Of a stretch of DNA of 34,404 nt, positions 1 through 34,404 are shown in pieces. Position 1 is the first letter of the stretch. Each line of letters begins with the position of its first letter. Both the position numbers and the translations under genes were made by a program. Source of the DNA: Collinsella vaginalis (GTDB lineage: Bacteria; Actinomycetota; Coriobacteriia; Coriobacteriales; Coriobacteriaceae). The notes beneath the pieces were generated by a model that was given only the letters and a program-made list of their open reading frames with translations, did no database searches and was not told the DNA's origin. Where the stretch lies: the NCBI RefSeq assembly GCF_900176655.1, contig NZ_LT838843.1, positions 439,815 to 474,218 of the forward strand, written 5' to 3'.

Positions 1-34
1 GGGGGAGGCATATCTCATCGCAGGGCCTTGATAC

Positions 35-52
35 CTTACATACACCTTACAC
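35..52 (+). promoter_or_regulatory. Candidate PhoP box ahead of the phosphate permease
   Basis: Two direct repeats, TTACAT (36-41) and TTACAC (47-52), are separated by 5 bases, giving an 11-bp period. This matches the repeat format of PhoP boxes in Gram-positive bacteria (TT-ACA hexamers every 11 bp). It lies about 70-95 bp upstream of a phosphate transporter, which fits phosphate-responsive control. Only two hexamers are clear, so the call rests on spacing and context. Confidence 0.35.
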
Positions 53-146
53 AGTAATTAAAGGGTATGGAGAGTGTCAGCTATCTGTTAATGCTATCCT
101 GTCGGTTGTCTGCCGATGGGTGGCTTCCGCATGTACGGCGGCCGTC

Positions 147-1217
147 ATGAGAAGAAAGCGATCGATTTTGGACGTTTCGCTCGCGTACTTTGTCCAGCAG
201 GTGCTCTCATCGCCCATGTTGGCCATCACCGTCGCCCTCACCCTCGGCGTCATCTTCGTCAACGGTTGGACCGATGCCCCCAACGCCATAGCAACCTGCG
301 TGACCACACGCTGCATGCGCGTCCGCCCGGCGATCATCATGAGCGCCGTCTTCAACTTCTTCGGCGTGCTCATCATGACCCACATCAACGCGAGCGTGGC
401 CTCCACGATCTCCAACATGGTCGATTTCGGCGCCGACACGCATATGGCGCTCGTGGCCCTCTGCGCCGCCCTGTTCTCCATCGTGGTCTACAGCGTGACC
501 GCGGCGAAGTTCGGCATCCCCACCTCCGAGAGCCATAGCCTGATCGCCGGTCTCACGGGTGCCGCGATCGCGCTCGGCGGCGCGGGCGGTGTGAACATGG
601 ACGAGTGGGCCAAGGTCCTCTACGGCCTCGTGCTCTCGCTGGTGGGCGGTTTCATCTTCGGTTTCGTGGTCTGCAAGGCCGTGACCGTGCTCTGCGCGAG
701 TCTCGACCGCCGGCGGGCCAACGTCTTCTTCAAGTACGCCCAGATATTCGGCGCCGCGGCGATGAGCTTCATGCACGGCGCCCAGGACGGCCAGAAGTTC
801 ATCGGGGTCCTCTTCCTCGGCATGGCCTTCGCCAACGGCCAACCGAGCGTGGAGGGCGTGATCATCCCCGTGTGGCTGATGCTGCTCTGCTCGACGATGA
901 TGGGCGTGGGTACCTCGGTGGGCGGTGAGGGCATCATCAAGTCCGTGGGAATGGACATGGTGAAGCTCGAGAAGTACCAGGGGTTCTCGGCCGATCTCGC
1001 AAGCTCGCTGTCGCTCTTGGCCATGACGCTCACCGGCATCCCCGTCTCCACGACGCATGTGAAGACGAGCGCGATCATGGGCGTCGGCGCGGTCAAGCGG
1101 CTCTCGGCCATCAATTTCTCCGTCGTGAAGGACATGATGCTCACCTGGGTGTTCACCTTCCCGGGCTGCGGCCTCATCAGCTTCCTCATGGCGCGACTTT
1201 TCATCCTGTTCTTCTGA
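147..1217 (+). CDS. pit: Inorganic phosphate permease, PiT family
   Basis: Integral membrane protein of about 356 residues that imports inorganic phosphate, in this family usually as a metal-phosphate complex driven by the proton or sodium gradient. The N-terminal half has the PiT signature NGWTDAPNAIATCVTTR. A second half-repeat contains MHGAQDGQKFIGVL and later GIPVSTTHVKTSAIMG; the two related halves are typical of PiT proteins. About ten hydrophobic segments are visible. The start is uncertain: ATG at 147 is used, but an in-frame GTG at 120 adds nine residues and neither has a good ribosome binding site. The next gene, a DUF47/PhoU-like protein, follows 45 bp downstream, the usual PiT-DUF47 operon. 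A PhoP-box-like repeat lies upstream. Confidence 0.92.
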   Translation: MRRKRSILDVSLAYFVQQVLSSPMLAITVALTLGVIFVNGWTDAPNAIATCVTTRCMRVRPAIIMSAVFNFFGVLIMTHINASVASTISNMVDFGADTHMALVALCAALFSIVVYSVTAAKFGIPTSESHSLIAGLTGAAIALGGAGGVNMDEWAKVLYGLVLSLVGGFIFGFVVCKAVTVLCASLDRRRANVFFKYAQIFGAAAMSFMHGAQDGQKFIGVLFLGMAFANGQPSVEGVIIPVWLMLLCSTMMGVGTSVGGEGIIKSVGMDMVKLEKYQGFSADLASSLSLLAMTLTGIPVSTTHVKTSAIMGVGAVKRLSAINFSVVKDMMLTWVFTFPGCGLISFLMARLFILFF

Positions 1218-1262
1218 CGCGGCGACGCGCATCCGACCTGACCGTTCACGAGGGGGACACTT

Positions 1263-1889
1263 ATGGCAAAGAAATCCGACGAGTTCTACTTCGACACCTT
1301 CATCGCCTGCGCGGATATCGCCAACCGCGCGGCCAAACTGCTGCTCGACATCATGGAGAACTTCGATCCCGCGGCGATCGACGGTGCCCTGGAGCGGATG
1401 CACGCCCTTGAGAACGAGGGCGACGAACGAAACCACGAGATCTCCGATGCGCTGGTCACGGCCTTCATCACCCCGATCGAGCGTGAGGACATCGCGACGT
1501 TGGCCGAGCGCCTCGACGCGGTGACCGATCACCTCGAGGGGGTCCTCCACCGCATCTACTTCACGAATGTGCAGGAGATCCGCCCGAGCGCCCTGAAGAT
1601 GGCCCGCAAGCTCGTGGAGGGGTCCGAGAGCCTGGCCGCCCTCGTGCGCGAGCTGCCGCGTTTCAAGCGGTCGAAGACCCTGCGTGAGCAGGTGGTGGCC
1701 GTCAACGCCATCGAGGAGCAGTGCGACCGCATCTACATCGAGTCCATGCGTGAGCTGCACACGGATCCCGCGCTCGAGACCCTGACGGTCATCTCCTGGC
1801 GCGACGTGTACACCTTCCTTGAGATCACCGCCGATAGCATGGAGGGCGTCGCCGAGACCATCGAGAACGTGGTGATGGCGAACAGCTGA
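1263..1889 (+). CDS. DUF47/PhoU-like phosphate transport regulator
   Basis: 208-residue soluble, mainly helical protein of the DUF47 (TIGR00153, UPF0111) family, distantly related to PhoU. The family is typically encoded next to PiT permeases and is thought to modulate them. It is rich in acidic helices, with the repeated feature of E/D-rich metal-site segments such as HALENEGDERNHEIS near residues 45-60 and AINAIEEQC-like NAIEEQCDRIY near 150, as in PhoU-type three-helix bundles. The start ATG is preceded by a GAGGGGG ribosome site. It is probably co-transcribed with the permease 45 bp upstream. No obvious terminator follows. Confidence 0.9.
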   Translation: MAKKSDEFYFDTFIACADIANRAAKLLLDIMENFDPAAIDGALERMHALENEGDERNHEISDALVTAFITPIEREDIATLAERLDAVTDHLEGVLHRIYFTNVQEIRPSALKMARKLVEGSESLAALVRELPRFKRSKTLREQVVAVNAIEEQCDRIYIESMRELHTDPALETLTVISWRDVYTFLEITADSMEGVAETIENVVMANS

Positions 1890-2074
1890 GGCCGTCTGCG
1901 GTCGCCGGGCGCGCTTCCGGCAGGGCCCGTTTCAGCAGGTTGTCTGACGGCATTGTTGCGTTCAGGGGCGACCCGCTCTTGGCTTGCGGTTATCCGTTTC
2001 GTCGACCGGTGCGCTCCAGGATGCCGAGTGCGCTCATCGAGAACCGGTGGAAAACCACTCGCCGTCCCCGTGCG

Positions 2075-2083
2075 TGCTACAAT
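2075..2083 (+). promoter_or_regulatory. Extended -10 promoter of RNase P RNA
   Basis: TGC followed by TACAAT (2078-2083) forms an extended -10 element 7 bases before the first base of the RNase P P1 helix (2091). No good -35 hexamer is seen, which is acceptable for an extended -10 promoter. Confidence 0.6.
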
Positions 2084-2090
2084 GCCCTTC

Positions 2091-2456
2091 GCGAAGCGGG
2101 CCAGACGGTCGCGCGACCCGATGGGCCCGTCCCATCCGGGCGTGAGGAAAGTCCGGGCTCCATAGGGCAGGATGCCGGCTAACGGCCGGGCGGAGTGATC
2201 CGACGGAAAGCGCCGCAGAAAAGAAGACTCCCACTGGCGGGTGACTGTTAAGGGAAAAGCTGAAACGGTGGTGTAAGAGACCACCAGCGTCGTGGCAACA
2301 CGGCGGCTTGGCAAGCCCCATCCGGAGCAAGCGCAAATAGGAACGCGATGGGTCGGCCCGGCCCGCGTTCGGGTAGCGTGCGAAGAACCGTGCGGTGACG
2401 CACGGGCAAGATAAATGATCGTCCGCGACAGAACCCGGCTTATCGGCCCGCTTCGC
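2091..2456 (+). ncRNA. rnpB: RNase P RNA, bacterial class A
   Basis: Catalytic RNA that, with RnpA, removes 5' leaders from tRNA precursors. The universal 5' core GAGGAAAGTCCGGGCTCC occurs at 2144-2161 and the 3' core ACAGAACCCGGCTTAT at 2428-2443; these form P4 and its flanks. The ends are set by a perfect 12-bp P1 helix pairing 2091-2102 with 2445-2456. Internal GGTGTAAGAGACCACC (about 2269-2284) is the usual P10-P12 region. The length of 366 nt is normal for type A RNase P RNA. An extended -10 promoter sits just upstream. Confidence 0.96.
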
Positions 2457-2510
2457 TTCTTTGAGGATTCCCGCGCCGCAACAGCGGCGCCGCCGACCCG
2501 AGGAGGGCCG

Positions 2511-3146
2511 ATGGGAAGCTATGTCACCGTGCGATCGGGCCTCGAGGTCACCGGCGAGGTGGAGGACCGGCGCAGCCGCTTTATCGCCCATCTCACGCAC
2601 ATCGAGTCGGAGGAGGGCGCTGCCAAGCATCTCGTCGAGGTGCGCGCCCGGCACTACGACGCCCGGCGCAACGTCCCCGCTTGGATCCTCGCGGATGGCC
2701 GCGAGCGGGCGAGCGATGACGGCGAACCGCAGCGCACGAGCGGCCTTCCGACCCTCGAGGCCCTGCGGGGCGCCGGCCTTCGGGACGTGTCCTGTGTGAC
2801 CACGCGATACTTCGGGGGGACCCTGCTCGGCCCGGGCGGGCTCGTCCGCGCCTACACGGCCGCGGCGCAGGCGGCCATCGAAACGGCCCGTGCCACCGGC
2901 GGGCTCGTCGAGATGACGAGCGTGGTCCCGGTTGACCTGAGGCTTCCGTATGCAGATTACGATCGGGTACTCGACCTGGCCTCACGCTGCGGTGGAAAGG
3001 TCGCAGGGACCGAGTACGCTGCTGACATCGCACTGCACCTGGTGTTTCGAGCGGAGGAGGAGGCGGCCTTCCTCAGTTCCTTACGCGAGCTCCTCGCGGG
3101 ACGCGGTGATGCCGTTGTGGGTCCGGCGCAGTTCGCTGAGTTCTAG
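2511..3146 (+). CDS. YigZ/IMPACT family protein (UPF0029)
   Basis: 211-residue protein of the YigZ/IMPACT family. The N-terminal UPF0029 domain is clear: DRRSRFIAHLTHI near residue 20, DDGEPQRTSGLP near 70 and the signature TTRYFGGTLLGPGGLVRAY near 95-115. The C-terminal part resembles the DUF1949 ferredoxin-like domain. The eukaryotic relative IMPACT modulates GCN2; the bacterial role is not established, with links to translation and ribosome suggested. The ATG at 2511 is preceded by GAGGAGGG at ideal spacing. An in-frame upstream ATG at 2415 would start inside the RNase P RNA and is rejected. It stands alone between rnpB and a gene-free stretch. Confidence 0.9.
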   Translation: MGSYVTVRSGLEVTGEVEDRRSRFIAHLTHIESEEGAAKHLVEVRARHYDARRNVPAWILADGRERASDDGEPQRTSGLPTLEALRGAGLRDVSCVTTRYFGGTLLGPGGLVRAYTAAAQAAIETARATGGLVEMTSVVPVDLRLPYADYDRVLDLASRCGGKVAGTEYAADIALHLVFRAEEEAAFLSSLRELLAGRGDAVVGPAQFAEF

Positions 3147-3392
3147 GGACGGCTCGTTCTCTATCTCTTTCTTGGTGTTGCCCGCCTCTTATTGACAAAT
3201 CGTAGCTGTGTCCTGCACACAGAAAGCTGATCGCATTGTTTCTGCGGGCTCCAGTTTGCTATGGGATTTGCTAGTCCGGCAGCCTATGGACTCGTCTCCG
3301 GCCCCAAGTTTCCTATGATTTCATTTTTATGTATAAATATCATTAATTATTGAAATATTGGAAACGCATATTTATGAGGTTGAGTCGCGCTA

Positions 3393-3570
3393 GTAGAAAA
3401 TGTCAGATCTGAGTCGTTTCAGACCGACACGCCTCGAAGTGTCTTCAACAAATCATACGATATTACGAATGTGTTATCTAATTAAGAGGAGCAATGGGCG
3501 CTCAGGCCAGGCAGCCACATGAAAACGGGCTCCTCGTGCCATGTATGGACTCAGATCTGACATTTTCTAC
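3393..3570. mobile_element. Putative IS630-type MITE (178 bp, no ORF)
   Basis: A perfect inverted repeat joins 3390-3415 and 3548-3573 (26 bp each, including the CTAG at both outer ends). The repeat reads CTAG, then TAGAAAATGTCAGATC, then TGAGTC. If the TA in each CTAG is the target duplication (3391-3392 and 3571-3572), the element is 178 bp with 23-bp perfect terminal repeats and no coding potential. IS630/Tc1-mariner elements are known to insert at CTAG and duplicate TA. The 132-bp interior has lower GC than neighbouring genes. No transposase is present in the window, so it would be non-autonomous. Confidence 0.6.
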
Positions 3571-3645
3571 TAGGCAGGTGAGCCGACCGCTTCCATCGCG
3601 TCCCTCACGCGACTGAGCACGCACCTTCCTCTATCTAACGGCACA

Positions 3646-3681
3646 AAAAGGGGCCGAACGCCCGGGCGTCCGGTCCCTTTT
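3646..3681. terminator. Bidirectional rho-independent terminator
   Basis: AAAAGGGGCCG-ACGCCC pairs with GGGCGT-CGGTCCCTTTT, an 18-bp stem with one mismatch and a wobble, A-tract on the left and T-tract on the right. It lies directly downstream of mscL (minus strand) and can stop transcription from either side. Confidence 0.8.
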
Positions 3682-3746
3682 GACCTAACCGCGCTGCGGC
3701 TCTGACTCGCCTTGCGGTGACGGTTGATGCAACGGCGTATGCGCCC

Positions 3747-4220
3747 CTACTCCTGGGGATTCGTGTACCCGGGCAGCTTGGCCGTGCAATGCGGACAGCG
3801 CGTGGCGTCGTCGGCGATGTCGCTCTTGCAATAGGGGCAGGTGCGGATCACCGGCGCCGCCTCTTCGGCGACCTTCTTCGCGAGCCCGGCCTTGGCCGCC
3901 GCTGCATCCTTCATCTGGCGGAACGAGTTCACGCTCTTCACGATCGCGAACACCGCGGCCGCGGTGATGAGGAAGTTGATGATCGCGGAGATGAAGGCGC
4001 TGAAATCGAGGATGTTCCCGTTAAGGTCGATCGAGAGCCCCGGGACCCCGGCGGCGCCGCCGGTGACGAACGAGATGAGCGGCTGCACGAGGTTCGTCAC
4101 GAGCGAGTTCACGACGGCGGTGAACGCGCCGCCGACGATGATGCCGACCGCGAGGTCGAGCACGTTGCCGCGGCTGATGAACTCGCCGAACTCCTGGATG
4201 ATGGTCTTCTTCTTTGCCAT
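3747..4220 (-). CDS. mscL: Large-conductance mechanosensitive channel MscL with C-terminal zinc ribbon
   Basis: 157-residue membrane channel that opens under membrane tension to release solutes during osmotic down-shock. The MscL N-terminus is evident: EFGEFISRGNVLDLAVGIIVGGAFTAVVNSL (read as two adjoining segments), giving the amphipathic helix and pore-lining TM1; TM2 follows at ISAIINFLITAAAVFAIV. The C-terminus carries a CPYC-(11)-CPHC zinc-ribbon motif instead of ending after the cytoplasmic helix, a variant seen in some Gram-positive MscL proteins. The ATG at 4220 has an AAAGGA ribosome site; in-frame codons further upstream are a spurious extension. It is transcribed divergently from xpt and ends before a bidirectional terminator. 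Confidence 0.95.
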   Translation of the reverse strand: MAKKKTIIQEFGEFISRGNVLDLAVGIIVGGAFTAVVNSLVTNLVQPLISFVTGGAAGVPGLSIDLNGNILDFSAFISAIINFLITAAAVFAIVKSVNSFRQMKDAAAAKAGLAKKVAEEAAPVIRTCPYCKSDIADDATRCPHCTAKLPGYTNPQE

Positions 4221-4331
4221 GACCGGTCCTTTCGCGCATGGTGTCTGGTACCGCCCGCAGGCGCTGCCCCTATGGTAAACGGACGCGCCCACCGAGGACA
4301 ACCCAACACCGGCCCGGCTGCGCGGTGACCG

Positions 4332-4340
4332 TGGTATCCT
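4332..4340 (+). promoter_or_regulatory. Possible extended -10 promoter for xpt
   Basis: TGG followed by TATCCT (4335-4340) fits an extended -10 element about 50 bp before the xpt start. No strong -35 is visible. No purine riboswitch core was recognised in the leader. Confidence 0.3.
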
Positions 4341-4388
4341 GCTTGACTGAAATGCAACGGCCGCGTACCACGAGGGGGAAGCTGCGTC

Positions 4389-4967
4389 ATGAGGGAGCTC
4401 GAGGAGTGCATCGTCGCGGAGGGGATCGTCAAACCCCAGGGGGTGCTCAAGGTCGACGCCTTCCTGAACCACCAGTGTGATACGGAGCTCTTCGATCACA
4501 TGGGCGCCGTGTGGGCCCGGCTCTTCGCCGACGCCCCCATCAACAAGATCCTCACCATCGAGGCCTCGGGCATCGGAATCGCCTGCGTCGCGGCGCGCCA
4601 CTTCGGCAACGCCCCCGTGGTCTTCGCCAAGAAGGCCCAGTCCATCAACCTCGACGGCGATCAGTACGCCACAACCATCTACTCCTACACCAAGCAGAGG
4701 GAGTTCCCGGTCATCGTCGGCAGACGGTTCCTGTCGCCCGACGACCATGTCCTGATCCTCGACGACTTCCTAGCCAACGGGTACGCGCTCGAGGGCCTCA
4801 TCGGGCTCTGCGATTTCGCGGGGGCGCATGTCGAGGGCATCGGCATCGCGATCGAGAAGCTCTTCCAGGGCGGGGGAGACCGCCTGCGCTCCCGCGGCTA
4901 CCGCGTGGAGAGCCTCGCCCGCATCCAGAGCATGGACGGTGAGACCGGTGCCATCGTCTTCGCCTGA
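4389..4967 (+). CDS. xpt: Xanthine phosphoribosyltransferase
   Basis: 192-residue cytoplasmic enzyme converting xanthine and PRPP to XMP for purine salvage. The type I PRTase PRPP loop [11 protein letters not shown] is at residues 121-131. The N-terminus has the Xpt pattern of [17 protein letters not shown] near 54-70 and [12 protein letters not shown] near 78-90. Length is normal for Xpt (about 190). The ATG follows a GAGGGGGAAG ribosome site. Its 3' end overlaps the following CLC transporter gene by about 20 bp, suggesting translational coupling of two functionally unrelated genes. Confidence 0.95.
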
Positions 4968-6465
4968 TAGCGCCGCGCACCGCGCCCGCCTGTCCTTTCC
5001 CGCGCCGTTGCGCGCGAGCGGTGCCCGCTTCAGGCTTGACACCACACGTGACCTCAGGAACCTGCGCGAGAGCGCGCGATTGCTCATGCTGGTCCTGCTC
5101 GTCTCCGTCCTTATGGGCGCCGCCGCCTGGGCCTTCCTCACCTCGCTGAAGCTCGTGACCGAGGCCCGTGAGGGCCAGACCCTCCTGTTCCTGCTGCTTC
5201 CCGTGGTGGGTGTCGCGACGGCATGGCTCTACCACGAGCACGGCCTTCTGGCCTCGAGGGGCAACAACCTGGTGATCGAGAGCGCCACCACCGGCCGCCT
5301 GATCCATGCGCGCATGGCGGTCCTGACCTTCGCCTGTTCCGTCGCCACGCACCTGGCTGGCGGATCGGCAGGCCGAGAGGGCACGGCGGTGCAGATCGGC
5401 GGCACCATCGCGAGCAATGTGAGCGGTGCCTTCCACCTCAACCGGTACGACCATCACGACTTGCTCCTCGCGGGCATCTCCGCGGCGTTCGGAGCCGTTT
5501 TCGGCACCCCGCTCGCCGGGGCGTTCTTCGGCATGGAGATGTGCTTCGTCGGCAAGCTCGAGTACAGTGTGGCCCTCTACTGCCTGGTCGCCTCGTTCAC
5601 GGGGGACGCCGTCGCGCGCGCTCTCGGCGTCGGTCATGCCTTCCAGATGATCCCCAGCGTGCCGGCGCTCGACATGCGCACGATCGCGCTCTCAGTCGCA
5701 GCGGGCGTGGTCTTCGGTGTCGTCGCCCGGCTCTTCTCGGCCGCCATCCGCGAGGTCAAGCGCCTTTACGCACGCATCCCTGCTCACTACCTGGTGCGCG
5801 CCCTCATCGGCGCGGCCGTGCTTCTCGCCGTCTTCGTCGTGACAGGTCTGCAGCGCCTCGGCGGGCTCTCCGAGTGGATGGTCGAGGCCGGGTTTGCGGG
5901 CACATCCAACCCCTTCGATGTGGCGGCGAAGCTCGGGCTCACGGCCCTGACCCTCGGCGCAGGCTTCCAGGGTGGCGAGGTCACGCCGCTCTTCGACATC
6001 GGCGCATCCCTCGGGGGCTGGTTGGGGACGGTCGCCGGGATGCAGCCGACGCTGCCCGCGGCCCTCGGCATGGTCGGCGTCTTCGGCGCGGCGCTGAACG
6101 TGCCCGTCACGGCCATCATGCTCGGCATCGACATGTTCGGTGGCGCGGCGACCCCCTATATTGTGACCGTGACCTTCATCGCGTACCTCGTCGCCGGACA
6201 TCGCGGCGTGTATCCCGCCCAGCGTATTGTCACGCCCAAGCGCCGTTCCCTCTCGGTCGACGCCGAGCACACGGTTGAGGAGGTCCTCGCCGAGCGGGCC
6301 GCCGCCGTGGCCGATGCGCACGCCGCGGTCAGCGCCGTCGCATCCGAAGAGCCCGCTGCCGACGGATCGCAGGCTCCCGCTCCGGCAACTGTCGGGAAGC
6401 AGGCCGGTTCAAACGCTGACGACTCCCCGGCGGCTCCCGCGTCCACGCAGCCTCCCGCCCTGTAA
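4948..6465 (+). CDS. CLC-family antiporter, fluoride-type (CLC-F) signatures
   Basis: About 505-residue membrane protein of the CLC family. The usual chloride-site motif GSGIP is replaced by GNNLV (residues 105-109). The gate motif GREGP is GREGT (142-146, gating glutamate E144). The GxFxP motif is GGEVTP (342-347). These substitutions are those described for CLC-F fluoride/proton antiporters, so export of cytoplasmic fluoride is the likely role. Conserved [13 protein letters not shown] and [16 protein letters not shown] segments confirm the CLC fold. The last ~80 residues are Ala/Pro-rich and probably disordered. The start is uncertain: GTG at 4948 inside the xpt end is chosen for a GGTGAG site just upstream; TTG codons further in are alternatives. 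No fluoride riboswitch was recognised. Confidence 0.85.
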
Positions 6466-6631
6466 GACGCCTGTCGCACAGCTTCGCCCCCAGGTCGCTT
6501 GGCCCCACGCCGTCGCATCAGCGCCGCCCATCGCCGGATCCCGCACCGTTGTCGGAAACATGACGCACTATACTTGTCCGAGGATATTCTCATGCGAGAA
6601 CCGCATGCGCCGTCGGTGAAAGGGGACCGAA

Positions 6632-7894
6632 ATGCCTGAGAACATGCTGCCGTTGGAGGATGCCCAGGCGATCCTCCTCAGCCACATCGAGCCGACCCCG
6701 GTGATCGAGGTGCCCGTCTGGCGGGCCCAGGGGCTCCCGGTCGCCCGCGACATCGTCACGGATATCGACCTCTCCCCATTCGCCAACAGCGCGATGGACG
6801 GATACGCCGTTCGCGCTGCCGACCTCGCTCGGGCCTCCGCAGACCAGCCGGTGACCCTGACGGTTGTGGGCCATGAGGCGGCCGGGCATGTCTTCGCAGG
6901 TGCGGTCGAGGCCGGGCAGGCGGTGCGCATCATGACGGGCGCTCCGGTGCCGGCGGGCGCCGATGCCGTGGTGAAGTACGAGATCGTGACGGTCTCGGGC
7001 GGTGACGGCAACGAGGGCTCGCAGGTGACCTTCACCGAACCTGCGCGCGTGGGCGACAACATCCGCGAGGCGGGCCTCGAGGCGCGTGCGGGCGAGGTCG
7101 TCGTGCATGCCGGCGAGGTCCTGACGCCGGCTGGATGCGGCCTCGTGGCCTCGGCGGGTGCTGCGACGGCGCCGGTGCACACCGCTCCCCGTATCGGCGT
7201 GATCTCGCTCGGCACCGAGCTCGTGGCCCCCGGCGACCTCCCGGATCGCGGTCAGATCCGCGACTCGAACTCGAGCGCCCTGATGGCGTCTGCGGTGGCC
7301 GCCGGCGCTGAGCCTGAGTTCTTCGGTATCGCTGCGGACGACGCGGACGAGATCGAGGGCCTCATCCGCCGTGCGGCCGCGTCCTGCGACTTCGTGATCA
7401 CGAGCGGCGGCGCGTCGGCGGGGGACTACGACTTCGTGACAGGCCTCATCGAGCGCGAGGGCGAGGTCCTCTTCGACCGCATCGCGATGAAGCCCGGCAA
7501 GGCCATCACCTTCGGCATCTTCGCCGGGAAACCCTTCCTCGGGCTTTCCGGGAACCCCGCGGCGGCTGTCGTCGGCTTCGAGATGCTCGCGCGGCCGGCC
7601 ATCCGCAAGATGCTCGGGCATCCCGTGCTCCCAAGGCCCCGTCAGACGGCCCGTATCGCCCATGATGTGCGCAAGCGCGGTCCTCGGCGGTTCTACAACC
7701 GTGCCCGCGTGGAGCGCGATGCGGCCACCGGCGAGCTCACGGTCACCGAGGCGCGCAGCCAGAACTCCGCCCTGCTCTCAACCATGCAGGCGGCGAACTG
7801 CCTCCTCGAGATCGCCGAGGACTCGAAGGGGCTCAAGGCGGGCGACGAGGTGTCGTGCCTCCGCCTGGACATCGATGAGGGCACGGTGCTCTAG
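6632..7894 (+). CDS. moeA: Molybdopterin molybdenumtransferase MoeA
   Basis: 420-residue cytoplasmic enzyme that inserts molybdate into adenylylated molybdopterin to make molybdenum cofactor. Family motifs: FANSAMDGYAVRA near residue 50-62, TGAPVPAGADAVV near 105-117, RDSNSSAL near 210, SGGASAGDYDFV near 257-268, KPGKAITFGIF near 287-297 and LSGNPAAAV near 303-311. Full length for MoeA. The ATG is preceded by AAAGGGGA. The next gene, mogA, begins 38 bp downstream, so the two cofactor steps are probably one operon. A TATACT hexamer (6569-6574) may be the -10 element; the -35 is unclear. Confidence 0.96.
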   Translation: MPENMLPLEDAQAILLSHIEPTPVIEVPVWRAQGLPVARDIVTDIDLSPFANSAMDGYAVRAADLARASADQPVTLTVVGHEAAGHVFAGAVEAGQAVRIMTGAPVPAGADAVVKYEIVTVSGGDGNEGSQVTFTEPARVGDNIREAGLEARAGEVVVHAGEVLTPAGCGLVASAGAATAPVHTAPRIGVISLGTELVAPGDLPDRGQIRDSNSSALMASAVAAGAEPEFFGIAADDADEIEGLIRRAAASCDFVITSGGASAGDYDFVTGLIEREGEVLFDRIAMKPGKAITFGIFAGKPFLGLSGNPAAAVVGFEMLARPAIRKMLGHPVLPRPRQTARIAHDVRKRGPRRFYNRARVERDAATGELTVTEARSQNSALLSTMQAANCLLEIAEDSKGLKAGDEVSCLRLDIDEGTVL

Positions 7895-7932
7895 CACCGG
7901 TTCAAGAATGCATGGGAGTGAAAGGGGAGGAT

Positions 7933-8406
7933 ATGGACATCGGGTTTGCGATCGTGACGGCGAGCGACACCCGCGGTCTCACGGAGGATGAGGCGGGCGC
8001 GGCCTTAGGCTCGCTCATCGCCGAGGCGGGATGGCGGGTCGTCGAACATGTGGTGGTGCCCGACGACGTGCGTGCCATCGGGGACGCCATCGTGCACGCG
8101 GCCGATGAAGCCGGCGCGAACATCATCTTGACCTGCGGCGGCACGGGCCTCTCGCTGCGCGATGTGACTCCTGAGGCGACACGCGCGGTCTGCGACCGGG
8201 AGGTCCCGGGGATCGCCGAGGCCATACGGGCATATTCCATGACGAAGACGCGCCGCGCGATGCTCTCGCGGGCCATCTGCATGCAGCGGGGCCCGGTGCT
8301 CGTGATCAACTTCCCGGGCTCCACCAAGGCGGCGCGGGAGAGCTGGGAGGGCTGCGCCGACCAGCTCGAGCATGCGATGAAGATGACGGCGGGCGGAGGC
8401 CACTGA
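7933..8406 (+). CDS. mogA: Molybdopterin adenylyltransferase, MogA/MoaB family
   Basis: 157-residue cytoplasmic protein that adenylylates molybdopterin, the step before MoeA. The molybdopterin-binding motif TCGGTGLSLRDVTPEAT lies near residues 67-83. Other family features are IVTASDTRG at the N-terminus and VLVINFPGSTKAARE near 126-140. The ATG at 7933 is chosen because AGGGG lies 5 bases upstream; an in-frame ATG at 7912 would add seven residues with no ribosome site. MoaB and MogA cannot be separated by eye. A strong terminator overlaps the stop region, ending the moeA-mogA unit. Confidence 0.92.
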   Translation: MDIGFAIVTASDTRGLTEDEAGAALGSLIAEAGWRVVEHVVVPDDVRAIGDAIVHAADEAGANIILTCGGTGLSLRDVTPEATRAVCDREVPGIAEAIRAYSMTKTRRAMLSRAICMQRGPVLVINFPGSTKAARESWEGCADQLEHAMKMTAGGGH

Positions 8407-8431
8407 CGCCTGTCGTACAGGCGTCGGTTTT
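8405..8431 (+). terminator. Rho-independent terminator after mogA
   Basis: GACGCCTG (8405-8412) pairs perfectly with CAGGCGTC (8418-8425) around a 5-base loop, followed by GGTTTT. It separates moeA-mogA from modA. Confidence 0.8.
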
Positions 8432-8550
8432 CGAGTTCTCGGCATCCTGGGCGCACAACGCGGCCCTGAGGAAACCATCTGGTCAGCGCCGCGTGAAGAG
8501 GATGATCGCGTTGCGCCCCCTGCCGTGTTGCCGCGCTTCTCTCCCATCAC

Positions 8551-8580
8551 TTGTCCTCATTATTCTCAATGGAATATAAT
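8551..8580 (+). promoter_or_regulatory. Promoter of modA with overlapping dyad
   Basis: TTGTCC (8551-8556) and TATAAT (8575-8580) are 18 bases apart, a good sigma-A-type promoter about 60 bp before modA. An imperfect dyad, ATTATTC ... GAATATAAT, covers the spacer and the -10 and could be an operator, for example for a molybdate-responsive repressor. No match to the E. coli ModE box was established. Confidence 0.65.
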
Positions 8581-8640
8581 CTCTGACCAGTACCAACGCG
8601 CGACGGAAGCGTGCCGCGCATCCAAAGGGAAGGAAGCACC

Positions 8641-9504
8641 ATGAACATCTCGCGCCGTTCACTGATCACGGGGGCTGCCGCCGTCGCCGGGGCCGGGCTC
8701 CTCGCGGGCTGCGGCAACGCCGCGTCAACGAACGACTCCTCGACGGCGGGATCCACCGGCTCCTCCGCCACCTCCTCCGTCGAGCTGCAGGTCTTCGCCG
8801 CCAACTCGCTTGAGAAGGCCATGCCCGAGGTGCAGGCCCTCTACACCGAGAAGACCGGTGTCACCTTCGCCGACACGCAGTTCAAGGCCTCCGGCGACCT
8901 CGTCGAGCAGCTTCGCGCCGGCGCTGCCGCCGACGCCCTCATCACGGCTTCCAAGGGCACGATGGACACGGCCGTCGAGGGCAAGCTCGTCGACGACTCC
9001 ACGCGCACGGACATGTTCACGAACGACCTCGTGATCATCCGCGCCGAGGGTGCCGACGTGCAGGTTGCCGCTATCGAGGACGTCGCCTCGATCGACGGCC
9101 GCATCGCCATCGGCGACGCGAAGACCGTGCCGGCCGGCAAGTACGCCAACCAGGCCCTCGCCTCCGTGGGTCTCTACACGGGCACCGAGGGTGACGACGG
9201 CGGGTACGCCGCGAGCATCGCCGACAAGGTCGCCCTCGCCGACAAGGTGGGCACCGCCGCCAAGTACGTCTCCACGGGTGACTGCGTCACCGGGTTCGTC
9301 TACAGCTCCGACATCTACCGCTACGACGGCATCGAGGAGGCCTTCGTCTGCCCCGCCGACTCGCACAAGCCCATCGTCTACCCCGGCGCGGTGACCGCGA
9401 GCTCCGACCATGCCGACGAGGCCGCCAAGTTCCTCGATTTCTGCCTCTCCGATTCCGGCGCGCAGAAGGTCTGGGCCAAGTACGGCTTCGAGCTCTCCGC
9501 CTAA
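8641..9504 (+). CDS. modA: Molybdate ABC transporter substrate-binding lipoprotein
   Basis: 287-residue extracytoplasmic molybdate-binding protein. The N-terminus has twin arginines (SRRSLITGAAAVAGAGLLAGC) and a lipobox ending at LAGC near residue 21, so it is a probable Tat-exported lipoprotein. The mature part has the ModA pattern: VQVFAANSLEKAMPEV-like start (residues ~40-55), FKASGDLVEQLRAGAAADALITAS near 77-100, GDAKTVPAGKYANQAL near 156-171, and GFVYSSD near 218. The ATG at 8641 follows GGAAGGAAG; an upstream GTG at 8611 is rejected. A strong terminator right after the stop precedes modB, so modA may be made in excess of the membrane and ATPase subunits. Confidence 0.95.
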   Translation: MNISRRSLITGAAAVAGAGLLAGCGNAASTNDSSTAGSTGSSATSSVELQVFAANSLEKAMPEVQALYTEKTGVTFADTQFKASGDLVEQLRAGAAADALITASKGTMDTAVEGKLVDDSTRTDMFTNDLVIIRAEGADVQVAAIEDVASIDGRIAIGDAKTVPAGKYANQALASVGLYTGTEGDDGGYAASIADKVALADKVGTAAKYVSTGDCVTGFVYSSDIYRYDGIEEAFVCPADSHKPIVYPGAVTASSDHADEAAKFLDFCLSDSGAQKVWAKYGFELSA

Positions 9505-9514
9505 ACAGCATGCA

Positions 9515-9555
9515 CACGGCCCCGCATGGCATCTGCCTGCGGGGCCGTGGTTTTT
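9515..9555 (+). terminator. Rho-independent terminator between modA and modB
   Basis: CACGGCCCCGCA (9515-9526) pairs perfectly over 12 bp with TGCGGGGCCGTG (9538-9549), followed by G and five Ts. Located 10 bp after the modA stop and about 30 bp before modB. Confidence 0.9.
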
Positions 9556-9586
9556 GACCGACGGTATGAGAGGGGATGCGGGGCGG

Positions 9587-11056
9587 ATGGTGCGGAAGCG
9601 GTTCATGCAGGGCGGGACCATGCTGGTCACGGCCATCCTGATGCTCCTCGCGGCTCTCGCAGCGCCCGTGCATGCCGCGGCAGCCGAGCTCGAGCCCGCA
9701 CCGGGCTCGGCCCTCAACGGCTCCGCCTCCTTCGGCCTCAACGGGTTCGAGCGCAATGCCAAGGGGACGGCCCGCGCCATCGACGGCCAACCTGCGGGAT
9801 ATCGGTTCCCGCTTGCCGCAGGCTCGACCCTCGTCGTCGTGCGCACGCCCGGCGGGGTCCTCGTGTGGGTCGATTCGGCAGCCGCCGCCCGCGCGGGCTT
9901 CGATCCCGCCTCCGTCGATGACCGCGCTGCGCTTACCGAGATGATCACCGACCTCGATCGCGACAGCTCGCTCGGCGGCTCGCTGCTCGCCGACGTATCG
10001 GATCCCTGGGAGTCCATCACCGAGGAGGAGGTCGTCCGGGGATCCTACACCTACCGCTTCAACGTGGCCGGCGAGGACGGCGAGCGCTATGCGACCGTCA
10101 GCGCCGCGCCGGGCACGGAGATCGCCGCGGCCGACCTCGGTGACGGGGCGCTTTGGAGCGACGATGCCCAGATCGTGCCTGCGTCTGAGGTGAGCACGCT
10201 CGCACCACCGAGCGTCCTCGACCAGGTGACGTCCTTCCTCGCCGCCATCGACTACCGGCCGCTCTGGGTTTCGGTCAAGACGAGCGGGATCGCGCTCGCC
10301 GCCTCCCTCGTCCTCGGCCTCGTGGCCGCCTGGCGCGCGTTCGGCACCTCGGGCCGGCTCAAGAGCGTGCTCGACTCCGTCTTCACGATCCCCATGGTGC
10401 TGCCGCCCACGGTCTGCGGCTTCCTGCTGCTGATGCTGTTCGGCCAGTCCACCGGCGTTGGGCGCTGGCTCATCGCCCACGGCATCAGCCTCGTGTTCAC
10501 CTGGCCCGCCGCCGTGATCGCCGCCGTGGTGGTGTCCTTCCCGCTCGTCTACCGCACCGCCCTCGGTGCCTTTGAGGGCCTGGACGCGCAGATGCTCGAC
10601 GCGGCGCGGACGCTTGGATGGAGCGAGGCGCGCATCTTCTGGCGGCTCATGATGCCGCTCGGATGGCCGAGCATCGCCGCCGGCGCCGTGCTCGCCTTCG
10701 CCCGCGCGATGGGGGAGTTTGGCTGCACCCTCTTCTTCGCAGGCAACTACGCCGGTATCACGCAGACTATCCCCATCGCGATCTACTTCGAGTGGATGGG
10801 CGGCAACACGTGGGTGGCGCTGTTCTGGGTCATCGTCGTCATCGCGATGAGCTTCGCGGTGATCCTCTTCATCAACCTCTACACGGCGCATTCGCAGACT
10901 TACCGAAGGCGCTCGGGTGTTCGCCGCGGCCGCGGTGCCGCTGCAGCTCAGGGCGACACGCTCAGCGCCGAGGCGACGGGCGGCGACGCCCTGCGCATCG
11001 ACCGCGACGCCCTGCGCGACCTCCTCGGCCTCGTCGATCGGGAAGGGGGTGCGTGA
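9587..11056 (+). CDS. modB: Molybdate ABC permease with extra extracytoplasmic N-terminal domain
   Basis: About 489 residues, twice the usual ModB length of roughly 225. The C-terminal half is a standard BPD-type permease from about residue 225: five hydrophobic segments and an EAA loop, LDAQMLDAARTLGWSEARI, followed by FARAMGEFGCTLFFAGN. The N-terminus has a signal peptide or anchor (LVTAILMLLAALAAPVHA), then about 190 non-membrane residues, rich in Ala, Asp, Gly and Ser, that should lie outside the cell. I do not recognise that domain. A hydrophilic tail of about 50 residues follows the last membrane segment. Candidate starts are ATG 9566, 9587 and 9620; 9587 is a compromise. The stop overlaps the modC start (TGATG). 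Confidence 0.85.
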   Translation: MVRKRFMQGGTMLVTAILMLLAALAAPVHAAAAELEPAPGSALNGSASFGLNGFERNAKGTARAIDGQPAGYRFPLAAGSTLVVVRTPGGVLVWVDSAAAARAGFDPASVDDRAALTEMITDLDRDSSLGGSLLADVSDPWESITEEEVVRGSYTYRFNVAGEDGERYATVSAAPGTEIAAADLGDGALWSDDAQIVPASEVSTLAPPSVLDQVTSFLAAIDYRPLWVSVKTSGIALAASLVLGLVAAWRAFGTSGRLKSVLDSVFTIPMVLPPTVCGFLLLMLFGQSTGVGRWLIAHGISLVFTWPAAVIAAVVVSFPLVYRTALGAFEGLDAQMLDAARTLGWSEARIFWRLMMPLGWPSIAAGAVLAFARAMGEFGCTLFFAGNYAGITQTIPIAIYFEWMGGNTWVALFWVIVVIAMSFAVILFINLYTAHSQTYRRRSGVRRGRGAAAAQGDTLSAEATGGDALRIDRDALRDLLGLVDREGGA

Positions 11057-12129
11057 TGTCGCTCTCGCTTGACATCAAGAAGGCGTTTCCCGGGTTCAAC
11101 CTGGATATCCAGCTCGAGGCGGGGGAGGAGCGCGTGGCCCTGCTCGGCGCCTCAGGCTGCGGCAAGAGCATCACGCTGCGCTGCATCGCCGGTGTCGAGA
11201 CCCCCGACGAGGGCCGCATCGTGGTGAACGGCGTCACGTTCTTCGACTCTGAACGCGGCGTGAACCTCTCGCCGCAGGAGCGCCGCTGCGCCCTGCTGTT
11301 CCAGAGCTACCAGCTCTTCCCGAACCTCACGGTGATCGAGAACGTCGAAGCCGGGATGGCCCGCTCGCTCACGGCTGCCGAGCGCCGCGATCGGGCCGAG
11401 CGGTGCCTCTCCATCTTTGGGATGGCGTCCTTCGGCGACCGCTACCCGGTGGCGCTTTCAGGTGGCCAGCAGCAGCGGGTGGCCCTCGCGCGCATGATCG
11501 CGGCGCGGCCGGGGATCCTCATGTTCGATGAGCCGATGAGCGCGCTCGACTCTTTCTTAAAGAACACCCTCGAGCAGAGCATGCTCGACCTCTTCGCGGT
11601 GGCCGGACGCACGGTGCTCTACGTGAGCCATGACATCGACGAGGCGTGTCGCCTTTGCGAGCGGATCTGCGTGCTCCACAACGGGCACGTGGAGGAGGTC
11701 GGCAGCGTCGACGAGGTGGTCGGACATCCGCGCACCCTCGCGGCCCTGCGTCTCACGGGCTGCAAGAACACGAGCGCCGCTGAGAAGGTCGGGCCCACGA
11801 GCGTGCGCGCCCTCGACTGGGGGATGACCTTCGAGATGGGGGAGACGGTGCCCGATGATGTCGCCTACCTGGGGATCCGGGCCTCCCATATTCATCTTGA
11901 CCGGAATAGGGACGGTTCGGGGAGGAACAGCTTCAGGCTGCATGTCGCTCGCGTGAGCGACGCCCGCTTCGAGCGCGTGGTGCTTCTCGACGCCCCGCGG
12001 TCCGACGCGCCGAGCCGCCTCACGTGGAAGGTGAACACGGCCGATGCGGCCGAGGCGGACCTGCCGCACGAGGGCGACGTGCTCGGTCTGCACTTCGATG
12101 CGAGCCGGATCCATCTGGTGAGCCGATAG
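11056..12129 (+). CDS. modC: Molybdate ABC transporter ATP-binding protein
   Basis: 357-residue ATPase that energises molybdate import with ModB. Walker A is GASGCGKS near residue 33-40, the Q-loop is in LLFQSYQLFPN near 80, the ABC signature is LSGGQQQRVALARM near 134-147, Walker B is GILMFDEPMSALDS near 154-167 and the switch histidine is in YVSHDIDEA near 190. The last ~130 residues, after the nucleotide-binding domain, resemble the regulatory TOBE/mop region of ModC. The ATG overlaps the modB TGA by one base, with GGAAGGGGG upstream, indicating tight coupling. It is the last gene of the molybdenum block. Confidence 0.94.
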   Translation: MSLSLDIKKAFPGFNLDIQLEAGEERVALLGASGCGKSITLRCIAGVETPDEGRIVVNGVTFFDSERGVNLSPQERRCALLFQSYQLFPNLTVIENVEAGMARSLTAAERRDRAERCLSIFGMASFGDRYPVALSGGQQQRVALARMIAARPGILMFDEPMSALDSFLKNTLEQSMLDLFAVAGRTVLYVSHDIDEACRLCERICVLHNGHVEEVGSVDEVVGHPRTLAALRLTGCKNTSAAEKVGPTSVRALDWGMTFEMGETVPDDVAYLGIRASHIHLDRNRDGSGRNSFRLHVARVSDARFERVVLLDAPRSDAPSRLTWKVNTADAAEADLPHEGDVLGLHFDASRIHLVSR

Positions 12130-12370
12130 CATTGTGCGTCGCCTCGGGGCGGCAGCATGGTGCGTTTCTCTGTTGGGGCTGCGCTGGACGCTGTCTACGC
12201 TTCGTTCGTGTGGCCGGAATCCATCTCTCCTGCACGCAGGGACAAGCCCGTGTGCTTGGAGCGCCTGATAGACATCGGAGGTCATCTCTCCTGCGCGCGG
12301 AGCAAGTCATTTCATGACACGGGAGGCCCCGGCGGTCATCATCGTTTTTCTCACGCGCGAAGTCGAAAGA

Positions 12371-12580
12371 TGCCGCTTTGGTACAGGTTCTCATGATGCC
12401 GATGTAAACCTCCTCAGTTTGGTACAGGTTTTCGGCGTGGGGCAATGCACACGGCGCGAAGGCAAGGCCTTTACCTGCGAGTCCCGTCCTCCGAGTCGGA
12501 ACTCTACTCGGACGGGTCGGCAAAACCTGTACCAAACTGAGGAGGTTTTCCTCCCATGCGACGAAACATGTACCAACGGC
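12371..12580. repeat. Nested inverted repeat with TTTGGTACAGGTT units
   Basis: A perfect 27-bp inverted repeat joins 12406-12432 and 12522-12548; its core is TTTGGTACAGGTTTT flanked by CCTCCTCAG. An outer, degenerate pair of the same unit lies at 12377-12389 (TTTGGTACAGGTT) and 12565-12575 (AACATGTACCA). The 89-bp interior contains its own bulged hairpin (CCCGTCC-GAGT at about 12483-12496 with ACTCGGACGGG at 12505-12515). No protein fits. It lies in the 710-bp gap between convergent modC and a minus-strand gene. It could be a MITE, a REP-like element or a structured RNA. Confidence 0.75.
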
Positions 12581-12765
12581 GCGAGATTTCCCCTCGAGTC
12601 CACAGGAGAGCGGGGAGCATGCTGGCGGCGGCCGAGAGAGGGGGCTTCGGCGGGAAGGGGGGACGGTTTTAGATTGAGTCTGCCTGCGGCCTGGAGAACG
12701 GTCTGCACCCGGGGGCGGCCATGCCACTTCTCGAGGACACGATAGTGTCCCTGCCTCGTTTTATG

Positions 12766-12808
12766 AAAAAACAGGATGGGAGCGCGTTTGCGAGCGGTCC
12801 CATCCTGT
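12766..12808 (-). terminator. Rho-independent terminator for the minus-strand DUF1801-type gene
   Basis: ACAGGATGGGA (12771-12781) pairs perfectly with TCCCATCCTGT (12798-12808); the A-tract at 12766-12771 gives six Us on the minus strand. It lies about 30 bp past the stop of the gene at 12840-13259. Confidence 0.85.
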
Positions 12809-12839
12809 TCGTGTGCGATGAATGCGTGGAGGCGTCCCG

Positions 12840-13259
12840 TTACCCGATCGCACGCTTTACGAGCTCGCGGACCCGTTCGGTCACCTCATCAGTCACCTGG
12901 TTGATGGCGTAGCTCGTGGCCCACATGTTGCCGTCATCGAGGGCTGCGCCCTCCTGGAACCCGAGCGTCCCATAGCGCACGTCGAACTTGGATGCCGGCT
13001 GGTAGAAGACGATGACCTTGCCGTCCCGCTCGTAGGCGGGGAACCCGTACCAGGTGCGTGGGGAGAGCTCGGGGGCGACCTCGCTCACCACCTGGTGCAC
13101 CATCACGGCGATGGCGCGGTCGTTCTCGGGCATGGCCTCAATGGCCTCGAGGAGCGATTCGAGCCAATCGGCCTTCTTCTTGCCCCCGCGCTCGGCGCGC
13201 AGCTCTTCGGCGCGCTGCTTCATGGCCTCCTGCTCGGCCTTGCTGAACCCACTGGACAT
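12840..13259 (-). CDS. DUF1801/YdhG-like small protein
   Basis: 139-residue soluble protein. A lysine- and glutamate-rich helical N-terminus (KAEQEAMKQRAEELRAERGGKKK) is followed by a YdhG/DUF1801-like fold with the characteristic TWYGFPAYERDGKVIVFYQPASKF near residues 72-95 and RYGTLGF near 98-104. Biochemical role unknown for the family; frataxin-like proteins are structural relatives. The ATG at 13259 has AAAGGAG upstream, and an in-frame upstream ATG at 13385 lacks one. A second, shorter DUF1801-type protein is encoded at 16362-16700. A strong terminator follows. Confidence 0.75.
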   Translation of the reverse strand: MSSGFSKAEQEAMKQRAEELRAERGGKKKADWLESLLEAIEAMPENDRAIAVMVHQVVSEVAPELSPRTWYGFPAYERDGKVIVFYQPASKFDVRYGTLGFQEGAALDDGNMWATSYAINQVTDEVTERVRELVKRAIG

Positions 13260-13537
13260 GTCGGTCTCCTTTGGTTGAGGTGTGCGGCGGTCCGCCGTCG
13301 CGTATCGGTCGATAGTGGGTTTATGCCGCGTTACGGGCCGACTAAGACCGTGTGGAGCGTGTCCGACGGAAGACGGAAACCCCACAACCGGGAAGGGTGG
13401 GCACCTTTAGGGGGAGTGCGCCTTGAAGGCCTGGGTCCCAGCCACCGAGACTCGAATAGGCGCTGACAACCTCTGACGCCACGCCTCGCGTGCGTTCATT
13501 TAAATTCGGCGCAGGGTGCACATGGGCATTCGGAACA
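13260..13537. other. Intergenic stretch without recognised gene
   Basis: No convincing coding frame, repeat or RNA is seen between the minus-strand DUF1801-type gene and the tRNA-Pro promoter. The region should contain the promoter of the minus-strand gene, which I could not place. Confidence 0.4.
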
Positions 13538-13566
13538 TTGCCCCTCACCATGGGAAGCCGTATAAT
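13538..13566 (+). promoter_or_regulatory. Promoter of tRNA-Pro
   Basis: TTGCCC (13538-13543) and TATAAT (13561-13566) are exactly 17 bases apart, and the tRNA begins 14 bases after the -10 element. Confidence 0.8.
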
Positions 13567-13579
13567 CAACTGCTTGAGT

Positions 13580-13656
13580 CGGGACGTGGCGCAGCTTGGT
13601 AGCGCGCCTGCTTTGGGAGCAGGATGTCGCAGGTTCAAATCCTGTCGTCCCGACCA
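13580..13656 (+). tRNA. tRNA-Pro (anticodon TGG)
   Basis: Complete 77-nt cloverleaf. The acceptor CGGGACG (13580-13586) pairs with CGTCCCG (13646-13652), then A and an encoded CCA. The anticodon stem CCTGC/GCAGG holds loop TTTGGGA with anticodon TGG. The T arm is CAGG-TTCAAAT-CCTG. Confidence 0.97.
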
Positions 13657-13801
13657 TCTCCTGAGCTTCCCGCTCGTTTCCAAACGCTTTCTCCGAATAT
13701 CTCCCGGTGGTCAGGATGCGACGGCGCACTGCCTTGGCATGGGGTATAACCACCGTAACGCCCGCAACCCCGATGGCCACCGTGCCGAAAAGGAGCGCAC
13801 C

Positions 13802-14218
13802 ATGGAGAAGGTTCACATCGAGGCAATCGCCCACGTCCCCGTCGAGGCCGCATGGGATCTGTACATGAAGCCGGAGCACATCGTTCGGTGGAACGCGGCG
13901 AGCGAGGATTGGCATACGCCTCGCGCTGAGAACGACCCGCAGGTCGGTGGGACCTACCACGCCCGCATGGAGGCAAAGGACGGCTCCATGGGGTTCGACC
14001 TCATCGCGACCTATACCGCGGTTGAGCCGGGTCGCTCCTTCACCTATGAGATGCAGGACGGCCGCGAGGTGCTCGCCGCATTCGAAGCGGTTGACGATGG
14101 CACGCGCATCACCCTCGACTTCGACCCCGAGGCTCAGAATCCCCGCGAGTTCCAACAGCAGGGCTGGCAGGCGATCCTCGACAACTTCGTGCGGTACGCC
14201 GAGGGCCTCGAGGCCTAG
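13802..14218 (+). CDS. SRPBCC (AHSA1/START-like) domain protein
   Basis: 138-residue soluble protein of the AHSA1 (Hsp90 ATPase activator homologue) branch of the SRPBCC fold, which forms a hydrophobic ligand pocket. Features: N-terminal IEAIAHVPVEAAWDLYM and HIVRWNAASEDWHTP (residues ~5-40), GGTYHARMEAKDG near 50, and the C-terminal helix QQGWQAILDNFVRYAEGL. Ligand unknown. The ATG at 13802 is preceded by AAAAGGAG at good spacing. It is followed 3 bp later by the YjbR gene, so the two are probably co-transcribed and co-translated. Confidence 0.88.
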   Translation: MEKVHIEAIAHVPVEAAWDLYMKPEHIVRWNAASEDWHTPRAENDPQVGGTYHARMEAKDGSMGFDLIATYTAVEPGRSFTYEMQDGREVLAAFEAVDDGTRITLDFDPEAQNPREFQQQGWQAILDNFVRYAEGLEA

Positions 14219-14221
14219 CCC

Positions 14222-14587
14222 ATGGACGGAGCCGCTCTCACCCGCGTTGCGATAGAGACGGTGCGTTCCCTCCCCGCCACCGATGTGCACTCCTTTGCCG
14301 CCGACTGGGAGGCCGCACGGGTGGCGGGGAAGTGGTTTGCGCTGTTCAGCGAGCTTGATGATCGCATCGTCACCGTCAAGGCCGATCCCGCCGACGCCCT
14401 CGCGCTCACACAGGGTTTCGACGCCATCACCCCGGGTTACCACATGAACAAACGACACTGGATCACGATCCACCCTCATGGCGATGTCGATGAGGTCATG
14501 GTTGCCGACCTTGTGCGCCAGTCGTATCAGATCGTGCGCGATGCGCTGCCGAAGAGTCGTCGCCCGCTTGGCACGACGGGGGCGTGA
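14222..14587 (+). CDS. MmcQ/YjbR family DNA-binding-like protein
   Basis: 121-residue protein of the MmcQ/YjbR (DUF419) family, with a CyaY-like fold. Recognised by KWFALFSELDDRIVTVKADP (residues ~40-58), ITPGYHMNKRHWITI (~70-84) and the C-terminal LVRQSYQIVRDALPKS. Function unknown, with weak evidence for nucleic acid binding in some members. The ATG lies 3 bp after the stop of the SRPBCC gene. The repeat-bearing 600-bp gap follows. Confidence 0.88.
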   Translation: MDGAALTRVAIETVRSLPATDVHSFAADWEAARVAGKWFALFSELDDRIVTVKADPADALALTQGFDAITPGYHMNKRHWITIHPHGDVDEVMVADLVRQSYQIVRDALPKSRRPLGTTGA

Positions 14588-14709
14588 TGGGGACACGGGG
14601 TGCCCGTTTCGGAGGGCATGGTATGAAGGGGCTTTCGCGGTGTGGGGTGATGCGGGTCTGAGGGATCTGGCTGAGAAGGGGCGACCCGTGCGAGGCCGTT
14701 AACTCATCG

Positions 14710-14773
14710 AGAGCGTCATCTCGACCTTGCTTTGAGGCAAATCCGCTCCAAGATGCCCTCCAGATGACGTTTT
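14710..14773 (+). repeat. 64-nt palindromic repeat, copy 1
   Basis: Most diverged copy of a family of five. The inner terminal repeat CGTCATCT (14714-14721) pairs with AGATGACG (14762-14769); the interior shares CAAATCCGCTCC-AGATGCCCTC with copy 2. Same strand and same length as the other copies. Confidence 0.75.
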
Positions 14774-14849
14774 GCATCTCATTCAAGCCGACGCACATAA
14801 GGCCGATTCGACCAGGGTGTCCGAGGCCCCTCTGGTGAGACTCGCGTCG

Positions 14850-14913
14850 AAAACGTCATCTCGAAGCCGTTCCCATGCGAATCTGCCTATAGATGCCCTC
14901 CAGATGACGTTTC
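14850..14913 (+). repeat. 64-nt palindromic repeat, copy 2
   Basis: AAAACGTCATCT (14850-14861) and AGATGACGTTTC (14902-14913) form the ends; the interior has CCGTTCCCATGCGAATCTGC. It starts 140 bp after the start of copy 1. Confidence 0.85.
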
Positions 14914-14980
14914 GCACGCTATCTGCGATTGGGATGGCCGCAAGTCCGTCGTATCGGAGTGCCTAACGAGGATGGCGTCG

Positions 14981-15044
14981 AAAACGTCATCTCGATAGCG
15001 TCTCCATGCGAATCTGCCTCGAAGCGGCCCCCAGATGACGCTTT
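14981..15044 (+). repeat. 64-nt palindromic repeat, copy 3
   Basis: AAAACGTCATCTCGA at the left end, AGATGACGCTTT at the right end, interior CATGCGAATCTGCCT as in copy 2. It starts 131 bp after copy 2. The five bases before both copy 2 and copy 3 (GCGTCG) are also shared. Confidence 0.85.
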
Positions 15045-15195
15045 ACTCCTCCATCTGAACATCCTCCCCGTGACGCGCTCCCACGTGGCGCCCTCGGGAG
15101 AGCGACTGGAGCTTGGGCGGATGCCGCAACCTACGGCCTCGTTCGGGTATAAACCCGGCCATCTAGCAACCGCGAGAAAGCCGTAGGTGATCGCC

Positions 15196-16326
15196 ATGGG
15201 GCGCTCCCTCCTGTTCCAGCCCTTGACCGTACGCGGGCTCGACCTGCCGAACCGACTCATCATGCCCCCGATGTGCCAGTACTCCGCTGCTCCCGTGGGG
15301 CCGGAGCTCGGCCGTCCGAACACCTGGCACCTCGTGCACTACGGTTCGCGTGCGCAGTCCGGTGTGGGAACCGTGGTGGTCGAGGCCACGGGCGTCGTTC
15401 CCGAGGGGCGCATCTCCGTCGCCTGCCTCTTGCTGCACGACGACGCCCAGATACCGTATTTCAAACTCCTCGCCGATGTGATCCACGCCGGCGGTGCCCG
15501 TGCGTTCATCCAGCTCAACCATGCCGGGCGCAAGGGTTCGAGCAGGCGTGCCTGGGAGGAGGCCGAGGGGCCCGCTACGCCGGAGATCGGTGGCTGGGAG
15601 CCTGTTGCCCCCTCGGCGATCCCCATGTCGGAAGACGGTCTCACGCCGCGCGAGCTCACCGATGCCGAGGTGGATGCGCTCGCAGATTCCTTCGCCACGG
15701 CCGCCCGCCGTGCGATCTCAGCCGGCTTCGACGGCGTCCAGATCCACGGTGCGCACGGCTACCTCATCCACCAGTTCCTCTCGCCGGCGTCGAACGCGCG
15801 CGCCGATCGATGGGGCGGCGATTTCGAGGGACGCACGCGCTTTGTGCACGAGGTCGTGCGTCGCACGCGCGCGGCAATAGGGGAGGGGCCCCTGCTCATC
15901 CGCCTCTCGGCTACCGACTGGGTCGAAGCGGATTCCCTGCCGGGCGAGCGCTCCTGGACGCTCGCCGACACCTGCCGGCTTGTGCCGTCCCTGGTGGCCG
16001 ACGGCGTCGATATGGTCGACATCTCAACAGGCGGCAATATGCTCGCCGATATCCCGGCCGGCCCTGGTTACCAGGTGGCTGCGGCGAGTGCCGTCCGCGA
16101 GACCCTACGGGGTTCCGGACTCGAGACGCCTGTCTCAGCGGTGGGCCTCATCCTCTCGGCGACGCAGGCCGAGCAGATCCTCGTGAGCGGGGACGCTGAC
16201 GCCGTTGAGATCGGGCGTCCGTTGCTCGCCGATCCGACCCTCCCGCGCCTCTGGGCGACGCAGCTGCGCGCCGAGGCGACACCGCTGCCGCCGCAGTATC
16301 TCCGCGGTGGCGTGCGCCAGGGTTGA
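15196..16326 (+). CDS. Old Yellow Enzyme family NADH:flavin oxidoreductase (YqjM-like)
   Basis: 376-residue FMN-dependent ene-reductase-type TIM barrel that reduces activated C=C bonds using NAD(P)H; natural substrate unknown. Family features: LPNRLIMPPMCQYSA near residues 18-32 (with the cysteine of the YqjM-type subclass), LNHAGRKGS near 105-113, the HGAHGYLIHQFLSP motif near 175-188, RADRWGGDFEGR near 193-204, and the phosphate-binding VGLILS and VEIGRPLLADP near the C-terminus. The ATG at 15196 has AGGTGA 5 bases upstream. No Fe-S or second flavin domain follows, so it is the short OYE type, not the 2,4-dienoyl-CoA reductase type. Confidence 0.93.
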   Translation: MGRSLLFQPLTVRGLDLPNRLIMPPMCQYSAAPVGPELGRPNTWHLVHYGSRAQSGVGTVVVEATGVVPEGRISVACLLLHDDAQIPYFKLLADVIHAGGARAFIQLNHAGRKGSSRRAWEEAEGPATPEIGGWEPVAPSAIPMSEDGLTPRELTDAEVDALADSFATAARRAISAGFDGVQIHGAHGYLIHQFLSPASNARADRWGGDFEGRTRFVHEVVRRTRAAIGEGPLLIRLSATDWVEADSLPGERSWTLADTCRLVPSLVADGVDMVDISTGGNMLADIPAGPGYQVAAASAVRETLRGSGLETPVSAVGLILSATQAEQILVSGDADAVEIGRPLLADPTLPRLWATQLRAEATPLPPQYLRGGVRQG

Positions 16327-16361
16327 TCGGTGGGGTCAGCAGTGCCAGAAAGGAGTCATCC

Positions 16362-16700
16362 GTGACCGTTGACGAGTACATCTCAGCCCAGGAGCCCGCT
16401 ATCGCCGAGCGCTTGACCCAGGTGTGTCAGGCCTTTGCCGAGGCCCTGCCCGATGCCGAGGAGCGCATCGCGTGGAATATGCCGACGTGCTGGCAGGGGT
16501 CGCATATCATCCACTACGCCGCCGCGAAGAAGCACATCGGGATCTATCCCGGGTCCGCGGCGGTTGCGGCCTTCGCCGATCGGCTCACGGCGTTCAAGAC
16601 GAGCAAGGGTGCGATTCAGCTCCCCCACACCAAGGAGCTGCCGATTGAGCTCTTGCAGGAGCTCGCGCGGTGGTGCTTGGAGAACCGGGGGCATGCGTAA
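16362..16700 (+). CDS. DUF1801 family protein (YdhG-like)
   Basis: 112-residue protein with a typical DUF1801 pattern: VDEYISAQEP at the N-terminus, EERIAWNMPTCWQGSHIIHYAAAKKHIGIYPG (read in two parts) near residues 32-62, and FKTSKGAIQLPHTKELP near 76-92. Some members are called iron chaperones by resemblance to frataxin, but the role is not established. GTG at 16362 is chosen because AAAGGAG is 7 bases upstream. It begins 35 bp after the OYE-type gene and is probably co-transcribed. A short palindrome, GTTTTC-GCAT-GAAAAC (16703-16718), follows the stop. Confidence 0.88.
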   Translation: MTVDEYISAQEPAIAERLTQVCQAFAEALPDAEERIAWNMPTCWQGSHIIHYAAAKKHIGIYPGSAAVAAFADRLTAFKTSKGAIQLPHTKELPIELLQELARWCLENRGHA

Positions 16701-16810
16701 GTTTTCGCATGAAAACCGTCTATAGGGAGTGAGATCCTTTTTGCGTGTGTTGTGTATAATAGAAATGGCAAATGTCGTATAATTTAAAGGTTACGCCTTG
16801 ATGGAGGAGA

Positions 16811-16834
16811 GCCGGTTCAAATCCGGGCGTCCGC
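16811..16834 (+). other. Possible tRNA 3' remnant (T arm and acceptor strand)
   Basis: GCCGG-TTCAAAT-CCGGG looks like a tRNA T arm (one mismatched pair) followed by a 7-base acceptor strand CGTCCGC, and then immediately by a terminator. No matching 5' acceptor GCGGACG or anticodon arm is found upstream, so it is not a full tRNA. It may be the scar of an insertion or excision at a tRNA. Confidence 0.35.
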
Positions 16835-16836
16835 GG

Positions 16837-16866
16837 GAGCCGTCTCTGTGTTGGGGCGGCTCTTTC
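16837..16866 (+). terminator. Rho-independent terminator
   Basis: GAGCCGTCTC (16837-16846) pairs with GGGGCGGCTC (16853-16862), including wobble pairs, around TGTGTT and is followed by TTTC. It directly follows the tRNA-like fragment. Confidence 0.65.
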
Positions 16867-17226
16867 ATGAAGATCAGGAATTAAATCGCCCTGTGGGAAG
16901 ATATACTCGATATTGCACATTAGCAATGTTGTCCGGAGCTCAGCTTTAGATGGTTCTCATGTTTCAAATTGTGGTATCAAAGGCCAGATTCCAAAATCCA
17001 TGAAGCTGGGACTCTCCAAACATTGGGCAGATGGAACGGGCTGCTAACGCCGTGGCGCAAGCAATCGAGACTGAGGCCGCTTGTCGCAAGGATGACGAGT
17101 TGTCAAAGTGGGCAAGACGGGGACAGGGAATTTGGGTTGATTGTTTGGCTGGAATTTGAATAAAAGGGAACCGGTTTCACAGCCTGCGACCATCAGACCG
17201 TATCATGGGAGAAGGGGCGATTACAA
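16867..17226. other. Lower-GC intergenic stretch
   Basis: No recognisable gene; visibly more AT-rich than the flanking chromosome, consistent with leftover accessory DNA. Short open frames here have no ribosome sites or family features. Confidence 0.4.
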
Positions 17227-17409
17227 ATGTATCGTCTGTTTGACAGGGTGCTTGATTTGAAGTCGGGGAAGCCCTGTTTCATAATCGACGTCGACGATCA
17301 TGGAGACGAAGGCGTCGTGTACGGGATCGAAGCGGAAGATCAAGGTGATCCGGATTGGTTTCGCTGGGCGATAGATTCTGACTTACGAAAGCTGCCGGAA
17401 CACGATTAA
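17227..17409 (+). CDS. Small hypothetical acidic protein
   Basis: 60 residues with a plausible folded composition: MYRLFDRVLDLKSGKPCFI, then an acidic middle (DVDDHGDEG) and DPDWFRWAIDSDLRKLPEHD at the end. AGAAGGGG lies about 10 bases before the ATG. I do not recognise the family; it loosely resembles small beta-barrel proteins encoded beside toxin or mobile genes. It lies in low-GC DNA between the tRNA remnant and the tRNA-Gly island and could be a remnant cargo gene. Confidence 0.45.
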   Translation: MYRLFDRVLDLKSGKPCFIIDVDDHGDEGVVYGIEAEDQGDPDWFRWAIDSDLRKLPEHD

Positions 17410-17707
17410 GCGATCTACTGGGAGCTTAAAGGACTGCCTCTCACAATGTGTAATAGCCGATCCACAAAGAGGTGCGAGTATGGGGCCGCAGGTATTGACC
17501 GATGGGAGCGGAACAACGACCACGCCCCCGATTCACCCTCCCAACATCCATTCCGCAGGGGAGATGCAATTGACTATGACGGGAGCCACTGGCGAAATAC
17601 GAGGGATAGCTAGGGTCGGGTACCGTGGCGAAATCCTATGGCAAAAACGGTTTTGAGCCAAGCAATGTAATATTGCGCACCTCCATTGCGCATTTCAAGG
17701 CGGAATC
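17410..17707. other. Intergenic stretch left of the island
   Basis: No supported gene, repeat or RNA; open frames lack ribosome sites. Confidence 0.4.
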
Positions 17708-17739
17708 AAAAAAGGTCAAACCAAATAACGGTTTGACCT
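17708..17739 (-). terminator. Former tRNA-Gly terminator at the left island edge
   Basis: AGGTCAAACC (17713-17722) pairs perfectly with GGTTTGACCT (17730-17739); the A-run at 17708-17713 is a U-run on the minus strand. It ends 12 bases before the 44-bp tRNA-Gly fragment, where the terminator of the original tRNA would be. Confidence 0.8.
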
Positions 17740-17750
17740 GCGAATTCATC

Positions 17751-17794
17751 TGGAGCGGGCGACGGGAGTCGAACCCGCCTCATCAGCTTGGAAG
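17751..17794. repeat. Left attachment site (44-bp tRNA-Gly 3' fragment)
   Basis: Identical over 44 bp to 23532-23575, starting with TGG (complement of CCA) and running through the T arm into the anticodon loop. It breaks off in the anticodon region (GGAAG), so this copy is not a functional tRNA. Confidence 0.92.
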
Positions 17795-17910
17795 AGTAGA
17801 GATAATTTCTGATAGGCCGTCTACCTGCAATAACTCGGTCGTTCTACCTGCGTATATTTGGACTATTGCGCCTAAAAAGACCGTGAACTACCATGTGGTA
17901 AAGATGGTTT

Positions 17911-17940
17911 CTGTCATATTTCTGTCATGAAATCTGTCAT
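17911..17940 (+). repeat. Left CTGTCAT triplet (putative integrase arm sites)
   Basis: CTGTCAT at 17911-17917, 17922-17928 and 17934-17940. The surrounding stretch 17907-17929 matches the right-end triplet at 23441-23463. It lies just before the integrase gene, in the position of arm-type sites and possible autoregulatory operators. Confidence 0.6.
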
Positions 17941-17959
17941 GAGAAATCGAGGTTCTTAC

Positions 17960-19240
17960 ATGGGTTTACCTGCTGAAAAGTTCACGACCGTCTCAGTTAA
18001 GCCGTATGAGACGCGCAAGAAGGACGGCACTGTGACGGCCTACAAGTGGCGTGCGGTTCTGCAATACAAAGACGATGAGGAAAAGTGGAGGCAGAAAAAC
18101 GTCACACTTAAGACCGAGGGGCGCGACAAAGGCCGCTCCAAGCAGGTTGAGAAGGCGGCGCAGATTGAGGCCGAGACCCTGAGGAAGCGGCTCAACGCCG
18201 AGGCGCTTGAGACGCCGCAAAGCCATGAGACGGTAACAGAGTACTTCTCTAGGTACGTGGAGGGCCGCGCCCTAAGTATCGAGAGATCATCGGCGAATGA
18301 GCTTCGCCGCATCCTCAAGACTCATATCGCCCCGAGTATCGGCAAGATTGAGCTGGACGCCCTCACGCCCGACGATGTGCAAGAGTGGGTGACGGGGCTA
18401 TCCAAGGAATATGCGCCCTCGACGGTCAAGAAGTGCCTTACCAACCTTCGCTCAGCCATGCGCGAGGCCGTGGACCGTGACCGCCTCGTTAAGGACCCCA
18501 CACGGGGCATCAAGAACCCCAAATTGCCTACGCCGAGGCCCAACGCACTCGACGGTTACGGACGGGCGAAGGTCGTGCGCTTCATTGCGCTGGACCCCTG
18601 CAAGCCCCTCAACGTCGCTTTCGCGCTTGCGATCTATATGGGCTTGCGAGAAGGGGAGATTTGCGGGTTGCGGTGGAAGAGCGTAAACCTCGACGCCCAG
18701 ACGCTTGAGGTACGCGAGACGATAGGGCGCGACGGCTCTAAGTGGTATCTCAAGGAACCCAAGACGGGCGGTAGCATCCGCACTCTGTATATCCCCGGCA
18801 CAGTTGCCGACGCGCTCAGGGCGAGACGTGCTCAGGTGAACGAGGAGCGGTTGAGCATCGGGACCAAGCTCAACGAGCTGTTCGTTGTCGGTGGTGCGGA
18901 TGGCAGCTACATGGCCCCGCATTACCTTTCCTCACGTTGGCGCATCGCTGCCGACGCGCTTGAGCTTGTCGGCACAGAGGGCAACCGTCCAACGTTCCAC
19001 GATCTGCGCCACACGTTCGCCACGGCTGCAATTGCGTACGGAACCGACGTCAAGACCGTTTCGAGCATCTTGGGGCATGCCAACGCGGCCATGACCCTCA
19101 ACGTTTACGCCACAGCCGATGCGGACGCAAAACGGCGGGGGGCACAGGCAGTTGAGCGCCTGTATCAGGCTGAGGCAGCGAGGCACGTGAGCAACGGGCA
19201 GGTCATTGATCTGGTGGGGACGGGCACCGATGGCCAGTAA
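17960..19240 (+). CDS. int: Tyrosine recombinase, island integrase
   Basis: 426-residue tyrosine recombinase that would integrate and excise the island at tRNA-Gly. Catalytic set: R230 (in GLREGE), K268, H347 and R350 (HDLRHT), H373 (LGHA) and nucleophile Y383 (NVYAT). The N-terminal ~75 residues are an AP2-like arm-binding segment (VRYKWRAVLQYKDDEEKW-type strand pattern), then a SAM-like core-binding domain (residues ~80-170, TVTEYFSRYVEGRALS). ATG 17960 is chosen with CGAGG seven bases upstream; in-frame ATGs at 17927 and 17939 would start inside the CTGTCAT sites. It lies 166 bp from the left attachment site. Confidence 0.95.
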   Translation: MGLPAEKFTTVSVKPYETRKKDGTVTAYKWRAVLQYKDDEEKWRQKNVTLKTEGRDKGRSKQVEKAAQIEAETLRKRLNAEALETPQSHETVTEYFSRYVEGRALSIERSSANELRRILKTHIAPSIGKIELDALTPDDVQEWVTGLSKEYAPSTVKKCLTNLRSAMREAVDRDRLVKDPTRGIKNPKLPTPRPNALDGYGRAKVVRFIALDPCKPLNVAFALAIYMGLREGEICGLRWKSVNLDAQTLEVRETIGRDGSKWYLKEPKTGGSIRTLYIPGTVADALRARRAQVNEERLSIGTKLNELFVVGGADGSYMAPHYLSSRWRIAADALELVGTEGNRPTFHDLRHTFATAAIAYGTDVKTVSSILGHANAAMTLNVYATADADAKRRGAQAVERLYQAEAARHVSNGQVIDLVGTGTDGQ

Positions 19241-20060
19241 TAAGAATGGTGAGTGCGGTGGAACTAAGCCCAGCAATGAGCAGCGCGAAGCGAGTGAAGA
19301 TTCGAAATACTTCAATTCTGTGCTGAAGGATAAGGGAATCAATGTTGAAGACCCAAAGCACCCGTTGCGAGGACTGCCGGACGATCGATTGCAGACGGCT
19401 ATCCGATGGGCTTTGAACGATGACAGCGGTAAAAAGAAGTTCCTTGAGACGTACGCTCGCATGGTGGGCGTTGGGTTCTCACGTCAAGCGCTCAACGGTT
19501 GGCTGAGGGAGTCTAGTAAGATTAACGCCGATCGGCTGGGTTTCATCGTGGACATGCTTGCGCGTTTTATGGCGGATGAGATGACGGGGAGACTCAGCGG
19601 CGAAATCGTGGGCGAGATCCTACGCCGCAACCCGTTTGCCCCCTTAGATTTGCCGACATCGCATGAACGCTATGAGGCCGCGTACTCACTCATCGTTGAC
19701 TGCCTATTTGGATTGGCGAGGCCCGACCGCATCAAACTGAAGCGATTTGCCGTTATCGCGGCGTTGATGGAGACGGAAGAGGCCGAGCTTGACGCCGTTG
19801 GGGCTGTGCTGACCTGCCGCATACAATCCGGTAGCGGATGGGGGAAGAGGACCGCGCGCGAGGCTCTTGAAGACGTCCGAAGGATTGGCCCCAACGAGAG
19901 CATGACCGAGGTTGCCGAAGGGCCGGCGAGTGATCTATTCGAGGCTAGGGCGCTTGAGAATATCGGTGAGCTTTTGGATTGGGCTGCAGAGGTGCGCGAG
20001 TTTGCCGAAGAACGGCAGAAAAGCAAGCAATCCGAGTATACATTTTTGCCGTTTTTATGA
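19230..20060 (+). CDS. Island protein of unknown function, possible HTH
   Basis: 276-residue soluble, mainly helical and charged protein; family not recognised. Residues ~75-110 (ARMVGVGFSRQALNGWLRES and the following INADRLGFIVDMLARF) read like a helix-turn-helix with a recognition helix, so a regulator controlling lysogeny-like maintenance is possible. The ATG overlaps the integrase stop by 11 bp, with GGGGACGGG upstream, so it is co-expressed with int. A terminator follows about 20 bp after the stop, isolating int plus this gene from the replication genes. In gene position it corresponds to the regulator slot of satellite islands, which is inference. Confidence 0.7.
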   Translation: MASNKNGECGGTKPSNEQREASEDSKYFNSVLKDKGINVEDPKHPLRGLPDDRLQTAIRWALNDDSGKKKFLETYARMVGVGFSRQALNGWLRESSKINADRLGFIVDMLARFMADEMTGRLSGEIVGEILRRNPFAPLDLPTSHERYEAAYSLIVDCLFGLARPDRIKLKRFAVIAALMETEEAELDAVGAVLTCRIQSGSGWGKRTAREALEDVRRIGPNESMTEVAEGPASDLFEARALENIGELLDWAAEVREFAEERQKSKQSEYTFLPFL

Positions 20061-20079
20061 AGGGGATAAAATAATATTT

Positions 20080-20110
20080 GGCCGTGGCTGAAAGAAAGCT
20101 GCGGCCTTTT
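20080..20110 (+). terminator. Rho-independent terminator after the int unit
   Basis: GGCCG-TG-GCT pairs with AGC-TG-CGGCC (interrupted stem) around GAAAGAA, followed by TTTT. It separates the integration genes from the replication genes. Confidence 0.65.
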
Positions 20111-20307
20111 CGTTTCAACTGTTTTCGAGCTTCTTGATAATTCGTCCTCACTGAAAGAAAGAGGGCGGTATTTGCTTTTCGAATCTGATAGAAGCACGCT
20201 GTTTCCGCAGGTAGAACGGTCCTTTTTGTTTGCTATGGTCTGAGTTGTTAACCGAGGGCGCACCCGCACCCCAGAGACGGGCGCAAGACGCCCAGGAAGG
20301 ACAGACC

Positions 20308-20517
20308 ATGTGCAAGAAGACTACGGGCGAGCTTATCGCCGAGGTGACGGAGGGGGCGCAGGCCGTCGTATCGCCGAAGGCCGCTGCGGCTTTCCTCGAC
20401 TGTCATGAGCGCACCGTCACGCGCATGTGCGAGCAGGGCAAGCTGAAGGCCGTGAAGGTCATGAGCATGTGGCGCATCAACCGGCGCGCCCTGCTCGACT
20501 TCGCGGGTGTGGAGTAG
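20308..20517 (+). CDS. HTH protein, excisionase/AlpA-like
   Basis: 69-residue protein with a winged-helix DNA-binding motif of the MerR/excisionase type: VVSPKAAAAFLDCHERTVTR (residues ~24-43), MCEQGKLKAVKVMSMWRINRRALLDF. Such small proteins act as excisionase or as an activator of satellite genes. The ATG at 20308 has GGAAGGA upstream; earlier in-frame starts are unlikely. It overlaps the next gene by one base (TAGTG), so it is translationally coupled to the primase. First gene of the island's replication operon, with a roughly 200-bp leader. Confidence 0.85.
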   Translation: MCKKTTGELIAEVTEGAQAVVSPKAAAAFLDCHERTVTRMCEQGKLKAVKVMSMWRINRRALLDFAGVE

Positions 20518-21176
20518 TGTCCCCAAAAGTTGAGCCGCCCCTCTGCTACACCACATACCAAAAGGGACGGCTCATAGGGACCACGGGAAGGCCCCAAGGC
20601 GATGATACCCGAAGCCTGCGTTTGCTTGTCAGGGTCGATTCGGCGGAGGTCTTCGAGAGCAAGCCGACTAAGCGCCAGGCTGCGGCGATCAGCCGTCGAA
20701 TAATGGAGAACGGGGCGGCGCGCGCTGTAACCCCCGAGGGTTTAGCGCAGGCCCTGTCATGGGGTTATTCCATCATGGGGGGCCTCTGCGTCGGGAGGCG
20801 TTCGCCGGACCATTGGAAGCAGCAACAGGTTTGGTGCATCGACGTGGACAACGACCCCGCAATGACTTCGCGCGGCTGGACCCCCCTTGCGTACACCGAA
20901 GCCGTGATCAGAGCGCTCAGGCGAGGTCTGCCCCTGCTTGTCAGCTACGAGACGTTTAGCAGTGATCCCGACCCGCTTGCACCCCCGGAGCGCGAACGCT
21001 ACCGCTTGCTGTTCGCAAGGGCGCGACCCACGCGGGACCCCGCCGAGGGGGAGCGTTTCGGGGCGGCGTTGTTAGCGGCGTACCCAGAGGCTGACCGCTC
21101 GACAACCCAGTTAAATCGGATCTTCTACGGGACCGATAAGGAGGTTCTGCTGTGGCACAGCACGAACATAAGATAG
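20517..21176 (+). CDS. PrimPol-like primase, island-encoded
   Basis: 219-residue protein resembling the archaeo-eukaryotic primase/PrimPol-type domain found beside D5-like helicases in phage and plasmid replication modules. The probable metal-binding pair is D109 and D111 in VWCIDVDND; downstream SYETFSSDP and RYRLLFARARPTRDP fit the catalytic serine/lysine region, and LNRIFYGTDKEVLLW matches the end of such domains. It would make primers for island DNA replication. The start is GTG 20517, overlapping the previous stop. Its end overlaps the helicase gene by 25 bp. The assignment rests on motif order and context, so other AEP subgroups are possible. Confidence 0.75.
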   Translation: MSPKVEPPLCYTTYQKGRLIGTTGRPQGDDTRSLRLLVRVDSAEVFESKPTKRQAAAISRRIMENGAARAVTPEGLAQALSWGYSIMGGLCVGRRSPDHWKQQQVWCIDVDNDPAMTSRGWTPLAYTEAVIRALRRGLPLLVSYETFSSDPDPLAPPERERYRLLFARARPTRDPAEGERFGAALLAAYPEADRSTTQLNRIFYGTDKEVLLWHSTNIR

Positions 21177-22849
21177 GGGGCGGGCAGCCCGCTCGACAGC
21201 CCTTCACATTGCCGTGCACAATCGCGGAGGGGGCTAGGAACGACACGCTGATGAGGTATGCGAGTTCCCTTCAGGCAAAGGGTTGCGATGATGACGAAAT
21301 CATGCGGCGTGTGCTGGAGGCGAACGCGACACGTTGCGCCCCGCCGATGGGGGAATCGGAGGCGAGGGGGATTGTCAGGGGCGTGACCACTCGTTACGAA
21401 AAAGGGCCTTCAAAAGGATATGGGAAGGCATGCAAGCAGACTGAGCGGAATGCGGAATCCCCGTTCGACAGGCTACTGTCGGAAGGCACAAACGACCGCG
21501 TGCTATCGCGCGTCTTCGGGGACATGTACCGGCCCCGCCTGCGTTGGGTGTGCGAGGCAAACAGCTGGTTCACCTACGATGGGACGCGATGGGCGGACGG
21601 GACTTCGGGCGGCAAGGAGCTTGCCGAACGGCTCATGAAGGATTTCGTTGAACGGTTGTGCCGCTGGGCGTGCTCCATTGAGGATCCCGACAAGCGAAGT
21701 GCTGTAATGAAAGAGGCCGCTAAGTACAACGGGGAAAGTAAACGCAGGCACCTGCTGGAGGACTCACATGAGGCTTTGAACGCTCATATTGCCGACTTCG
21801 ATAACGACAAGAACCTGTTCAACGTGAAGAACGGAACTCTTGTGCTTCGCCCCGATTTCATCTTTCGGCAACATGACCCCGCCGACATGATCACGAAGGT
21901 TGCGGGGTGCGAGTACGATCCCAATGTGGGCTACGGGGAGTGGCTTGAGTTCCTTAACCGCACGTTCGAGGGGCGTGAGGACGTGACGCCTTTTCTTCAA
22001 CAGCGTATGGGGCTTGCGCTCGCTGCAGACACATCCCTTGAATGCTTTTACATCGTTATCGGGGCTACCCGAACGGGCAAGTCCACGTTCTGCGAGGCCG
22101 TGGCAAGCGTGTTTGGGAGCTATGCAGGGACAGCTGACCCAGCGACGTTTTATTGCTGTAAGCGAAGCAGTGGAAGTGCAACGCCCGATTATGCGGCGTT
22201 CAGGGGTGCGCGCTTTATCACGGTCCCCGAGCTGCCCGAGCGAATGCCCCTCGATATCGCCCTCGTGAAAAGGTTGACGGGCGGGGATGTGATCAGTGCG
22301 CGCAAACTCCATCAGGATTATTTCGAGTTTCGTGCGGAGTGCGCCATTCTGATCAATTCCAACTTCTTGCCCACACTCAGCGACAATACCCTGTTCACAT
22401 CTGACCGAATCGTCGTCGTTCCGTTTCGAAACAAGGTTCCTGAGGGCATGCGTGACCTAGGCTTGAAAGAGCGAATGAAGGGAGAGGGGTACAAGAGCGG
22501 CGTCCTCAACTGGTTGCTTGACGGCTTGAAGCAATATGGGGCCTTCGGCACGGATGTTCCCCAGACGTGCAGGGGCGAAGTGGAGGCGTACAGGGATAAC
22601 GCCGATGTGCTGGGAGAGTTTATCGAAGAGTGTTGCGAGTGGTTCGAGGGCGCGAAGACCAGCGGAATCGACGTTTACACGCGTTACAGCGAATGGAGCA
22701 AGGAAAGGGGGCACGGCACGTTGTCCGCGCGGAGCTTCTACGACAAGTTGCGAGACATGAACGTGACGGTAAAAAGGGGCGTGCCCGATAGGGGCAAGAC
22801 GCAGGTGCGCAATTGCGTCTTCGGGTTGACGGTATCCCCGCTTGCCTAG
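21152..22849 (+). CDS. Phage/plasmid primase-helicase, D5/P4 family
   Basis: 565-residue replication protein. Residues ~10-80 resemble the PriCT-1 primase C-terminal helical domain (RNDTLMRYASSLQAKGCDDDEI, MGESEARGIVRGVTTRY). A D5_N domain follows (~110-270, ending in KNLFNVKNGTLVLRPD). An SF3-type ATPase contains Walker A GATRTGKST (304-312) and a Walker B-like FITVPELPE near 350, then ILINSNFLPTL with the sensor asparagine. It would unwind the island origin as a hexamer. GTG 21152 has AAGGAGG seven bases upstream. It works with the PrimPol-like gene just before it. A candidate origin lies directly after the stop. Confidence 0.93.
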   Translation: MAQHEHKIGGGQPARQPFTLPCTIAEGARNDTLMRYASSLQAKGCDDDEIMRRVLEANATRCAPPMGESEARGIVRGVTTRYEKGPSKGYGKACKQTERNAESPFDRLLSEGTNDRVLSRVFGDMYRPRLRWVCEANSWFTYDGTRWADGTSGGKELAERLMKDFVERLCRWACSIEDPDKRSAVMKEAAKYNGESKRRHLLEDSHEALNAHIADFDNDKNLFNVKNGTLVLRPDFIFRQHDPADMITKVAGCEYDPNVGYGEWLEFLNRTFEGREDVTPFLQQRMGLALAADTSLECFYIVIGATRTGKSTFCEAVASVFGSYAGTADPATFYCCKRSSGSATPDYAAFRGARFITVPELPERMPLDIALVKRLTGGDVISARKLHQDYFEFRAECAILINSNFLPTLSDNTLFTSDRIVVVPFRNKVPEGMRDLGLKERMKGEGYKSGVLNWLLDGLKQYGAFGTDVPQTCRGEVEAYRDNADVLGEFIEECCEWFEGAKTSGIDVYTRYSEWSKERGHGTLSARSFYDKLRDMNVTVKRGVPDRGKTQVRNCVFGLTVSPLA

Positions 22850-22864
22850 CGTCGTGCATTCCCC

Positions 22865-22947
22865 TAGTACGCAAAACGTACTAATTCAAATATTCCTTCG
22901 TAGAATATATATAGGGAAAAACTCTGAGTAGTACGGAAAGCGTACTA
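22865..22947. repeat. Twin palindromes around an AT-rich segment (candidate origin)
   Basis: TAGTACG-CAAAA-CGTACTA (22865-22883) and TAGTACG-GAAAG-CGTACTA (22929-22947) share the same 7-bp arms and 5-base loops, 64 bp apart. The 45 bases between are AT-rich (ATATATA run). Position right after the primase-helicase stop fits a helicase-recognised replication origin, or paired operators. Confidence 0.65.
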
Positions 22948-22957
22948 GACGGGCGGG

Positions 22958-22985
22958 GCCTCCATTGCGGGGGCTTCGCTTTTTT
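22958..22985 (+). terminator. Terminator after the island replication operon
   Basis: GCCTCC (22958-22963) pairs with GGGGGC (22969-22974) including one wobble, followed by TTCGC and six Ts (22980-22985). Short but with a good T-tract. Confidence 0.55.
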
Positions 22986-23440
22986 GCGCGGGAAGACCCG
23001 TGAACACCGATGTGCGAAAACGAGGTATAGCTATCGGACAGTGAGAGAACGGGTCGTGTGAGCCGTGCCGAGGCCCCAGGGGGGTCTTTTTTCAGGGTAC
23101 GCAGGCCACCACGCAGCACCAGGGCCGGTATACCCCCGCACCCGGTTTTTCCATGGCGCTGATCAAATAGTTCGGGTCTTCCCGACGCCGGGGTGCTCCG
23201 CATTACGGGCCTATGAGGCCGCTGTAATACCGAACATGAAATTGCGAGCGTGGGGCGGCGTCTCTCCCCGACATCGGAAGGTCCGCCCCACGGCATAGGG
23301 CCGAACAGACGGAAGTTCTTTCACATCAGAATGAGGTCGTGCGTCCCGCTAGGGGGATCTGTTATGCCGCCGGGGCCAGGAAAAGGATAGGTGGAGGAGG
23401 TGCCCCCGTCCCAAAGTAATCTCGTCATGTTTATTGGGGC
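22986..23440. other. Gene-free right part of the island
   Basis: No convincing coding frame. It holds a T-tract hairpin-like site (GGCCCC-AGGGGGGTC-TTTTTT, about 23072-23092) and a perfect 10-bp inverted repeat, CGTGGGGCGG (23249-23258) with CCGCCCCACG (23283-23292). These could be terminator or structured-RNA elements; nothing more specific is supported. Confidence 0.45.
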
Positions 23441-23445
23441 GGTTT

Positions 23446-23476
23446 CTGTCATATTTCTGTCATGCGCATCTGTCAT
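23446..23476 (+). repeat. Right CTGTCAT triplet (putative integrase arm sites)
   Basis: CTGTCAT at 23446-23452, 23457-23463 and 23470-23476, with spacing of 11 and 13 (left end 11 and 12), in the same orientation as the left triplet. It lies 56 bp inside the right attachment core. Confidence 0.6.
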
Positions 23477-23495
23477 AGATTATGAAAACAAAATA

Positions 23496-23520
23496 GGCCA
23501 GAGTTTTAACCACTCTGACC
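23496..23520 (-). terminator. Island-borne terminator for tRNA-Gly
   Basis: On the minus strand GGTCAGAG pairs with CTCTGGCC (one wobble), then TATTTTG. It ends 12 bases from the attachment core, the same distance as the left, ancestral terminator, so integration preserved tRNA termination. Confidence 0.7.
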
Positions 23521-23531
23521 TGCGTCTTTTA

Positions 23532-23575
23532 TGGAGCGGGCGACGGGAGTCGAACCCGCCTCATCAGCTTGGAAG
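23532..23575. repeat. Right attachment site (within intact tRNA-Gly)
   Basis: 44 bp identical to 17751-17794, spanning CCA to the anticodon loop of tRNA-Gly. Confidence 0.92.
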
Positions 23576-23605
23576 GCTGAGGTTCTACCGATGAACTACG
23601 CCCGC
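23532..23605 (-). tRNA. tRNA-Gly (anticodon TCC)
   Basis: 74-nt cloverleaf on the minus strand: acceptor GCGGGCG/CGCCCGC, D arm GTTC/GAAC, anticodon stem TCAGC/GCTGA with loop CTTCCAA (anticodon TCC), T arm CGGG-TTCGACT-CCCG, discriminator T and encoded CCA. A TATAAT -10 element on the minus strand is at 23619-23624. Its 3' part is the island integration site. Confidence 0.97.
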
Positions 23606-23721
23606 TTGACGAGAAGGCATTATACCGTACTCGCTGCGGGCGCGGCGAGGAACATTCAATTCGCCCTGAGATCTGCGAAGAATCTCACGCCCTCTAGTCC
23701 GCTTGGTAATACTCAGTCAGC

Positions 23722-23919
23722 TTACACCAGGACTCGAGCGATCTCGATCATGGCCGGAGCGGCTTCTTCCAAGAAGTCCCGGTATCCGCAGTAATCGTTG
23801 CGATAATACGTCACATTTAAACGCTTGCAGTTGCGATGACATATTCGTTCAAAGGGGCAGTCGGCGCAACAGGTGCAGGCTCGACGCGGTTCTTTTATGA
23901 AAGGCTGCTGCGGTCCAAC
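23722..23919 (-). pseudogene. C-terminal remnant of a SPASM-domain radical SAM maturase
   Basis: The minus-strand frame ending at the TAA at 23722-23724 reads RACTCCADCPFERICHRNC, then KRLNVTYYRNDYCGYRDFLE. The cysteine spacing C-x2-C-x5-C-x3-C followed by YCxxYxxF is the SPASM auxiliary Fe-S motif of anaerobic sulfatase-maturating enzymes and related peptide modifiers. Only about 65 codons remain; upstream is GC-palindromic DNA and the promoter of the NYN gene on the other strand, so the radical SAM core is missing. Most likely a deletion remnant. The right-hand limit is approximate. Confidence 0.65.
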
Positions 23920-23924
23920 TCGAG

Positions 23925-23961
23925 CCGCGGCGCCCCGGCACGCCGCCCCGGGGCGCCGCGG
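23925..23961. other. Very GC-rich perfect hairpin
   Basis: CCGCGGCGCCCCGG (23925-23938) pairs perfectly over 14 bp with CCGGGGCGCCGCGG (23948-23961) around a 9-base loop. It lacks a T-tract, so it is not a standard terminator. It lies between the SPASM remnant and the -10 (TACAAT, 23991-23996) of the NYN gene. Confidence 0.7.
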
Positions 23962-24030
23962 CCTCGTGATCCCGAGCGCCGCCCTGGCGGTACAATGGAC
24001 GCAACCGATACCTGTTGAGAAAGGGCCGCC

Positions 24031-24888
24031 ATGCCTTTGTACGCCTCCGACGCGGAACCCCGGTTCGCCATCTTGATCGACGCGGACAACATCTCCGAGA
24101 AGTACGTCTCCATCGTCCTCGAAGAGGTCGCGAACGCGGGCGTGGCAACCTACAAGCGCATCTACGGCGATTGGACGAGCACCCGCATGACCAGCTGGAA
24201 GAACTGCCTGCTCGACAACTCCATCACGCCGATCCAGCAGTACAGCTACACCTACGGTAAGAACGCCACTGACTCGGCGATGATCATCGACGCCATGGAC
24301 ATCCTCTACTCAGGTAACGTCGACGGCTTCGCGATCGTCTCCTCGGACTCCGATTTCACGCGCCTGGTGGCCCGCCTGCGCGAGAGCGGCATGCAGGTCA
24401 TCGGCATGGGGGAGCAGAAGACGCCCAAGCCCTTCATCTCCGCGTGCAACCAGTTCAAGTACCTTGACCTGCTCTATTCGGAGGGGGAGAAGGCGAAGGC
24501 CGCGGAGGAGGCGGCCGAGAAGCAGGGCCGTCGTCGCCGTCAGGGCGCGGGGACGGCCGCTGATGCGGAGGCCGTCGAGGACGATGACGCCTCGAAGGAA
24601 GTCGCCGCCTTCGGCGAGATGACCCGCGCCGACCGCAGGCGCCATCTGAAGGCCATCCGCTCCGCGATCTCTGCGATCATCGACGCGTACGGTGACGAGG
24701 ACGGCTGGGTGACCCTGGGCCAGCTCGGCGACCAACTCTCCCGCCGCCTGCCCGACTTCGACGTGCGAAACTACGGCTACAAGCGCCTTCGGCCCTTCCT
24801 GAACTCGCTCGGTGTCTACGAGTTCTACGACCCCGAGGGCGAGTACGGTCTCCAGCAGATCTACCTGCGCGAGCGCGACGAGGACTAA
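24031..24888 (+). CDS. NYN-domain ribonuclease-like protein with LOTUS/OST-HTH domain
   Basis: 285-residue cytoplasmic protein. The N-terminal NYN (PIN-like) nuclease domain has its acidic metal-binding residues in FAILIDADNIS (residues ~12-22), DSAMIIDAMDIL (~80-91) and SSDSDFTRL (~103-111). A charged linker (~150-195, Glu/Ala and Arg-rich) leads to a C-terminal OST-HTH/LOTUS RNA-binding domain (~205-280, WVTLGQLGDQLSRRLPDFDVRNYGYKRL in two stretches). Such LabA/DUF88 proteins are thought to process structured RNA; the target is unknown. The ATG follows GAAAGGG. A TACAAT element lies 35 bp upstream. It is a single-gene unit. Confidence 0.92.
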   Translation: MPLYASDAEPRFAILIDADNISEKYVSIVLEEVANAGVATYKRIYGDWTSTRMTSWKNCLLDNSITPIQQYSYTYGKNATDSAMIIDAMDILYSGNVDGFAIVSSDSDFTRLVARLRESGMQVIGMGEQKTPKPFISACNQFKYLDLLYSEGEKAKAAEEAAEKQGRRRRQGAGTAADAEAVEDDDASKEVAAFGEMTRADRRRHLKAIRSAISAIIDAYGDEDGWVTLGQLGDQLSRRLPDFDVRNYGYKRLRPFLNSLGVYEFYDPEGEYGLQQIYLRERDED

Positions 24889-25118
24889 GGACGCGCTGCG
24901 GTGCTTGGCCCGCCGCTACGGCCGAATCCCATCGCCAGGGATGCTTGCCATGTCCGGCGAGCTGCCCGTCTGCCAGCAGATCGGTGCTGGCGTGTGCTTC
25001 GGCACCCCGATGACGCAGCGGTTTCGCCCTCCGCGGCCCTCATGACGGGGTGGGGACATGGAGGCGAGCTTATGCCCCGCGTGCATGCGGGAGGGCGTTG
25101 GGTTCGGGCCTCCTTTTC
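24889..25118. other. Intergenic stretch without recognised gene
   Basis: No supported coding frame, repeat or RNA seen. Confidence 0.4.
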
Positions 25119-25159
25119 GGTTGAGCGGTCGGTTTCCGTTCAACCCCCTGGTGTATAAT
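25119..25159 (+). promoter_or_regulatory. Hairpin/operator and -10 element before the glycosyltransferases
   Basis: GGTTGAGCGG (25119-25128) and CCGTTCAACC (25136-25145) form a 10-bp inverted repeat with one mismatch, covering the expected -35 region. TATAAT lies at 25154-25159, about 77 bp before the gene start. The dyad may be an operator. Confidence 0.5.
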
Positions 25160-25235
25160 CCGGTCGTCTTCGATCCCAATCGAGTTCAATTCTGGATGTT
25201 GCCGGCCGGGCTGGCGACCCGAGGAGCCGTCAGAG

Positions 25236-26816
25236 ATGAGTGGCCAAAACAATCGGCTTTTGCGTATGCAGCTGGCGGTCTGGGTGGTCGGCCTGATCCT
25301 CCTCCTCTCCGGATCGTTCCACGGTTCCATCTGGTTCGATGAGAGCTACACGCTCGCCCTCGTGCACAAGTCCTTCACGGATATCTGGACCATCGGGGGA
25401 AATGACGTGCACCCCGTCCTCTACTATGAGGCGTTGCACATCCTCTACCTCGTTGTCGGAATGAACGTCACGGCGTTCCGCCTCTTCTCGGTCGCGGGCA
25501 TCCTCGCGACGGCGCTGCTGGGGCCCGCAGTCGTCCGGCGCGATTGGGGCGCGGTCTCGGGCCTGGTATTCTCCGCCGCGGTGTTCTTTTGCCCGTACTA
25601 TCTCTTCATCGGGAACCAAATTCGCATGTACTCCTGGACGGTCTTCGCCGTCGCCGTCTGCCTGCTCATGGCCCTGCGGATCATGCGCAGTGGGGAGGGG
25701 GACGCGCCGCGCCCCCGCCCGTGGGGGACATGGCTCGCCTTTTTCGTCGGCAGCTGGTCCGCGGCGAGCCTGCACTATTACGGGGCGCTCACAGCCTTCC
25801 TCATCAACCTCATGCTGCTCGCGCACCTGATTTGCGGGCGCCGCTTGCGTGACGTCGCCAAGCTTCTCGTCGGTGCCGTGTGCCAGATCATCCTCTACCT
25901 GCCGTTTCTCGCCGTGCTGCTTCAGCAGATCAGCGGGGTCAGCAAGGGGTTTTGGATTGAGTTCGAGATCCCCACATCGATATTCGAGATCCTGTGCTTC
26001 CCCTTCCTCGGCGAGGCGGGCGTCAATGCCGTTGAGGCGGCTGAGGACGGTTCCATCGCCCTGCAGTGGGGGCTCGTCGTGCTTGCGGTGGCCGGTGCCA
26101 TGATCGGCGCGGTCGCTGTCATCCGACATCGTCCGTCCGGTTGTCGTGCGGTCGCGCTATGGAGCTCCCTCGGCGTGTACTTTGGTGTGATCCTCCTCGG
26201 CGTCCTCGCCTACGCCGCGGTGGACACGGTCGTCCTCTACTACCGATACCTCTCCATCCCGCTCGTCGCCGTGCTGCTCGCCCTCGCGTTGCAGCTGGGC
26301 AGCCGCATCGAGGCGGGGGCGCTTCGGGCGCCGGTTGCCATCGGGGCTCTCGCCGCGGTTGCCGTCGTGGCCCAGGGCGCCTTCTGCCTGAGCGCCTATG
26401 ACCCGGCCAACCGGCGCGTCGTGGAGGAGATCGAGAGCACCACAGGGGACGGTGCCGGCGCCGTGCTCTATGGCGATATCGTCAGCGCGGGCGCCGTATC
26501 CCAGAGCCTTTCCGCCCCGCTGCCAGACCAGCTCTTCCTCGATTGGCCCATGGGCGGGTGGGGCCTGGCGTATGAGGCCTATCAACCGGAGCTGACACTT
26601 TCGAGCACGGCCGCGGACACGTTGGCCCGTGCAGGGGACGCCCCCGTCTACGTGCGCGCCGAGCGCGGACGCAAGAGCGTCTCCGACCTTGAGGGACTTT
26701 CGGGATACCAGGAGTTCCTGAGCGGGAGCGGCCTGCGCGTGCAAAGCGTCCAGACGATCTACCGGCCATATGAGAACCGCACGTACTTCGTGGTGCGCTG
26801 CGGGCGCGCGCAGTAG
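25236..26816 (+). CDS. GT39-like membrane glycosyltransferase
   Basis: 526-residue protein with about ten to twelve hydrophobic segments. The acidic motif WFDESYT in the first extracytoplasmic loop (residues ~33-39) and later HPVLYYEALHIL fit GT39/ArnT-type glycosyltransferases, which use polyprenyl-phosphate sugars and act outside the membrane. A soluble C-terminal domain (~390-526) should be extracytoplasmic. Acceptor unknown: cell-wall glycan, lipid or protein. The ATG has GAGGAG about 10 bases upstream. The next gene, a GtrB-like polyprenyl-phosphate glycosyltransferase, begins 6 bp later and probably makes the lipid-linked sugar donor for this enzyme. Confidence 0.85.
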   Translation: MSGQNNRLLRMQLAVWVVGLILLLSGSFHGSIWFDESYTLALVHKSFTDIWTIGGNDVHPVLYYEALHILYLVVGMNVTAFRLFSVAGILATALLGPAVVRRDWGAVSGLVFSAAVFFCPYYLFIGNQIRMYSWTVFAVAVCLLMALRIMRSGEGDAPRPRPWGTWLAFFVGSWSAASLHYYGALTAFLINLMLLAHLICGRRLRDVAKLLVGAVCQIILYLPFLAVLLQQISGVSKGFWIEFEIPTSIFEILCFPFLGEAGVNAVEAAEDGSIALQWGLVVLAVAGAMIGAVAVIRHRPSGCRAVALWSSLGVYFGVILLGVLAYAAVDTVVLYYRYLSIPLVAVLLALALQLGSRIEAGALRAPVAIGALAAVAVVAQGAFCLSAYDPANRRVVEEIESTTGDGAGAVLYGDIVSAGAVSQSLSAPLPDQLFLDWPMGGWGLAYEAYQPELTLSSTAADTLARAGDAPVYVRAERGRKSVSDLEGLSGYQEFLSGSGLRVQSVQTIYRPYENRTYFVVRCGRAQ

Positions 26817-26822
26817 GGGCTG

Positions 26823-27809
26823 ATGCCGATGAAGATCTCGATCGTCGTGCCATGCAAGAACGAGGGGGATGCGCTCCCGGTGCTCCTGCCGGCGCTCGCC
26901 AGCTCGTTCGCGTCCGTGTGCCGCATCTGCGACGCCGGGTCTCCCTGGGAGTTCGAGATCGTGCTCGTCGACGACGGCTCAGACGATGGGACGCTGACGG
27001 CGTTCAAGGACGCGGGCGCCTATCTCGATGCGGCATCCGTACCGGGTGCCCTCAGCGTGCGCTGGATCTCCTTCTCGCGCAACTTCGGCAAGGAGGCCGG
27101 GATCCTCGCGGGTCTCGAGGCCGCCAGCGGCGACCTTGTGGCAACGATGGACGCAGACATGCAGGACCCCCCGGATCTCCTTCCCGAGATGGTGACCCGG
27201 CTGCTCGACGGCGATGCCGAGGTGGTGGCGGCCCGTCGCGTGACGCGCGAGCACGAGCCTGTCATGCGGTCCTGGTCGGCGCGGTGCTTCTACATGCTGA
27301 TGCGGCGCCTGACGGGACTCGATCTCGCCGATGGGGCCCGGGATTACCGACTCATGAAGCGAGAGGTTGTGGACGCGGTCCTCTCCCTCCGCGAGCGGAA
27401 CAGGTTCTCGAAGGGCGTGTTCTCATGGGTGGGGTTCAAGACGGAGTGGCTGCCCTACGAGAACGTCCAGCGCGCGGCGGGGGAGACGGCCTGGAGCTTC
27501 TTCCAGCTGGTCCGCTATGCCGTCGACGGCATCGCCTCGTTCACATCCGCCCCGCTGTACGCGTCGTTCGCGCTCGGGTCGTTCCTCTGCGCGGCCTCGT
27601 TGCTGGCCTTCCTGTTCATCTTCATCCGCGCCCTCGTGTGCGGCGATCCCGTGGCGGGCTGGCCGTCACTCGCCTGCATCATCGTCTTCCTCGGTGGATT
27701 GCAGCTCTTCTGCGTGGGATTGATTGGCTTCTACCTCGCGAAGACCTACGAGGAGGCGAAGCGCCGACCCCATTACATCGTGCGCGAATCGGGGGAGCTG
27801 AAGCTGTAG
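26823..27809 (+). CDS. GtrB/DPM1-like polyprenyl-phosphate glycosyltransferase, GT2
   Basis: 328-residue GT2 enzyme that transfers a sugar from a nucleotide donor to undecaprenyl phosphate on the cytoplasmic face. N-terminal KISIVVPCKNEGDALP (residues ~4-19), acidic VLVDDGSDDGTL (~44-55), the SFSRNFGKEAGILAGLE segment (~80-96), the DADMQDPP metal site (~103-110) and RDYRLMKREVV (~172-182) match GtrB. Two C-terminal membrane segments (~240-265 and 275-305) anchor it. It begins 6 bp after the GT39-like gene; together they form a two-step glycosylation pair. GT2 flipping would require a GtrA-type flippase, which is not in the window. Confidence 0.92.
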   Translation: MPMKISIVVPCKNEGDALPVLLPALASSFASVCRICDAGSPWEFEIVLVDDGSDDGTLTAFKDAGAYLDAASVPGALSVRWISFSRNFGKEAGILAGLEAASGDLVATMDADMQDPPDLLPEMVTRLLDGDAEVVAARRVTREHEPVMRSWSARCFYMLMRRLTGLDLADGARDYRLMKREVVDAVLSLRERNRFSKGVFSWVGFKTEWLPYENVQRAAGETAWSFFQLVRYAVDGIASFTSAPLYASFALGSFLCAASLLAFLFIFIRALVCGDPVAGWPSLACIIVFLGGLQLFCVGLIGFYLAKTYEEAKRRPHYIVRESGELKL

Positions 27810-27922
27810 GGGGGTGCCTGAGGGGTCCAGCCGGTGAATGTCGAGGGCTGTTCGCCATGTGGAGGCAGGCACCTGCTGTGCGCTAGTCCTGTGCAAGATG
27901 CGGGCGTGCATTCTTCTCCTGT

Positions 27923-27986
27923 AAAACGTCATCTCGATGCCGTTCCAAAGCGAATTTGCATCAAAGTGCCGACGAGATGACGTTTT
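27923..27986 (+). repeat. 64-nt palindromic repeat, copy 4
   Basis: Perfect 14-bp terminal inverted repeat: AAAACGTCATCTCG (27923-27936) with CGAGATGACGTTTT (27973-27986). Interior CCGTTCCAAAGCGAATTTGC closely matches copy 5 and resembles copies 2 and 3. Confidence 0.88.
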
Positions 27987-28078
27987 GCTCGCCAGTTTCT
28001 TTTCGTGGGCTCATGCAGTCGCCCGTCTCTAGCAGCTCCGCTTCACAGCCTTCCCATGGTTATCCGCTTTTTGCCTTC

Positions 28079-28142
28079 AAAACGGCATCTCGACATCGTT
28101 CCAGAGCGAATTTGCATCAAGGTGCCAGCGAGATGACGTTTT
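28079..28142 (+). repeat. 64-nt palindromic repeat, copy 5
   Basis: AAAACGGCATCTCG (28079-28092) and CGAGATGACGTTTT (28129-28142) pair over 14 bp with one mismatch. Interior TCGTTCCAGAGCGAATTTGC. It starts 156 bp after copy 4. Confidence 0.88.
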
Positions 28143-28289
28143 CCATGCTTTGCGAACTACCCAGAGCCACCGAACCAGCCTGCACTCTCGCGTCACCACA
28201 CGTATCTGTCAAAGGCCACGGCTTCGACACGGCCGCCCACCTCTGCGCCGCTTTCACCCCACGCCCGCTCCAGTTCCCGTATCATAAGT

Positions 28290-28339
28290 GGGTTTCCGAT
28301 GTGAAACCCGCAGGGTCACAGGGACACTCGGGCTATAAT
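28290..28339 (+). promoter_or_regulatory. Operator-like palindrome and -10 of the glycerol-dehydrogenase-like gene
   Basis: GGGTTTC (28290-28296) and GAAACCC (28303-28309) form a perfect 7-bp dyad around CGATGT, sitting at the upstream edge of the expected -35. TATAAT is at 28334-28339, about 43 bp before the start codon. Consistent with a regulated promoter. Confidence 0.6.
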
Positions 28340-28381
28340 GGCCGACACCATGAACTTGATCCCGACCGAGAGCGAGGGCGC

Positions 28382-29470
28382 ATGCGCACCATCCAGATGA
28401 GCGATTACACCGTGGGCGAGGATTGTTTCGAGGCCGCCCCGCAGGCGCTTGCCCAGTACGGCGCAAAGAAGGTGGTCCTCGTGGGAGGTGAGCGCGCCCT
28501 GGCCGCCGCGTCCCCGGCCCTGCTCGAGGTGCTCGCCGCCGCCGACATCCAGGTGCTCGACACCATCGTCTACGGCACGGACTCCACGCAGACCAACGTG
28601 GACAAGCTCGCGGGCGACCCCAACTTCCGCGACGCCGACGTCGCCTTCGCCATCGGCGGCGGCAAGGCGATCGACACCGTGAAGACCGCTTCCCTCGCCC
28701 TCGGCAAGACGGTGTTCTCGGTGCCCACCATCTGCTCGAACTGCTCTGCGGCAACCGCCATCGCCGTCATCTACCATGACGACGGATCGCTCGACCGCTA
28801 CGCGTACCCAGCCGCCCCGGCGCACATCTTCATCAATCCCAAGATCATCGCCGAGGCCCCGGCCACATACTTCTGGGCCGGCATCGGCGACGCCCTCTCC
28901 AAGCAGCCCGAGGTTGAGTACGCCACAAGCGCGGGCAACCTCACCCACACCGGTGAGCTGGGCCTTTCTCTCGCGCACACCTGCACCGAGCCGCTCATGA
29001 CCTATGGCGCGCAGGGCCTGGCCGACGTCCGCGACGACCTCTCGAGCGAGGCCGTGAAGCGCGTCGCCCTCGACATCCTCGTGAACACCGGCTACGTGAG
29101 CAACCTCACGAACCAGCCCGACTTCTACTACAACTCCTCGCTCGCGCACGCGTTCTACAACGCCACGACCGGCATTGAGCGCGAGAGGCGGACGCATCTG
29201 CACGGCGAGGTCGTGAGCTTCGGCGTCCTGGTGCTGTTCTCATACACGGGCAACACGGCCGAGCTCGAGCGCTACGCCCACTTCAACCGTTCCATCGACC
29301 TGCCGGTGACCTTGGCCGAGCTTGACCTCGATGAGAGCCACCTCGCCCGCATCGCCGAGCTCGCGCAGAGCACGAACGAGTGGCGTCAGGCCCATCCGCA
29401 GCCCTTCGAGGTGTCGCGCTTCATCGAGGCCATGCGCGCGGCCGATGCATACGGGCGGAGCCTGCTGTAG
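28382..29470 (+). CDS. Glycerol-dehydrogenase-like metal-dependent alcohol dehydrogenase
   Basis: 362-residue NAD(P)-dependent enzyme of the iron-containing alcohol dehydrogenase/GldA family. The nucleotide-binding loop FAIGGGKAIDTVK is near residues 90-102, followed by SVPTICSNCSAATA. Metal ligands are in GIGDALSK (Asp near 168), SLAHAFYNAT (His near 257) and HLHGEVVSFG (His near 275), the GldA arrangement. Substrate specificity is unknown; it may act on glycerol or another polyol. The ATG at 28382 follows GAGGG. An in-frame frame from 27956 runs through the repeats and is rejected. It is followed 14 bp later by the DUF523 gene. Confidence 0.88.
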   Translation: MRTIQMSDYTVGEDCFEAAPQALAQYGAKKVVLVGGERALAAASPALLEVLAAADIQVLDTIVYGTDSTQTNVDKLAGDPNFRDADVAFAIGGGKAIDTVKTASLALGKTVFSVPTICSNCSAATAIAVIYHDDGSLDRYAYPAAPAHIFINPKIIAEAPATYFWAGIGDALSKQPEVEYATSAGNLTHTGELGLSLAHTCTEPLMTYGAQGLADVRDDLSSEAVKRVALDILVNTGYVSNLTNQPDFYYNSSLAHAFYNATTGIERERRTHLHGEVVSFGVLVLFSYTGNTAELERYAHFNRSIDLPVTLAELDLDESHLARIAELAQSTNEWRQAHPQPFEVSRFIEAMRAADAYGRSLL

Positions 29471-29484
29471 GGACGGCGTGAGCC

Positions 29485-29922
29485 GTGCGTATCTGCGTTT
29501 CCGCCTGCCTACTGGGTCAACGCGTCAAATACAACGGGGGAGACAACCTCATCTCCGGCCTTGCCGAGCGCCTCCGCGGGCATGAGGTCCTGCCGGTCTG
29601 TCCCGAGGTGGCGGGCGGGTTACCCGTCCCACGCCCTCCGGTTGAGCTCGCCCGTGGTCGCGTGCTCACAGCGGATGGCGTCGATAAGACCGATGCGTTC
29701 CACGTGGGCGTCGAGGCGGCGCTCGCCGCCTTGGATCTGGACGGGGTGGGAGTCGACCTCGCGATCCTGCAGTCGCGCAGCCCGAGCTGCGGGGTCAACG
29801 AGGTCTACGACGGGAGCTTCACGGGCCGGCTCATCCCTGGTCAAGGGCTCTTCGCAGAGGCCCTCGCCGCGCGTGGTGTCCGGATCGTGGACGCCGCCGG
29901 CCTCGACACGCTCGACCTCTGA
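29485..29922 (+). CDS. DUF523 family protein (YbbK-like)
   Basis: 145-residue soluble protein of the DUF523 family, of unknown function. Conserved cysteine motifs are all present: ISACLLG-type VSACLLGQRVKYNGG at residues ~5-19, VCPEVAGGLPVPRPPVE at ~38-54 and LQSRSPSCGVNEVYDGSF at ~93-110. The spaced cysteines suggest metal or Fe-S binding. GTG start at 29485 with GTGAGCC before it but no strong ribosome site. It is probably co-transcribed with the preceding dehydrogenase. Confidence 0.88.
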   Translation: MRICVSACLLGQRVKYNGGDNLISGLAERLRGHEVLPVCPEVAGGLPVPRPPVELARGRVLTADGVDKTDAFHVGVEAALAALDLDGVGVDLAILQSRSPSCGVNEVYDGSFTGRLIPGQGLFAEALAARGVRIVDAAGLDTLDL

Positions 29923-30038
29923 TTCGTGCGGAAACGCGAACCGCGTAGCCGAGATGCTGCATCCACGCGTCCCGAACGACAGTCCCGTGTGATCGTTCCG
30001 TTACGGGCGCCGGGGCCCGCATGACCGCGCATGCCAGG

Positions 30039-30047
30039 TGGTACAAT
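30039..30047 (+). promoter_or_regulatory. Extended -10 promoter of the ileS leader
   Basis: TGG followed by TACAAT (30042-30047), about 9 bases before the leader begins. Confidence 0.55.
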
Positions 30048-30055
30048 CCCGGTCA

Positions 30056-30366
30056 CAGGCGTTGAAGGGGAGGAGTACCCAGGTCCCTGCGCATCTGAGA
30101 GAGCGAGCGGCAGCTGAGAGGCCCGCATGCGCACCCTGGCGAATATCACCCCGGAGCCGCGGTCCCAACGGGCAGAGGACACCTCAAGCCCCAGTAGGCG
30201 CTGCCGGGATGGCCGTCGTCACAGGCCAGCCGAGTAACGGGCGAAGATGGCATGCCATCCGAGCCTTAGGCTGGGTGGTATAACGAAGAGCACGTGCGCG
30301 GACCGGCACCTTGCCCGCGCAGAAACCAGGCGCTTCGTCCCAGCTTTGAGGGACGGGCGCTTTTTT
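30056..30366 (+). promoter_or_regulatory. T-box leader of ileS with terminator
   Basis: A 310-nt leader precedes isoleucyl-tRNA synthetase. The candidate specifier codon ATC (Ile, 30145-30147) lies in GAATATCACC. The T-box-type segment CTGGGTGGTATAACG (30271-30285) contains TGGT, complementary to the ACCA end of uncharged tRNA-Ile. It ends with a terminator hairpin, GCGC-TT-CGTCCC paired with GGGACG-G-GCGC (30330-30360), then six Ts. Uncharged tRNA-Ile should favour antitermination and raise ileS expression. Exact stem I limits were not resolved. Confidence 0.8.
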
Positions 30367-30400
30367 CATGCGCCCACGACGAGGAAGGGGGCGAGGTCTC

Positions 30401-33214
30401 ATGGCCAACGAGTACAAGCAGACCATGAACCTGCCGAAGACGAAGTTTCCCATGCGCGCCGCGCTCGCGCAGCGGGAACCCGAGCGCCTGCGCTCGTGGC
30501 AGCAGAACCGCGTCTACGAGCAGATGCTCAAGAAGAACGAGGGGCACGAGAAGTTCGTCCTGCACGACGGCCCCCCGTACGCGAACGGCCCGATCCACAT
30601 CGGCCACGCCATGAACAAGATCTCGAAGGACATCATCAACCGCTACTGGTCCATGCGGGGCTACCAGACGCCCTACGTGCCCGGCTGGGACTGCCACGGC
30701 CAGCCCATCGAGCACAAGGTCGAGCAGACCGTGGGCACGGAGCGGTTCAACCAGATGTCCACGCCCGAGATCCGCGAGATGTGCAGCGAGTTCGCGGTCG
30801 AGAACATCGAGCTCCAGAAGGCCGGTTTCCGCCGCCTCGGCGTGCTCGGCGACTGGGACCATCCCTACCTCACGCTCTACCATGAGCACGACGCTGCCGA
30901 CATCGAGGTCTTCAAGGCCATGTTCGACCGCGGCATGATCTACCGCGGGCACAAGCCCGTGCATTGGTGCCCGGTCTGCCACACGGCCCTCGCCGAGGCG
31001 GAGATCGAGTACGGCGACGAGACGAGCCCCTCGATCTACGTGCGCTTCGAGCTGACCTCGAAGCCCGCGGGCCTCGAGTCCTACCCGGGACCGGTCGACT
31101 TCGTCATCTGGACCACCACCCCTTGGACGATCCCCTCTGACCAGGCCGTCTCGCTCAAGCCCGGCGCCGCCTACGTGGCCGTCGAGCACGAGGGCCGCGC
31201 CGAGATCATGCTCGAGGCACTCGCGCCCAAGGTCTGCGAGATCGTCGGCTGGGACTACACGCCCGTGCTCGTGGACGGCAAGCCCTACGTGGTGCCAGCG
31301 GAGACCTTCTACCATCTGCGCTACCGCCAGCCTGTCTTCGACGGCGTCGAGGGCGTGGCGCTGCTCGCCGACTACGTGGGCACCGAGGACGGCACGGGCA
31401 TCGTCCACAACTCGCCCGGCCACGGCATGGACGACTACTACGTCGGCATGCGTGAGGGCTTGGACATCGTCATGCCCGTGGACGACGACGGCCGCTTCTA
31501 TGTGGGCGACACGATGGGCACCGGCGGGCCGTTCTCGGGGATGGAGATCAACGAGGCGAACCCCCACATCATCGACTTCCTGCGCGAGCGCGGCACGCTC
31601 GTGGCTGAGAAGAAGATCGCCCACAGCTACCCGCATTGCTGGCGCAGCAAGAACCCCGTGATCTTCCGCGCGACGGACCAGTGGTTCGTGGCGATGGACG
31701 AGACGGGGCTCCGCGAGGAGGCGAGCGACCAGATCCGCAACCACGTGCGCTGGTACCCGGCGCACGCCGCCAACCGCATCGGCGCCATGGTCGAGCAGCG
31801 CCCCGACTGGTGCATCTCGCGCCAGCGCAACTGGGGCGTGCCGATCCCGAGCTACACCTGTGCCGACTGCGGTGAGAAGGTCATGAACGACGACACCCTG
31901 GACGCGGTGATCGCGCTCTTCCGCGAGAAGGGCTCCGACGCGTGGTTCACTGACGACCCGGCGAGCTACCTCGGTGACGCCTGCACCTGCCCGTCCTGCG
32001 GCGGCCACCACCTCACGGCCGACCGCGACATCCTGGACGTCTGGTGGGATTCGGGTGTCTCCTGGCGCGCGGTCTGCGAGGGCCGTCCCGAGCTCACCTA
32101 CCCGGCCGACCTCTACCTCGAGGGCTCCGACCAGCACCGCGGCTGGTTCCAGAGCTCGCTGCTCACGAGCGTCGGCGCCAACGGGCACGCCCCGTTCAAG
32201 GCCGTCGTCTCGCAGGGCTTCACGCTTGACGGTGAGGGCCGCAAGATGTCGAAGAGCCTGGGCAACGTGATCGACCCCAACGCCGTCAGCGACGAGATGG
32301 GCGCTGATATCATCCGCCTCTGGGTGGCGAGTGTGGACACCTCATCCGACGTGGCGATCGACCACGAGATCCTCGCGCGCACCGCGGACGCGTACCGGCG
32401 TTTCCGCAACACCCTGCGCTACCTGCTCTCGGTGGTGGGAGACGATTTCGACCCGGAGCGCGACGGCGTGCCCTTCGCCGACCTTCAGCCGCTCGACAAA
32501 CTCATGGTGGCCCGGCTCACCGAGGTTCAGGCCGAGGTCGATGCCGCGTACGGCGCCTACGAGTTCAACCGCGCCTATCGCGCCCTCTACGATTTCGTGG
32601 TGACGGAGCTCTCCAACGTCTACCTCGACGCCCTGAAGGACCGCCTCTACTGCGACGGGGCGACCTCGCCCGAGCGTCGGAGCGCCCAGACGGTCGTCGC
32701 CGAGCTCCTCTCCATGCTCTTGCGAGACCTGCAGCCGATCCTCGCCTTCACCACCGACGAGGTCATGGACTTCGCGCCGGCCGGCTGCCGCGACCACGTG
32801 GAGCGTGCGGCCCTGCTCAGCTGGTACGAGGCTCCCATCACGCTTGAGGAGGCGCAGACGTGGCTACCGACCCTCGCCGCCGCCCTTGAGCTCCGCGGCG
32901 CGGTCACAAAGGCCATCGAGGATGCCCGCGCCGAGGGCTCCTTCACCAAGAGCCAGCAGGTCCGCGTCAAGGCCACGCTGCCTGAGGGCCTCTTTGGGCT
33001 CCTCACGGGCGATGCCGTCTGCGATCTGGCCGAGTTCTTCATCGTCTCCGCGGTGGAGCTCGAGCGCGGTGACGAGCTCGCCGTCGAGGTCATGCCGGCG
33101 GAGGGCGAGAGCTGCGACCGCTGCTGGAACTACCGTGTGAGCACGGGAGTCCACGGCGAGCACGCGCACATCTGCGACCGCTGCGCCGCGGTGCTCGCCG
33201 CGCAGGCCCAGTAG
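30401..33214 (+). CDS. ileS: Isoleucyl-tRNA synthetase
   Basis: 937-residue class I aminoacyl-tRNA synthetase that charges tRNA-Ile and edits mischarged valine. The HIGH motif is at residues 66-69 (PIHIGHAMN), KMSKS at 615-619 (GRKMSKSLGN), the CP1 editing domain lies between (WTTTPWTIPSD and GTGIVHNSPGHGMDDY), and the C-terminal zinc-binding part is CDRCWNYR...HICDRCAA. This is the bacterial type with C-terminal zinc finger. The ATG at 30401 has GAGG four bases upstream; an in-frame ATG at 30368 overlaps the T-box terminator tail and is rejected. It is regulated by the T-box and followed by lspA and rluD. Confidence 0.97.
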   Translation: MANEYKQTMNLPKTKFPMRAALAQREPERLRSWQQNRVYEQMLKKNEGHEKFVLHDGPPYANGPIHIGHAMNKISKDIINRYWSMRGYQTPYVPGWDCHGQPIEHKVEQTVGTERFNQMSTPEIREMCSEFAVENIELQKAGFRRLGVLGDWDHPYLTLYHEHDAADIEVFKAMFDRGMIYRGHKPVHWCPVCHTALAEAEIEYGDETSPSIYVRFELTSKPAGLESYPGPVDFVIWTTTPWTIPSDQAVSLKPGAAYVAVEHEGRAEIMLEALAPKVCEIVGWDYTPVLVDGKPYVVPAETFYHLRYRQPVFDGVEGVALLADYVGTEDGTGIVHNSPGHGMDDYYVGMREGLDIVMPVDDDGRFYVGDTMGTGGPFSGMEINEANPHIIDFLRERGTLVAEKKIAHSYPHCWRSKNPVIFRATDQWFVAMDETGLREEASDQIRNHVRWYPAHAANRIGAMVEQRPDWCISRQRNWGVPIPSYTCADCGEKVMNDDTLDAVIALFREKGSDAWFTDDPASYLGDACTCPSCGGHHLTADRDILDVWWDSGVSWRAVCEGRPELTYPADLYLEGSDQHRGWFQSSLLTSVGANGHAPFKAVVSQGFTLDGEGRKMSKSLGNVIDPNAVSDEMGADIIRLWVASVDTSSDVAIDHEILARTADAYRRFRNTLRYLLSVVGDDFDPERDGVPFADLQPLDKLMVARLTEVQAEVDAAYGAYEFNRAYRALYDFVVTELSNVYLDALKDRLYCDGATSPERRSAQTVVAELLSMLLRDLQPILAFTTDEVMDFAPAGCRDHVERAALLSWYEAPITLEEAQTWLPTLAAALELRGAVTKAIEDARAEGSFTKSQQVRVKATLPEGLFGLLTGDAVCDLAEFFIVSAVELERGDELAVEVMPAEGESCDRCWNYRVSTGVHGEHAHICDRCAAVLAAQAQ

Positions 33215-33221
33215 GGTCGCG

Positions 33222-33851
33222 ATGAGGGACGAACGCATGAACAGGGGCGGGGGCATCGACGACCTCGAACAGGGGCCGCGTGCCTTCACCCCGCCCCGCT
33301 CCTGGCGCGTGAGCGTGGCGCTCGCGGTCTTCGGCCTCGTGCTCCTGATCGACCAGCTCACGAAGGCGGCTGTGCGCTCCGCGGCCACCGCCGGCGGAGG
33401 GCTCTGGGAGGCGCCCGCCATACCGGGAATCCTGAGCCTCAAATTCGTGCGCAACACCGGTGCGGCGTTCAGCTTCGGCGAGGGGTTCTCCGGCTTCTTC
33501 GTCCTGCTCGCCATCGTGGTCGTCATCGGGGTCGCCGTCTATCTCTGGCGGACCCCACTCGTCTCCCGTGTCGAGGTGGCGGGCCTCGCGATGGTGGTGG
33601 GGGGCGCGGTCGGCAACGCCCTCGACCGGCTGCTCTTTGGGTATGTGACGGACTTCTTCGCCACCGAGTTCATGGACTTCGCTGTCTTCAACGTGGCCGA
33701 CATCGGAATCACCGTCGGGGTCGTCGTGGCCTTCCTGGGTTTCGCGGTCCTCTCGCCGGCGAACAAGGTCGATGCGACGGAGGAGCTGAACCGCCGGGAT
33801 GACGAGGCGCGCCGGCGCCGTGAGCGGAAGCGGGCGGACCGTGGACGATAG
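33222..33851 (+). CDS. lspA: Lipoprotein signal peptidase (signal peptidase II)
   Basis: 209-residue membrane aspartyl protease that cleaves signal peptides from diacylated prolipoproteins, such as ModA here. Four membrane segments are visible. Catalytic aspartates are D135 (GNALDRLLFG) and D160 (FNVADIGIT); the LIDQLTK and FVRNTGAAFSF motifs are also typical. N- and C-terminal extensions (the latter Arg/Glu-rich, ~35 residues) make it longer than the usual ~165. An alternative ATG at 33237 has a better GAGGG site, so the first five residues are doubtful. The gene starts 7 bp after ileS, and its end overlaps rluD by 11 bp. Confidence 0.94.
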   Translation: MRDERMNRGGGIDDLEQGPRAFTPPRSWRVSVALAVFGLVLLIDQLTKAAVRSAATAGGGLWEAPAIPGILSLKFVRNTGAAFSFGEGFSGFFVLLAIVVVIGVAVYLWRTPLVSRVEVAGLAMVVGGAVGNALDRLLFGYVTDFFATEFMDFAVFNVADIGITVGVVVAFLGFAVLSPANKVDATEELNRRDDEARRRRERKRADRGR

Positions 33852-34404
33852 GCTTGAGCAGGAGGTCTCACCCACCGAGGCGGGCCAGCGCCTCGACGCC
33901 TGGTTGGGCTCCCGGACGGGCGTCCCCTCGCGCTCGGCGGCGGCGCGTCTGATCGAGGAGGGTGAGGTCACCGTCAACGGCGTGCCGGAGGATTCCAAGC
34001 GCTACACCGGGCGTGCCGGTGACGTCATCGCAGTCGAGCTCCCTGAGCCCGCTGCGGCCGGTCCGGTCATCGGCGAGCCCATACCCCTCGACATCCGCTT
34101 TGAAGACGAGTATCTGATCGTCCTATCCAAGCAGCGCGGCCTCGTCTGCCACCCTGCTCACGGGCATGACTCTGGCACCCTGGCGAACGCCCTCGTGTGT
34201 CACTGCGGCATCGACCACCTGGGCACTGTCCAAGGTGAGGACCGCCCCGGTATCGTGCACCGGCTCGATCGGGACACCTCGGGACTCATGCTCGCGGCCA
34301 AGGACGACGACACGCAGCGCGCCCTCCAGAATCTGATCCGCACGCGCACCCTCGACCGGCGCTACATTGCCCTCGTGCACGGGGGGATCGCGATGGGGGA
34401 GGGC
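33841..34404 (+). CDS. rluD: RluD-type 23S rRNA pseudouridine synthase (partial, cut by window end)
   Basis: The first 188 codons of a pseudouridine synthase of the RluA/RluC/RluD family; the 3' end is outside the window. An N-terminal S4 RNA-binding domain (TEAGQRLDAWLGSRTGVPSR, residues ~11-30, then ARLIEEGEVTVNG) is followed by the catalytic domain with FEDEYLIVLSKQRGLVCHPA and the catalytic RPGIVHRLDRDTSG motif (aspartate in RLDRDT). GTG at 33841 is used; it overlaps the lspA end by 11 bp, indicating translational coupling. The S4-plus-catalytic layout is RluD-like, though RluC cannot be excluded from a partial sequence. Confidence 0.9.
   Translation, partial: MDDRLEQEVSPTEAGQRLDAWLGSRTGVPSRSAAARLIEEGEVTVNGVPEDSKRYTGRAGDVIAVELPEPAAAGPVIGEPIPLDIRFEDEYLIVLSKQRGLVCHPAHGHDSGTLANALVCHCGIDHLGTVQGEDRPGIVHRLDRDTSGLMLAAKDDDTQRALQNLIRTRTLDRRYIALVHGGIAMGEG

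Follow-up and report, generated by a model that had tools for sequence, protein, structure and literature searches.

A dyad-symmetric element located between two convergent open reading frames of Collinsella vaginalis was found to belong to a dispersed intergenic family, with at least 19 copies carrying its arm sequence (family A) and at least 10 copies carrying a sister arm (family B) in the genome of the organism itself (G000; 2,161,687 bases, 92.55% complete). The total of 29 elements is a lower bound. The layout and, in nearly all copies, the spacing are constant, the spacers between their arms do not covary, and in related species elements are retained at orthologous places and their arms change in a coordinated manner. 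On balance, the element probably acts as double-stranded DNA, i.e. as a non-coding array of arms bound by a putative protein.

The window, i.e. the whole analysed stretch of 34,404 nucleotides, had previously been interpreted from its letters alone (hereafter the sequence-only reading), and a 27-bp inverted repeat inside a degenerate outer pair had been described at 12371-12580. Both pairs were recovered. The inner repeat 12406-12432/12522-12548 was widened by a repeat search to 12401-12432/12522-12553 with 94% complementarity, and a second inverted pair of 13 nt was detected at 12377-12389/12524-12536. The degenerate outer pair is likewise real, the word TTTGGTACAGGTT occurring at 12377 and 12418 and, on the minus strand, at 12524 and 12565, the last with two mismatches. 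These four sites with at most two mismatches compare with 0.14 expected, and four sites were reached in 0 of 100 shuffles. The natural unit of 224 bp (12366-12589, unstranded), where the homology between the 19 family A copies begins and ends approximately, is slightly wider than the stretch first given.

The window element contains four 26-bp arms, two rightward and two leftward, at start-to-start distances of 41/105/41 bp. The left outer arm (12366-12391, plus strand) consists of a degenerate outer half followed by TTTGGTACAGGTT, and the left inner arm AAACCTCCTCAGTTTGGTACAGGTTT (12406-12431, plus strand) is located 41 bp from it. The left inner motif AGTAG (12446-12450, plus strand; columns 128-132 of the 18-copy alignment) is degenerate in this copy, and its right counterpart CTACT lies at 12504-12508 on the minus strand. 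Between them the asymmetric centre motif ACCTGCGAGT (12473-12482, plus strand) was identified, which is related to GACCTGCGGTTTTG of other species. The right inner arm (12523-12548, minus strand) is 105 bp from the left inner arm, measured start to start on the 12-base core word, and the right outer arm (12564-12589, minus strand) follows at 41 bp. The convergent gene arrangement originally described holds, with an open reading frame for an ABC transporter ATP-binding domain (PF00005) upstream (10618-12129, plus strand) and one without Pfam match downstream (12840-13385, minus strand). The same long intergenic stretch additionally carries an imperfect 23-bp direct repeat (12215-12237 and 12276-12298, 61 bp apart). 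In G001 (locus L108), the closest relative, the downstream open reading frame is inverted with respect to the ABC gene, and a tRNA-Pro gene is still found beyond it. Elsewhere in the window, a class A RNase P RNA is located at 2093-2458.

The search for other copies in the genome, which had been proposed from the sequence, was performed by BLAST with the 210-base unit and gave 67 matches at about 19 places in the own genome. The family counts were obtained by a scan for the arms that presupposed no spacing and that also revealed sister family B, the arm of which reads TTTGGTGTGGGTTT. Sixteen of the 19 family A copies have the layout 41/105/41 bp start to start; the exceptions are one copy with 41/104/41, one with three left arms and one with the inner pair only. 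The 10 family B elements comprise six with 41/105/41, two with 41/105 and one arm undetected, one with 41/104/41 and one with three left arms. According to their coordinates, the two families cluster, eight of the 10 family B elements being located less than 2 kb from a family A element. A rough gene call placed the 29 elements between tandem plus-strand genes (10), convergent genes (7), tandem minus-strand genes (6) and divergent genes (5), with one case unresolved; this gene call was wrong for the window copy, whose neighbours are in fact convergent, and it ran open reading frames across three other copies. The neighbouring genes that were checked are ordinary and without a common theme (luxS, polyprenyl synthetase, VTT domain, Rrf2, NMT1, PTS, patatin and others), and luxS is the downstream neighbour of an element in both the own genome and G028. 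The window copy shares 78% identity with the one at C3:121715 over the element and not past its ends, so whole elements were copied from place to place. Alignment revealed relatedness throughout for the window copy and L010 and for L021b and L023, and the remaining interiors look unrelated. Stand-alone palindromes as possible insertion targets were searched for in 211,773 readable bases of genome pieces of G000, and none was found. On contig C11 of the same genome, locus L234 contains an open frame of 1397 residues whose start looks Cas9-like by eye (FIGFDLGTGSVGWAI and an arginine-rich helix).

For the analysis of sequence conservation 18 family A copies were aligned, the one rearranged copy being omitted. 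Information content amounted to 1.8 bits per base in the inner arms, 0.9-1.6 in the outer arms, about 0.3 in the 15-bp spacers, 0.5 in the interior and 0.2 in the flanks, and the only words that stand out in the interior are AGTAG, its mirror CTACT and a central ACCTG. The filler between the arms is unrelated in most copies and would matter only for its number of bases. Left/right pairing was not in surplus in the 15-bp spacers (119 versus 116.4 for permuted partners, p 0.38) or in the interior without the motif (245 versus 268.7, p 0.99), and a conserved RNA fold is therefore not supported. Among five regions tested in family A, covariation between left and right was seen in the outer half of the outer arm (156 versus 140.6, p 0.004; p 0.016 with Watson-Crick pairs only), and the inner arms showed a marginal surplus of pairing (p 0.042). 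This covariation runs against purely independent sites, and we have no firm explanation for it.

Family A DNA was not found in the other 42 genomes of the genus, the only match among 43 being the own genome. A generic pattern of the arm frame matched 4 of the 43 genus genomes (G000, G005, G015 and G028), its backward-read control none. In 395 genomes of the order the pattern gave matches in 10, with 5-10 each in G000, G005, G015 and G034 and one or two each in the other six, while the control gave one match in each of five genomes. A sixth bearer, G033, was spotted at one orthologous intergenic stretch. Some related species carry an equal layout with different arms, as if each had a binding protein of its own. 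The arm words read TTTTGGGGAAGG in G005, TTTTGGGGCAGG in G015, TTTTGGGGGAGG in G028, ATTGGGGGAGG in G034 and ATTCGGTTCAATT in G033, and the centre of most elements in these five genomes is a version of GACCTGCGGTTTTG. G034 elements have four arms at 42/104/41-42, and convergent two-arm elements at 104 or 105 bp were found in G005 (8) and G015 (7). Moreover, an everted form with arms pointing outward at 64 bp start to start is represented by two elements each in G005 (L141, L142) and G015 (L143, L144), located at orthologous places and with the same kind of centre motif between the arms. Without any spacing being presupposed, all 18 arms of G015 fell into listed pairs at 104/105 (convergent) or 64 bp (everted), as did 18 of the 19 arms of G005; the partner of the nineteenth has two mismatches and lies at 104 bp. 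According to crude gene calls, 8 of 11 elements of G005 and G028 have the 3′ end of a called gene at a distance of 16-55 bp. Outside the genus, the gap pattern gave no match in a collection of genome contigs, and an 18-mer gave 12 matches there, none with an inverted partner in the retrieved piece. Separate searches of viral contigs gave 0, 4 and 0 matches, the four being without inverted partner.

Nine of the 10 G005 elements have a G015 element at the orthologous place. In the seven convergent pairs the arms are identical at 315 of 336 positions (94%) and the centre at 111 of 144 (77%), compared with 209 of 387 (54%) in the ungapped spacers and 363 of 700 in the ungapped flanks. The core and spacer figures omit one pair differing by one base in length, and the flank identity is too low because flanks drift by insertions and deletions. 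One and the same base is changed in 16 of 18 arms (12 of the 14 convergent ones and the four everted ones), G015 having C. At 15% divergence per site the chance of such a coordinated difference would be 7e-12 in a model that is crude, since arms may exchange sequence. Six of the eight convergent elements of G005 carry two unequal arm words, which argues that the arms follow the genome consensus and not self-complementarity. At the junction between the ABC-ATPase and NMT1 genes, an element was found in G005, G015, G034 and G033 among 18 species, and no such inverted repeat was detected in the other 14. The centre motif of G034 and G033 at this junction is opposite in direction to that of G005, so that either a separate insertion or an inversion between the arms must have taken place. 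At the single site with an element in G005 and none in G015, the flanks are too diverged to place the junction, and no target duplication was seen.

Constant layout, free filler, arms that follow a genome consensus and coordinated change together are consistent with double-stranded sites recognised by a protein that acts in trans. An element has two or four 26-bp arms, the presumed recognition sites, arranged symmetrically around a short asymmetric centre motif. The arm distances (41-42 and 104-105 bp, and 64 bp in the everted form) are near whole helical turns, as would suit a complex assembled along one helix face. A putative sequence-specific DNA-binding protein acting in trans, either transposase-like or of the host, would bind all arms of a genome, and the arms may be joined across a bent centre into one nucleoprotein complex. 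Copies would spread rarely between intergenic places, by means that are equally conjectural, and would then stay put for long while their arms track the changing specificity of the putative protein. Gene conversion among arms could be an alternative source of the coordinated change.

The sequence-only reading had alternatively suggested a structured RNA acting by titration or mimicry of ribosome binding sites. A single folded structure was borne out insofar as the predicted fold of the 210 bases is very stable (z -7.75 and -8.15 for the two strands, reached in 0 of 200 shuffles), but the additional central hairpin is not common to the family, the interiors of the 18 copies showing no surplus of left/right pairing. 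A strong fold on either strand follows from the inversion of the arms. The CCTCCT and AGGAGG strings on which the suggestion was based are present at 12409-12414 and 12540-12545, both within inner arms, and the nearness of G005 and G028 elements to gene 3′ ends would also suit a role at RNA 3′ ends. Against this stand mismatched arm pairs within elements and the outcome of the covariation analysis that had been proposed as a check, compensatory changes being absent from spacers and interior and the excess confined to outer arm halves and, marginally, inner arms. Within the own genome the Shine-Dalgarno-like strings are limited to the inner arms of family A; neither family B nor G005, G015, G028 or G033 has them in its arms, and G034 arms have CCTCCCC. 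Membership in a known Rfam family was rejected, as the three window matches at gathering score include none at the element. Taken together, an RNA role at ribosome binding sites is very improbable. If the arms were bound by a host protein with a chromosome-organising or regulatory role and had no mobile origin, the rigid spacing and the long orthologous retention with coordinated arm change would be explained. Such sites would not lead one to expect occupation of one locus in 4 of 18 species, two copies sharing the element without flanks, the clustering of eight of 10 family B elements within 2 kb of a family A element, checked flanking genes without a common theme, or the lack of a clear replichore pattern in 20 GC-skew samples taken for replication polarity in G005, and we regard such an origin as rather unlikely. 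The putative protein itself may be a transposase that also spreads the element or a host protein.

A MITE-like nature, also raised from the sequence, agrees with terminal inverted repeats, dispersed intergenic copies sharing the element and not the flanks, and a locus occupied in 4 of 18 species, while no target duplication could be demonstrated. Derivation of such a MITE from an IS3-family element with the arms as its ends would suit the size and distribution, and at both places in the own genome with an IS3-like transposase tail (50% identity to an ISKpn38-type transposase over 42 residues, E 1e-4) a complete arm abuts the end of the incomplete insertion sequence (L114:3330-3570 and L123:2290-2500). 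However, an ISKpn38 end reads GGGGAGTGCGGACG, and by this comparison the insertion sequence ends at its counterpart GGGGGTGCGGACG inside the arm, which makes the arm appear as its target and not as its end. Moreover, no sequence of the insertion sequence end recurs among the elements and no target duplication was seen, so this derivation is improbable. The arms do not appear to be simply the ends of a known insertion sequence; one does abut them, and by the ISKpn38 comparison they fall just outside it. The incomplete copies suggest an insertion sequence targeting arms, in the way that, according to PMC1525189, REPs are insertion targets of the IS3-family members IS1397, ISKpn1 and ISPsy8; this likeness concerns the insertion sequence and not the arm element, and only two incomplete copies are available for it. 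An unlikely but more substantial alternative is that the elements are REPINs, the arms being REP sequences moved by a REP-associated tyrosine transposase (RAYT) that is present or recently lost. PMC3116915 describes REPINs as extragenic inverted REP pairs that differ between species, with perfectly conserved distance and less conserved spacers, and the arms described here are likewise extragenic, a pair consisting of one conserved, species-specific word in two opposite orientations at a constant spacing. RAYT-type genes (PF01797) were detected in 36 of 42 genus genomes, and by eye the REP stems GTGTCGTTTGGGG at a RAYT locus of G028 resemble the G005/G015 arms GTGTACGTTTTGGGG, so that the arms may share an origin with REPs. 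On the other hand, at an E value of 0.001 PF01797 was found in none of G000, G001, G005, G026, G032 and G033, i.e. not in three of the six bearers (G000, 92.55% complete, G005 and G033), and the examined RAYT loci of G015, G034 and G028 are without arms apart from one match with three mismatches in G028. The surroundings of the RAYT genes in G034 and G028 contain short hairpins of another type, e.g. GATGTGTAATTTGGGGTCAGACCCCAAATTACACATC. According to PMC2817692, every REP is imperfectly palindromic and carries a GTAG-type head, whereas no arm begins with GTAG and, by inspection, only the G034 arms are palindromic, those of G000, G005, G015, G028 and G033 not being full-length palindromes. Further differences are the four-arm arrays at 41 bp, the arm length of 26 bp and spacers whose bases do not pair as a hairpin between the two sides. 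As a separate observation, RAYT-type genes of the genus (L267, L269, L271, L273, L275 and L276) are flanked by short near-perfect hairpins of the GGGGTCAGACCCC or GGGACAGG type, depending on the species.

The nearest known kinds of elements are REPINs, Correia elements and BIMEs, and a literature search found no description of such elements in this bacterial group. Correia repeat enclosed elements of Neisseria are intergenic, about 100-155 bp long and have 26-bp terminal inverted repeats and an internal IHF site. The family described here resembles them in its 26-bp arms, which flank a centre motif in an element of fixed length, but its arms vary from species to species and between families A and B of the same genome, its filler is not shared, four arms are present in G000 and G034, and no TA duplication was demonstrated. 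In the BIME and RIB elements of enterobacteria, palindromic units in inverted orientation flank a protein-binding site, frequently near the 3′ end of a gene; in the family described here most species have arms that are no hairpin units, and spacing and centre differ. REPs bind DNA polymerase I, gyrase and IHF, as stated in PMC1525189.

As an extension of the protein-bound arm array favoured here, it is possible, although doubtful, that a protein of fast-changing specificity maintains about 9-30 helically phased, dyad-symmetric assembly sites per genome. These sites would keep their positions through species splits, all their arms would change in step with the protein, and the DNA in between would be constrained in length only. 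REPs and Correia repeats are usually recognised by their conserved sequence, whereas here the arms turn over between species and the geometry (41, 104-105 and 64 bp) persists, so that the family escapes sequence-based searches. The G005/G015 pair, with nine shared sites and one coordinated base change, offers a natural experiment on the joint change of protein and site. If true, the proposed maintenance of sites by such a protein would be a case of genome-wide co-evolution of a bacterial binding protein and its sites, based on a nucleoprotein complex not yet described.
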